Below, one piece after another: positions 1 to 64,000 of a stretch of 64,000 bases of DNA; within the stretch, counting starts at the first letter, position 1, and the number at the start of each line of letters is the position of its first letter. Origin of the DNA: Dissophora ornata (Eukaryota > Mortierellomycota > Mortierellomycetes > Mortierellales > Mortierellaceae); the NCBI GenBank assembly GCA_025201705.1, contig MU616625.1, forward strand, positions 1 through 64,000, given 5' to 3'. Both the position numbers and the translations under genes were made by a program. The notes below the pieces were generated by a model, which was given only the letters and a program-made list of their open reading frames with translations, searched no databases and was not told where the DNA came from.

Positions 1-574
1 TTTTTTGTTCAGTAACATTAATGGTCCTCTCTTTGTTTTGTTCTCTATGCCTGCGCAGTGTGTCGCTCTCAGGAATTTGGAACACCTTCTCACAGACTGC
101 CAACAACATGTTCGGTCCCGGCGCAACTCAGACAGCGTTACGGTTATTGGAGGTGCAGGTCCTAAACGAGAAGTATGATGGCCTGAGTGAGATCATCCCT
201 CCCCTTTGGAGACCGGCATGACAGCCAAGGACCTGCTTGAGCAGACGAATGAACTCGAGAGCGAACACCCAAAACGCCAGCGCATGATACGTGTATTACA
301 AACAATGTACGGACTTCACTTCTCTGTCCTACATATATTTATACTTGTTACAGTAACAAGAGGGGTCAGTGGAGGAGTCAGGGATCTAAAGAATAGGCAG
401 GAACGAATGCCGTTTATTGTACAGAAGTGGAGGGGTATTTATATGTGTAGTGTACAAAGAGGGAGGTATGGTTATGGGTTTTCAGAGGCGCGGTGAATAT
501 ACTGACTATGAAACGGTAGACAATAATGTTGCACTTCTCAACATCATTACATCATTAAGCCCCTCCACGGAACT
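1..574. other. Unassigned sequence at window edge
   Basis: No gene can be supported here. Short open frames occur on both strands, but none has a recognisable domain or convincing splice sites. The tract lies just upstream of the gene-like module at 575-1565 and may be its promoter or older transposon debris. Confidence 0.4.
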
Positions 575-1565
575 ATGGCCCCGTCGGAGATTAATGCCCT
601 GATTGTCTGGGCCTTCTTCCGTGATGGTCTGCCACTGAACTCCGAGTTGATGTTACATCTGTAAGTCGAACTTGCAGCTCTGCCCTTCAGCTTTACTATC
701 TCATGTCTAACACTTTCTACGCTGTTGGCTTCTAGTGGAGAACAAGGCTGTGCCGCAGCAGGACTGTCCAAGTCTGAGCTCTCTGAAGTCTTTGACACCA
801 GTGCAACGACACGGAAATTCGACTGCATTCTAGGAGTTGCTGGGCTTCAGGTTGGTAACATGGAGGCAAAGAGAGCCAGAGCGTCCAAGCAGGATGTCGC
901 TCTCCAACTCCGGAAACCCCTGAAAATCAACAAGAGCATTATGTTGGAGATGGATTGGATGCCCAGCCTTGTTGAACATCCACGTTAAGGACTCTAGGAG
1001 GTTGGCTACTGGAAGTTCGACATGGAAACATGAATACTGACATGTCTTTGTTCTGAATGGCAATAGGACTGTCCGCGTTGGTGTTCCGGATCGTCCAACA
1101 TGAGGGCATATGGCTTGCTGGCAAGACATGCAATGCCATTGCTCTGCCCTCCACGGCTGCTGAATTTCAACTTTTCATCCAACGCTCCGCCCATACCCTA
1201 TTCAGGTTGTTGGTGAGTCAATGTTTATTTCGGCATGCAGTTTATTTTTTATTTTTTATATATCAGCATGGAGCTGACAATATCATTCAAAATAGGATGA
1301 GTATGACACGTATGCCAAACAGGTTGTTTCTGCCAAGGAGGCCCATGACTACGAGCAAAGAGCAAATGAACAGGAGGAGTACACAGCTCTGGATCAGCCC
1401 TCTGTGTCCCAGACCCTCGAGTGGAATAGGGTGGTGCTCCACACGCCCTCGAAACCACCACCAACCAAGGCCCAGCAGGTAGCATTGTTACAAAGGACTC
1501 AGCAGGGCATGCAAGGGCATAATTATGAGAATGAGGGCGAGCGGTCTCATTCGCCCTCTCTATGA
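575..1565 (+). CDS. Unrecognised multi-exon gene-like module, copy 1
   Basis: I do not recognise this gene. An ATG at 575 opens a frame (MAPSEINALIVWAFFRDG...) that meets a gtaagt donor at 661. The frame resumes after a tctag acceptor at 736 (GEQGCAAAGLSKSEL...), in phase. Further coding-like blocks are about 1066-1212, ending at a gtgagt donor, and 1296-1565, after an aatag acceptor, rich in Glu and Gln and ending in TGA. The splice between the second and third blocks is unresolved, so the full model is uncertain. Protein-level similarity to the decayed copy at 2877-3680, for example KQDVALQLR and LEW..VV.HTPSKPP, shows that these blocks were once coding. It could be a host gene, a domesticated gene, or a gag-like gene of the neighbouring retroelement. 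I assign no function. Confidence 0.35.
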
Positions 1566-1797
1566 CCAATTGCATACCAAACTGTTGAATAAAGATCAAC
1601 TTATTACTTGCTACTTTCAAAGGATTGAAAAATCTGATTGTGCGAGCTCCTGTGCTCAATTTTCCCAACTCTTCATGTTGCGACGGACGCGTCGAACAGA
1701 GGCATTGGCTTCGTGTTTTACTAGCTCCCGAAAGGAGAATCACATCCAGAAGAGATCGATAATGTCTCTTTCATGGCCCGCACGTTAACAAGAACTC
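1566..1797. other. Junction between module copy 1 and the retroelement remnant
   Basis: The first ~20 bases after the stop still resemble the corresponding part of copy 2 near 3660-3680. The rest has no recognisable content. Reverse transcriptase and protease, expected upstream of RNase H in a Ty3/gypsy element, are absent, so that part has been deleted. Confidence 0.4.
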
Positions 1798-2876
1798 CTT
1801 GTCATTGTTTTCGCTTTGAAGAAATTCCACTACTACCTGTGAGGAAAGCGCTTTACCCTGTACAATGACCACCGAGCATTGACTCACATTCGTACGCAAA
1901 AAGATCTAATTACCATACTTTGTGGTTGGCAGGAAACTATTCTTGACTATGATTTCAAGGTGGTTTACAGGTCAGGCATTCTCAATATTCTGCCTGATGC
2001 GCTGTCCATACAATTCCCCAGTAAACTACAGACTACCTGAGAACCCTATAAAAGGAAGCAGCATGTCTTCAACAGCTTTATTCACGCTATCGATGATGGT
2101 TCTATACCAAAGAATACTGTTCCTGAGAATGATCGTGCACAGTCCTTGGCGTCTAGAATGAAATGGGACACATAGGCCCGAACGCGATGGTAAAACAAAT
2201 CCATGCGCAAAATAAGTCGTGGTCACACTTTGTCAAAGATTGGGTGAATTGCATTCGAGGCTGCCCAGAATGCCAAAGAGTAATCCTATGACGGGAATCC
2301 GTGCTAGCATGCCTGGAGAACACATGACTATGGATCTAGCTAGTCCTTTCCCCGCATCGGGACAAAACAAACACGTTCGACTTCCTATCTTAGTTGACGT
2401 CCGCACCAGATTTGTTTTTCTCAGGGCTTTACCTGATAAATCCACGGCGATTGTTGCCACAGCCTTTCTGATATTTTCACAACTATTGGCTTCCCGCGCA
2501 TTTTGCAATCCAACAACGGACAATCAGCTTATGTGTCAGCTGTCAAATTAATTAAGCTACACATGTCCCAATTACTCAGTTGGCTTGAATACACGCATTG
2601 CACAAATCGTCTCCCTTTTCCTCACACTTTGCTTGATGTCCATGTCATCACAAATGACAAACGAGAAATAATGTCTGAAGAGGAACTCCTCAAGTATCTG
2701 CAGTACATGGCCAAGGTTGGTCTTCCTGCCGTGGAGAAAAATGTTCAGAACACTCAGCAAAAAACGATTGAGCGATTCAATCGCACTGTTTTGCACAATG
2801 AGTTTCCTGACGGCTCTAAAGTTATTGCTCTAGATCTCATTATGGATGACAAACTGTCCCCTACCTATGAGAGGGG
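1798..2876 (+). mobile_element. Degenerate Ty3/gypsy retrotransposon fragment (RNase H and integrase)
   Basis: Translated pieces match the order RNase H then integrase of Ty3/gypsy pol. RNase H spans about 1798-2040: FALKKFHYYL, an in-frame stop, then KRFTLYNDHRALTHI and VVYRSGILNILPDALS. Integrase follows, with an H2C2 zinc-binding segment at about 2155-2280 (MGHIGPNAM...CIRGCPECQR). The catalytic core follows at about 2320-2560 (MTMDLASPFP, then a QSNNGQ stretch where an Asp is expected), and then a distal part near 2640-2870. Stops and frameshifts separate the pieces, and the second catalytic Asp appears changed to Asn. No protease, reverse transcriptase or clear LTR is visible. This is a dead fragment. 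Confidence 0.8.
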
Positions 2877-3680
2877 GAACAAGGCTGTGCTGCAGCCGCG
2901 TTGCCAAAGTCCCGGCTTGCTACGATGTTTGAGACTGGTGGTACGACTACTCCAAATGCGACTGTATTTTAGACGTTGCTAGACTTCAAGTGGACAACTT
3001 TGAGGCCAAGAAAGCTAGCGCATGCAAACAGGATGTTGCTCTTCAACTCAGGGAGAGCATCAAAATCAATAATAGTATTCTCTTGAAGCCATAATCATTT
3101 AAAATTAGATGCCCACCATGCCCACCACTATTGAACATGCGTAGTAAGGAAACTGTGACATTTACTATAGATTGTAGACATGAGCAAATTGAAGTCCACA
3201 TAGCCCGTTTATATTGTGAAAGAACTATCGGATCTAGTGTTCAGGATTATGAAGTTCGAGGACATGTAGATTGCTAAGAGAGCATGCGAGACTGCGAGAC
3301 AATAGCTCGCCGACAACAGCCTTCGAGTTTCAGCCCCATACCTTGTTCTGGTTACTAGTGAGGATAGATTTGTTGTTAGCATGGTGATGACCTTTTTTTT
3401 CCAACACAAAACGAGTATGAGTATGCGAAGCAGGCGGCGGCAGCAACGTTTTGTCTACGACTAAGAGCAAAGAGTACAAGCACAGGAGGAGTCTGCAACT
3501 CATGTTCTGCGCCCGGCGTCCCTTACCCTCGAGTGGAAGGAGGTGGTGTTTCACACACCCTCAAAACCGCCACTAACCAACCGTTGAGTTAACATTCAGA
3601 GAAGATTCCATCTTAGTCAAGGACAAGATGGTGAGGATGAGGGATCCCACTCGCTCTCCCATAGATCACAATTGAAAGCC
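2877..3680 (+). pseudogene. Decayed second copy of the 736-1575 module
   Basis: From AACAAGGCTGTGCTGCAGC onward this runs parallel to copy 1 for about 800 bases, with many substitutions and small indels. In pieces it encodes DCILDVARLQVDNFEAKKA and KQDVALQLRESIKINNSI, then LSDLVFRI, then QEESATHVLRPASLTLEWKE and VVFHTPSKPP. These align with copy 1 at protein level but sit in different frames with stops. It abuts the integrase remnant directly at 2877. Homology begins where the second exon of copy 1 begins, so the first exon was never included or was lost. Confidence 0.65.
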
Positions 3681-6095
3681 CAGCGAACCTTGCTCATGCA
3701 GGACGATGAGGAAAGAAACATAAAAGGGCAGGATAATGCCATCCATGGATGTCGCTCACTATTAAGAACAGACTAGATTAAGTGTGGAGTAATCGCAACA
3801 TATTTTCAGCATACTGAAAGACAGGTGTATCATCCCTCATTCCGCATTGTTCATATGCTCCTTGGCTGGTCGTCTCAAGCTGTAGCATCTATATTGAAAA
3901 CTGGTTCGTCTTCTCTTCATTTTAAGTGTTCATTCAAAAGTGAAACTGCTCCGTGAATCTCACAAATCGTATTCAGAGGACGCTTCAATCGCATCGCCTT
4001 TTCCAGCATCGCGGACGACCAGGACGACATATTCCATCGCGCTTCTCATTTGTGCCCTTTCGTACTTCTCCTTTGTCCCCTTTCCCATCAAACAGCTCGT
4101 GGACAACAGCCGATTTGACATCGGCGCCACTGTCTTAGTAGATGATAGATTTGAAAAGCTCCATTACTCTCACGGCATGCTTTTCAGGGAGCGTGTCTTC
4201 GACATTTCTCCTAAAGGGCTTATTCCAGCAGCAGCTAAAGCTCTTTGGAATTTAGGTCGACATCCTTATTGTATTCTCGAAGTAACGTGCGCTACTCAGA
4301 AATGAGCCGAAGAGGCGTCTCTGCGCTAGACGACATGATGTGTGCAAGGAATATAGACTTAGCTTAGAGTATTAATAAACCCCAGAGCGATAAAAGCTGG
4401 AACAGGAGGGTAGTCCTTATTCATGTTGTCTGGACCTTTCGGGACGTCGCCGTTGTTGACACAGCAATTATTTTTGGTACCTTTTAAGTTTTATTGCGCA
4501 GTTGGAAAGTATCGAATCTGAGAGCTGTATCACTGTAGCCGTTAAAAGTGCTCCTTTTCGGACTTCAGAATCTTAGAAGCTGGCCGCAGGTGAGGCTTCT
4601 TGTGAGAAGTCGACCTTTGGGTAAAGGATGTGGGTCGAGGACGATCCTCTGAGGGTTGTAATCGACCGAGAAATTGGGGGAGTGAAAAACTATCGTTGGC
4701 GTAGAGTTGGCGTTGACCAAAAAATAGCTACAGACATGCATGCATGATAAGCAGGAGAAAACTCAATGTTTGCCGCAAAAAGTACACCTCTGCAGAAATT
4801 GATAGTTCCTGCGACAATGGCCAACTTTGTCGGCATCTCATGCAAAATAAAGTAGCTACTCTTTTAGCAAGACACTGCCTCTTTCAAGCATGGTGCATTC
4901 GCGCAGTGTACTGTGCACTATCCACAATAAGGTGTCAAATGCTGCCCCTTTGTTGCTTCAAGACTTTGTCGTGTAAAGTAGTGTCAGTCTAATTGTGGTG
5001 GTTGCACGGGCCCTTGTACCACACAAGCGTTAAAGTTTAAATATGGTTTTCTCTTCTTTTTCATCGCTTGATGCACTCATCCTCTCTATCCCTAGACTAT
5101 CCTCCAGTGCTCACTAGCATAATCACTCCACTGTTGCTCCGCCATGGGAATCCTGAATGGCAGGGATTGAAACCCCCATCATTCGACACAGAGACATGCT
5201 CATTTGACAACATGTAGTTTATTCATTGGCACTTGCACCTACAGCGTTACATCCCTGGACTTCGAGTGTTACCATCTTCAATCCTGTTGCTGTGCTTTGA
5301 AGGTATTGCAGCGAGAAAGGGCATTGGTGACGATTGGTTCTTCTGTGATAAGGAAAACAGCGTTGAATATCAAAGGTGGCAGATTGATCCTCATGCAGTA
5401 GCTTGAGTTTTTGTGTTTCATACACTCCCTACACTGTCAGCCACGATATCTGCCAGTCCATGTCGTTGTTGGCAGTCGCTTTCCATTCTAGGTGACAAGG
5501 TCAATGCTCGAAATAGGCTCTGGTTAGTCATTATCATGATTGTGATCTGGTGATTATTGGCATGGGAAATAAATTAACGTAATTGTCAGAGAAGATTGAG
5601 GTCAATATCACTCATCCGCGCCCAGCACTTTGCCAATCTACCCAGCGTCTCTTGGTCAAGAGGGTTTGAGGTAGTTGACAATGACCATCAGTTTGAGAAG
5701 AACTCAAGACGAGGTCAAGGCCAAGCAGGACGCTTTCAACCGCAGCTCAGCATATAGCCCCACGGACATATTAACGGAACACCACCCAGCCTCATTGCGT
5801 GACCATCAGTTGCAAGAGTCAAGTGAAGCGCGTTGCAGCACACCCATATATTAGCAACTGAACTTACACAGAGTCGTGGTAGAGGAATGTCAGGGACTAA
5901 ATAAAGACGCGTCGAGCCAAGAGTTTGAGATCAGTAAACACACTTGATTGGAAATAATGACGGTGACGTAAATAGGACCAAAAGGTTTAGGATATAAGGA
6001 TAAGATTCAAGGCACGTTTTTTGAGTTGTAGATGTGGGAGGATCGTCGCGTTCTCATCTGATCAAACGCCATCAGCACCCAACAGCCTACACAGC
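3681..6095. other. Gene-poor spacer
   Basis: No gene is supported. An open frame at 3940-4305 (121 codons) contains a hydrophobic stretch near its start but no domain I recognise, and it may be more transposon debris. A short frame at 4744-4992 is unconvincing. I saw no RNA gene. The last few hundred bases are presumably the promoter of the prefoldin gene. Confidence 0.45.
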
Positions 6096-7004
6096 ATGGA
6101 AACGAACCCCAGAGGAATTCCCAAGGCACCATTCGTCGAGAATGTGGAGGACCATGTCTCAGAGCAGGAACCTGTTGAGATTGTTCTGCGAAAGTTCCAG
6201 GAAGCCATGGCGTAAGTCGAGGTTTTTTTTGCTCGGTTTCAAAGTTATCTCGAGTCAAACACTCTGAAACTTTGGAAATCAGGAATCAACTGGGGAAGGA
6301 TCAGTGACCATGGTCTTTTCGTCTCGCTTCAGCATCTCTTTCTCTTTCCGCGCTTCAACTTTATCTTCAGATAGTCCGAGTCATCGCTGTATTTATCTCT
6401 AACCACTCTCCCTTACTATTTTTGAAAATCGCCCATCGCCCCCCTACAGAAAATACAAGTTCATGGAGGTGAATATGCTGCAGCGTAAGCGCAATCTTGA
6501 CGCCAAGATCCCTGAGATCCGCAAGACCCTGGAAATGGTTCAGTTCCTTCAGTCTCAGGCTAGCGAAGGGGACGACGCCAAGGAGATCGAGACATTGTAC
6601 GAGTTGAACGACACATTATACGCCACCGCCAGAGTCGAGCCTACAGGAAAGGTCTGCTTGTGGCTTGGAGTAAGTTGATGGGAATAGTCTTTGGCACCAC
6701 GCAGGCTTGTCGCCTTGTTCTGCTCTATATTACAGCTCCATCCTTAACATTGACGTTGGTGACGGGGGCTTTCTGAAAACAATAGGCAAATGTCATGCTG
6801 GAATATCCTGTCAAGGAGGCAGCAGACCTTCTGGCTTCGAAACTGGAAGCTGCTCTGAAGACACTAAAGAATACTGAAGAAGATCTACTCTATCTGAGGG
6901 ATCAGATCACAACCATGGAGGTTAACACAGCTCGCGTCTACAACTGGGATGTGAAGCAGCGGCGCCTCACAAGGGCCAAGGCTGAAGCAGCAGGAGAAGA
7001 ATAA
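6096..7004 (+). CDS. PAC10: Prefoldin subunit 3 (PAC10/VBP1 family)
   Basis: Subunit of the hexameric cytosolic prefoldin chaperone, which passes nascent actin and tubulin to the CCT chaperonin. Exons are 6096-6211, 6450-6669 and 6786-7004, joined at gtaagt donors and cag/tag acceptors, giving about 184 residues, normal for an alpha-type prefoldin subunit. The start METNPRGIPKAPFVENVEDH is typical of the family. Two coiled-coil arms follow: one from KYKFMEVNMLQRKRNLDAKI to about residue 75, the other over roughly the last 60 residues. Between them lie the hairpin segments LYATARVEP and VCLWLGANVMLEY. AATAAA at 7053 is a plausible polyadenylation signal. The upstream in-frame Met near 6021 is rejected because conservation starts at METNP. 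Confidence 0.92.
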
Positions 7005-7383
7005 AATACTAGTATCGTGTGTACGCGAGGAAACCGGAAACAACACCGAGCTAATAAATCAGTGCAACGCAATCGAGTATTTAGGCGTGACAAGTGATGC
7101 GACCATGTCTTATTCATTTTCATACATTGGTCATCGAGTAGAGAATATCAAAGGGGGGGGCGGCTTAAAACATTATGTAAAATACTATGTATTTTTTGGA
7201 GTGACCTCGTCTTCTCTCCAGAAGAGAGGCGTTTTTGATTTTTCGTGCTGTCGTCCAAGCTTCATCGCAGGTGTCATGAGGATACATTGATTATTTACGC
7301 GTATAGTATTTAGGGTGGTGAGAAGGAAAGAAAATGAGAGGGGGGACATGCGCTGTATGGCAACACATGGGGGGTCCCAGGTA
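7005..7383. other. Convergent 3' region
   Basis: Shared downstream region of the prefoldin gene (+) and the phosphatase gene (-). It holds AATAAA at 7053-7058 for the plus-strand transcript and a G9 run near 7155. Nothing else is recognised. Confidence 0.5.
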
Positions 7384-9442
7384 TTATTGCTGTTCTTCGT
7401 TTGTCATGTCGAGAATGGGATTCACGTCGTCGACGACTGTCATATCCGCGAGGAATGGGATAAGATCCAGCAGCTCGGTATCATGCGGGTCATTAAACCA
7501 CGAGGAGATGGGCACCGCATTGGTCTGGTGAAAGATGTAGCTGGCTGGAGAGTTGTCGATGATGATCGCGTTCTTCAAATCACGGCCTATTACCGAGAGA
7601 TCCTATAAAGCCGGCAAGCCAAAGCGAAATTCATATTTCTTTAGCCAGCAGAACATTGCAATATACACTCCAGTCGACAAGCTGTCCTTCCCATACCTTC
7701 ACATAATTTCCTTTGTGATTAAAGCAGGACTCTCTAAATAGTCGGTGCTTGATAACACGATGGACATCCAGTATGTCGAGGACAGGGTCCGCATACTATT
7801 CACAAGAACATCGAGACTTGTTAGGTCATATTTCAGTTGAACGCAGTGATTACATGACGCCATTCCATCCTATCCGGAGCATACCTTGGAAAGACTGGCC
7901 GTGAAGATGACGACTTCATACAGCTCTCCCATTTTTTGCAAGAAAGTATCCACTCCCGGTCTCTTGATCACATAAACATTGTGCGACTGATTGTCGATCT
8001 CGACAGGGACGACGTAGTCCGCCTGTGGGATGAGCTGCATTGCGAAAAGGCAAAAACAAATAAAATACAGTGTGTGAGAGAAAAGGACGACTACGCGTAC
8101 GCCGGGACTCGAGCCTTTGGAATGCAAATACCTTGAAGGAGCTGTGGACCAGCGTTTCGTCCAGATCGAGCACCAGACATTTTCTACCAATGTGTTCCGG
8201 TGCAATAGGACCAAGCAATCCCGTCAGCTCGATATCCTGTGAATGCGAATGCTCCTATCGCGCCAGGAGCAACACATGAGCTCATTGTTAGTTGATTGCA
8301 TGCAAGTACAAAGAAAGTAATTCCAAATATCGTGAGCCCGTTCCTGATCATTGCAATGTAGTGCAGAAAGATAAATTGGTAGTATCCTCCCTTTGTGCCA
8401 TCTTCCGCGAGCCACCTCCTCCGCGCTTCCGTAACACCAAAAAGCGATATAAAATCGCTGCTCAGGCTGCGACTTTCGAGGCGCGTCAGAAAAGATATCC
8501 CTGCTGAGCTTTCTACTCGTAGCTATTGATCCAGTTCCACTGGCTGGTGCGTGGTCAATACCTGCAGGGATGTACATCTCAGCTAATGTCTAAAACCTTA
8601 CCCCCTCTGGCTCTTCAACGCCTGCGGTCGTCGCAACATCAACAATAGCCGGTTGCGCTGGGAGAGACTTTTCATCGGCCAAATGTCCCCCCACCGGCTT
8701 CTTTCCCGCCGCCTTTCCGATGCTCACTGTTGCAGGGCGAGCAGGGCTTCCCACTTGCAAGGACGCATCGCTGTCGTTGACAAAGTTGGCACCGCAGCAA
8801 AAGATTAGAGACAGAAACGAGGGCTTTTGTGCCTTGGACTCGATTGGGCCCTTGCGTGACTTGGCCGAGGAGGGCGATGTCGGGGTATGGACTGCGTTGC
8901 TGATGCTATTGCTGTTGCTGCTATTGGCCAAAACAGCAGAGTTGGCTCCTGATGACAGGTCACTCAAAGGATTGGCCGAGGAAGCTATTTACAGAAGGGT
9001 TAAAAAAAGGACCTGTCAATGACCCGGAAGTGATGATAAATACATGACCGACAAAGGGGATTGGGAAGGTTGAAGCGTAGGGTGGGGAGTCATTGGATTG
9101 TATGTGAGTGTGTCGGAGGGGAGGAGGGTGTTGGCCCCGTGAGCGGTTTGTCAAAGAGGTGGGATGGATGAGGGTACACGCTCTTGGACAGAGCACACAA
9201 CGCCGTGACAGACAGGACATGGAGTGCAAAAAGGGGCAGAAGACGGAGAAGGACAGTTGGTGCGACTGAGCAATATGAGAAACACATTTGGTCTAGGGCG
9301 GGGGGTCGGGGGTAGTGTGGACGAGGTGTATGCTCGCGCTACTGCTCTCAGAGGCGGTGAGCGAGAGGCCAGGTTCAGGAAACGGCTATCAAAGTGGATT
9401 GTGCTTACCTTGCTCCTTTGACACTTTAATCTTGCCCGACAT
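7384..9442 (-). CDS. PSR1: PSR1/CTDSP-type HAD phosphatase
   Basis: Small C-terminal-domain-like phosphatase of the FCP1/SCP group. Exons in coding order are 9442-9409, 8984-8602, 8236-8132, 8034-7885, 7795-7697 and 7602-7384, giving 329 residues. The 34-nt first exon encodes [12 protein letters not shown] low-complexity Ser/Ala/Pro-rich region follows, with [11 protein letters not shown], a cysteine pair like the palmitoylation site of yeast Psr1 and human CTDSP proteins. The catalytic motif [11 protein letters not shown] holds the DxDxT nucleophile. [23 protein letters not shown] and [10 protein letters not shown] are the other conserved HAD motifs, and the protein ends in an acidic tail. 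In yeast, Psr1/2 act at the plasma membrane in sodium and general stress responses. That role is inferred here, and CTDSP-like RNA polymerase II CTD phosphatase activity is the alternative. Confidence 0.9.
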
Positions 9443-12006
9443 GGGAATTCAGGGCCGCCGAGAGACTTGTCCCTGTATTAGTGTCCCGAAGAATAGTCAA
9501 CAGGTGGTGTATTAGTTGGGCGTTTCTTCAAACAAGGTGCAGCGGCCAACTCGCTCTCGATACAGGCAATCAACCACCGATGAGATGCTCGTTGGTTGCA
9601 CGATGACGATGGTGAAATTGAAGTGGTGATGGCCAACGGGCAATAAGCTCGGCTCAGAGGGGATGAGACATCGCGTGTCAGGAGTCGGTCGACACCGACA
9701 CGGACACATTCTCATCTGCCGGCACTCCAAGTATGGGAGTAGCGGCGACAGAGAACGAGAATGACAGATGGAGTCCAGTTCTTGCCACAACTGCATAACT
9801 CACACAAGAAAAGTTCAAGTTGATCGCCGTTGCTGGTTCCTGGCGTGCTCAGACCCTGCTTCTGGATAATGAAAGGTAGGGGTAGGGGGGGAGGGGAGAA
9901 TCTGTTGTCGGAGCTTGTGCGTCAAGAAAAAGATGTGTTTCGATGGCAGTGAGGACCGCCTCTGGATGCGAGTGAGATGCGAATAGTGATTTGAAGCGAG
10001 GATGGGAAGATGGCGAAGGAATAGGCAGCTCTTTCCAATGGGAGCCGGCTAATGGAGGCGTGGAGGCAGGATGGCACACGGAGAAAGGAAGGGTGATGGG
10101 GAGTCGAAGAGGAAGAACGGCGAGAAGGGACGGAAAAGAGCAAAGGCCAATACCGTAGCAAAAGGAGCCGACAAAAGCCAGGATACAGCGACAAGGGAGT
10201 AAAAAGAGCAGAAAGGCTCGTTTGGCTCTGGCTGTAACGTTGACGCGAGGGAACAAAACAGAGAGGGAGAGAAGAGAAGAGAGGAAGAGACGAAGAGAGG
10301 AGAGAGGACGAAAGAGAGGCAACACCCTCAACTGCTGAGCTCCTGGCTGCAAAGAAATATCCGTGGGCAAGTGCACAGGAGTGCACAGGGGTACAGAGGG
10401 ACGGGCCTGTGGAATTGCTCGTCTTTGTGGATGTGGGGCATGCATGGGCCTTGAAACATGGGCGGGAGTAGGGTCGACATCGAAAGATGGTTCCAAGGTT
10501 TCGTTTGTTTCCCCCCGTGCGTGTTTGTTCGACGTGCGCTGCGAAGGTGATGATGGATAGAGTGCAATACAAGAGGCTGAATTGCCCTTTTCCTTTCTTC
10601 CCAAACCCCCTCGTGGACAGACTTATACGAGGGTTGCAAAGGTAGAGATTGCATGCAGGCAGGACGAGAATGAAATGAAAAAAGCGCAGGTTCATACAGG
10701 ACAAGGGGGGAGGACAAGGAGAGGGGGTGTGTGGCTCGGAGACAAGACACACTCGCATTCAGGCGCACAACACACACAAACGCTCACGCTCAAGACACAT
10801 ACACAACACACGCACATACACAACAAATACACATTTTTTTTTGTCGACACACCAGTCCGAATACGAGCATCGAAACAAACAGCGGTTGAACTATGCCTGC
10901 AGCCGGGCATTTGAAGGCTAGGGGGCATCAACAACATGCGCTTTGTTGTCGAGAGACAATACCGCAACAGGGAAACCAGGGACTGCTCATGATGAACAAG
11001 ATGGTCTCAGGTTGGGATGAGATGTTCAGGGCAGGGTCTGAGGAAGAATGAAGGATGGATGTCAAGCAGTATTGGGTCTTACGTTTCGTTTCGTTTCGTT
11101 TCTTTTTTATAAGATCTTTTGGCTGCGAGGAGTATGAGAGAGAGGAGGGGAGTCCGGGTACGAGGGTTTCCTTGCAGGGGTGGAGCGGACAAGGATGGAC
11201 TCAACTGAGGACGGGCAAAGAATGGAGATGAAGGATGGACTCGGATGGGAAGGAAGGGAGGGGTGGGGCTGGAGAAAGAGTGAAAAGCTAAAAAAAAAAA
11301 AAAAAAAAGAGAGAGCAGTGGCAATGAGGGCACGTCGCAGAAACAGGGCGAAGACGAATGGAGTTGGCGCTGTCCTGCCTTGAGTGAGTCGTTGGGTCTG
11401 CCCGTGGAGAAGGGGGTGTAGGGGGACACGAGCGATAGATGGAAACAACGGGTTTGGGAGCGATGTCCGTGTCTTTCACGCACTCGCACACACATGGGGG
11501 GAGTCTGTCTTTCTCTCGCGTCTTGTCTCTCTCTCTCTGCCTGGCATGAACCATGCACTCGGATTGGATGGGACTCGTACTTTGCTGGTTTACCACAGCG
11601 GCGAAGGCACGCCAGTGGGAACGAGCGGGAGGGCCAGACAACATAGCAGCCAGCTGCAAGAGAGAAATGGCAGGAATGAACGGGATACTCCGCGTGTTGT
11701 CAACTCAACAACAATGGCTGGTTTGCATTATTCATCGCCTCTATTTGTCGTGTGTTTGTTTGTGTTTGCCACCTGGCTGATGCATACCATCGATTGGGAT
11801 CAGAGTTCCATATTTCAATCAACTTGTGCTGTGGCCACTTTTCAGCACATCTATCCGTCGCATCTGTCGGGTCCGTTGGTGCGACAACAGACAGAGCCGA
11901 GGCACTGACAAGCTGCCATACCCTTTATTGCGCCGCGCGGCCAAAACAAAAACAGGCGCCATCCTCCCTCACAAACGTTCACAAGCAGACAACGGTCCTT
12001 CTTTCA
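9443..12006. other. Long purine/pyrimidine-skewed spacer
   Basis: About 2.5 kb without a supportable gene. From about 9860 to 11550 the plus strand is strongly purine-rich, so the strand of the downstream phosphatase gene is CT-rich. CA-rich simple sequence lies at 10745-10855 and a 19-A run at 11290-11308. Open frames of up to 278 codons on the minus strand are Ser/Pro/Leu low complexity produced by the skew. The tract may hold a long 5' leader or promoter of the phosphatase gene. Confidence 0.5.
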
Positions 12007-14476
12007 TTAAGAATGACCCGAGTAACAGCAACTACTGCCACAACCACAGCTGCAGAGACTCCTGCACCAATTAACTAGCCCAGAGTCTTGCAGTCGGACA
12101 CCGGAGCCGAAGTAGAGCCGCCCGAGCTCATCGACAAAGCCACTGTCTTTACAAGGATCAAGACCTAACTGGCGCATGTCTTGCTTAGAGATCTCGACCT
12201 GCCGACTCGACCCACTCTCATCCGCCCTAGCTGTGAGGGGCTCTACATCCTCAAAGATGGCCGCTGTCGCCTTAAAATATATCAACCGACCCAGCTCTGA
12301 CAACAATGTTGAAGTGAGGTTGTGGAAAAACCTAGGCGGACGAACAAGATCTGGGATGTGAGAAAACGACAGTGTCATGAAAACGCTGTCTCGGCGTCTT
12401 TGGTTCTACTTGACGCCCGTCACCTCACCTTATGGCTTCCGTATCGGAGCTGCTGCTGGTTTGTGTTTGTAAAACCTGCAGTCGTGCACCGCTCAATGGT
12501 CTATCCCCGTCCGGAGATTCGTGTTCTTCATTCTGAATTGTGCCTCTGGGGATCAATGGCTCAAAATCTTCACTCTCTGCATCATTGTCGTCACCACCAT
12601 ACCACCACCACCATCCTCCTGTGAGCATCTTGCCGAGAGTGTCCGACATGTTGAAGCCGGTTGCAGTCGGGTGCATTACAGAGTCAGAAGCCTTGGATAT
12701 CTCCGGTCGTTCCATGCTCACCGGCTCCCCACTCTCTTCGTCTTCATCTACTATTCCAGAGGATGCAGCCTCGGCATAGAGTCGTCTCTGCATCCACTCC
12801 TGCCGCCTCCTGTATTTTCCCAGTTGTTGTAGCAAGGTAAAGTAACGACGATTATCCATCGCATTAGGGTGGAAGTCTTCTCCCTCATATCCCTGCAATG
12901 TTCTTCGAGTGTGTTGTATCCGAGGATTGGAAGCTGCCGATAAATCTACGAGCACGTCGTATAGCTGAGGTTTCGACAAGAACAGCTTGTCGGTCGTGCC
13001 TAGGAAAAGAGAAAATGCGCGTGGCGGGGCCAAGCGGTAGAGTAAGAAGAGTCAGCCTATCAAGTCCAAGCAGTATGCTCTCGTACACAAGTCAGGCACA
13101 TAATCCGAACCCAACGCCTACATGCAACATATCCACCCCGGATGTCGCTCATGTGGTCAATATCATAGATACCAACGCAGAACAGTGGCTGTATTCTTTC
13201 GCTAGACCTGCCCGGTGGTATTGAGGTGGCTCCCGATGGAATCGTTGCCATGAGACATATGTTATATACTAGAGCAGAATTAGACCGATGTTTTCTTTCT
13301 TCCTTTCTTTGACTTTGATAAGGTGAGGTGAGGCGAGCCTACCTGAAAGACAGGCAGCCTCGATGGGAAGTGGGGTATATATCAAAATGCGTTTCTTCAG
13401 TAGCGCTGCCTTCCAAAGACTGTAGACAGATGGACCCATTGTTTGAACTAGACGGAGAAAATGGTGCGAAGGATGTGACGGCTAGGTATCACAAGGACGT
13501 TTAGCAATACGGTCTTCCACAACGGAGCAGAAGTACAGACTCTCCAATAGTCACATACTGGGATATCGTCCGTTTCCGAGAACTCCTGGCGTCCAGTAGA
13601 GGAATGCAAGAAGGCGTGCACGGGTTCTGAGAGAGTGAAGGAGCGACTGATTCGACGAGTGATGTGGGCCCGGTAAGAGTCCCGTTTGCTGGTGCACGAC
13701 GAAGACGGCCCTGTAGCAGGATGTAGTGTTTTATGTCGCTCAAAGTAGTCATCCAAGTCTGTTGGCTCGGAATCTTGGACAGCGTGGTGTCTATACAGTC
13801 GAAAAAGTCAGTGATGGCAGGACAAAAGGTTAAAAGGTTTGGGGGGACCTCATGAAAGCTTACTTTGCTTGGCTCTTCAGAAAGGCAACGTGTCTCCAGA
13901 CCTGGCCACATCGTCCAGTGTCCGCAGAAGGCTTGACCAGAACCCCTACTGAGACCATCTGCGCGCCACGATGTTCCAAGCTGCTTGATGGGACGTTAGC
14001 AAAGACAGAGACACCAATGCATCCTTCCAGATGAAAATATCTACGAGGGGGATAACGTAGCAAAGGCGTTCAGTATTTTGAACAATCAAGGTGCGGCCAT
14101 GGACAAATACATATTCATATTGCCGCCTCTCACGGATATGCCTTACATCACATCTTGAGAACAATTGTGGAGACCGCTCGGGAGAGCAGAGAACTCTACA
14201 CCATGCAGCTGTATCCCTAGGACAGATAGCAGAGATACAATGGCCGAGTCAGCGGCGTAATTCTAGAATGCCCACCAGCTGTGCTTCTGCAGTATGCCCT
14301 CTGCAGCACCTTGGGAGCACCCACTTGAGCATAGTCAGCCAGGGTGGTTGGTGTCCTGCTGCAGTGTTCATACCTGGCACCGACTTGCTACACTCCAGGA
14401 CGTTGCCCAGTCTGGTGTCGAAACGGACAACAAAGATGGCGTCGATTGCGGGGATGTCAATGTCGCTGTCTGTCAT
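12007..14476 (-). CDS. DENN-domain protein of the LCHN/DENND11 type
   Basis: Probable DENN-family membrane-trafficking protein, related to human LCHN/DENND11 and the fungal DUF4484 group. Eight exons in coding order: 14476-14374, 14216-14147, 14040-13864, 13790-13559, 13481-13343, 13268-13122, 12999-12429 and 12331-12007, giving 587 residues. Motifs run in family order: IDAIFVVRFDTRLGN at the start, LHGVEFSALPSGLH, SLEHRGAQMVSVGVLVK, MGPSVYSLWKAALLKKRIL, IEAACLSVYNICL, GGYVACTTDKLF, and RFFHNLTSTLLSEL near the C-terminus. An insertion before the last exon carries an odd GGWWWWYGG run and acidic residues. DENN proteins commonly act as Rab exchange factors, but the substrate here is unknown. 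A GTG-initiated extension upstream is rejected in favour of the ATG at 14476. Confidence 0.85.
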
Positions 14477-15227
14477 GGCTGCTACAATGGATGGCACGTC
14501 GTTTTCGTTGAGCAGCGTGCACCAAAGGCCTCAACTGCCTCCCATAAGCCACTAAGCAATCGTCACATGCATTAAAAAAAAAGTGGGGAAAGCGGAGAAG
14601 ACAGAGCCTTCAACAGCTCAGAATCGATGGGAAACGGGGCCAGGGTGGTGTTCAATACCGGGTGCTCGTGTGTGTTGAAGCATGTGCTGACGAGGCAAGG
14701 GCCATTCTTGTAGGCTGATAAGACAAGGGGTATCCATTCAGGCTGGCGAGTACCGCGCTCGATCGCTGTCTTGACCAACAGTTCGTCATCAACTTTCAGC
14801 CAAAAATTGGTGGCGAAAGACTTGTTGCGGCTACAGAAGAGCGAGGCACTGGGGTGTGCGGAATGACGATCGACTTTCAGACATGGCACGCATGCATGCA
14901 GTCTGCGATGGCATGGCTCTGCTCCCTTGTCTCCCCATCGACAGTGCTCGCGAGTTTGTCGGTGGGCGACAGAAATGTGGGGTGAAATCTGTTCAGATGC
15001 GCACAAAATGCTTGCGCATTCCTGCTAGGACGGTTTTCGTGTCTGCAAACTCTCTTTTCGCACGCGCAGGGGGACCCAGGCCAAAGCGGGCGTGTCCCTC
15101 AGTGCATATAAATACTCGAGGGAATTGATCCTCGCCCTGTTTTTTTTCTTCTTTTTTCTCCTTGCTCTTTGCTCTTTCCACAAGCAACCCCATACATACC
15201 CACCCTCCTGTTCCTCAACCAGACATC
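14477..15227. other. Divergent promoter region of the DENN gene and SAHH
   Basis: The two genes are transcribed away from each other. A TATA-like box lies on the SAHH side. A 144-codon minus-strand frame at 14572-15006 has no recognisable domain and is not called. Confidence 0.5.
15107..15114 (+). promoter_or_regulatory. TATA box of SAHH
   Basis: TATAAATA lies about 120 bases before the SAHH start codon. The following leader has a T/C-rich tract near 15140-15180. A clear TATA element fits a highly expressed housekeeping enzyme. Confidence 0.55.
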
Positions 15228-16917
15228 ATGTCCTTCAAAGTCGGTAAGTCCTTCCTCTGCCTCCCCTCGTCCTATCTAGTTTCCTGTCCCAAGACATGTC
15301 CCAAAACAGCCTACACACACTGGCCAGCAGCCCCCCTTGCACACCTTTCCTTATGTCCCAATCCTGCATCCGCCACAAGAGCCTCTTACCCTTCGTATCT
15401 TCCCATACTTGGAAGAAACGCAACTGTACAAGCTACCTGGATCGGACTATCAAGCCCAAGTGGCGGTCGTCCTATTATTCTAACTCCCTCGTAAATCATT
15501 CTCGATCCACTCACAGCTGATATTAGCCTTGCCGCTTTCGGTCGCAAGGAGATCGAGCTCGCTGAGAACGAGATGCCCGGTCTTATTGCCCTTCGCCAAA
15601 AGTACGGACCCCAGCAGACCCTCAAGGGTGCCCGCATTGCCGGTTCGCTCCACATGACCATCCAGACCGCTGTCTTGATCGAGACCTTGACTGCTCTCGG
15701 TGCTGAGGTCACCTGGACTTCCTGCAACATCTTCTCGACCCAGGACCACGCTGCCGCCGCTATTGCTGAGTCCGGTGTCCCTGTATGTCTCTCTGCTCGC
15801 TTGCCATCCATCAATTGGAAATTTGTTCACTTGTCTCGATTGCCTTGGTGGCGTTGCTCCGTACTAACCTCCCGCAATTGTTTGTTTGTTGCGAATACAA
15901 ATGCAGGTCTTCGCTTGGAAGGGTGAGACCGACGAGGAGTACATGTGGTGCCTCGAGCAGCAGCTCCTTGCCTTCAAGGGCGGCAAGGGCCCTAACATGA
16001 TCTTGGACGATGGCGGTGACTTGACCACCCTTATCCACGAGAGCCACCCCAAGCTCTTGGACGAGATCAAGGGTATCTCTGAGGAGACCACCACCGGTGT
16101 CCACCACTTGTACAAGATGCTCAAGGAGAACAAGCTCAAGGTCCCTGCCATTAACGTCAACGACTCTGTTACAAAGTCCAAGTTCGACAACCTTTACGGA
16201 TGCCGCGAGTCCTTGATCGACGGAATCAAGCGCGCAACCGACGTCATGATCGCCGGAAAGGTCGCCGTTGTTGCTGGATACGGTGATGTCGGAAAGGGAT
16301 CTGCTGCTGCCCTCAAGGGTATGGGCGCCCGTGTTCTCGTTACTGAGATCGACCCCATCAATGCTCTCCAGGCTGCTATGGAGGGTTACGAGGTCACGAC
16401 CATGGAAGATGCCGTCAAGGAGGGTAACATTTTTGTCACCACCACCGGCTGCCGCGATATTATCCGTGGTGAGCACTTTGCTCTCATGAAGGACGACTCC
16501 ATTGTCTGCAACATTGGTCACTTTGACATTGAGTTGGATGTCGCCTGGTTGAAGAAGAACGCAATCAGCCATGTCAACATCAAGCCCCAGGTTGACCGTT
16601 TCCAGGTCGCTTCTGGCAACCACATCATCCTCTTGGCTGAGGGTCGCTTGGTTAACTTGGGATGCGCCACCGGCCACCCCTCGTTCGTCATGTCCAACTC
16701 GTTCTCGAATCAGGTCTTGGCCCAGATTGCTCTCTGGACCGACATTGAGTCGTACCCCTTGGGCGTCCACATGCTCCCCAAGAAGCTCGATGAGGAGGTC
16801 GCTGCCTCCCATTTGGCCAAGATTGGCGTGAAGCTCACCAAGCTGACCCCAGTCCAGTCCGAGTACCTCGGCCTCAACCCCGAGGGTCCCTTCAAGCCCG
16901 AGCACTACCGCTACTAA
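15228..16917 (+). CDS. SAH1: S-adenosylhomocysteine hydrolase
   Basis: Adenosylhomocysteinase reversibly splits S-adenosylhomocysteine into adenosine and homocysteine using tightly bound NAD. This relieves product inhibition of methyltransferases. Exons are 15228-15243 (16 nt), 15517-15782 and 15907-16917, giving 430 residues, close to the usual length. The protein begins [19 protein letters not shown]. Conserved segments include [49 protein letters not shown] and [10 protein letters not shown]. The NAD-binding [19 protein letters not shown] lies near residue 215, and the protein ends in PFKPEHYRY. Codon use is strongly biased to C-ending codons, consistent with high expression, and this generates a 396-codon antisense open frame that is not a gene. 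Confidence 0.98.
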
Positions 16918-17235
16918 GCGACTTGTGCTGGCGCAAGTGTGAACGGGAGAGGAAAACGATAAAGGATCCGATCGATATCCTTTGTATTCAACCATCAAAA
17001 GCAAAAAAAATCATTCGCCAACAGCCAATTCAACTTGTACATTATTCCCCGCACTTGCACATAGTCTCATTCTGATCGAGTAGATTCGATGTATACAAAA
17101 AAACCCCCAATTAAACTTTTGTCTCAACACAAATACTTATATAGTGCACTGACGTGACTGTGTGCGTTTGTCTGGGTGCCTTGTTTTTTATCGCGTTCCG
17201 AAGAGTTCTGAATTACATCAATTCCATCTTCAGCA
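16918..17235. other. SAHH-RCC1 intergenic spacer
   Basis: Contains the 3' untranslated region of SAHH, AT-rich with A runs near 17000 and 17095, and the promoter of RCC1. No further feature is recognised. Confidence 0.4.
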
Positions 17236-18919
17236 ATGTCGCAAGGTATGCAGGATTTAATCGCCAGGCAGCTCATTATCCATTCATGACCAGCTTATCT
17301 ACTACTCCCTAAAGATCGCCTGCCCCTCTTTAATCAAACAAATGCATGCCGACAGCGCGTTCCCATGTCCTCAAGTCTCACCATTCTTTGCGGACAACCT
17401 CCCCTCTCCATAGCTACAACCAAAAGATCGCGCGAGGGCCACGTCGCTACGCCTAGTCTCAAAAAGTCAAAGTCATCAATGGCCCAGGTCGATCTGTTGC
17501 CCATGCCGACTCGTGAGACTACACCTGGACGCGTCTACGTTTTCGGGACAGGAGATTGCGCCCAGCTCGGTCTGGGAGAGGACGTGCTCTCCAGGAAAAA
17601 ACCCGCCAACCTCGCTGCACTGAACGATGAGCAGATCGTTGATATTGCCGCTGGTGGTTTGCACAACATGGCCCTAACCGCCGAGGGAAAGGTACCCATA
17701 GCACTTTATCTACCTCACGACCTTTTTTTTTTTTGGGTAGGCAACCCTATCCTTCTTTTGCTCTCAAAACTAACGATTCCGCTCTGAACCCACATTCAGC
17801 TGTGGTCTTGGGGTGTAAACGACCAACGTACCCTTGGTCGGTCTGGAGATGAATACACGCCCTTGCCTGTCGAAGGGTTGGACGACGTTAAGATTGTCAA
17901 GGTCGCCTGCTCCGATTCATTGACAGTAGCCCTGACCGACGGAGGCCACGTTTACACTTGGGGCACTTTCCGGGTATGTTTTGGATTTTAACGGTGCCTG
18001 GCATTTTGACTGCGCCTGTCTTTCTCGCCACTCAATTGATATGGAGAGATCAAAGCAGCTTACCATGCAAACACTTCCTGTCCTATTTTTTGTGTCTCGC
18101 CACGCCCTGTAGAGCGCAGAAGGAATTCTGGGTCACTCCAAGGAAAAAGAAGTACAGGATTTGCCTACGATCGTCCAGGGTCTCCACAATATTGTTGACA
18201 TTGCAACAGGGACGGATCACGTCTTGGCCCTCGATATTAAGGGCATGGTCTACAGCTGGGGAAATGGCCAGCAGATGCAGTTAGGCCGTAGGATTGTTGC
18301 TCGCCGTATGTTGAATGGCCTGACCCCCGAATCCGTCGGTGTCAAGGCAATGACCAGAGTGGGAGCTGGCTCGTACCATTCTTTTGCAATCGACAGAGAT
18401 GGAAAGGCTTATGCGTGGGGTCTGAACACCTACGGTCAGTGCGGAAACGAGGATCCAAAGGTGGAGAATGTTCCTTCCGTAGCTCTGATCGACGCCCTGG
18501 GATCAGATACCATACTCGATATCCAAGGAGGTGAGCACCATACCATCGCCTTGACCAAGGACGGAAAGCTGTACGGGTTCGGACGCTCGGACAGTCACCA
18601 GCTTGGATTAGGATATACAGAAGAACCTGGTTCGGAAGACTCTAGCAGCCACAAGAAGGCAATCAGATACCCAACTCTTATCTCTGGACTACCTTCGATC
18701 AAGGCCATCTCTGTCGGAGGAAATCACACCCTGGCACTGACACAAACTGGTGACGTTTATGCCTGGGGCTTTGGCGAAATGCTTGCATGCGGAAATGGCG
18801 AGGAAGAAGATGTTGAGAAGCCGCTGAAGTTGACCGGACAACAGATTGAGAAATGTCGTATATTGAAGGTTGCGGCAGGTGGTCAACACTCGGTCATCCT
18901 GGCCGTGTTGGAGAGGTAG
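17236..18919 (+). CDS. RCC1: RCC1-type Ran guanine-nucleotide exchange factor
   Basis: Chromatin-bound exchange factor that loads GTP onto Ran and sets nuclear transport direction and spindle assembly cues. Exons are 17236-17245 (10 nt, MSQ plus one base), 17414-17691, 17800-17973 and 18113-18919, giving 422 residues, the normal RCC1 length. A basic N-terminus (TTKRSREG, LKKSKSS) resembles the nuclear-localisation and chromatin-binding tail. Seven RCC1 propeller repeats follow: VYVFGTGDCAQLGLG, LWSWGVNDQRTLGR, VYTWGTFR..EGILGH, VYSWGNGQQMQLGR, AYAWGLNTYGQCG, LYGFGRSDSHQLGLG and VYAWGFGEMLACGNG. The alternative is translation from an in-frame ATG at 17365 without the first splice. I prefer the spliced start because gtatgc and tag signals frame it precisely. 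Confidence 0.93.
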
Positions 18920-19079
18920 AATCGTTGACGTTCTGTTGTTTCTTTGACACACCATTAAAGCAATTAAGACGACATCCAAATGGGTGCAGCTATTACACCG
19001 TCTATCTATTTATTTATCTTCTCTGTCGTGTCTATCAATCAATGCGAACATATCCATCATCTTTGGATCCTCTCCCTCC

Positions 19080-21702
19080 TTAAGTGATGACCTTGGCGAC
19101 ATCCTTCCCAGCCCACCAGAGCCACACGCGCAAGAGACTTTCGACCACCCACAGTCTCCATCGCATCGAAAGGCTGTCCCACAGGTATCCCACACTGCGC
19201 GACAGTGTTGGTGCATCTCCAAAAAGATACCAGCGGTTCTTCGGGCCCAATCCAAGCTCCTTTCCGTGCGCCCGTGTTGCAGCCGAACTGTTCTCATCCA
19301 AGCCATCCTCGACTCCATACCACCAGGAGGCGAGTCGGCCCCAGCGGCCATTCAGTCGTTTTCGTTTTCGCTGCTCTCGCTTTAATCGTCGCTGCTGTTC
19401 CTCTTCGCGAGTCTCGGACCAAACTCCTTTGGTGGCATACATGGCGTTGATATGAAAGCGCTCAACATTGTCTCCTCCCAGCTGCTGGTGGATGCCACGC
19501 GTGAGGTTGATGGTTCTGAAGACCAGCAGCATGTCGCGGGGAAGGACTTCCAAAAACTCAAAGACATCGGCCATGGTTACATTCTTCATTGTAGACCTGA
19601 TCTCCTTCTTTTGCTCCGCAGTCATGCCCTCGCCGATTTTTTGGGTAGAGTTCGCGGGCCGCTGGATAAAGATGAGAGGGATAAAGCCGATGTAGTGCTC
19701 TGGAATGCCGATGTTGGTGGAGGCGCTATTCAGAAGGTTGCTGTCATTTAAGATCAAGGCCCGCCACAGCAGACAGTAGTTGTATCTGAATGTTTCGTCC
19801 AAGGTTCTGTATAGTCCATGATCCAGCAAAACGAAAACACTCTTTCCGGAAAACTTGTCCTTTGAGATCAGGATATTGCCAGCCTAGAAATAGCAGAAGA
19901 CGCATCACGAACCGCGAGTTTAGTGCTGAGGCACGGTGAATATTCAGCAGCGCAACGTAATGAAACCTGGGCGAGGCAGCCTACATGTGGATCGCAGTGA
20001 AGAACGCCGTGCTGGAAAATCATCTCGGCAAAGACTTCGAGCAAGGTGGTTCTCACCCACTTTGGCGACACGCCCAGCTTTTGCAGACCCTCAAGATCGT
20101 TGACTTTGACACCTTCAATAAACTCCATGGTCAAGATTTTTTTGGACGACAGATCCCAGTATATCTCGGGAACATAAAAGTCTGATCGATTTTTGAACCT
20201 CTCCTTTGTAGCTTCACCATTCCTAATTGAAGCATAGTAGAAAAAGAGAGAAAAATAATCTTAATTACCCCGCACCACTCACGCTCGCTCTTCTCATCGA
20301 CTTTACCCCCTGCCTACCTGGCCTCATTTGTAAAGTCAAACTCGGATGTCAGATTATCTCTAAATTCCTCGACAATCCAGCCCAGCTCAAACTCGGGGAA
20401 AAGGAATCCCACCATGTTTGAGAGCGTCTGCATCGTCCACATGTCAGCTATCCTCGACAAATACAGGTAACGATCGGTTAAATGTTTAGGCTTGATATTG
20501 AGTTGTTCGTGTCCATGCCAAACCTATCCGTCTCTGCTTACTCTTAAAGAGACGGGATACATCGTTATATTGCACTTTAACAGCTGCCAGTCTTCCATCC
20601 ATGGTCACCGCTATGATAAGAGTGAGGCTAAACATGTCAGTGCCGTATTCCAGAGTCTTATTGTATCCTGTAGCAGCGCTATCTGTGCAATCTATTGAAC
20701 AAACCGCGATGAACTTGGGCCAAACTGGCTGCCGCCATAGGGACTGACTCGAACTCTCGAAACAGTTCAAAAGGACGCTTGCCAAACTCTTCTTGAAAGA
20801 CCTGCTCAACCTCCTTCATGCTTTTGAACGGTGCCCGATCTTGAAGTACCGAGAGTGTGTTAGTGTACTCAGGCGGGACCACGTATGTGAGAGAGGCTTT
20901 AGTGGGGGACAGAAAAAAAGAACCGTCAGTTGTTGCGATTGTCGAACGAGGCTCCAAAATAGTGCATGGATGCATTGGACGATGGTATATCCGTGTCCAC
21001 TTACCGACATGCTGTCCAGCTTTGCAGTAGATCCCGGTGTTGAGGCGACATAGGCGCAGCAGTCTGTCTGCACAGCGTTGATGAACAACCATGCGCTCCG
21101 CCTTGTAGGTGTCAGAGGTGTAGCCCACAGAGGCATATCGCAGATGCAGGATCTTGTAGTCGGCCATGCAGAGACAGCTGAATAATAATTTTTATGAGTG
21201 CATTAGGAATGGCACAGTAATACCAGAATTTCCTTTTCCAACTGGCGAAACTTTTTTTGTACCCTGTGACAAATGTGGCGATCGATCGAAATACACCGGC
21301 GCTGTAGAGGGTTGCCTGCTCTCGGTAGGAGGGGCTCCAGGCAATGCCTACCGCCGAGACGACAGTGCCAACACCCAGTCCGAGCCAGAGACCCTGCTTA
21401 ATCCACTGTCGGAGTGATCCCGGAGTATTGAACAGCCCCTGCGAAGAGACTGAGGCTGCAGTGCCACTGGCATTACCATAGTGTCGAGTGGTCACTCTGG
21501 AAAGTGGCAAGGTTTTTGATTTGGCAGCGTAGACATGCAGCTGGTGATAATCAAGGATCCGCGATCTGTTCATGGCTGCAGTGGCTGTCGTCAAGAGTCG
21601 CTGCTGCTGCTGCTGCTGCTCGCGCCATGGAATCTCCTTGGCGTGCATGCAAACATGTCTCGCCAGACGGATGGCTGCATTTCTTCCATTGAGGACTGAC
21701 AT
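19080..21702 (-). CDS. MCP2: ABC1/UbiB-family mitochondrial protein (ADCK1/MCP2 type)
   Basis: Atypical kinase-like protein of the ABC1 family. Yeast Mcp2 and human ADCK1 act at the mitochondrial inner membrane in lipid homeostasis. Exons in coding order: 21702-21263, 21177-21005, 20896-20705, 20610-20542, 20447-20318, 20222-19985 and 19883-19080, giving 681 residues. The N-terminus is Arg/Gln-rich with a seven-Gln run, like a mitochondrial presequence. A hydrophobic segment follows near residue 95-115 (GLWLGLGVGTVVSAVGIA). Family motifs include the KxGQ signature in NTGIYCKAGQHV, VPMAAASLAQVHRAV, LAAVKVQYNDV, GVLHCDPHAGNILIS and LLDHGLYRTL. The 3' end lies 160 bases from the convergent RCC1 stop codon. 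A basic, Arg-rich tail near residue 590-620 extends beyond typical homologues. Confidence 0.9.
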
Positions 21703-24109
21703 GCCTGTCAGAGGTGGGCACGGTATCGAATAGTTCCTGTAGGGCGGTGGCGAGGAGAAAGACGAATAGGAGACAAGGCTGACGATATATTGGGGTCGAG
21801 GTGGAGAAGTAAAAGAAAGAAGCTTTTATTCCGAAGGCATAAATTTGTAGACTACGGTTTTCCAGGCAAAGAAACATGTCCAATCCCCAGGGCGTGTCCT
21901 GGATGTCCTGCAGTAGTGAGGACAAGCAAGGGACACCGATCGGAATCAATATCGCTCATCTTTGTGATCAGTCAACCTCTGGTGCACAGACACAGTTTAC
22001 AATATGCAGCAGCATCCACCCGACGTGTTTGCGCAAGGGACCACCTCTTCTGGAGATGAGCAGCAATCAAGCAAGATGCGCTGCGTGGTGGTGCAATGTA
22101 TTTTCAACGCAATACGCAGACCCACGACCACAGCGAGGAGCCCAGGAGGACACAGGACAATGGACGTGAAAATTTACATCACCGATCCAATCGACGGAAG
22201 GTCTACTAGATATCGAAAAAGGCGGTAGTCGTCGCGTTCTAGCACGGATTCTGACTTGGTGTTCAGTCAAGGGTGGTATGTAATAGGTGGGACATATTCG
22301 GTCCAGGCTATCGGATAGTAAGCTTGAGTCTTCATGCCATTCGACTCTGCTAGCTATTAGTGGACTCCCCATCCCTTGTTCCTACAGGTCGCAGCGACCC
22401 GAGGCTGACACAAAAACAAAGACATCAAAACTTTCATGGCAGGCTATTTCTGATTTGCATATTTCTTTCTCTCTCGCGCCTGGAACGTGTCCGCTCGAAG
22501 ACATCAGACGTGATCAATGACTATCAATCCACGATTCTCTCGGGTGGCAACTACACCATCTCTGACATGGTTGACAACCTCAGCCCCCTTTCTCCCAACG
22601 ACAACCCCTCTCTTCCTTCTCAGCAGCCTGCCACTTTGACTCCTTGATCTGTTTGACCTCTTTAAGTTGGTGGAGGTCCTCATCCTGGATGATTCGGTCC
22701 TAAGCAGCCTTGTGGTCCTCATTTAATGCGTCCTCGGGTCTCTCAGGTTGGTCTGGAATGGTGTCATCGAAGAGCTCCAGTTCCTCTCGAATCAAGTACG
22801 AAAGCAGCAGAGCAGAATCGTTGCAAAGAAGTACCGAAGCTGCCTTCCAGTCTGCCATATACCGGCCTCTCGAAGGCTCTCATCCCATTGGCGATCGTGT
22901 TCAAGAAGACCCAGTGCAATACATGCGTCTTTGAGCGTGTCGCGTCTACAGAAAGACAGGCTGAGAGAGGGAGATAGAGCCCAACTTCTTGTAGTGTTTG
23001 TCCTTGGACCTTGCCGGCGGTCATGGCAAAGGTGGGCTTGATAGGGAACTAGCCTCTACAGCTTGATTGGAGACGTGCCATCCTCTGTAGTCGCGAGAGG
23101 AATTCTGGGAATCCAAACGCGTACTGACCAATCATGGCTTGGGCCTTATCAGGAAAAGAAACGTCGAGAGAGTGTACCGGCTGTGGAGAGTGAGAAGAGA
23201 AATACATTTTGGACTTACTTGAAGCGTCCTATGGTGGCGAATGGAGAGGAAGAAAAGAAAAGGGAAGAGAAGAGAGGAGAAGAAAGAGGCTCGCTTTTAT
23301 ACTCTTCCGAGTCCAGCTTGAATGGCGGCGTAAATGAAAGCGCAATAAACAAGCTCTGTATCGAAACGATTATGAATAAACAGGAGCGACAAGGTTCGGA
23401 CAGCTTTGCATTTCGGTATCTTGGATCAGAAAGCGAGGATACACCAGTCCACAGTGTATTGGCCAATCAGCGAAACTGATCCACGCTTGGGCTTCATGTT
23501 GTAAGAGGACTGGAATGTTGCCTAAGCATCCTGTAATGATCAAGTATCACGTGTTCTCAGTGAACGTCACCGAATACTCACGGTCGCACCCACTATCGGT
23601 ATGTCTCAAAAATAGGCGAGACTGGATCAAGTCCGATCAAAAAGAAAAATTCCTGTAGTATCCAGTGGTTGCCAAACAGCAGCCGATCATTGCTGCCAAC
23701 CATGCATCCTACCCTCAATCCGCGACTCGATGTGACGGAATGAGATGGAGGAGATGGGATGGAGGAGATGATTGTGAAGGGGATGGGGTGAAGGATGGCG
23801 GTTGAGTCCGCGAGCGAGATTGGGGGGTGCCGAGAGCGCATTCCTCCGAAGGTTGGAACCACTTGTTGGGCGGGGACGCATACCGCGCTGACACCACACG
23901 GTGGGTGGTAAACGATTTCCCTTACTCCTTTTTTTCATTTCTCATCATCCCTCCTCTTTCCGCTCCACTCCTCATCTCTCCCCACCCGCCAGACATCGTT
24001 GGTCTGATCTCTCCATCGCCCGCTCTTGTACCCTCACATCCCTCTGGTACCAGACAAAGCCAAACGCTGATCCTTCTTCCTTCTCCTCACACAATCCCCT
24101 AAAACAACA
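21703..24109. other. Spacer with dispersed repeat and possible gene relic
   Basis: Upstream of the MCP2-type gene on one side and LCB2 on the other. A frame around 22500-22647 (DVINDYQSTILSGGNYTISD then Pro/Ser-rich, ending in TGA) has coding-like codon use and could be the tail of a lost gene, but nothing upstream supports it. One copy of a dispersed repeat occupies 23155-23463. The last ~200 bases before LCB2 are C/T-rich, as in other promoters here. Confidence 0.4.
23155..23463 (+). repeat. Dispersed ~0.3 kb repeat, copy A
   Basis: Closely matches 30585-30882 in the same orientation. Shared blocks include AAGAAACGTCGAGAGAGTGT, GCAATAAACAAGCTCTGT and CTTGGATCAGAAAGCGAGGA. Copy A has a purine-rich insertion near 23245-23290. 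Sequence outside these limits does not match. No coding potential or terminal inverted repeat is obvious. It may be a non-autonomous element or solo-LTR-like fragment. Confidence 0.8.
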
Positions 24110-25996
24110 ATGGGCAAAGGATCCCGCTCCGCCGTGGCGTCGTCCCCCGTAAGCCTCAAGGCGACGCCGCTCTCATCCCAGCACCACGCAAAGTTCCAGG
24201 AGGGACTGAGCGTGAAGGAGCCCAAGGAGAAGCTGTACTGGAAGGGCTTCTCGTCCTCCGCCAAGAACCGAGCTCTGTTCAAGGCCCCGTACGATGACGA
24301 GATGGAGGAGCCCCCGTACTTTTACCTCATCACCACATACCTGTCATACATCATCCTCTCGTTCTTTGGCCATGTCCGTGACTTTTATGGCTTCCGCTGG
24401 AACAAGAAGGCCTTTGCACATTTGATGCCCTCCAACGTAAGGACTGATCATCTGTCGTGCTGATGCTTTGCCTATTGGTGCTCATTGCTTTGTTGTGATC
24501 TGGTCCGCAACGGACAGCTGCGCTATGGCTTTTTTGTTGTCACTGCCCCAACATGTCTGCGCAATGACATGCAATGGCGTGCGATATTGTTTTTGGCGTG
24601 CGCGTTGAGCTTCCACCGTCTAACTATCCCCCGTGCCTTTTCTCGCATATTAAAATATTGCAACTCATAGGGATATGCAGCCTTGACATCTGATTGGGAT
24701 TCATTCTGGACCAGAAACCTCAAGAGACGCATTGAGGATTGCTTCTCCGTGCCAACAACCCTGGTTCCAGGCAGAACCATCAACATGCTGGAGCGTGTGA
24801 CCAACGACTATTGCCGCACCTTCCAGTTCACAGGACGACTCAAGGAGGTCGTCAATCTTTCTTCCTACAATTACCTGGGCTTTGCTCAGTCCACTGGTCC
24901 TTGCGCCGATGCTGTAGAGGAGATTGTTCATTCTTATGGAATGTCGTCCTGCGGAACCCGATTGGAGTCGGGATCGCTTGATTTGCACACAAAGACGGAG
25001 GAGCTCGTTGCAGAATTCATGGGCAAGGAGGCTGCTCTCCTGGTCTCGATGGGCTATGCCACCAACAGCACTACCATTGCCGGTCTGGCCACTAAAGGCT
25101 CCCTGATCATCTCTGATGAACTGAACCACAACTCACTCGTCTTTGGATCTCGTTTGTCAGGTGCCTATATCCGTGTCTTCAAGCACAACGACGTTCATGA
25201 TCTGGAGACTGTTCTGCGAGATGCTATTTCTCAGGGTCAGCCCAGGACTCATCGACCCTGGAAAAATATTCTTTTGATCGTCGAGGGTCTCTATTCGATG
25301 GAAGGATCTATTGTTAAGCTGCCTGAGATTATCGAACTGAAGAGGAAATACAAGTTCCATCTGTATGTCGATGAGGCCCATTCTGTGGGCGCTCTTGGAC
25401 CCCGTGGACGAGGTGTGTGCGATTACTATGGCGTCGACCCCAAGGATGTCGACATCCTTATGGGTACTTTCACGAAATCGTTCGGTGCGGCTGGTGGTTA
25501 CATCTGTGCCTCGAAGGAGATCGTCGATCACCTGCGTCTAGTCAACCACTCCTCGGTCTATGGAGAGTCCATGTCTCCAATCGTCCTTCAGCAGATTTAC
25601 ACCAGTATGTGGTCGATCATGGGCCGTGATGGTACCAATGCTGGCCAGGAGCGTTTGAGCCGATTGGCATGGAACGCCCGCTACCTTGGCAGCAATCTTC
25701 GCCAGATGGGCTTTATCATCTATGGTGACCGCGATTCGCCTGTTATCCCCCTCCTACTGTTCAATCCCGCCAAGATCCCTGCGTTCTCTCGCGAGTGCCG
25801 CAAGAGGGACTTGGCAGTGGTGGTGGTCGGCTTCCCGGCGACATCGATCGTTGCGTCGCGTGCCCGTTTCTGTGTCTCTGCCTCGCACACGAAAGAGGAC
25901 TTGGACTTTGTCCTCCGTGTAGTTTCAGAGGTCGGCGACATTCTCGGCCTCAAGATGAGCAGCCGCAAGGCGTTGGAGATGGGCATGGAGGTGTAA
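24110..25996 (+). CDS. LCB2: Serine palmitoyltransferase subunit 2 (LCB2)
   Basis: Catalytic PLP subunit of serine palmitoyltransferase, which condenses serine with palmitoyl-CoA in the first step of sphingolipid synthesis at the ER. Exons are 24110-24436 and 24671-25996, giving 550 residues. A membrane segment lies near residues 65-85 (YFYLITTYLSYIILSFFGHV). The alpha-oxoamine synthase core follows, with VNLSSYNYLGFAQ, YGMSSCGTRLESGSLDLH, DELNHNSLVFG, VEGLYSMEGSI and VDEAHSVGALG. GTFTKSFGAAGGY holds the PLP-binding lysine. Downstream of the core, PVIPLLLFNPAKIP and VVGFPATSIVASRARFCVSA match the family. The model is complete, with a conventional gtaagg...atag intron. Confidence 0.97.
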
Positions 25997-26674
25997 ATCA
26001 TAGAGCTTGCTCCACGTTATTCATTCTTTGCAGAACCATGTTTGACTAGTCATTTTCATTTATTACAAAAACCCAATAATAATCAAACTATTTAATAATA
26101 TTGCCCATGGCTGCGTATCAAAGGCATGAAAGATTCTTGAGATTCAAGGGTGAAGATGATAACCAATGATGGAGTTTGTAATATTGTATAAGAAGGTAGG
26201 GGGGAATATAGCAATTACCGGCCCTCCGGGAGCACTGAAAATCCGCGCAGGGCGGACGGGTGCTCGAGGATGGGCGCTAAGAAATTGCAGAACCTGGCAA
26301 GGTCTTTGCTCTTGACTGCGAAGTGACGCTCAAACAAAGCGATAGAGTGGGAGACAAATCCCAATCACGCGAGGCGAGCAACACGGTATTCCGAGACGTA
26401 AATGCCGCACAAAGAAAATTCGCCTGGCTGTAGTGGGAGCTGCTTTTTTATTGGGAAACGTGACTCGCTGCTCGCTCTTCTTTGACGTGCCCTCAAATGG
26501 GTCTCCAATTCGTGAGTCTCCCTTAGTACAGTCACACAAATCGCCACCAAGTTCGAAATAGCCGAGTGCCCCTTAATCAGACGCGTTCGTGTAAATTAAA
26601 TTTGGAAACAAAACAAACAAACACGACAAAACAGTTGCCATCCTCGCCATCTCTTCATCAGCGACCACGCAGTC
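25997..26674. other. LCB2-MCM4 intergenic region
   Basis: The first ~100 bases after LCB2 are AT-rich and likely carry its polyadenylation site. The distal part is the MCM4 promoter and includes an MluI-type cell-cycle box at 26581. No other gene is seen. Confidence 0.45.
26581..26586. promoter_or_regulatory. MluI cell-cycle box (ACGCGT) upstream of MCM4
   Basis: ACGCGT lies 89 bases before the MCM4 start codon. This palindrome is the core site of the fungal MBF factor that drives G1/S genes, including MCM genes in yeasts. Other ACGCGT sites exist in this window, so position is the main support. Confidence 0.45.
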
Positions 26675-29600
26675 ATGTCGGAGCCGCCATCCACCCCGCG
26701 CACCCCCCGCACCCCTCGCCGGCCATCTGCTGGCAGGATGTCGCAGACCCCTCAGAGCCGCGATAACTTCTCGTCAGAGTTCCCTTCGTCACCTGGTCTC
26801 CAGTACCCGTCTTCTCCTGGACTTGGTGTTTCGTCGCCGTTGCCGTTCGCCACCAGTCCTGGATTCCAGGTTCAATATCAGCCTGGCCAGTTTGCCCACA
26901 CCCCTGTAGGACGTCACTCTCTTATGCATGGTAAGTGTCTTGTTACATAATACTGTCTCCGAAGCGTCGATCAATGGTCAGTCACTAATATATGCTTGTC
27001 TACATACGTCAGGTTCGGAAGATGTATCGTCGCCCATTGGCATGCATATGCCCTCCTCGCCACCGCCTCGCAGCCATCTTGGCTCTTCCAACCTTCGATC
27101 GGACATGTTATATGGTACCCCACGCGAGCCACGCAGGTAACAGACATGGAGCTGGATGAAACAGATACATAATAAGGGTAATAAGGGTGATGGTTTCAAC
27201 GCCGAGTCACTCACGATTGTCCTCAAGTGGTATACCAGAGACTCCTAGAAGGCATCGAAACGACGTTGTGAGCAGCCCTCAAGTTGCACGCCACCTTGCG
27301 GCAAGGGGAGAGCCTGGCAGCGAACTTGCGTCGTCAACCCCTTTCCCAACGTCGCAGGACTACGACCCTACACAGGTGGTGAAGGTCGTCTGGGGTACGG
27401 CGGTTGAAATCAATGAAGTGATCAGGATCTTCAAGGACTTCTTGGACAACTTCAAGCAGAGATATAGGATCGTCAAGGAGAATCCGAATGTGCAGACAAT
27501 CTCCGAGAGCGAAAACAAGGCCTTTTATCCTCAGCTCATTGATCAGGCAAGCTGCTGTGCAAAATTGGGCCGCATCGAGTACATTTCAGACGACATTACC
27601 ATCTAACGTAGCGCTTTAATTGCGATGCTTTTCGATAGATGGCCCACACCAACACCCGCCAGCTCAACCTCGACTGTCAAAACCTTCTTACCTACAGGCC
27701 TGCAGTCAAACTACACAGCCTGCTCATCGACTATCCAGCCGAAGTCTTGCCGCTTTTAGATTTTACGCTGAACGAGTATTTTGATGAGAGACATCCCGAA
27801 GTTGACCTGCGAGGAGATAGTTTAATGGTACATAGTGTGGAAATACACCCAGACACTGCATTCGATGGGCGACCGAGACGGGATAACACCACTCATCTAA
27901 CATGAACGAACCCCTCGATGTCTTTAGATCCGACCCTTCAATCTTGGAAAAACTGTCAACACTCGCGATCTCGGACCAGAGGACATTGATCGCCTTGTCA
28001 CGGTGAAGGGTCTTATGCTCCGTACTTCCAGCATCATTCCAAATGTGAAGAAAGGTAGGTTACTCTTTCATGGCCCAGACTGTATTCGCTATACATGTTC
28101 CACTTACCAAATTTTTTATTATTTCTTCAGCCTTTTTTCAGTGTCTTGTCTGTGACCAAACCGTCACATCTGAGGCTGATCGTGGACGTATCACCGAACC
28201 TACAAAGTGCCCACGCCAGGAGTGTGGAGCCTTGAATTCCATGTCTCTTATCCACAACCGTGGAGAATATGCAGATAAGCAGGTCTGCCGCATGCAAGAG
28301 ATGCCAGGTAGACAATTGGAACTGACTTGTCGACACCGCTGTACTTCAGAATATCAAGGAGGGATTCTAACCCAGCTCCATTATCACTATTAGAGAGCAT
28401 TCCTGATGGACAGACACCTCAGAGTATCTCACTGGTGGTTCATGACGACTTGGTAGATGTTTGCAAGCCTGGTGACCGTCTGGAGATTACGGCAGTGTTC
28501 AGAGGAGTCCCTGTCAGAGTGAATCCTAGGCAGCGCACGATCAAGGCTCTTTATAGGACCTACTTGGATGTTGTTCACATCAAAAAGACTGACAAAAGAA
28601 GGTTGGCAATTGACGATGACATTGCGAACCAAGGAAAGAGAGTTACATACCAGGGTGGCGATGAAATCGAAGTTCAGAGCGAGGACATGGTTGCCAAGAT
28701 CCAAGAGATTTCAAAGCTCCCTAACTTGTACGAAACCCTAGCCCGCTCAGTCGCTCCCAGTATTTACGAGCACGATGACATCAAGAAAGGAGTTTTGCTC
28801 CAAATGTTTGGCGGAACGAACAAGACTTTCCAGAAGGCAGGATCTCCGCGCTACAGAGGTGACATCAATGTGCTCTTGGTCGGAGATCCAGGAACGTCAA
28901 AGTCCCAGATTCTCACGTACGTCCACAAGATCGCTCCTCGAGGAGTATACACATCTGGAAAGGGTTCATCGGCCGTGGGTCTGACGGCTTACGTGACGAG
29001 GGATCCTGATACTCGCCAGCTGGTTCTCGAGAGTGGTGCTTTGGTTTTAAGTGATGGAGGTATTTGCTGCATCGACGAATTTGACAAGATGTCGGATGCC
29101 ACACGCTCGGTGCTGCACGAAGTCATGGAACAGCAGACGGTGTCTGTAGCCAAGGCTGGAATTATTACTACCCTGAATGCCAGGACCTCCCTCCTGGCAG
29201 CTGCCAATCCCATCCATTCACAGTACAATCACAGGCTCCCTATGGTGGACAACATTGACCTCCCACCAACTCTCATTTCCAGGTATGTCACAGTTTCGTT
29301 GCGTCCATGCACAGTATATTATGTGTTGTGAGTTCTTCTGCTAAAGCTTAGTCGTCACCGCGACTGTAGATTCGACTTGCTGTACTTGGTTTTGGATATT
29401 GTCAACGAGCAAAGCGATAGACGTCTGGCGCGCCACATCCTGTCCCTGTACCTCGAGGATGCCCCTGAAACTGGAGGGACGCAGATTATTCCTATTGACT
29501 CGCTCACCTCATATATCAGCTACGCTCGCAACCACTGCCACCCAATATTGAACGAAGAGGCTGGCTCCACCCTGATTCAGTGCTATCTGGATCTCCGAAA

Positions 29601-30174
29601 ACTCGGCGGAGGAAAACAAATCACAGCCACGACGCGACAGCTGGAGTCCATGATCCGTCTTGCAGAGGCACGCGCCAAGCTGCGCCTCTCTAATACAGTG
29701 GAAAAGGCGGATGTCGAGGAAGCGTCGAGACTGATTCGCGAGGGTTTGAAGGAGTCGGCGATGGATCCTCGCACAGGACTACTTGATATGGACTTGTTGA
29801 CGACTGGTCAGGGCTCGTATGATCGTGGTCATCTTGAGGACATGCGCAAGGAGTTGCTGGGCCTGTTGAACGCGACGGACAAGTCAACGCTTCGGTGGGC
29901 GGACGTGTTGGCGGACTTTAATGCTCAGAGCACTGTGGTAAGTGATCAGTGAACGTGGACACGTCCTTACTGGCTTCGTCTCTTTGTGGGAATATACGTA
30001 TTTGCTAAACATTCCGTGTGCAATTACCTTCTGCATACTATGATATAGGGGGTATCCGAAGAGCAGTTCTCAAGGGTGCTTGCTGAGTTAGAGCAGCAGC
30101 AATATATCAAGGTCAGCGGCAAGCGAGGTCTGCGTGTCATCAGGAAGCTGACCATTGGACAGGACCGCGACTAA
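26675..30174 (+). CDS. MCM4: DNA replication licensing factor MCM4
   Basis: Subunit of the MCM2-7 replicative helicase. Exons: 26675-26930, 27013-27136, 27186-27546, 27639-27827, 27928-28054, 28131-28307, 28394-29282, 29370-29937 and 30049-30174, giving 938 residues. The first ~230 residues are Ser/Pro-rich, with many SP/TP sites like the Cdk/DDK-regulated tail of MCM4. A zinc finger (CLVCD...CPRQEC) lies near residues 357-385. Walker [10 protein letters not shown] is near residue 574, Walker B CIDEFDKM near 638, the arginine-finger motif SRFDL near 707, and a winged-helix end follows. [18 protein letters not shown] is typical of MCM4. The third intron, at 27547, uses a GC donor (gcaagc). The acceptor of exon 3 is ambiguous: alternatives at 27177 and 27186 are both in frame. 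Confidence 0.95.
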
Positions 30175-31013
30175 AATTAAAGAATTTTAAACTGATTAAA
30201 GAAACGAGGACAAAACTTTCGCGTCACACCAATCTTTATTTAGCTGTGTCAAATCCAACGGTTAGACTTCTGCACAATCGATGTCTTCGTTGTAACATTA
30301 AAAGCATCAATAATAGACTTACAGCTCAGAGCTTAGGACCGGATTCGCGATCATGTATCGCTTCAACGCGTGGGGCGAGCCCCAGGTACGCGCTAAGGTA
30401 TTCAAAAGAGGAGAGCTTGGTTAATCCTCGAACTATCACCCTCACCCCATTTCTCGCCGTCCTCTTGTGGATAGCCGTAAAACGACAACGGCAATAAAGA
30501 AGCTCGTGAAAACAAGGAAAGACAGAGAAGCCAAGCAAATGCTGGACGTGGCCCAAGAATTGAGGAGAAAATGAGAGATAGAAAAAGAAACGTCGAGAGA
30601 GTGTGCCGGCTGTGGAGAGAGGGAAGAAAAAGGCATTTTGGACTTACCTGAAGCGTTCAATGGTGGCGAATGGATAGGAAGAAAAGATCGTTTTTATACT
30701 CTCCCGAGTCAAAGAGGCTTCCAGCTTGAATGGTGGCGTAAATGAAAGCGCAATAAACAAGCTCTGTGCATCGAAACGAGATGGATCGTGGTGGACCACA
30801 ATCGATAATAATGAATAAACAGGTGCATTTTCGGTATCTTGGATCAGAAAGCGAGGATACACCAGTCTACAGTGTATTGGCAAAAATAATTAAAAAGCGA
30901 CGTCACTAGGACAGAGCAGAGCTGCATCTCTCTTCTTTCATTCGAGAACGACAACTTCACCCTCACTTCCTTGCCCTCTCCTACCTTACTTACATTCCCT
31001 TCTCTAATACTGC
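30175..31013. other. MCM4-VPS37 spacer
   Basis: Carries the MCM4 3' region and one copy of the dispersed repeat (30585-30882). A C/T-rich stretch of about 100 bases before VPS37 is probably its promoter. No additional gene is seen. Confidence 0.45.
30585..30882 (+). repeat. Dispersed ~0.3 kb repeat, copy B
   Basis: Same-orientation partner of 23155-23463, about 7.4 kb away. It lacks the purine-rich insertion of copy A but carries an extra ~25-base block near 30780-30805 (ATGGATCGTGGTGG...). Both copies keep a TATA-like stretch (TTTTTATACTC or TTTTATACTC) and end at GTGTATTGGC. Confidence 0.8.
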
Positions 31014-33245
31014 ATGGAAAGACTGCTCAATACTGCCAACTGGGGCAGAAAAGGTGGCAATGATAACGATTCGAACCAACGTGAGCCGTAAGTTCCTTCC
31101 TGTACAATTCACCTATCCGCATCTCGTGGAGACTGCTGTGCCCCAATGGCTAGTCTAGCAAGGATGATTACAACTCATTCTGCAAACCAGGGAGTCCAGG
31201 CGACAACACCCACCAACTCGCAGCATTCTGCCAAGGTGCCACGATGCCAAGACTGCGTTTAAGGTTTCCCCCTGCAGCTTCTGGGAGAGTGAGAGAGAGA
31301 CTGTGTGTGTGTGTGTGTGAGACTGAGGGACTGAGAGGCAGAGAGGAACGCACATTGCACAGAATGGATGTTGGGACCTGCAAAAGAGTCGATACAAGGA
31401 ACAGCACTCACAGCGGCCCTGGCCAGACGCTGAAATGCAGAGTTGAAATGGAAATCAAGCAATGGTAGCATGTCCATTACACGCGGCGGTTCTGCTGACA
31501 GAACAGCCCCACATCCCGCCAGGCACATGTCCTACTAACCACATATTGAGTGATGCTGACATATCCTGGTCTCGGTTTACCACGTAGGCGAAGGAAGCAA
31601 ATCGAATCTTTGTTTATGGAGCTGCCGCAACTACGGGTAGCACCCAACGATGACAGCCGCTATCAACTTACGCTTCAGCTCGTCAGCAATCCCGAATCAG
31701 CCCTATCGCCCTCATCAACGACACTTGTCTCCCGAAAAACATCTTCACCGGTGACTAGCAACAAATCCTTGTCCCATGACAACCATTATTCTACAGGATC
31801 GTCTTCAGCAATAGGAGGGGCGGGGTCTTCTACAGCGATCTTGACTATCTACTTACCACCGGGGTTTCCTGAAGATGAGCCCAAGATTACTATTCAACCA
31901 ACAGTGAGGCACCTCTGGGTCGATGGGTCAGTAACACCTTGTGTCGTAACTGGACATGAACGCCTTACGCCGGGGGGCTGGTCAACACATGCAAACTTGG
32001 GAAAAATCGTGAAGGAGATTGCAGCCAACATCCAGCGGACAGGAGTTCTCGTTGGCGGAGAACACAGCGATTTGAACAACCACAATAACAGCAGTACAAA
32101 CGCTAGCAACACCAATACAGCTTATGAGGGATATTCATACAAACCACCACCACCCATCCCAGGAATTCGCTCAAAGAGTCTCGGACAGTTCAGTAATCAG
32201 TCTTCCTCATCCTACTCCAACACAAACGGCTCCCATCACTACCAGGCATCTCCGGGAGGGGCGTCGTCCACTAAAGATATCATGTCTAGCCATCATACTC
32301 AGACACGCCCCAGCAACTCGAACGCGTATAGCTCCTCCCTATCACCGGAGGCACGTATTGTCATGGACCTCTCGGCAGAACAGATCGAAGAGTATCTGGA
32401 GAGTCCGATTGCGTTTCAGCACTTTTTCGATCAACTAGAGGTTGTTGTCAACAGCCGGACACTCAAGAGAGAGTGGTGGCATGGCAATGATAACGTATCA
32501 CGTAAGGTTTGTGGGGTTTTTTATGTTCGAATACTTTTGTAGTTGGATTGCGCATTGACAACTGTTGATTACCCTTGCTACTCTACGTCAGGTCGGAATT
32601 TACTTCTCGAGGCAGAGATGGCAGAGCTCCAGAGGAGCACGACTGAGGGTCACGAAGTAGCTATGCAGCTTCAAAAGACTCTTGAAGAAAAACTCCAACA
32701 ACAGCAGGATGCGCTTTGGGTAGGTTTGATGTTTTTTTGCTACAGTGATGTTCCGTGGTGGAGATGATCAGTCATCTGATATTACAGTTTGTTTGCAATC
32801 ATATCGTGAATAGCGTTTTAAGCCAGAGACACTTCAGTCCAAGTTGCGATCTGTAGCGGCAGAGTCGGACGAGTTGTCTGACTCCATTGCACAGTCATTT
32901 TTGGAGGGCAAGCTGGACCAGGAAGGGTTTATTCGACAGTACCGCGAGCTTCGGAAGGTGTACCACCTGCGGGAGATGAAGAATGAGAGGATTGGATCGA
33001 TCCTTCGAAATCATCCGTCGGCTGGGTCTGGAGCGGCAGGACAGGATGGACAAGGCTCAATACTAAAAGCTGGCACGGGTGCAGGAGTAGGGTCTCTAGG
33101 TTCGGGTGCAAGTATGGGAGGAGGAATAGGAGTTGGATTAGGGTCTGGTGCTGGGGCAAGTTCGGGGACTGGATCTGGCCCAGGAGGAGCGGGAGGGACA
33201 GCTGGGGCCGGGGCCACAAGCGGCGATCAGTGGGTGATACTATGA
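31014..33245 (+). CDS. VPS37: ESCRT-I subunit VPS37 with N-terminal UEV domain
   Basis: Component of ESCRT-I, which sorts ubiquitinated cargo into multivesicular endosomes. Exons are 31014-31087, 31588-32501, 32592-32719 and 32814-33245, giving 515 residues. A UEV-like fold is suggested at residues ~25-190 by LTIYLPPGFPEDEPKITIQP, VRHLWVDGSVTPCVV and HANLGKIVKEIAANI, matching the arrangement of animal VPS37A. A Ser/Asn-rich linker follows. The Mod(r) domain then runs from LSAEQIEEYLESPIAFQHFF through a coiled coil to GFIRQYRELRKVYHLREMK. The C-terminus is an unusual Gly/Ser/Ala-rich tail of ~75 residues. The 500-nt first intron contains a (TG)9 run at 31301-31318. Confidence 0.88.
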
Positions 33246-33606
33246 TCATAGACGTCCCTGGTGTATAAAATAAAATAAACAAAGACGACCAGAAACGAGT
33301 GACAATCATGGGAGCATAGAGCGGGAGAAAGCACGCCATGGGTGCACACGCACACCATTGAGGTCGTTTACGCGGCTTGAGATCGTTTACGGAGCGGAAT
33401 TACGTACGGGAAGGACGCCCACAATGCCAAGACTTTTCCAATCTGCAGACTGCCCAATGCGGATCACACCAGGTGTCCAATAGCTCGTCACATAAAAGCC
33501 TCGGCCCTCCCATGCCTCCTTTCCCAGACACCATTGCCACTGTTCCCTCCAGCCTTCTTCATTCAACCTTCTCTAATCCAGACAGCCAACAGCTTACACC
33601 CCAACC
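33246..33606. other. Spacer before the tandem-repeat membrane protein gene
   Basis: Contains the VPS37 3' end and a C/T-rich leader directly before the start codon at 33607. No other feature is recognised. Confidence 0.4.
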
Positions 33607-35766
33607 ATGGCCAACCATGGCTACCCCCAGGACGTCAAGGTCAACATGACCGACGACTCGTCCCCTCCCCCTCCCTTCTCCGAGAACGACGCCACCGAGC
33701 CTCTTCTCGCCAACCACGAGAAGAGCAAGGATCTGCCCCACTCTGACCCCGAGTCTGAACAACCCCGCGGCCGCTGCCCCTTCGGAGGCCCCCGTCGTGG
33801 CCGTTGCACCAGCGAACAGCGCGCAGAACGTAACGTCCATTAATTCTCGCTGCTCGTCGCATAGAGCCTTGCGTCGTCATGTCATGTATATTAAAATACT
33901 AAATTGGATTCTGCTCCTTCCGCAATAGGGAAGACAAAGGTCAGAAAGCTCTTCCGACGATTCATCCGTCGAACCCTTGCCGCCCTCCTCCTGGTCTGGG
34001 CCTATTTTGCCATCTTTGCACGCAAGGATGATGACCTGCCATCCTACTACCCCGAAGAGGGCGAGTTCGACCATGGTCCTCGACCCTGGCACCGTCCCGC
34101 TTCGCCTCAGGACCAGGCCGCCCTTGCCATGAACCAGGCTGAGGACCTTGCCAACGGGGAATGCACCCGAGACCTGGTCCCTTGGGATGGACCTTCGGTC
34201 ATCGATACCTTACTGCCGACTCTCCGTGTGAACTTTGGAAAAGGCAACTTGCTCTCGAACGTGATTGTTCGCAGAGGAGATGTTGAGTTCCCTACCATCC
34301 TTATCCGTGCTAACGTGACCAAAGTCCCGGAAGGTGACGATGACAACGACGATGATGATGACAATGACGACGAAGGTGATGATGAAGGTGATGATGAAGG
34401 TGACGATGAAGGTGACGATGAAGGTGATGATGAAGGCGATTATGAAGGTGGCGAGGACGAGGAAGGCCCACTCAAGCCCAATGGTCTTCACGTCGATATC
34501 ACTGAAACTGAAGACGCCCTCGATGTAAGCTTCTGGGCTGAGAGTCATGCCCCTCGTGGCCCTCCACCAAAGCACCCGGGACCGCCTGACCGCAAGCCCC
34601 CAGGACCACCTCACCGCAAGCACCCACACCACAAGCATCCTCACCACAAGCACCCACACCACAAGCACCCACACCACAAGCACCCACACCACAAGCATCC
34701 CCACCACAAGCATCCTCGTAAGCACCACCGCAAGCACCACCGCAAGCACCACCGCAAGCACCATGATCGTGAGGACAAAGATAAGGATATGATGATGATG
34801 ATGAGACGTGGTGACATTGGGGCTCACGAGCCCGACCAGGAGGGTCCACACAAGCGCTTCTGTGCTGTGATCGAGGTCGAGATCCTCCTGCCTGCGAGCG
34901 ATGATATCCAATACAACCTCGCTGTCAATGGTGTGATCCTTTCCACCAAGGTTGAGGATGTTGAAGGTGTTGCTTTTGACGAGCTTGTTCTTCGCTCTAT
35001 TGTGGGCGAGATCAAGACTGGCCCTGTCCGTGCCAATGCCTTGATTGCTGCCGTCGTGACCGGCGCAGCCTCTGTGGAATCTGTCCAAGTTGCTACTGAA
35101 GGCTCGCCCCTGTTTGCCATTGTCCGCGCAACCGCTGGTAACCTCAGGTTGAGTGCCAAGACTAGCCCGATCGTTATCTCGGATGACGAGGACGACAATG
35201 ATGACGATAATGACGAGGACGACAATGATGACGATAATGATGACGAGGACGAAGGCGGAGATGACTCTGATCCTGAAGATTTCGGTGAGATCAGACGTCC
35301 TAAAACACACCACTTGGTGATTGTTGGCACCACGGCAGGTACTGTTGATCTGGATGTTTCCGAGGCTCCCTCCGATGACAATGAAGACGGCAACGATGCC
35401 CGCATCAAGGACGAGACCGTCCCTGGCGCGCTTGTTGTGCGCGCGAGCTCAGCCACGGGCCGTGTGCACAGCTCGATCGACCTTGTCGACGGCCGCCAGC
35501 TTGATTTCAAGTCGAAGAGCACGAGCGGCAAGATCTCGGCTGCGATCTCGGACAAGTTCCTGGGCCACCTCAGGGTTGCGTCTCTGCTGGGATCGGCGGA
35601 GGTGACAGAGGCGGAGGATAGCGAGAGCGTGATCGAGTACGAGAAGAGCTCGATCCATGTTAAGGCTGGCCGCAAGGTCGTCTACGACTCTGACGAGACC
35701 AAGCCGGTGGAGAGCAAGATTGAACTGGCCACAGCCCTCGGCGAGGCCAGACTCGAGTTCTTTTAG
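33607..35766 (+). CDS. Single-pass membrane protein with acidic and histidine-rich repeats and adhesin-like domain
   Basis: I cannot assign a function. Exons are 33607-33829 and 33929-35766, giving 686 residues. The N-terminal ~75 residues are polar, with Pro/Ser/Arg, and probably cytosolic. A basic cluster (KVRKLFRRFIRR) precedes one membrane segment (TLAALLLVWAYFAIFA, about residues 89-104), consistent with type II topology. The outer part carries three low-complexity blocks: a GDDE repeat at ~223-247, a His/Lys/Pro repeat (HKHPH units) at ~303-350, and an Asp/Asn repeat at ~492-520. Around them are beta-rich stretches such as GALVVRASSATGRVHSSIDL and DFKSKSTSGKISAAISDKFL, which resemble the DUF4097-type putative adhesin fold. 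Surface or vacuolar metal binding is a guess from the His and acidic blocks. AATAAA at 35814 is a likely polyadenylation signal. Confidence 0.75.
34375..34446 (+). repeat. 12-bp tandem repeat encoding Gly-Asp-Asp-Glu
   Basis: About six near-identical units of GGTGATGATGAA (GAT/GAC variants) inside the membrane-protein gene. They encode an acidic GDDE array. Synonymous third-base variation alternates between units, as expected of a slowly diversifying minisatellite. Confidence 0.85.
34615..34760 (+). repeat. 15-bp and 12-bp tandem repeats encoding His/Lys/Pro array
   Basis: Units of CACCACAAGCACCCA (His-His-Lys-His-Pro) repeat about seven times. They pass into shorter CACCACCGCAAG units (His-His-Arg-Lys) before a His-Asp-Arg-Glu-Asp transition. 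The array is in frame throughout and makes a strongly cationic, metal-binding-type segment. Confidence 0.85.
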
Positions 35767-35813
35767 GATGTTGAGACCTTGGGCAAATGAGATCACTCGG
35801 CAGTCACATTAGC

Positions 35814-35819
35814 AATAAA
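35814..35819 (+). terminator. Polyadenylation signal AATAAA
   Basis: Lies 48 bases past the stop of the repeat-rich membrane protein and 79 bases before the MTAP start codon. The two transcription units must be separated within about 125 bases. Confidence 0.45.
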
Positions 35820-35892
35820 AATAAACCAGAAAAAAGACCTGCGCACGTTCTTCGTCTCTTTACATTTCTTTGTACCCTCGACTTCGTTCATC

Positions 35893-37188
35893 ATGGCCGA
35901 ATCGTACCTGGCAAGTGCCTCCATGCTTCCTAATGCGCACAAGCAGCTGTCCTCCATCGCTGTTTTGTTAAAACGAGATGAAACAAAACGAGGCTAACGT
36001 TCAACGTCCTGTACTTCGTATTCTTATCCTGAGCAGCCTGTCAAGATTGCTGTCATCGGTGGCAGTGGACTCTACAACCTCGAGGGTCTCGAGGTTGTTG
36101 CCGAGGTTAACCCCGAAACCGTACGTTGCTCTCCCATGTTCATATTGGGTCTCTTTTCTACCTGTTCCTGTTGACCTGCATGCCCTCTACTCGAAACACC
36201 CAGAATCTTTGCCATCAACCCGTTGAATCAAGAGGCGCTGTCATGTTTTGTGCGCAGACGGATAGTCTATGCGTGCGAACATTTGCATGTGCTTCCCAAC
36301 TCTTCTACCGTTCCCCTGTGCATATTTCACCCAAAAAAAATAAAATAAAATAAAACCCCCCTTATCCCTCCATATATTGTTTCATAGCCCTGGGGCAAGC
36401 CCAGCGACGCCATCACGATCGCTAAAACAGCCACCGGTCTCCACGTTGCCTTCTTGGCCCGCCACGGTCGTGGCCACTACCTGACCCCCTCCGAGGTTCC
36501 TGGCCGTGCCAACATTGCGGCCTTAAAGTCGATCGGTGTGGAGGCCATCATTGCCTTTTCTGCCGTCGGCTCTTTGAGAGAAGAGCTCAAGCCCCGCGAC
36601 TTTGTCCTGCCTTCTCAAATCATTGATCGCACGAAGGGCATCCGAGCTTCGACTTTCTTTGAGGACGGCTTGGTCGCCCACGCCATGTTTGCGGATCCCT
36701 TCTCCAGTGTTTTAGAGGAAGAGATCTGGAAGCAGCGTGGCGTCATCGAAGGCGGAGATTTCCATCGCCAAAAGACCTTGATTTGCATGGAAGGCCCTCA
36801 GTTCTCGACCAGAGCCGAGTCCCACATGTATCGTAGCTTTGGCGGTGATTTGATCAACATGAGCGTGCTGCCCGAGGCCAAGCTCGCAAGGGAGGCCGAG
36901 ATTGCGTATCAGATGATTTGCATGTCAACGGATTATGACTGCTGGAAGGAGCATGAGGAAGCCGTGACGGTCGAGGCCGTCGTCGCCAACCTGAAGGCCA
37001 ACTCTTCCAATGCTCAGCGACTCTTGGGTGCCATCTTGCCCGGATTGGAGGCCGTTGTTAAGAGTGGCAAGGTCATGGAGGGCTTGAAGGGAAGCATGCG
37101 CTTTGCTTGCATGACCGCCCCTAAGAAGCGCAGCAAGGAGGCTGTCAAGAAGTTGGAGTACCTCCTTCCTGGATATTATACCGTTTAA
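35893..37188 (+). CDS. MEU1: S-methyl-5'-thioadenosine phosphorylase (MTAP)
   Basis: Phosphorolysis of methylthioadenosine, a by-product of polyamine synthesis, to adenine and methylthioribose-1-phosphate in methionine salvage. Exons are 35893-35910 (18 nt, MAESYL), 36037-36120 and 36388-37188, giving 300 residues. Family motifs are KIAVIGGSGLYNLEG, FLARHGRGHYLTPSEVP, GVEAIIAFSAVGSLREEL, CMEGPQFSTRAES, the substrate-site INMSVLPEAKLAREAEI, and MSTDYDCWKEHEEAV. The first intron uses a GC donor (gcaagt at 35911), because no GT donor in the right phase is nearby. Start choice rests on this short exon joining in frame to PVKIAVIGG. Confidence 0.95.
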
Positions 37189-37645
37189 ACAAGTTTAACG
37201 AGAGAGACTGGTAGACAATAGAAGCCTATGGCCAACTTGTGCATGCATACAGAATCCACTTTTTTTTTTTTGCGTGGTTTATTGGACAAGGAAATGAAGA
37301 ACAAAGAAATCTACGACGAAGACAGCACGTCGACAAGTCCTGTGTTTGCCAGAAACACGCCCTGTTCGCGCTGCTTCTCTCCCTCTCCCTTCCTTTCAGT
37401 GTCAAAAAAAAAGAATATAAAAATTACGAATAGATTATTACGAAACGAAGAAAGGTATCAGCCTAGCATGCACTCTCCTTCATCAAAGAATAACACAAAA
37501 GACCGCTTAGGGATGGTATCATTGTTGCTTGCGGGCGTGTCCTCCTTCCAAGATTTCTATTGAGTGTATTTGTTGTGTCTGTTTTAAAAAAGTCCCGGCT
37601 CCAGAATTAAGAATGTGTGTCCAAGGAAAAGCCATCATCGACTTT
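37189..37645. other. Convergent 3' region of MTAP and CDC10
   Basis: Shared downstream region with A-rich and T-rich runs (for example T12 near 37260 and A runs near 37405) suitable for polyadenylation on either strand. No additional gene is seen. Confidence 0.4.
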
Positions 37646-40110
37646 TTAGTGCTGCTGCTGCTGCTGCTGCTGGCCGCTCTCCTTCAGGGCAAGCAGCTGC
37701 TTGGAGCGGAACGACTCGTAGTGGATCATCGCCGTAGTCTCGATCAGATCCTGGAGATGGGTGCGGGTCAAGAAGTTGCGAAGGTGGATGAACTCGCAGT
37801 GGTTCTCGTTCTCGACTAAGCCATTGAAAAAAGAAAAAAAATAAAAAAAAACTACAATTAATAGCATACTCTTGCCGTGACAGCAAACAATGATGAAGTG
37901 TGTATCGAGGTAGAAACTTGGTCTCCGTACCATTGATGACTCCCCAGCGGTTCTGGCGACCGCGGACCGTCTTGCCATCAACAACGATCGTCTTTTCTGA
38001 TCCAACAACGGCAAATGGAATCAGGTTCTGGATGGTCTCGTTCAAGGCTTGGTCCTGGACGTCATCCTCATCAGACTCGTAAGGGTATAATTGGATGTTG
38101 TGGAAAGCCATCTCGTCCTTAATCTATGGAATTCAAAAATAAGAATTTGTGCGACGTTTAGTCATTAACTCAATTCAAGCAAGCGACGATAAAAGTATAT
38201 CATGGGCCGCGACGTACGCGCTGCTTGAAGGCGATGCGCTCCTCGATGGTCAAAGAGTCCGACTTGGCAATGACTGGGACAACGTTGACAACCTCGGTCA
38301 ACTTCTTGAGGACAACGATATCAATTGGCTTCAATCTGTACACACCAATTTTGGGACCGTCCATAAATAGAGAGAGAGATTTTTTGTGAGCATCACTTTG
38401 AAGATATCGTGGACTCATGCATGCAGAGAAGGGGGAAACAAATCTTTTTTCTTACGAGTGACCAGTGGGCGAGATGAAGAAAAGGCAGCAGTGGATGCGA
38501 GTATCCTGGATGAAGCGATCACGCATAGCAGTCAATTCCTTGCGGAGGAAGGAGGAGTGCTGGTCCTTGATGTACTTAATGATAGGCTCCCAGCTGCGAC
38601 ATCGGAGAATCAGAGCATCACGTTAATAAGCATAATAGCGTATTATCAAGGATATCTCTTGAAAGCGCTGGTACAATGAATGCAGTTGGTGCTCACCAAT
38701 TCTCGTTGTTGACCTGGTCGCCGTATCCGGGAGTATCGACAATGTTAAGTCTCAGCTTGACACCATTCTCAATGACAGCTAAGTGTTCATAACGTGGGCG
38801 AGTTAGCATACGCTATGTAAGGTGTTTTTGATATTCAGTGTGTCAACGGGGATGACGAATGCGCATCGACCCATGCACGAACACGATCGAACTCCAGTCA
38901 ATGTCGCACAGGTTGAACTGAGATCTCCAAAAGAAATGAAAAACATAGTTGCTCGAATAGACATGATGAACTGCAGTTCATCCAAAAAAAATGGAAAGGG
39001 AAAGGGCGAGCCCCGCGGCTCTCAATCTACCATCCGAATGTGTCTATGGCTCCTTGCTCTCTTCTGTGTGTATGTTTGTTGTTTCTCTTCTGATTTTCCT
39101 CCTGAATACATCGCCCTTTTTTTGTCCTCTATTCTCCTGCGATGGAAATGGTTGCGATAAAAATACAAGGCACTTGGACCCATCTCAGCTCCTCTTTTTT
39201 TTCCGGTTCCCAGAGTTGCCTGCATTTCTGCGAGAGACACAACGTGGAGCAGTCTGTCGCAGAGTCTGATGGGTGGCGCCGGGCAGAACAAAAAAGTTCG
39301 CTCAACCCCAGAGCCAAAGAAGACAAAATTAAGACGAGCCAGAGAGCCCAGCCGGAAATAAAGAGATTTCAATAATATAACAGCAGACGAGGCAAGCAGA
39401 ATGAAAAAAAAATAGAGTGGACAGAAGTGGCCAGGCGAGCAGACAGCGTGGAATTTGAGAGAGAAGATTGAGAGAGCATTCGAGCTTTCGATATGGCAGC
39501 TCCTTTGCGCTCTTTTCCTGGAAATGCGCGCCAATTGGCTTCAAACTGATTGTGGGTATGCATGGGGGCAGTCTGGTGTGCTATGTATCAAGGACGACTT
39601 ACTCTCGGTGAAGGAGTGGATCTCAACGGTCTGACGGGTAAGCGCGTCAGGCTGGGTGCGACCCTTGGAATCGATGAGATGGGAGGCGAAGATGGTGTTG
39701 ATGAGCGTGCTCTTGCCCAAGCCAGATTGACCTGTTAGCGTCAAGACCACAAGATGGCGTTAGGCTATTGCTGGCTGATGCAACAACGGACAACTGAAAC
39801 CATAGCAATACCGCACGCGAAACTCACCGACAACCATGACATTGAACTGGAAGCCGCGCTTCAACAGCTTCTTCTCAATCTGGGATGTGATCGAGTCAAA
39901 GCCGACATAGCTCTGGAGAATGGGCTACAGGAGGCAGGTGCATTCCGTGCACATACAATAATGAATGGCGAGATGGAGAAACATCAATACCGGGTATCAT
40001 CACGCGCAATGTGGCCATGATGGCAAGAGGGAGGTGCAGATGCAGATACAGCTGCATTAAGAAAGAAAGGAGAGGATCTCTACCTGGGAGTGTTCGGCGT
40101 CAAGGCTCAT
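37646..40110 (-). CDS. CDC10: Septin, CDC10 type
   Basis: GTP-binding septin, the central subunit of the septin rod that scaffolds septation and hyphal or bud-neck structures at the plasma membrane. Exons in coding order: 40110-40084 (27 nt), 39924-39828, 39731-39603, 38778-38697, 38593-38456, 38335-38218, 38123-37931 and 37815-37646, giving 317 residues. YVGFDSITSQIEKKLLKRGF and the P-loop GQSGLGKST lie near residues 35-50. DTPGYGD is the G3 motif and AKSD the G4 motif. The septin-unique element holds RGRQNRWGVINVEN. As in CDC10, there is no long C-terminal coiled coil, and the protein ends TRTHLQDLIETTAMIHYESF plus a short polyGln tail (CTG repeat at 37651-37671 on the plus strand). The third intron is 824 nt, far longer than its neighbours. 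Confidence 0.95.
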
Positions 40111-41446
40111 GATGAAGGGCTCGGAAAGAGAGAGGAGGGGATAGTCAAGAATAGGTGGGGGTGGGGATGGAGAGGGATGGAGGGAAAGGAAAGGAGAAGA
40201 TGGATGTGAGTGCGGGGATGGGCTTAGTGGCGGATGATGAAGAAGAAGAGAAAAACGAGGCGAGGAGGAGCCGCCGAATGAGATGAAGGAGCGGGCAGGA
40301 GAGGGAGATGCATCATCGCACATGCTGCTGCACCCATGCATGCCCAGTCACTCCATAGAGAGCGATGTGGTCTGTCCAAGCCGCGCGAGAACGTGACACG
40401 CAGACGCGCGAGAGAGACACGCGTGGGGCGTGGGAGGTGCGCACGCGCAACGACGCGTCCGGCCCGCTCAACCGAGTAGCTCCACTAACCGTCGCTGCAG
40501 TTGCCAGTCCGGCCGCAACCCTGCGCGGCATAGAAAAAAGAGAAACTAGCATGCATGCCTCTGTGCGATCGCATCGATGCTGGTTACTGTTTGGCCGCAG
40601 CACGGGGACGAAGGTTAACGTCTCAGAATCATCGCTACGAACAACTGACCGAGGATGTATAGATGAAGAGATATGGCGCCATTTGCCGTAGGTGCAATGA
40701 CAGTATAAATGCAAAGGTCGACAGCATCAACAAAACACGGCAGGCGTCTTGCCCCGTGCTCTCATTCCAATGCTGCTGAGGACAATGTGTGTCAGAAACG
40801 TCAACGTGATGAAGATAACATTGAGCAGTTGTATTACTATGTTTGTTTGTCCCCGTACTGGGCAGTGCTTGTCCTGCCCGTCTGCTTCTGGTTAGCCATG
40901 CAGCTGTGTACAAAAAACCGCTTTTTTTGGCCACGCCTGCGGATCATATCTGGAGTAGACGCAACGGATTACATCAAAGAAGGGCCATCTGACCTCGCAA
41001 GACAATGCTCATTGCTGCAGCGTATGTATGCAGAGTGTTGGATGTAACTTTCTCCTGACAAATTCATAATAAATCGCCATAATCGCGCCATAGTTTCTGA
41101 AGAAAATCAGGCTTGTGGACAAGAGTGTTGGTCATCCCTCCGAAAATAGGAGATAAAAACACCATCGAGGCAAATTACTACATAACATCACCACAAGCCG
41201 GTCAGCGAAGAAGCCTTGGAAAAAGTACAAAAAGCGCACTTCATTTCGCAAGCCCCTCCGCGCACTCACATAAACATTTCATAACACTCTGCCATCCCCA
41301 ATATACGGTGCTTGCCCTTCCACTGGCATCTCACATCCTCGCATTCACACATTCACATATTCACGGCACGACTGTATACCCGGATAACACAAAAGCTCGG
41401 CAGCACACACAACACTACGTCAACAGGGCCATTGCACCATCGACAA
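40111..41446. other. CDC10-SulP divergent intergenic region
   Basis: About 1.3 kb between divergent genes. The CDC10-proximal part is purine-rich on the plus strand, followed by a cluster of CGCG-type sites at 40400-40460. The SulP-proximal part has no recognised element. No gene is supported. Confidence 0.45.
40403..40458. promoter_or_regulatory. Cluster of MCB-like ACGCG sites upstream of CDC10
   Basis: ACGCGT occurs at 40419-40424 and 40453-40458, with ACGCGC variants at about 40404 and 40443. The cluster is roughly 300-350 bases upstream of the septin start. Such clusters mark MBF-type G1/S regulation in other fungi. Relevance here is inferred. Confidence 0.4.
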
Positions 41447-43944
41447 ATGGCAGACCAGGAACTCAGAGAACATGGGCGCGCTTTCGTCCGCTGGCTCGGA
41501 GCCCTCCCTTCCAATATTCCTCGTTACGCACAGGAACGCTTTCCAATCATAAGATGGTAGGTAAAGTTTTTTTTTCTCCTCATGGCCTTCCACCCCCACT
41601 CAGCGTTGGCTCGCGCTTTCTCATAGCTCAAAGGAGTGTATAACTGTAACACAATTAGGCTTCCGAAGTATAACAGACCATGGGCCATGAAAGACATTGT
41701 TGCTGGCATCACGGTCGGACTCATCGTGGTCCCTCAGGGGATGTCCTATGCCAAGGTCGCTGGCCTCCCCGTGCAGCATGGCCTCTACTCTGCGTATGTT
41801 GGTGCTATCTTTTACTGCTTCATGGGTACGTCCAAGGATCTCACGATTGGCCCCACAGCGGTGATCTCGTTGATCACAGGAGAACTTGTAGCACAGCTTG
41901 CAGATCAATATTCGGCAGCAGAGGTCGCAGGTATATCCTGTCTAGCAGTCGGAGGCCTTACTTTGATCATGGGCATACTTCAACTTGGGATCGTCCTCGA
42001 TTTTTTCCCCTCGACTGTACTAGTTGGGTATACTACCGGCGCGGCAGCAACCATAGTTATCTCTCAGATACCAAAATGGATTGGTGTCTCCGACATCAAT
42101 ACTCGCGAGCCAGCATATCTTGTATTGATCAACACTTTAAGAGCGCTTCCGACAATTTCATGGCTTGATTTGGTCTTTGGACTGACATCCATGCTGGGTC
42201 TTGTTGGCATTGGCTTTGTGGTCGATCGCTGTGGTCGAGGTCGGTTCCCGATCCAGCTAGTCAAGATCTCTCGCTTTTTTATCGTTACGGTACTGGCCAC
42301 TGCTTTCTCGTTCCTTGTCAACATCAACGCGCCCCTTGATGCAGACGGAAACACGGTCCCTCGGATCTCTATCCTAAAAACCGTTCCTAGTGGGCTACCC
42401 GCACCTCAGGCACCTCGGATAGATAGAGCTATTCTGGTAGAGATTGCGCCTAAATTGGTAGCGATTGCTCTCGCGACAATCTTGGAGCACATTGCAGTCG
42501 GAAAGGCCTTTGCACGCAAGAATCGGTACCAAATTGATGGCAACCAGGAGCTACTGACTCTGGGCCTCGCCAATGTCACAGCCTCGTTCTTTGGCGCGTA
42601 CACCGTTACGGGGTCGTTCTCACGATCCGCTGTTAAGTTCCAGTGCGGCGTCAAGACCCCCCTGGCTGGCCTTGTGACCGGAGCACTCGTCCTTCTGGCG
42701 CTACAGATGCTGACTCCACTGTAAGGATTTTTCATGTTTGCTCAAGATTTGGTCATGCATTCGCTTCCTGATAAGTCTGAAATGCTAATGGTCGCGTTGA
42801 ATTTAACATCCATGGTAGATTCTATTACATCCCCGATGCGGCGCTTTCTGCAGTCATTATAGTCGCCGTATCCAGTCTCATCAGTCTGCCTGACGTCTTT
42901 CTGGAGTTTTTCAATGTCAATCTTTGGGACTTTCTATCTTCACAGGTTGCGCTGTGGGCGACCCTGTTCGTATCTGTCGAGGTTGGGATCGCTTCTGGAG
43001 TGGGATTTTCACTTGCAGTACTGCTTTTTCGCGTGGCTCGTCCTCGATTCCGTCTCCTCCGACCACTTAGAACCCGACCTGACGTCTTTGTTGCGTCTAA
43101 ATACTATGCCAACAACATCTTGGACACCGTCAACTCACCGCCTGGAGTCCTTGTCTTCCGCATGGAGGAGTCTGCTACGTTTCCCAACATGGAGACCTTC
43201 AAGAACTGGGTTCAAGATGAAGTTTACAGACACACGAGGTTTGGTGGTTTCGTCAAGACTACCCAGGACAGGCTGTGGTCCGATGATCTAGAGATATATA
43301 TCCAACGGCTGCGAGCTCAAGAGGGTCGCGGTCATGCGTCTCTTTTACACTCAGCCTTTGAAGACAAGGACCTACCCTTCTTGCGCGGCGTCATTCTCGA
43401 CTGCTCTGCCATGAATAATATAGACAGTACAGGACTGCAGGGACTGCGGGACTTGAGAGAGAATCTGAGGGAGTATGCTGGCGCGAGCGATGACCCCAGC
43501 GTGTTTTTTGAGCTCCACTTTGTGGCTGTACAAGATGACGTGCTTCCAATTCTTGAGCTCTCCGGCCTGACAATACCCAACGGCGCTCCATCAAGTATAC
43601 CGCCGCGAAACGTCCAAATACTGAGCCGCGATATGAACAGCGCCGGTCCTCTCCGGTCTGGAGATTTTCAAGACGATATCACACACAGCCACGGACTTCT
43701 CAACAACCACAAACAATGGATGCCGTTGTCTTCGAGATCCTTGCGGGCGATAGGGTCTGTACCTTCGCTGAATTCAGTAGTTCACTTCACCATTCGTGAT
43801 GCTATTGACGTTGTTATGCTCCACGCAGAGGCATGGAGAGGAGTTGTTGACGAAGTAGTAGTAGCAATACGTGGAGCAGAGATTAGTAGCGCGGGTGACC
43901 TCTCATCCGACTCAGAGTCAGACTATAGCTCACTTCATAAGTAG
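41447..43944 (+). CDS. SulP-family sulfate permease with STAS domain
   Basis: Membrane anion transporter, most likely a plasma-membrane sulfate permease. Exons are 41447-41556, 41659-42720 and 42819-43944, giving 765 residues. The N-terminus reaches LPKYNRPWAMKDIVAGITVG, the SulP signature start. Multiple membrane helices follow, with conserved VPQGMSYAKVAGLPVQHGLY, GPTAVISLITGEL, GYTTGAAATIVISQIPK, NQELLTLGLANVTASFFGAY and GSFSRSAVKFQCG. A cytosolic STAS domain from about residue 490 contains GVILDCSAMNNIDSTGLQGL near 582. The C-terminal ~60 residues are Ser/Asp-rich. The family also moves molybdate, oxalate or bicarbonate, so the exact substrate is not proven. Confidence 0.93.
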
Positions 43945-44149
43945 CCCTCGACTATGAGCTCCAACACATCGAGCAACGAGCTCCTCGCCAGCTACATACT
44001 TGTATACATTCATAGACTAATCTGCTAATCTGCACGCCTTTATGTAGCTATCTCTAACTGTCTTTATTACGAATGGCATCTAGCATTAAAGCAGTGACAA
44101 AAAAACCCCCTCCCCCGGGCGCCAAGTAGGGTGAAGACCGCGTGCCATA

Positions 44150-45865
44150 TCAAAACATTGGCCGCGTGGAAGGATAAAGATATTCGAAAAAGGTCATGTC
44201 TGGTCTCACGCAGTTTGTCACTTTGACGGGCTCGACCTTATTCCATAGCTGGTCCAGCTCGTGAAGAGGAAGCTCCTGCACCTGCTCCAGTGTGCTTTGA
44301 CGTTTTGGGAGCTTTGGACGCGTAGGCGCCATCTTTGCTGGTTCTGAAAGAGCAGGCATGGCAGGCACGGTGGTCAATTGGCCTATGGAGTCCAGGTGAG
44401 CTGGATGGCAGATGTAAACCAGACGCTTTCCATCTTTTGCCGTCTTACCTATTGTTGCAGAGTGACAGAAACGAACGGTCAAAGATTTGCAGTCGCATGC
44501 GTCTCTCGCAAACTGCTTTTGAGGTGTACGAGACTTACTAAAGGAGATAAGGCCATAGAACGAGCACAATGCATGAGCAACAAATCGCAGGAATTGATCC
44601 TGAATATCCCATCGAAGGTAGATCTGGGGTCGTTCCACAGCTTGCTCCTGGGGCATCCCTAAGTCGTTTTCGTCTAAGGTCTTGCTTGCAGTTGACGACA
44701 GCTCAGGCTCGGCGTCCTCATTATCTAGGGCCTGGACGAAAACCCAGGTCGAATTTTCGGATTCGGACCTGCAGTCATCCAGGGAGGAATCGCTTTCGCC
44801 ATCTTGGCTGTTTTCGCTATCTTCCTCATCGTCGCTTGACAGTGTAAGCTGGTCCAAAAAGCTGACAAGCTCTCCTTCGTACTGCATCACAATCCCTTTA
44901 GGAACATGCACCTTCTTGATGTCTTTTCGCTGAGCTCTTGTCAACAGACGATGGCCAATCATCGGAGCAGTTGGTGCCGAAGGAGCGTCGCTTGCCAAGG
45001 AAGCATGTTCGGGCCTAGATCGTCTCGACGGAGGAGGGTTGTTGCTGATAAGGGATTCAATCATGGCATCATACTTCCAATGGAAGGAAGGGGCTTCTCG
45101 ATCATAGCCCGGGAAGGGCAAGTCGGCCTGGTACAGGACCGCGAAGGGATGGTGCACAAATTTGTCTAGAGTGGCGGAAAAGAAAATCCCATGGATATTG
45201 CCAAAGGCAAAAGGAAGGTGAGAATGGAGGCCAGTTGGTGCAGGGGCGAGGGGATGGAGTAAGAAGCAGCTCTACTGTTTGTTTGCTCTATGGCGGCTGG
45301 AACTGCTGCGGCTCGTGGCTGCGTCGTGCGACACGACTGCAACCCAGCATCCAAGTAAGAACTACAAGTTGGCTCGCTATTATCCATCCCACCCATCCCA
45401 TACTCTCGTCAGGCAGTCAACAACGACAGCGAGGTTTGTGGCCCCTCTCTTTTTTGCGTCTTCATGCCGGATCTTTGTTCGCACGTGTTTGGCCCATATC
45501 TTTCTCTCTCATTTTCGCAAGGGAAGCAGTAGGGACGAAACGACTTTAGGCCGAAAAGCCAACAAGATAAACCAGGACTTGCCATTGTCGTGTCGCTGGC
45601 GACGTCGACTGCCCTCCTGCCCAATCTTGTTGCGCTGGTTCAGAGAGTCTCGCTGAACCCACGGATAGTGCTTTTTCTTCTTCTTATTGTGGGTCCGCTG
45701 TTGCTGCTGTTCCTGTAGCAGAGCCGCAGCAGAGTCATTGTCGATAAGGGTGAGGGTTGCGTTGATAGTCCTTTCGAGGCTCTGCTGGTGCAGCTTCATG
45801 AGCGTGGCCTGGCTCTGGCCATGGATCGAGTGGCCGACGAGTGCTGGAAGAGGATGTCGCGCCAT
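44150..45865 (-). CDS. R3H-domain protein (R3HDM4-like, with R3H-associated N-terminal domain)
   Basis: Probable single-stranded nucleic-acid-binding protein. Exons in coding order: 45865-45583, 45165-44539 and 44448-44150, giving 402 residues. The N-terminus (TINATLTLIDNDSAAALLQE, then Gln/Lys-rich and RRRQRHDN) followed by HHPFAVLYQADLPFPGYD resembles the R3H-associated region of R3HDM4-type proteins. An acidic Ser/Asp/Glu stretch follows. The R3H core is DQFLRFVAHALCSFYGLISFS, with the R-x3-H signature near residue 290. The first intron has a GC donor (gcaagt). The second intron is 90 nt with no stop in frame, so its retention would insert 30 residues directly after the R3H core. Family assignment is moderate and function is unknown. 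Confidence 0.68.
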
Positions 45866-46234
45866 GAGGAAGTGGGATGATTTACAACGGGAGAGATGAA
45901 GCAGAGGAAGGTGGGATGAGATGCACAAGATGCACACAGGGCAGCAGTGTTGATGCGAGATGTGAGAGGGAGAGAGAGGGCGAGAGGGAAGAAACGCTGT
46001 CTGCCTTTCGTAAAAAAGAGGTTTTCGGTGTCTGCAGAGCGACCCCGTTTCGCGGCAGGTCGTGCGGCAACCCGCTCGTTCTCGGCACGGGGCATCCACA
46101 CACACGCACCAGTGGCGACGCCAACAAACACTCATCTAGTCCACAACTGCGCCAGCACTGGCTGCCGCAGCTCGTCCATTCCTCCCCCTGTCGGATTGAT
46201 TTGATTTCATGTTGTTTCTTTATTACAGTTCAGC
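45866..46234. other. R3H gene promoter and monooxygenase 3' region
   Basis: Both genes are on the minus strand, so this tract holds the 3' end of the FAD monooxygenase and the promoter/leader of the R3H gene. The plus strand is purine-rich near 45955-46000. No other feature is seen. Confidence 0.4.
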
Positions 46235-48755
46235 CTACGGATCTTGACGCAGGCAAGGTCCAGAGAGCGACCGCATCCTTTTGGACGGCGTCTGCACCCT
46301 GGCCTTGAATTCCCCTCGATCCTCTACAAAAGGCAAGAAGATCGCCTGTGGGCGGTGTGACAGCATCTTGTCGAGGATAGACTCCTGGATCTTGTTTGGC
46401 ACGATGTTCAAGAACATGGACCGGACAATGGCCTCTGACCATTTGTGTCCGCCGCTGAGTCGACCCATATGACGACTACCCTGCACTGCAGCCTTACCAA
46501 ACGCTGCCCGCTCCTTGTAGTACGCCTCAAACGTTGCTTGAATGTCCTGTGAGGACTTTGAGGGGATCTCATACAGCAAGTTGGCTAGGCTGACTGCATC
46601 TAGCATGGCCTGGGCTGCTCCCTAGTAGGTAGATCATTGGTACACAAGAGGATGAAAATGTTAACATTCGGCGAGGAACAGGCGTGATCCGCTGATACCA
46701 TACGGCTTATAAATGGACAATTCGCTACCTGTCTGTGGAGGGCACGGTTGACGTAGACAATTATCCGTTAGATGAGATGATCAATACCAGGCATTTCTTT
46801 AACGTTATCTCATAGTCGTTGTGTTTCTTACCCAGCATGAGGAACAACCTAATGATTTCATTGCATGGTACGGCATAGGTGTTGGGCGTGGAGTGTCGGA
46901 GTGAACGTTGTAGAAAGGGATGCAATTGCGAATGAGAACGAGAGTCAGAACACGTTGACTTTCTGTTATGATCGCCTAAACTGTTGTGTTTGTTGCTCAA
47001 CGTGTTGCACATGTGTTAGTCAGCATTTTTCATTTGTATACCTTGTGGCACGCTGCAGAGTGGACAGATACGGAAATATGGAAGAATGCGAGGTTAGACA
47101 GTGAGCGAGAAAATGGGCGAAGACGACACATTTCCTGTTATTCTTACCATCGCCCATTAGAACAGTACGTTGATGGTGCCATGTTTCGAAGAACTGGGCG
47201 AGTAAGGAAAAAAGATAAATAAATAAGGATGCAGCTCAGCTCAAGATTGTTTGCTTGGATGCAAGATTGTTTTCTTTGTATCCGTGGCATGCAGGCGGAA
47301 AGTGAAAACCATAATCACAAATATAGCCAAGACCCTGGTACAGATGCATGTGTGTGATTACCTTCTCTTCTAGCAAGACCTTTGATATTCTCTCCACGGG
47401 TGTATTATCAATCACATCTGCAAGGGTGCCACCGTATGGACAGGCAAAGCTCCTACAGGCGTCTGCCATCTCCTGTACTTGCATTGGACCCCAGTCTGAG
47501 GAGCGGATGTGGTGCTCCTGCCGGATTTGCGTCGTGGGCAGATTGTAAGTGACGCGCCAAGCGATTCTGTTATTGCGGAGAGGGATCAACCACCACTAAG
47601 ACATCATGTATTTCCCAGAAGCCAGATCAGACCATGAACAGATGCCGCACACTATCGTTTATAGCCTTATACAATACATGTTCGTACCGAGTATGGCTTG
47701 TCTTTACCAATGACGACCATCATGTCGCATGTGTCTCGAGTCAGGTCTGGAAAGTAGATCGGGTCAATCGGATCCGTAACACCTTTGTAGAGTACATGCG
47801 CAGAGTATGCCCCGAGAATGAGCATTAGTGATCGCAAAACCAATAAGGACCATGTTTAATAGTCGGAGGAAACACAGCAGTAAGGCACAGAGCGACTGAG
47901 CCCTGTCCACGGAGCTTTTGCACGTGCAACGGGCTTACCTACCTACTAGGCAATGGTGATCAAACGCAAGCGGCGCCATATCTGATTTGGGCAAGAGTTT
48001 GCTAATCCGAAGATCTCTGTAGAGACATCTCCGAACACATGAATAAGCTCCATCTGCGCCCACGAGGATATCGGCCGTGTAGTAACTGGTATCGGAACAT
48101 CTGACCAACACCCCGTCGTCGTTCTGTTCGATTTCACACACACGCTTTCCGGTAATGATCCTTTCTGGCGGGACCCTTGAAAGCAACAACCTGTAGAGCG
48201 ATGGTCGGTCCATGATTCTGTGCGGTTCAATAGAATGAACCCATTGATAGATCATCATTCAGTTCGTGAGCAATAAATCAAAACTACGCCTAGAGAAAGA
48301 GGTTAAAAGACAATTGATATACCTGCTATGATATCCATATCTGCTTGCAATCACAAAGACAAAAGGATACAGATAACGATACAGATGTCAGCTTTCCTTG
48401 CTGGTTTTGAAAACAAAAATAAAAATAAAAGGCGCACGCAGATCTTAGTTCACAATATTTACCGCAATGAATCTGAGTACAGATCGAGGGATCCTATCTT
48501 ATTCATGTTCTCTTTGAGAAAGGTCATGGAGCTGATCGGCTTGGAGATGGCTTCCAGCTCTGGCAAAATCCCAAGCTGTTCAAGCATGGGCTGGATGGCT
48601 TGATTTAAGGAGATACTGCTGCCCAGTGGGCTGAGCTCGCCAGCGTGCTTCTCGAGGATTGTGTAAGGAATGCCAGCCTGCTCTAGAAGGAGACCCAAAG
48701 TGAGGCCGCCCAGGCCTGCTCCCACGATCAGGACATTAAGTTCAGACGAGGCCAT
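46235..48755 (-). CDS. FAD-dependent monooxygenase with microexons
   Basis: Class A flavoprotein hydroxylase of the salicylate hydroxylase/zeaxanthin epoxidase superfamily; substrate unknown. Ten exons in coding order: 48755-48463, 48340-48323 (18 nt), 48217-47943, 47782-47688, 47595-47362, 47193-47148, 47052-47042 (11 nt), 46848-46832 (17 nt), 46732-46729 (4 nt) and 46621-46235, giving 459 residues. The N-terminal Rossmann motif is VLIVGAGLGGLTLGLLLEQ, with ILEKH ending the second strand. GADGAYS is the DG motif near residue 180. RTVLMGDACHKVVPHAGQGA is the FAD/ribityl-binding GD motif, assembled from five consecutive exons. All introns are GT-AG, and the microexons are required to keep frame and motif. 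Exon 2 has a tandem acceptor (aagcag), allowing an 18- or 21-nt form. No obvious N-terminal signal or membrane anchor is seen. Confidence 0.85.
46729..46732 (-). other. 4-nt microexon (ACAG) of the FAD monooxygenase
   Basis: On the minus strand CTCCACAG is followed by ACAG and then GTAGCG. Inserting these four bases completes the Gly codon left open by the 17-nt exon and adds the Gln of the conserved GQGA motif. It joins exactly in phase to GGAGCAGCC. Without it the last exon is out of frame and reaches a stop within a few codons. Confidence 0.75.
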
Positions 48756-49947
48756 GTATGCGAATGTGTATTTTGTTTGAATGCTTGCGGAAAGGCGCCT
48801 TAGTGAGTTGGTGTGTCAACTACAGTATGGATGTCAGATGTACAGGGCGAGGTGCAAGGTGGTATAATCAGGTTGTGATGAGAATTGTGAGCTGGAAAAA
48901 GGTGAGCAAAGGTACAGAATAAAAAGCACAAGATGCTTTTTATAGTGCTGGCATACATCGGACATGGCCAGCATGGTGCAGACTGTACTGCTTGCAAAAG
49001 CCGCATGAAAGGCGCGCAGGGTCAGAAAATAGTCGAAATATGCGCATGAGTGGCGAACAACTGTTTTCTTTTTATTGCGCAATTAAAACAGCGTCCGTTG
49101 GAGTGCTCACAAAGAAGGGAGGGAGATGGAAGGGAAGGACCAGAACGATAGCATATCGATGCATCGATAACCCCGACTACACAGGGCCCGCATCTGTTGT
49201 ACAGTATTTATTTACCTATTTATTTATTGTTGTTGTTCTCCTGATTCCCGCCATGCAAACACTGAACATCGACAGTCTGCGGCGGACAACATTTTTTGGA
49301 GCGGGTTACTCGAATTGCTGTATCGCTCGCGCCTCCCTGCTCCTGCAGCTACGGAGCCTGTTAAGCATACGCTCGGACCGGGCGGGAGCGCAGAGAAAGA
49401 CAGAGAGTACTGTACCACTGGAAAGTAGCATTGTGTTTGTGGCCCAATTGTCATTTTTAGATGCAACAGGACAACGGCGGTGGGGACATCTTTGGGCTGA
49501 CATTGGTCCGTTGCAACGCTCCAATCAGGCCAAGTGGGTAAATAGATGCATAGATTAGAGATGCAGATAACAGATGTGTCTGTCAACCGTTGTCGAAGCT
49601 GTGCATTGTGCATTGTCCACTCTGAAACCAATCCGTGCCTGAACTCAAAAAAGGTCTGGCCCGTCTGAACACGGCGGTGCGATGCACACCGATCGCCTGT
49701 ACCGTTCCATTCCATGCAACAACACCATCGCTCAATTAATCCCTGGTTCTATCCTGCCTTGCCCGTCTTTTTGTATTTTCTATTTCATTTTTTTTTCTCA
49801 CCTGAGGATTACCAAAGTACAGTTCTCAGACCATCGACCACGGATACTTTATTCCAAGAGTGAGTGCTCTATGCACGTGTATTGATGTATCGATAGTACA
49901 TCTCGCTGCTGTTTATGATGCACCACCACGGCGCGGACATGTAATAT
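48756..49947. other. Spacer between monooxygenase promoter and AAR2 3' end
   Basis: About 1.2 kb. The part next to 48755 is the monooxygenase promoter, and the far part is the AAR2 3' region. Open frames on both strands (up to 188 codons) have no recognisable domain. No feature is called. Confidence 0.4.
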
Positions 49948-51533
49948 TTATTCAACAACCACTGGCGCATATTCGCCCTCCTCTTCATATTCATCATCTT
50001 CGTCGCTGACAATCTCAACCACCTTCTGTATCTTTCTAAAGTCACCTGGGATTTTCCATTCAAAGTTCTCTAGAACCGCCTTTTGAAGTGTGTGCATCGG
50101 TTTGCGAAGCTCTAGGCACAGTCTGCGTCGCAATGCTGACTGGATGTTGCGTCCCATAGTCTTGAGCGCCTGCTCCAAAAAGTTCGCTGTCATGTCATCC
50201 TGATCAGGTGATGCGAAGAGTAGATCCATAAAGAAGCTGGACGGAATAGAGGTCAGCTGGTGATGAAGCGTCTGGATAAATTGTGAAAAGAGACGTGTGT
50301 AGTTTGGTGATGTGATCGCCTCGGAAGATTGGCACACAAGGATTGTCATCGTCTTCCACTGACGGAAGGCGCCAAGGTGATAACTCAGAAGCATCGTTAC
50401 AAACGCTGACTGGAACTCGCCAAGGAACGCATTAACATCTAAAGAGATGGGCAAAAAAAAAAAAAAGAGGTAGAAGAAACGACACGCTTAATATCAACCA
50501 TTCACCCATATCACTAAACTGTTGAATGGTAGAGTCCGCAGAAAACATATACACGTATACCTGACTTATAAATGGTTACGAGGAGGTTGTTCAGCAGCCA
50601 GCTCTTGTCAAGACTATATCTTGTCACCTCCTCTCCGACAGCACCTTTCCTGAACGAAGACCGAAGATCGATCGACGTGAATTCCACAGAGGTGCAGCTT
50701 TTGCTCGCCACTGATGGTGTTGCTATCGCCTTCGTGTCATAACCTGTTGTTATTTCTGTTTCCATTTCAACATGCTCTTCTTCTTGGATTGTATCTGTGG
50801 AACCCCTCTGCTGACGGTGCGAGTCTTCTGCCATGTCCTTCTTGTGCTTCTCTTCCTTTTGCTGTCGGTCAATGATCTTTGTGGCTCTCGATAGCTCCGC
50901 CTCCAGCTGATCATCATGCGAGTTGACAAAGCCGTCGGTTTTGAAAATCGAGTCGATGGTTGCTTTTGTTATGTGGTCTGTGAGTTTGACCCATGCTGGA
51001 TAAGTTGATTCAGGGGGTAGCAGCGGGTATGAACCGAGAAAGGGATCAAATTCCTGAATACCTAGAGATGCCATAATGTATGTCCCATCAGCTATCATAC
51101 AACGCGATCTAGACGCGAATAAGTTAATCAAATTCCGCTTCATACCTGCTTTGTACCTTGCGAGCTGGTCCTTGTCTTTCTCCAGCTCCATTTCTTCATT
51201 GTATGCGTTCCACTTCATAACCACTACCTCGCCGCTCTCGAATTGGTGCCAAAACCCGATCCTGACATCCCCGCCAGTGGTACCTCCCTCTGTGACCTCG
51301 AGAGTTCCATTGTCACTTGCCGGCACCTCATTGTTTGGCTGCGTGCTCTGCGTGTTGTGGAGTGAATAGTACACAAAGTGGACGCCTGGGGGAATGATCT
51401 TGATGCCCTTGAAGCGCGGTCCAGTGTTCCAGCAATTGACATCGATGCCAAACTCCAGTTGATTGTGGGGTGCATCGAGGACCAGGAGGATGGCTCCTGC
51501 GTTGAAAAGCCTTTTAAGAGTGTCGTTGTCCAT
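49948..51533 (-). CDS. AAR2: AAR2-type splicing factor
   Basis: Assembly chaperone of the U5 snRNP that holds Prp8 before Brr2 binds during cytoplasmic maturation. Exons in coding order are 51533-50561 and 50438-49948, giving 487 residues. N-terminal-domain motifs are TLKRLFNAGAILLVLDAP, LEFGIDVNCWNTGPRFKGIK, IPPGVHFVYYS and GFWHQFESGEVVVMKW. The C-terminal helical domain is recognised by YSLDKSWLLNNLL and EFQSAFVTMLLSYHLGAFRQ, followed by an acidic tail (SDEDDEYEEEGEY). A charged, unconserved linker of about 100 residues joins the domains. The frame stays open upstream to 51755, but family similarity starts at MDNDTLKR. The start codon lies 236 bases from the divergent methyltransferase start. 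Confidence 0.92.
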
Positions 51534-51769
51534 GAGGTTCGACTGGCATATGGATGCGAGGATGGGAGCATGCACATGTGGGCACAGCAACAGACGCAAT
51601 GGCCACCAAAAACAAAAGAACGTACACGCCACCGTACGTGTTTGGTTCGCAGTCGTGTTCAGCTCAACCAAACAAACATTTTTTTTTTCTCTTTTCTTGC
51701 CGTTGTTCACCTTTGGCCCTACACCGACAGTATCCGTTGACAGACACAGCGACATAGAGAGGGCCTGCC
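51534..51769. promoter_or_regulatory. Short divergent promoter of AAR2 and methyltransferase genes
   Basis: Two head-to-head start codons are separated by only 236 bases, so the genes probably share regulatory sequence. The middle holds a T-rich run near 51679-51690. No TATA box is evident. Confidence 0.5.
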
Positions 51770-53098
51770 ATGTATTACTATATCCGCCTGCTCAAGAATA
51801 CGCCTGTTGAGGCGGTGATCCAGGAGCCTTTCAAGTTGGTTTTCACCATCACCACAGATCTTACGGAGAAGTTCTATGACAAACCCTGCAAGCTCAGATG
51901 TCAGACCGTCGTCAGGACACCCTCTACCATCCCAGGCGCTACCGCAGCCGACACCATCATGACCATCATGTCTCAGGGACTCTCGCAAGGATATTCGCTC
52001 GATTACGATCCAAAGATTGGATATTGCTCAGTCGACATCCGCATGGCGCCTTGTATGACCCCCTACGATGAGTGCCAGATAGTCCTCAGTCTTGACCCTG
52101 CCCCATACACCGCCAACTATCCAGGCGCCAAGACCTTGGTCGAGCCTCCAGAGTACGAGATCTTGCCTGCGTGGTCTCTGCCCATTCAACTGAAGCCTGC
52201 GCCCTTAAACTTCTCGAAAAAGACTAAGCATCGCAAGGTCAACAAAAAGTACTTGACTGACACGAGGCAGGATCTAGTGGAGCGATACTTTCGACTACCA
52301 CCACATCTCACAGGAGCGCATGGGCGCGGTCGATCGCTCTTAGTCCGAGAGGATGCAAGAGAAGGGTTTATGGCTCGACATATCTGGGATTCGGGAGTGT
52401 TTATGACTAAATACCTGATGTTGGCAGATTCATGGCTCAGCAAGTACATGGAGGAGAGTCGGCAAAAAGGCACGGAGCAAAGGACAGTTGCTAGTGAAGA
52501 AAAGCCATTGGAGTCATCCCTGGCAGCCCTCTCTGTCTCAAATTCGTCGACACTGGAACAAAGCTCCATTTCATCAGGAATAGAAGCAACAGTAACAGAG
52601 GCGACCCCTGCCTCTACAGCCTCTTGCTCTTCCTCAACGCGTAGCCAGAGCCGTAAAAGAGTGTGCCTCGAGCTTGGAGCAGGGACAGGTCTTGTCGGTA
52701 TTGCCGTTGCAGTGGCGTTCCCGGAACTGAGTGTACTCTCGACAGATCTGGATGAGGCTTTGGCGTTGATGCAGCAAAATGTGGACGCCAACCAGGCACT
52801 GTTGCCCAATAACAACATGGAGGTTGGCTTCCTGGACTGGGCCGAGAAAGGTCGCAAGGTGGAACCTGTCGAGATCTTGTTGCTGGCAGACGTGGTCTAC
52901 AATGACCTATCGCACGAGTGCTTGCTGCAGACGATCCTGGACTACAGTGACGACAGGACAAAGGTGCTCCTGGGGTATAAATTTAGGCACGAGGCCGAGC
53001 AGCAGTTCTTTGAGCGGGCCAAGGAGTATTTTGATATTACAAATGTGCACCAGCAAGATACCATGCAGCTTTTTGTCTTGACGCGCAAGTCGAGCTAG
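51770..53098 (+). CDS. Putative protein-lysine methyltransferase (METTL21/family 16 type)
   Basis: Seven-beta-strand SAM-dependent methyltransferase. It is a single exon of 442 residues, starting MYYYIRLLKNTPVEAVIQEPFK. The N-terminal ~170 residues are an extra beta-rich region I do not recognise. The catalytic part starts with ARHIWDSGVFMTKYL, typical of the METTL21/VCPKMT group. Motif I LELGAGTGLVGIAVA lies near residue 302 and the acidic strand VLSTDLDEAL near 324. The post-motif LLLADVVYNDLSHECLL takes the place of the (D/E)xxY active-site motif. A Ser/Thr-rich insertion of ~65 residues precedes motif I. The family methylates lysines of chaperones, VCP or eEF1A; the target here is unknown. 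AATAAA at 53120 may end the transcript. Confidence 0.85.
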   Translation: MYYYIRLLKNTPVEAVIQEPFKLVFTITTDLTEKFYDKPCKLRCQTVVRTPSTIPGATAADTIMTIMSQGLSQGYSLDYDPKIGYCSVDIRMAPCMTPYDECQIVLSLDPAPYTANYPGAKTLVEPPEYEILPAWSLPIQLKPAPLNFSKKTKHRKVNKKYLTDTRQDLVERYFRLPPHLTGAHGRGRSLLVREDAREGFMARHIWDSGVFMTKYLMLADSWLSKYMEESRQKGTEQRTVASEEKPLESSLAALSVSNSSTLEQSSISSGIEATVTEATPASTASCSSSTRSQSRKRVCLELGAGTGLVGIAVAVAFPELSVLSTDLDEALALMQQNVDANQALLPNNNMEVGFLDWAEKGRKVEPVEILLLADVVYNDLSHECLLQTILDYSDDRTKVLLGYKFRHEAEQQFFERAKEYFDITNVHQQDTMQLFVLTRKSS

Positions 53099-53321
53099 AT
53101 GCGGTTCAAGGAGCATGCCAATAAAACCACGCAACTTTTGTTTTCCTGTGTAGTGACTTATCAGCATATGATTATTCGGGTTCCACACAGCCCTAATTCA
53201 AGTCCGCAGCCACTGTCTTGTCATAAACAGCCATATCGGTATAAGCTACGATCTCGCAGTTTTTGCAAATCGAGGCATCGCCATCGCCATCTCCATCTCA
53301 ACTCCCACATTCACTACAGGA

Positions 53322-54847
53322 ATGCCAGATCCTCAGCCACTCTCGAATCGCCAGCGCAAGATCAGAGAGCGCCAGGCCGAGCTCAACCGTGAACTGGCAG
53401 CCACAAAACGATCCGAAACCAGGACACCGTTTCGCGAGGCTGAGCTCCAGTTTCTCTCTCGACATCCACCACCAGACTACTCCAAGGCTTTGGACTTCCA
53501 GCAGCCTGCTGATGTTTTGTTGCGAAACACTAAAATTAAACAGGTCCCGCTACGAAAGCGAATCTGCGAGTTTTCAGAGCTGTTTGGAGTCAAAGATAAC
53601 GAACCGGATAGGGATCAGCTAGAGTTCGCGTATCTCCATGAGGACCACCCAGGCATGATCTATATTCCTGCAGCATTCACACCATCGGCCCAACGAATGC
53701 TTATCAAAGCCTGTCTCAAGGAGTATTCACGACATCCCAACAAGTGTAATCTGGATACACACTATCTTGTTCCTGACAGCGGGCTCTGGGACCTGCATGA
53801 GAATGTGTTTGCAGGAAAGCAAACCCTGGAGGACCCCAACATCTATGTCCAAAGAAAGGCAAACATAGACGAATACGCTGACGGCTACGGATCCGACGAT
53901 GACGATGGCGAAGATGGTAGCAATGATGGTAGCTCGGGAGGCAAGTCAAAAACAGAGCAGCTACCCAAGAAACTCCCAAAATCCGTCATACCATCCGTTA
54001 GGACCCTGGTCCCAATTTCAGACGGGACACCTACTGTACCAGACAATGTATGCAAGGAAGACCCAGAGCCGTCAACCCAGGTGCCCATCTTACCCCCGGC
54101 ACAGCTCCTGCGCAAAATGCGATGGATCACACTGGGCTATCAGTATCATTGGCCCTCAAAGACATATCACTTTGATCAGAACGCGCCTTTCCCATCAGAA
54201 CTCTCAGTTCTGTCCAAAGCCGTTGTTGAGGCTGTTGATGGTGTGGGGCCTTATCCGTACGCTGCAGATGATTTCGTAGCGGAGGCTGGCGTGATAAATT
54301 ATTATCAGCTCAAGGACAGGTTGATGGGGCATGTGGATCGTAGTGAACTGAACAAGGATGCACCGCTGGTATCGTTCAGGTAAATATGCAAAATTGCATT
54401 TGGACAACGGGCCCCTAGACTATGGCGCTAACCCTGCATTTGCTAGCTTTGGACATTCATGCATTTACCTTTTAGGAGGGTCCACACGAGAGACGGCCCC
54501 CACCCCTATTCTGCTTCAGAGCGGAGATATCCTCATCATGACTGGACCCTGTCGATCCGCGTTCCATGGTATGGTGGCACGAAAGGAATTAAAGCTCGCT
54601 GGACCTATGGATTGACAGGAGATGGACTAACCCCTCTATTTCTTATCCTTCAACAGGCGTGCCGAGAATTATCGAAGGCACTCTCCCAGTATATCTTCAG
54701 GCCCTACCCGACGAGCCGGAATGGGATATTTATACCGATTATCTAACTGAAGCTCGCATCAACCTCAACATTCGTCAAGTATACCCGCCCCAGCGCCTTC
54801 CATCGCCGTCTCCTGCCCCCCTCCTGAATAGATCAAAGAACAGCTGA
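53322..54847 (+). CDS. ALKBH1: AlkB-homologue 2-oxoglutarate/Fe(II) dioxygenase (ALKBH1 type)
   Basis: Nucleic-acid demethylase of the AlkB superfamily; ALKBH1 acts on tRNA and DNA methyl adducts. Exons are 53322-54379, 54447-54568 and 54657-54847, giving 456 residues. RWITLGYQYHWPSKTYHF and INYYQLKDRLMGHVDRSE supply the HxD iron ligands. LVSFSFGHSCIYLLGG precedes the distal iron-binding His in SAFHGVPRI, and INLNIRQV provides the 2-oxoglutarate-binding Arg pair. An acidic, Ser/Gly-rich insertion near residues 185-210 splits the N-terminal half. The stop lies 65 bases from that of the convergent regulator gene. Substrate preference cannot be read from the sequence. Confidence 0.92.
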
Positions 54848-54912
54848 TAAAATAACCTGAAGAGCTCTTTATTTGGTGGAAATAATAGAGGAGGGTATAG
54901 ATCAATAGTAGA

Positions 54913-57900
54913 TTAAAATTGAACAGAGTCATCTGGGCTCGAGGTCCCAAAATCTCCAAGCGATGCCTCAGGGACTGCAGAGACAACGTGATGATGATGC
55001 TGATGAGGTAGATTGCGCTGATGGTGGTCGTTAATGCTGTCATGCTTTTTGATTACGCTCGCGAAACTCAGCGCGGAAGAGGACGAGGAGCAAGAGGCCT
55101 CAACACCATCCATAGAGTAGTCCGCTTTAGTTCCTGTCAAAGGAACAAGGGTACTGTCGTTGTTGTTGCCGTCGTTGGCAGAGCCTCTCAGTTCTGTCGA
55201 AAACACGCCAGTGTTTGTGCCATTGTGGCCATCGCTCAGCACCGTCGATCCTGGCGTGCTACTATTGGTAGTCGCCAAGTCTGAACTAGTGGAGGGAGAG
55301 GACCAGCTACTGGCATACTGTGCGGTGCCATTTTGGTCCAAGATCGCCGTGGTGGTTGTTGATAAAGTCGGTTCAAATGTCGACAAAGTGCCATTGCCTC
55401 CGCTCTTGCTGGGAAAATCTAGAGTAGAGTCGGTTTTGGTCTCTGAAAGACCACTCCAAGAATTTAGCTTGTTCGATATCCTCAGCATAGCATCTGCAGT
55501 CGGTGAGAGCACCATTTTCAAAGACGATTGCTGAAGAGGGGATGCAGGCACAGAGGGTGAGTGCAAGGGAGGCAATGCTGGAGACAAGGGTTCAGATCTG
55601 GGTACAAACGATGTCGTGGATCCTGGAGCTGCCTGACTGTCTGGCGACCAAGCTGCTGCTGAGGGCGATAGCTGTTGATGTCCCGATGTTGTAACCGGGG
55701 ACAAGAAATTGGTGGGCTGAGTAGCTACAGATCGATGGCCAAGGATATTTCTGCTGATCTCGGGCAGAGGGTCAAGAGTAGGAGCCATGAATCCCCCCAT
55801 GGGCATACCGAAAAACGGTCGGATACTTTGATTTACAGCACCTAAGGAAGGATTCAACGGCTGTTGCTGCTGAAACGACTGCATTGACGAAGTGCTGTGT
55901 GGTTGTGTGGGAATGTGCTGATGAGGGAATTGCTGTTGAAGAAGACTGAGATAAGGGCCACCTTCAAAGGCTACTGGGGATTGCAACGAGAGCGGGGTCG
56001 ACACGGTCAGCAGCCGCAGTCCCATCGTAGCCTCGGTGGCGGGCCGAATTGAAGACTCGGGCGCGGAAAAGACTGGAGAGGTGATAGCAGGATCGAATCT
56101 GACGATCGATGGCGCGTGAACGTCAAAGGTAGAGAAAGAGCTGTGTTGGTCATGCTGTAACGAATGCTGCCGTGGCTGCTGCACTTGCCGATGCGAATGT
56201 TGCTGCAGTTGATATGATGGTTGAGCATAAGTTGTGCTGGCTTGGAAAGACTGATGGCGCCCTTGTTGCGATGACGGCGGCGCGACGTGGAATCCCCTCA
56301 TGAGGTGTTCGGGTTGATACATGTCCGCACCATGCGGCAGCCCTTGCGAAGGACCGTCGAGTGACATCGGGGGCTCTATTCTGTCAAAGCCTTCGAGCGG
56401 TACATCTTGAGGTGCATAGGACCCAGCGTTGTAGATGGGAATGTCAAATCCGGGCTCGATAACGCCGAAATCCTTCCCAAAGTCTTTCTTGTTGGCAAAC
56501 CCATTTTGATTAGGATAATAAGTAGATCCAGCAACCATGTCAGTGAAGTTCACAAGCCCTGATGGGTTGGTGCTGCTGAAGATCTCCATTAGTGCCGTCG
56601 ATGACGATTGAGGAGGATCCATTAGTTCATCGGACCCATCCGCCACATCACTTTTATCGTCCATAGAGCCGTTTCTTTGTCTCTGTAACCTTTGCTTGTT
56701 TGAGTTGCCAGGGTTGCTGTCCTCGCTCTCGTACAGAGCCGTCGAGATTTCCTCTGGAGAGGAATACCCAAACAGATGTGTGGCAACACTATCCTCTTCC
56801 GTGTCTGTGTCAACCTCCACCTCGTCTGGGGGACTGTATGGATTCAAGATCTCGATCCAACTTTCGGCCCCGTTCCTGGACTCAATACCGTCCTTGATGC
56901 GGATATTGTAGTGTCGAATCCAAATCCGCCCGTCCACAAACGAAAGCCTCATCTCCAAATGATCCTGCCCTGCCCCGCTCTCTACATGTCTATCACCACC
57001 TTCGGGTTGGCTCCCATTATTAGACTGATCGTGCTCTGGGGGACTTCTGGGTAGTCGATAATATCCAGAGCCATGCTTGTGGGTCAGAAGTTGTTTCATG
57101 CTGCGGACGAGTCTCTCCCGGGGTGAACCTCGCGCAAACATCTCTTTTGTCATAAACTCGGGTCTATATCCAGTGGACATCGTAAATTGATCCAGCTCCT
57201 TGATCGTTTTCCTGAACGCTCTCGTCCGAATTAACTGGCTCCGCGCCTGTCGACCGTTTACATGGGCGGCATAAATGGAGCCACCTGAAGGTGCGTTGCT
57301 GTTGGCAGACATAGTGACGTTGAGGGCATGAACCCTTTCGGCAATATGCAGCGTAGACTCGACTTCACTGTGACACACGAGCCACTCTGGAGTGGTACGC
57401 AGGAGGTGATCAATAAGAAACGTAATCGCCTCGGCAGCTTTCGTACAGCTGTTTAAAAACGGTGGCAATGACCGAGAAGCCTTGGAGATACTGTCGTCGC
57501 TAAGTGGTGAGCTGCTGAGCTTGGTAGATGAGCTTGAACTCTGGGAGCGAGAGCTTTTGATGGGACTCGTGCTCGACCGTGATTTAGGGTTGCGGTTGGA
57601 GGCATTGATGCCCTGGTCTCGCTTCGGCTGACTCTGCGAGTCTGCAAACACCAAGAACGGGTGATGAAGGAGAATCAAGACTTCGTTGAAAATAAGTTGT
57701 AGCATTGCTATATGAAATTCGAGTCAGGATTGGTAGTCGTTAGGATTAGGTCTGGCATACATAAAGGGCCTCCAATGCTGGGATATCGCGCATGCTCCAT
57801 TTACCTCCTAGGCCGTTCACCCTTACTTCAAAGGGGCAGGGAGAATCCTTGCGTGTCAACGAAAAATCGAATCGAAGATGAGGTGGGAGTTCCATCTGCC

Positions 57901-60898
57901 ACTGTGCGAGCTCTACGTCCAAGATCCTGCGCGCTGAATCTGCTCGCCAAATCCAAGGGGGTTGTGTGCATGCAGGTTCTGATACTTTGGCCGCTCCATA
58001 CGGCGAATATGGAATCTGGCCCATAGCGTTATTCGCAGGGTATCCAAAAGGCGGCGACAAATTGGCTGTTGAGGGAGGCATGGCTGTTTCTGGGCCCCGA
58101 AATAAATTAGCGCCTTCACAATAACTTTCCGAGGTCTTGTTGGATGTCTGTCCACATCGTCGGATCTTCTTGACGATTCTCCAGAGCTTTGCCTGCTCGA
58201 TTAGAAACCCTATGCGATGAGTTTCGCTCTCGGCATCTATATCACCAACATCGTCCCCAAATTCAATCGACGGTAGCATTGGGAGGCCGACCGTTATGTA
58301 ATCGTCCGGGAATCGCTCCGGAGACCCCGAGTTGAGGCTGTACGACGCATCGATAACATAACAACACCAAAAAATGTTGCGGCGAAGCTGAATGACTGAT
58401 TGACAGAGAGTCCACGGTTCAGGATCTCGATGAAGGCCAAGCGAGAGGGCCATGGCACAAGCTTGTTCGCGGTACAGGTTTTGAATTCCTGGAATCGCTG
58501 GGCACTTCATGAGAAGCAGCAACCCTTGAAGGCTCGAGATGCGTGGTTGATCCAGAATGTAGACAGTCAGCGCTAGTATATGAATAATGTTGATATGTAA
58601 ATATGAGCCGTAAGTTGGAGCTATTGTGTCTCTCTTAAAATCCGCAGCTGCGCCATTCCTTTACCTCGACTTCGATCGAAAAACAATTGAAACTCATGCA
58701 AATCCCGCTCTCTTGACTTGGGGTCGGTAAGAAGCTTGTGAGGCGTATTTTCTTTGATGGCATTCGAGCGATATGCGGCACCCAATGCCATGATGGCATT
58801 AAGCAGGAACACAGCGCTGACACGCCCCGTAATGCGTTGCGGCAGAGCGGTACTCTCGCCTGGAGCATCCACCTGAGAATGAGGCTTACCGCCCAGAGAG
58901 GGGCCATCTGGATCAAGGATAGCCGATGTAAGCGCGTTCAGAATGCTGGCTTTGGTGAGCATAGGGAAAAAGGTGTAGAGCGGGCTTTGAATCATCCATT
59001 CGATAAGCTCGAGCATTTGCTCCATAGGAGGCAAAACCAGCAATGACTCCTGGACTTGTGGCTCGGGTACGAGCCAAGGAAATGGGAATCGCATCTCTTC
59101 ACTCCACGAAGTTGCTTTTGTGCCTGCAACTGGACCCAAATACTGCGTGCTGTCATACACAGAGAGCTCAAACACGGTCTTGTTCAAAACTGAAAGGGGA
59201 ACGCGAGTTGGAAATGGTATTGGCTTCGGTGCGGGACATATAAACTGCCCAGACTCGGTCAGTGTTGCCTGAAGAGCATTGGTGGCTGTGGATACCGAGG
59301 ATGACTAGAAGAGGCGCAGCAAATAAGAACGGTCAGAGCCATCGCCAAAAAAAATAAAAAAATAAAAAAAACAACGCATACCTTTGGATACGAGTGAGCT
59401 GTGGTAGGAATCTGCTGCACGCGCTTTGTTGCCTGCAGAAGCGGCATTAGCTGCTTCACCCACGAAACTGACGCTCGCTGACTAAGTCTCTCTATGACCT
59501 TTGAAGCGTTGTGGCCATGTTAGGTTTTTGATGCCTATCATTTGACAATCGAGTATCTACACCTGCAAATTTTCACATACCTCCTCTGGATGGTAGCGGG
59601 CGTCCTCAGAGCCTGAAGTAGCCTCCTGCTGTAGCTTGATCTGTTCAGCAATCCAGCCGACTTCATCCAATCGGGTCTCATCAATGCCAAGTCGATCAAA
59701 GAACTGCTCGATTCGACGAAGTCGATTCAGCTGTAATGATTTGACATCACGCATACAAGAGTCAAGGATTTCGGTCTCTGTGAGATGCCTGTCTCTTTTG
59801 CCCGGAGTTAAGACCCTTAGACCAGGCCCTCCAATCGCATCCACGGAGACAGTCGACAGGGGAGCACCGGCTGGGAAGGCAGTTCGAACACAGGTGGCCT
59901 TGTACTTTATACAGGAGGAGCATGTTGGTTCGAGTCGATCGCACTTGATCTGCATTTTGGGAACAAAGGCGAAAGACGTATGAAAATTTCGTCACACTCG
60001 ATGCTCAAGCCATGGATCTCACAGGAAGGGGACATCCAAAGTCCACATTCCACACTCCATACTCCATATTTTTAGAGAGAAACGTAAGTAGTATAGCCAA
60101 CCGTAAACACCCCAGGTCTGTAATAGTCTGCAATAGCCTATATTCCTCTTCTACGTCGCACTCTCCGTCGATCTATCTACCCTGCACCTGAGCCTATTCC
60201 CTTTATTCCCCCCATCTTACCTCCACTTCTCGCTCCCCTCGCGCGCCATCGCTCCCGTTTCCTCTTGTCGCTCGTTACACTCCTCTCTCCTGTGGGCTCG
60301 TGAAATCTCCTCCCTGTTTCCGGTACCAAAGTCGCGTCTGCAGCCTGAACCCCAACGGATAAATTGAATTGTGACTGTTACATAACTGACGCGTCCTCGA
60401 CGTGGGAGACGCGTGTCTTGGCTACACACGAGAGAGGAAAGGGGGTGCAACGTCGCGTCCGTCATCAGGGACACCAAAGTATTATAATACTCGGTTGGCA
60501 TCATTGCTCATTTCCTGCCTCACAGGCTGTGCAACCAAAAACCAGTCCTTTTTTCCCATAGTGGACCCATACTTTTCTGTACCGATCAGGAAACATGGTT
60601 TTCTCAATAAAGAATATATAAAATTTATAATAAAAATCCCTCTTTTTCCGGTGTCCTGGGTCTGATTTGTAAACCCAGTGCAGACTTTTGTGCACTCCGT
60701 AATCGGACTTACCCGTCTCTGTCGGCAACGATCACAAGGGGGCGTGGTCTTCTGCTTCTTGGACCCTGTAGCGCTATTGAGGATCGTCGGATCTGTCGAA
60801 GTAGAGGTTGCTTTCATGGCCGAATCTTGATATGCGCCAGACGTTGCGGGGTGGGCGACGTGCTGAAACTGAAAAGAGCTTTGTGGGGGAATGGCCAT
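54913..60898 (-). CDS. Large Zn2Cys6 fungal-specific transcription factor
   Basis: Nuclear binuclear-zinc-cluster regulator. Exons in coding order: 60898-60713, 59949-59581, 59498-59382, 59304-58665, 58572-57805 and 57707-54913, giving about 1,624 residues. The zinc cluster spans the first splice: CDRCRQRR in exon 1 and IKCDRLEPTCSSCIKYKATC in exon 2, with all six cysteines at standard spacing near residues 55-82. The middle-homology region (fungal_trans) covers roughly residues 230-700, with LLNAIMALGAAYRSN, YREQACAMALSLGLHRDPEP, RRNIFWCCYVIDASYSL and GSPERFPDDYITVGLP. The C-terminal ~800 residues are Gln/Ser/Pro-rich, typical of activation regions, and end in an acidic SSPDDSVQF. The first intron is 763 nt. 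The regulated pathway cannot be inferred, and no metabolic cluster adjoins it. Confidence 0.9.
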
Positions 60899-63800
60899 GG
60901 CAGAGGGATTGTCAGGGGAATGGGCGTGCAGCAGTTGTAGTCAATAGAACGGTGGTCCACACCTCTTTTGAATAACAAAGACTAGGTTTATGAATATCGC
61001 TTGTGGAAAAACAGAATATTGCTTGTGGAAAAAAGCCCTAGCACGCGAAAGGTGAAGAGGCGAAGGTTAAAAGGCGTAGATGGATAGAGGGAATTGGGCA
61101 TCATGGGAGACTGGATCGAGCTATGGATAGGACAAAGTGTATGTTGCCAAGACTTGCGATTCGAGGCTGGAGGTGAGGATTACCAACGACAGATATGGCG
61201 TATGAAGGTTGAACGTTCACATTCACTTCAACAGGCGGTCTGAAACGATAGGCTGGTGTGCAGGAGGGGACAAGGAATAGACAAAGGGAAGTCCAGAGTA
61301 GGGATCGATGAGGAGGGGTGATGAGGAATGAGGCCGAGGTGAGCAGAGTGAGGGGAATGGACGTTAATTGAATCTCGAGGATGAGCAATGCAACTGCGGA
61401 ATGCCAGGCGACAATTGTCAACAGTGACCAGGAAGCAGAGCAGATGGCGGAAGAGAAAGAGAGGAGGGAGAGAAGCAATCGAGAGGAAAAAAGTGAAGAA
61501 ACGGTGAGAACGAGCGAGAGCGGGTGGATTGATGTCATGGCTGGACAGTAGCTCGACGGGGTCCTTCTTTTCTATTCTCACAACTCTCCCACTCGATCGC
61601 GCGCATGCTCTGTCTCTCGTTCATCCTTGCCCGCTCTCTTTATTCTCTCTCGCCTCCACGACCCCCGCGATTGATCCCCTGGCCTCTCCTGACTCTCCAT
61701 CACCATCATCTGTGCAAAACAACAAGAACATCAAGAAAGAAACGCAGGTCGTACGCAGCAATGGCAACGGAGGAGGGAGCGTCTGAAATGATTGATGATT
61801 GACACGATTGAGTTGACAATAGAGTAGGTTATTGAATGGATTCACACTGATTGACTTTTCTTATTCAGTACCCCATTAGTAATCGTAAGATGAACTCCAC
61901 CTTCACCACATGTAAACTCAAACGAAAACAAGAATGGCGTACGACCCACACAATATCAAAACTTCAAAAAAATGAATTGAATAAAGTGTTCATGTTATTG
62001 TTTATCGTTGCTTTTAAACCCTCCCACACTCTTCAATCACTTTGCCATCTCAACCGCCTGTCGACTCAGCTTTCTGCAGGCGATCGCACACGCTTTTCGC
62101 AGGCTCAACACCATTAAAAAAAAAACACTTTTTGAGTGCTTTTGAGTGTCCTCGATTGAGTTTTATCATGGCATCAAGAATTCACAAAATACAATGCGGC
62201 AATGGACTACGACTGCCTGTCCCTCCCTCGATTGACACCTCGGCAACTATGCGCTTACCATGACTAATCCAACAAATGCACAACTGAATTAAAAGAAACA
62301 AACAAATCGAGTCAACGCGTGTCCCATGCGTCTTTTTTTTTTTTTTTTTTTTTTCTTATTTGGCCAATGCCGGTACTGCGTAGTCATTCAATTTATCAAT
62401 GATAAAAATATCCATAAGAACAAATCCTCGCACTGCTGTGTGTGCACAAATTTGTCCCAGTTGAGAGAGGGTAAATTCTTAAGTTCTTTGAAGCAGCTGA
62501 GGAGTGCAATCCGCACTATGTACTTAGGCCTGACCTTGTTGTATTGCATCAATATTTGATATCGAGCTGTGTAGGAAAAGGACTTTCGTATGTGCTTGCA
62601 AAAGGAAGGGCGGCAATTAGATCGAAGGAAAAATGAGTTTTGCCACTACTGGATGGCGACAAACAATACGTGGTGCTCCTTTGAGGCAGTCGTCGGCGTG
62701 TGGGTGCTCGTGAAAGACCCGGTTCTGTTAGATGCTCCGGGGTGTGGCGCGCTCACTAATGACACGAGAAAGAACCTTTGTCGGAGGAATGGAGCTGGAA
62801 TGTGGCAATAAGGTAGTTGGCAAACCTCAAAAAGACTATCGACCCTGCATTGGGTGGGTTGCACCAGTGTCGCGACCGCAGTCAGACCGAACTAACTGCT
62901 TGATACATAAGTGGAAGGCAAAAGCAAATGTCATTTGGATTGCGTAGTCTACGAACTCTGCGGAGAAAACGGCATCGAGATCGTCGACTTTGCCTCATCT
63001 CCGAATCCGCTTTTGCCACTTGGTCCTGAGCTGCGGAATCAAATATAAACCCCAATATTCTCAGCAAACTCGATATGAACTATGTGCTTGGCATTCATCT
63101 GTCCTTACTCTTTTGAATCAATCAGACGCGCCTGCAAGTCTGACAGAATGAAGTTTCGAGACTGTTATAGACACTGTATGTCTCAGAGGATCTTCGCATT
63201 CTAATAGAGAACCACAAAGGTCAGCATTATCCCCAGTGCAGCTACGCTCATCTGTTCTTGGGTATTAAAGGAACAGAGTGCTGTTGTGGAACAATTTCCC
63301 GTTTTCACCTGTTGATGGGCTATCATTTACAACCTGCACCTCTCTCTTCCTTGGCATGAGATTCTTGTACAATATATCGGTCAATTCCATGCATCCTCCA
63401 AGGATAGAGCATATCCTAATATCTAAATTTCGGTGGACACGGCATAGTTCACCATGTAATATTTATAGCATGCCAAAGACATCGTGCCAAAGCATTGCTT
63501 GACGCCCATCTTAATATATCTCCTGCGCACCATGATCACTTGGAATTATCGCAGTTGTTGACGACCTGAAAGTTGCAAAAGGAATGAACATTGTAAAACA
63601 CCTCTCAACTCCAACGCTTTCATTTTTTCTCTTATTGCTTTATCGCAACTCCTTTGTTGTTTCTGTGGTTGGATTTTTATTCAACTATCCGATGCTATTT
63701 TTATTTTTGTTTGCGTGACATGTCCTCCTTCTGTGTGTTTACTCTGTGGGAATTCATGCTTGGCCCGATAGGTGCACGTCGCTGCTCTGTTTATTGCTGA

Positions 63801-64000
63801 TCCAAACTTCGACAGTCTCCCTACTACCCCAAGCACTGATAAATCAAAATGGCGCACATTGCGCGTGAAAGGTGCGTGTCCCTGTGCAATAAATCCAGGG
63901 ATGCAGAGGGCGGAACAGGGGCGTAAATTGGTTGCGGTAACGACGAGAATGCGTGCTTTGTCGGTTCAGATGTTTTATGTGTTGTTGACGATACCTTGTT
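60899..64000. other. Gene-free end of window
   Basis: About 3.1 kb with no supportable gene. From about 61080 to 61520 the plus strand is purine-rich, so the leader side of the regulator gene is CT-rich, followed at 61560-61700 by a pyrimidine-rich stretch. A 22-T run lies at 62333-62354. Beyond this the sequence is AT-richer with scattered short frames and no recognisable domain. The window ends without a visible next gene. Confidence 0.45.

Follow-up and report, generated by a model that had tools for sequence, protein, structure and literature searches.

Can a conserved cofactor-binding motif be assembled from exons as short as 4 nt, and if so, when did such exons arise and in what order could they be spliced? 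Dissophora ornata (Mortierellaceae) is a soil fungus, and the question is raised by one of its genes, found on the minus strand of the 64,000-nt stretch analyzed here (the window; contig MU616625.1, positions 1 to 64,000). An earlier note had described this gene as an intact flavoprotein hydroxylase gene with its GD...GQGA motif cut by ultra-short, in-frame exons, and that description was borne out. It is highly likely, judging from the alignments below, that the gene encodes an intact class A flavoprotein monooxygenase whose FAD-binding GD segment, GDACHKVVPHAGQG, is spliced from exons of 46, 11, 17, 4, and 387 nt.

Gene Structure

The gene spanned positions 48755-46235 on the minus strand and consisted of 10 exons of 293, 18, 275, 95, 234, 46, 11, 17, 4, and 387 nt, which joined to 1380 nt, or 460 codons with the stop. 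The nine introns were GT-AG throughout and 92–193 nt in length. The exon lengths and flanks given earlier (46, 11, 17, 4, and 18 nt, and the last exon) were all located as described, and the joined ten-exon model agreed with the proposed total of 460 codons with stop and with the kept frame. The interval 46622..48462 proposed earlier lay inside the gene, but the gene itself was wider. Exons 1–5 and 10 were placed by exon joining and spliced alignment of orthologues, and the other features as indicated.

48463..48755, minus strand: exon 1, 293 nt, with the ATG start and the FAD-binding motif GAGLGG
48323..48340, minus strand: exon 2, an 18-nt microexon, ATATGGATATCATAGCAG (RYGYHS)
47943..48217, minus strand: exon 3, 275 nt, with the DG motif (GADGAYS)
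47688..47782, minus strand: exon 4, 95 nt
47362..47595, minus strand: exon 5, 234 nt
47148..47193, minus strand: exon 6, 46 nt, with the 3' end GGC GAT G (GD motif); also recovered with paralogue-type queries
47053..47147, minus strand: intron 6, 95 nt, at codon 321 phase 1 (321.1)
47042..47052, minus strand: exon 7, an 11-nt microexon, CGTGCCACAAG, finishing A and then encoding C-H-K; placed by alignment, shuffles, and the genome-wide pattern
46849..47041, minus strand: intron 7, 193 nt, at position 324.0
46832..46848, minus strand: exon 8, a 17-nt microexon, GTTGTTCCTCATGCTGG (VVPHAG); placed by alignment and shuffles, with the same borders in paralogue L065
46733..46831, minus strand: intron 8, 99 nt, at position 330.2
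46729..46732, minus strand: exon 9, a 4-nt microexon, ACAG, finishing G and encoding Q; placed by alignment and shuffles
46622..46728, minus strand: intron 9, 107 nt, at position 331.0
46235..46621, minus strand: exon 10, 387 nt, from GAAQAM through the stop

The 11- and 4-nt exons were microexons in the strict sense of internal exons of ≤15 nt with canonical splice sites that are essential to the frame, and the 17- and 18-nt exons were microexons only under wider published limits (30–51 nt). The 11-nt exon was conserved across paralogues. Conservation of the 4-nt exon extended to one other genus, by protein decoding, and to a 5-nt counterpart in L065.

Protein Family and Fold

The predicted product is a class A flavoprotein monooxygenase by Pfam match, motifs, and fold. 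The spliced protein matched PF01494 (FAD_binding_3) with 104.7 bits against a cut-off of 22 (E 8e-30, residues 6–379). The three motifs that define class A flavoprotein monooxygenases, as listed in PMC5611651, were read in the model as GAGLGG (GXGXXG), GADGAYS (DG), and GDACHK (GD); the GD motif of these group A enzymes is described there as touching the riboflavin part of FAD (PMC5611651). Fold was assessed on the orthologue P0002 rather than on the spliced window protein. Its AlphaFold2 model (pLDDT 87.6, pTM 0.90) had as top PDB folds the FAD monooxygenases TrlE, HpxO, and 3-hydroxybenzoate 6-hydroxylase (E 1.6e-27 to 3.4e-27).

The best sequence match was 6-hydroxynicotinate 3-monooxygenase, whose GDACHPMKPHMAQGA aligned with the microexon-coded stretch. 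When 40 of 65 homologues were aligned, the final G encoded by the 17-nt exon and three residues from the 11-nt exon (A, H, and K) did not vary, partly as a consequence of the rows having been picked for presence of the motif. Database proteins of D. ornata were among the best listed, P0001 with 95% over the whole query and 98% in the multiple alignment, and P0006 with 90% and 100%, respectively.

Support for the Exon Chain Within the Window

Spliced alignment was based on BLOSUM62 and GT-AG introns of at least 40 nt, and permitted very short exons unless they lay wholly within one codon. The full chain was returned by proteins from Lobosporangium (P0002), Gamsiella (P0003), and Linnemannia (P0004 and P0008) at intron penalties of 10 and 20, the sole deviation being that P0002 took an exon-2 acceptor 3 nt upstream, within an AAGCAG tandem acceptor that lies just before this exon. 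With GC donors permitted and minimum introns of 20, 40, or 60 nt, all seven queries, including the paralogue-type P0038 (44% identity) and P0081 (39%), gave exons 6–9 as 46, 11, 17, and 4 nt. What varied in this seven-query test were the ends of the chain and the acceptor taken for exon 2, and the short P0036 left exons 1–3 uncovered.

Matches this short could be fortuitous, in that ACAG, and perhaps the other tiny exons, might be random matches in a long intron of a gene that has decayed or is joined otherwise. When the 517 bases between exons 6 and 10 were shuffled with dinucleotides kept, the observed score was reached in 0 of 2000 shuffles at each of four intron penalties, and masking the acceptor of the 11- or the 17-nt exon lowered the best score from 234 to 208 or 205, which argues against chance for the cluster. 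For the 4-nt exon by itself, shuffles between exons 8 and 10 reached the score in 31, 28, 24, and 22 of 5000 at the four penalties, a chance match about once per 160–230 shuffles. Masking its acceptor gave 224 versus 234, the best alternative being a 7-nt exon that adds one residue, and the acceptor preceding it was weak. From these shuffling and masking results, support in the window was strong for the cluster and moderate for the 4-nt exon alone. Chance matching is also opposed by a 460-codon frame that is open throughout and shares about 85% identity with proteins from other genera, by the footprint in other species, and by recurrence in paralogues (see below), so that we consider it very improbable. 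The tiny exons are very probably real and conserved.

Orthologous Records and Annotation

The exon borders left a footprint in database records of other species. The 34 orthologues considered (P0001–P0036 without P0031 and P0033, which had 40–41% identity) had at least 58% identity and came from the best 120 of at least 3080 matches. The motif segment was complete in five of these listed orthologues, lacked exactly exons 8 and 9 (7 residues) in 10, and lacked exactly exons 6–9 (26 residues) in 17. Altogether 29 of the 34 were incomplete or garbled at the motif, 27 of them with gaps precisely at these exon borders. Exon 2 was complete in 16 of the 34, exactly absent (6 residues) in 13, and within a larger absence in five. 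Because the gaps fall on the exact borders in many genera, they indicate introns at the same places. Even within D. ornata, record P0001 was without exons 7–9 and ran through the exon-6 donor (GDGKNNRK), and P0006 was without exon 2 and exons 6–9.

Other species mostly showed loss of 21 or 78 nt only, and the division into 17 and 4 nt was seen outside the window gene in one Entomortierella parvispora protein record and, as 17 and 5 nt, in L065. The former, P0026, read VVPHAG and then VRHKQCW, joining exon 8 to exon 10. Its tail, with the frame shifted one base earlier, can encode GAAQAMLDAVSLANVLYELPSVSPSSIQATFESYYKERV and decoded as GAAQAMLDAVSLAN, and compared with a typed, orthologue-like reference this reading scored 164 (highest possible score 192), the other shift 41, and 300 shuffled tails 20 on average and 60 at most. 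The missing piece was of length 1 modulo 3, like a 4-nt exon, and the frameshift is as expected of a model that joins exon 8 straight to exon 10 and so skips the 4-nt exon. Outside the D. ornata genome, P0026 is the strongest evidence of the 17/4 split, and it is a protein record.

In the window gene, leaving out exon 6, 7, 8, or 9 singly truncated the predicted protein at 322–344 residues (344 aa without the 11-nt exon and 336 aa without the 4-nt exon), and the frame survived omission of exon 2, exons 6 and 7, exons 8 and 9, or exons 6–9. Annotation programs probably drop such groups unnoticed because they are frame-neutral. This is an annotation hazard, since frame-neutral exon groups let pipelines silently delete residues of a cofactor site.

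The same losses could instead reflect real isoforms, in which skipping of exons 8 and 9 (21 nt), exons 6–9 (78 nt), or exon 2 (18 nt) yields a shortened protein whose FAD site does not function, a regulatory off-state. The skipped groups are exactly frame-neutral, one or other of the two motif skips occurs in 27 of the 34 listed orthologues, and a glucose-dependent 20-nt microexon switch is described for Trichoderma Xlr2 (PMC11121469). However, records from the same species disagree, Gamsiella P0003 being full and P0014 skipped, and Linnemannia elongata P0008 being full versus P0012 and P0028 skipped (strains may differ); such disagreement is expected of predictors unable to place tiny exons. 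Furthermore, P0001 and P0026 resemble plain model errors, and the skips would delete motif residues kept in five of five full orthologues. We therefore regard regulated skipping as improbable and favor annotation error. Since single skips break the frame, and frame-neutral skips delete conserved motif residues, the microexons are probably included constitutively.

The same annotation trap catches some paralogues, as judged from the 86 other listed homologues, in which exactly 11 residues after GD (33 nt) were absent from P0031, P0052, P0099, P0106, and P0119, and nine residues after GD were absent from P0096. Annotators do include the 11-nt exon in some other paralogues, because the D. ornata proteins P0081 and P0093 fitted loci L056 and L068, respectively, free of gaps and with the 11-nt exon included.

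The 11-nt Exon Across the Paralogue Family

A search of the D. ornata genome (31.4 Mb, 968 contigs) returned 125 family exon matches, from which 55 family loci were listed; 20 of these were fetched whole and aligned, also with GC donors permitted. The 11-nt exon pattern with its splice dinucleotides, AGCNTGYCAYAARGT, had 32 matches genome-wide and one in the reversed control, and the unbroken coding form, GAYGCNTGYCAYAAR, had 11 matches and two in the control. As checked against 39 of the 125 family exon matches, 29 of the 32 pattern matches (including that of the window) had a family exon upstream on the same strand, at a distance of 49–1083 nt. One match, C602, was left out of the 11-nt set, as it contained a contiguous GEACHK.

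Among the 30 other pattern loci, 27 resolved with an 11-nt exon, followed by a 22-nt exon in 14, by a long exon in 12, and by exons of 17 and 5 nt in one. L075 was irregular (11 and 25 nt), and at C265 (L077) and C222 (L071, at a contig end) the layout after the 11-nt pattern was not resolved. A GD-type donor was found upstream in 24 of the 30; in the other six the search, limited to 330 nt upstream or to the fetched piece, gave none, some of the pieces being short. The 11+17+5 locus, L065, carried CGTGCCACAAG (11 nt), AGTGTGCCATTTGGAGG (17 nt), and ACAAG (5 nt, followed by a GC donor). A 33-nt exon, an 11+22 pair, and an 11+17+4 or 11+17+5 array coexist in one genome, which makes the splitting and merging of microexons, as well as their splicing order, directly testable.

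Two other candidates were rejected. A "1-nt exon" in L067 was an artefact of barring GC donors, as permitting them gave an 11-nt and a 22-nt exon behind a GC donor, and tiny exons seen where several paralogue alignments began or ended were treated as noise.

A tree of 24 rows was weakly resolved, with nine of 21 inner branches open, and required seven changes of exon state, a count no lower than expected by chance (as low in 116 of 500 shuffles). These seven changes are stale, because L065, L067, and L071 were labeled "other" despite their 11-nt pattern, and three orthologue proteins were labeled "11nt" from the protein only. The tree makes the coarse point that the 11-nt exon is present in separated parts of it.

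Intron Positions and History

Several intron positions of the window gene recurred in the 20 paralogue loci: 98.2 in 10, 227.0 in 17, 321.1 in 13, 324.0 in 10, 332.1 in eight, and 390.0 in 12. The last intron of the window gene, at 331.0, lay one base off the 332.1 of the paralogues (8 of 20), as if slid. The intron at 330.2, forming the 3' end of the 17-nt exon, was shared with one of the 20 loci, L065. The 20 paralogue loci, all from the same genome, showed no intron at 104.2, 196.1, 305.0, or 331.0, the positions that set off the 18- and 46-nt exons and close the 4-nt exon on its 3' side. Given this absence, the four introns look specific to the orthologue group. The 11-nt exon, on the other hand, would predate the window gene, because 321.1 and 324.0 recur and 27 other loci resolve with such an exon.

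By these positions, some of the splitting steps are old and others are extra splits. A 33-nt exon or an 11+22 pair may have predated much of the expansion of the paralogues, and in the window gene and L065 the 22-nt part would have been split further, into 17 and 4 or 5 nt. The earlier proposal of repeated intron gain agrees with the four introns absent from all 20 paralogue loci, but not with the 11-nt exon, which is old and recurs in paralogues.

The four group-specific introns could also point to a recent insertion of introner-like mobile introns that created the array. Introns 7 and 8+9 matched only themselves, however, in a genome search at E 0.001 that covered introns 7–9, and so no second copy of the kind expected of introners was found. 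Positions 98.2, 227.0, 321.1, 324.0, and 330.2 were common to at least one paralogue, and the orthologue gaps at 104.2, 305.0, and 331.0 date those splits before the genera parted. Recent insertion is thus hardly credible. On the combined weight of the shuffles, the open frame, the cross-species footprint, the shared introns, and the single-copy introns 7 and 8+9, we rejected chance, a pseudogene, and introners as explanations of the array.

Splice Sites and a Proposed Splicing Order

Strengthened splice sites were sought around the 11-nt exon and not found. The donor following it was weaker than that of control introns (3.82 versus 4.70 of 6 matches; n = 28 and 47; p 1.5e-4), and the donor preceding it was like the controls (4.83 matches, n = 23, p 0.59). 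Introns before the 11-nt exon had an unremarkable length (median 112 nt, n = 23, versus 104 nt, n = 47, in controls) and an equally unremarkable pyrimidine content (0.67 versus 0.65 in controls).

Sites of the window gene were scored with a weight matrix from 54 control introns, which came from 12 of the 20 paralogue loci after introns >250 nt had been dropped. Donors of introns 6–9 fell at the 94th, 24th, 56th, and 11th percentile of the controls, alternating strong and weak. The acceptor of intron 8, preceding the 4-nt exon, scored below all 54 control acceptors, and that preceding the 11-nt exon was at the 6th percentile, the acceptors of introns 3 and 4 being equally low.

Taken with intron length, these donor and acceptor data suggest recognition across introns and stepwise removal in which strong donors go first. 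Each of the short flanking introns (92–193 nt) may be recognized across the intron. The splice sites that flank the 4-nt exon presumably cannot be occupied simultaneously, so neighboring introns would leave sequentially. Introns 6 and 8, with the strong donors, would probably be removed first, fusing each tiny exon to its upstream neighbor, and introns 7 and 9, with weaker donors, would be left for a second step. This order is a hypothesis drawn from donor match counts only.

A broader proposal is that, in the Mortierellaceae, splicing of a whole enzyme family runs by way of tandem microexons (11+22, 11+17+5, and 11+17+4) that are constitutive and lie at the FAD motif, with alternating donors setting the order and the 4–5-nt exons acting almost as recursive-splicing stations. 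We put this forward tentatively, as possible rather than probable. If constitutive tandem splicing were indeed family-wide, about 28 genes in one genome would form a natural comparative system in which to study what a spliceosome that defines introns does with exons too short for it to see.

Comparison With Known Microexons

Ultra-short exons that encode motifs are established in plants and in Fusarium P450 genes. What is new here is that the exons form a tandem array, that this array differs in state among members of a single paralogue family in an early-diverging fungus, and that misannotation is so extensive; conserved motif-coding microexons are hereby extended to an early-diverging fungal lineage and a large paralogue family. 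No report of microexons in Mortierellomycota was found among the best-ranked matches for broad queries, mostly open-access papers, and one Mortierella paper uses "microexon" merely as an option of a read mapper in the text available (PMC4462047).

The earlier note placed a constitutive 4-nt exon close to the smallest size that spliceosomes can manage. Such an exon is small but no limit case, because 1-nt exons are published for Arabidopsis (PMC8831610) and for Fusarium CYP621A (Nelson and Syed, 2026; PMC12940212). The CYP621A case is similar to ours, being an ultra-short exon within a conserved motif of a fungal monooxygenase that annotation missed and that was detected via the frame, with an intronless relative as support (PMC12940212). 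It concerns one exon in 20 orthologous genes and draws on SRA reads (PMC12940212), whereas here there are three adjacent tiny exons and an 18-nt one, with the 11-nt exon in 27 other resolved loci, known from DNA sequence only.

The conserved microexons of plants (Yu et al., 2022; PMC8831610) likewise are exons of 1–15 nt that encode core motifs in gene families and are widely misannotated, and they include 9-nt exons of the AP2 and invertase families and a 4-nt case in rice. Unlike ours, the plant set rests on RNA-seq, and the word "fungi" is absent from the main text (PMC8831610). In plant Peptidase M1, adjacent 5- and 12-nt microexons, with fused algal forms, are read as gradual intronisation (PMC11096116), a likeness to the splitting proposed here, but they are two exons of one gene and not 11+22, 11+17+4, and 11+17+5 arrays across a family. 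In Trichoderma Xlr2, a conserved fungal microexon of 20 nt is also absent from the JGI model, but it is a regulated switch in a transcription factor (PMC11121469). The P450 genes of Phanerochaete chrysosporium are fungal monooxygenase genes with frequent tiny exons, the shortest of 6 bp; they encode heme enzymes, however, and their tiny exons are described as scattered over families and not bound to one motif (PMC1184071).

Family Members and Splice Sites in the Genome

Multiple members of the monooxygenase family were found close together on single contigs of the Dissophora ornata genome G000 (C31, C173, C433, C492, C224, and C131), which suggests local gene duplication. Three of the paralogous loci that carried the 11-nt exon had these exon arrangements:

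L065, C152 near 48.56–48.95 kb, plus strand: second triple array, with exons of 11, 17, and 5 nt
L067, C131, minus strand: GC-start intron (GGAGATG/gcaagt) preceding the 11-nt exon
L075, C31 near 36.5 kb, minus strand: irregular 25-nt exon after the 11-nt exon

The 5-nt exon of L065 was ACAAG, with a GC donor, and the GC-start intron of L067 was followed by exons of 11 nt and then 22 nt. The irregular exon of L075 possibly reflects a decaying paralogue or the use of a different splice site.

In the microexon gene itself, a tandem acceptor lay 5′ of the 18-nt exon 2:

48341–48346, minus strand: AAGCAG

Two orthologous proteins, P0002 (Lobosporangium) and P0007 (Haplosporangium), had an extra serine at this acceptor site, as if the upstream AG were in use.

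Neighboring Genes and Gene Order

Other genes and ORFs in the window included:

41627–43944, plus strand: STAS-domain sulfate permease, two exon-like ORFs
44150–45271, minus strand: ORF adjoining the microexon gene
50514–51791, minus strand: ORF with AAR2 domains (PF20981, PF05282)
51758–53098, plus strand: Methyltransf_16 protein
53172–54383, plus strand: 2OG-Fe(II) oxygenase, AlkB-like

The adjoining ORF had no Pfam match. In the database protein P0020, from Mortierella sp. NVP85, the orthologue of the microexon gene was fused to sequence that, by eye, resembled this ORF; the fusion is likely one of gene models, and points to a conserved gene order. AAR2 acts as an assembly factor for spliceosomal U5, and its proximity to the microexon gene is probably coincidental.
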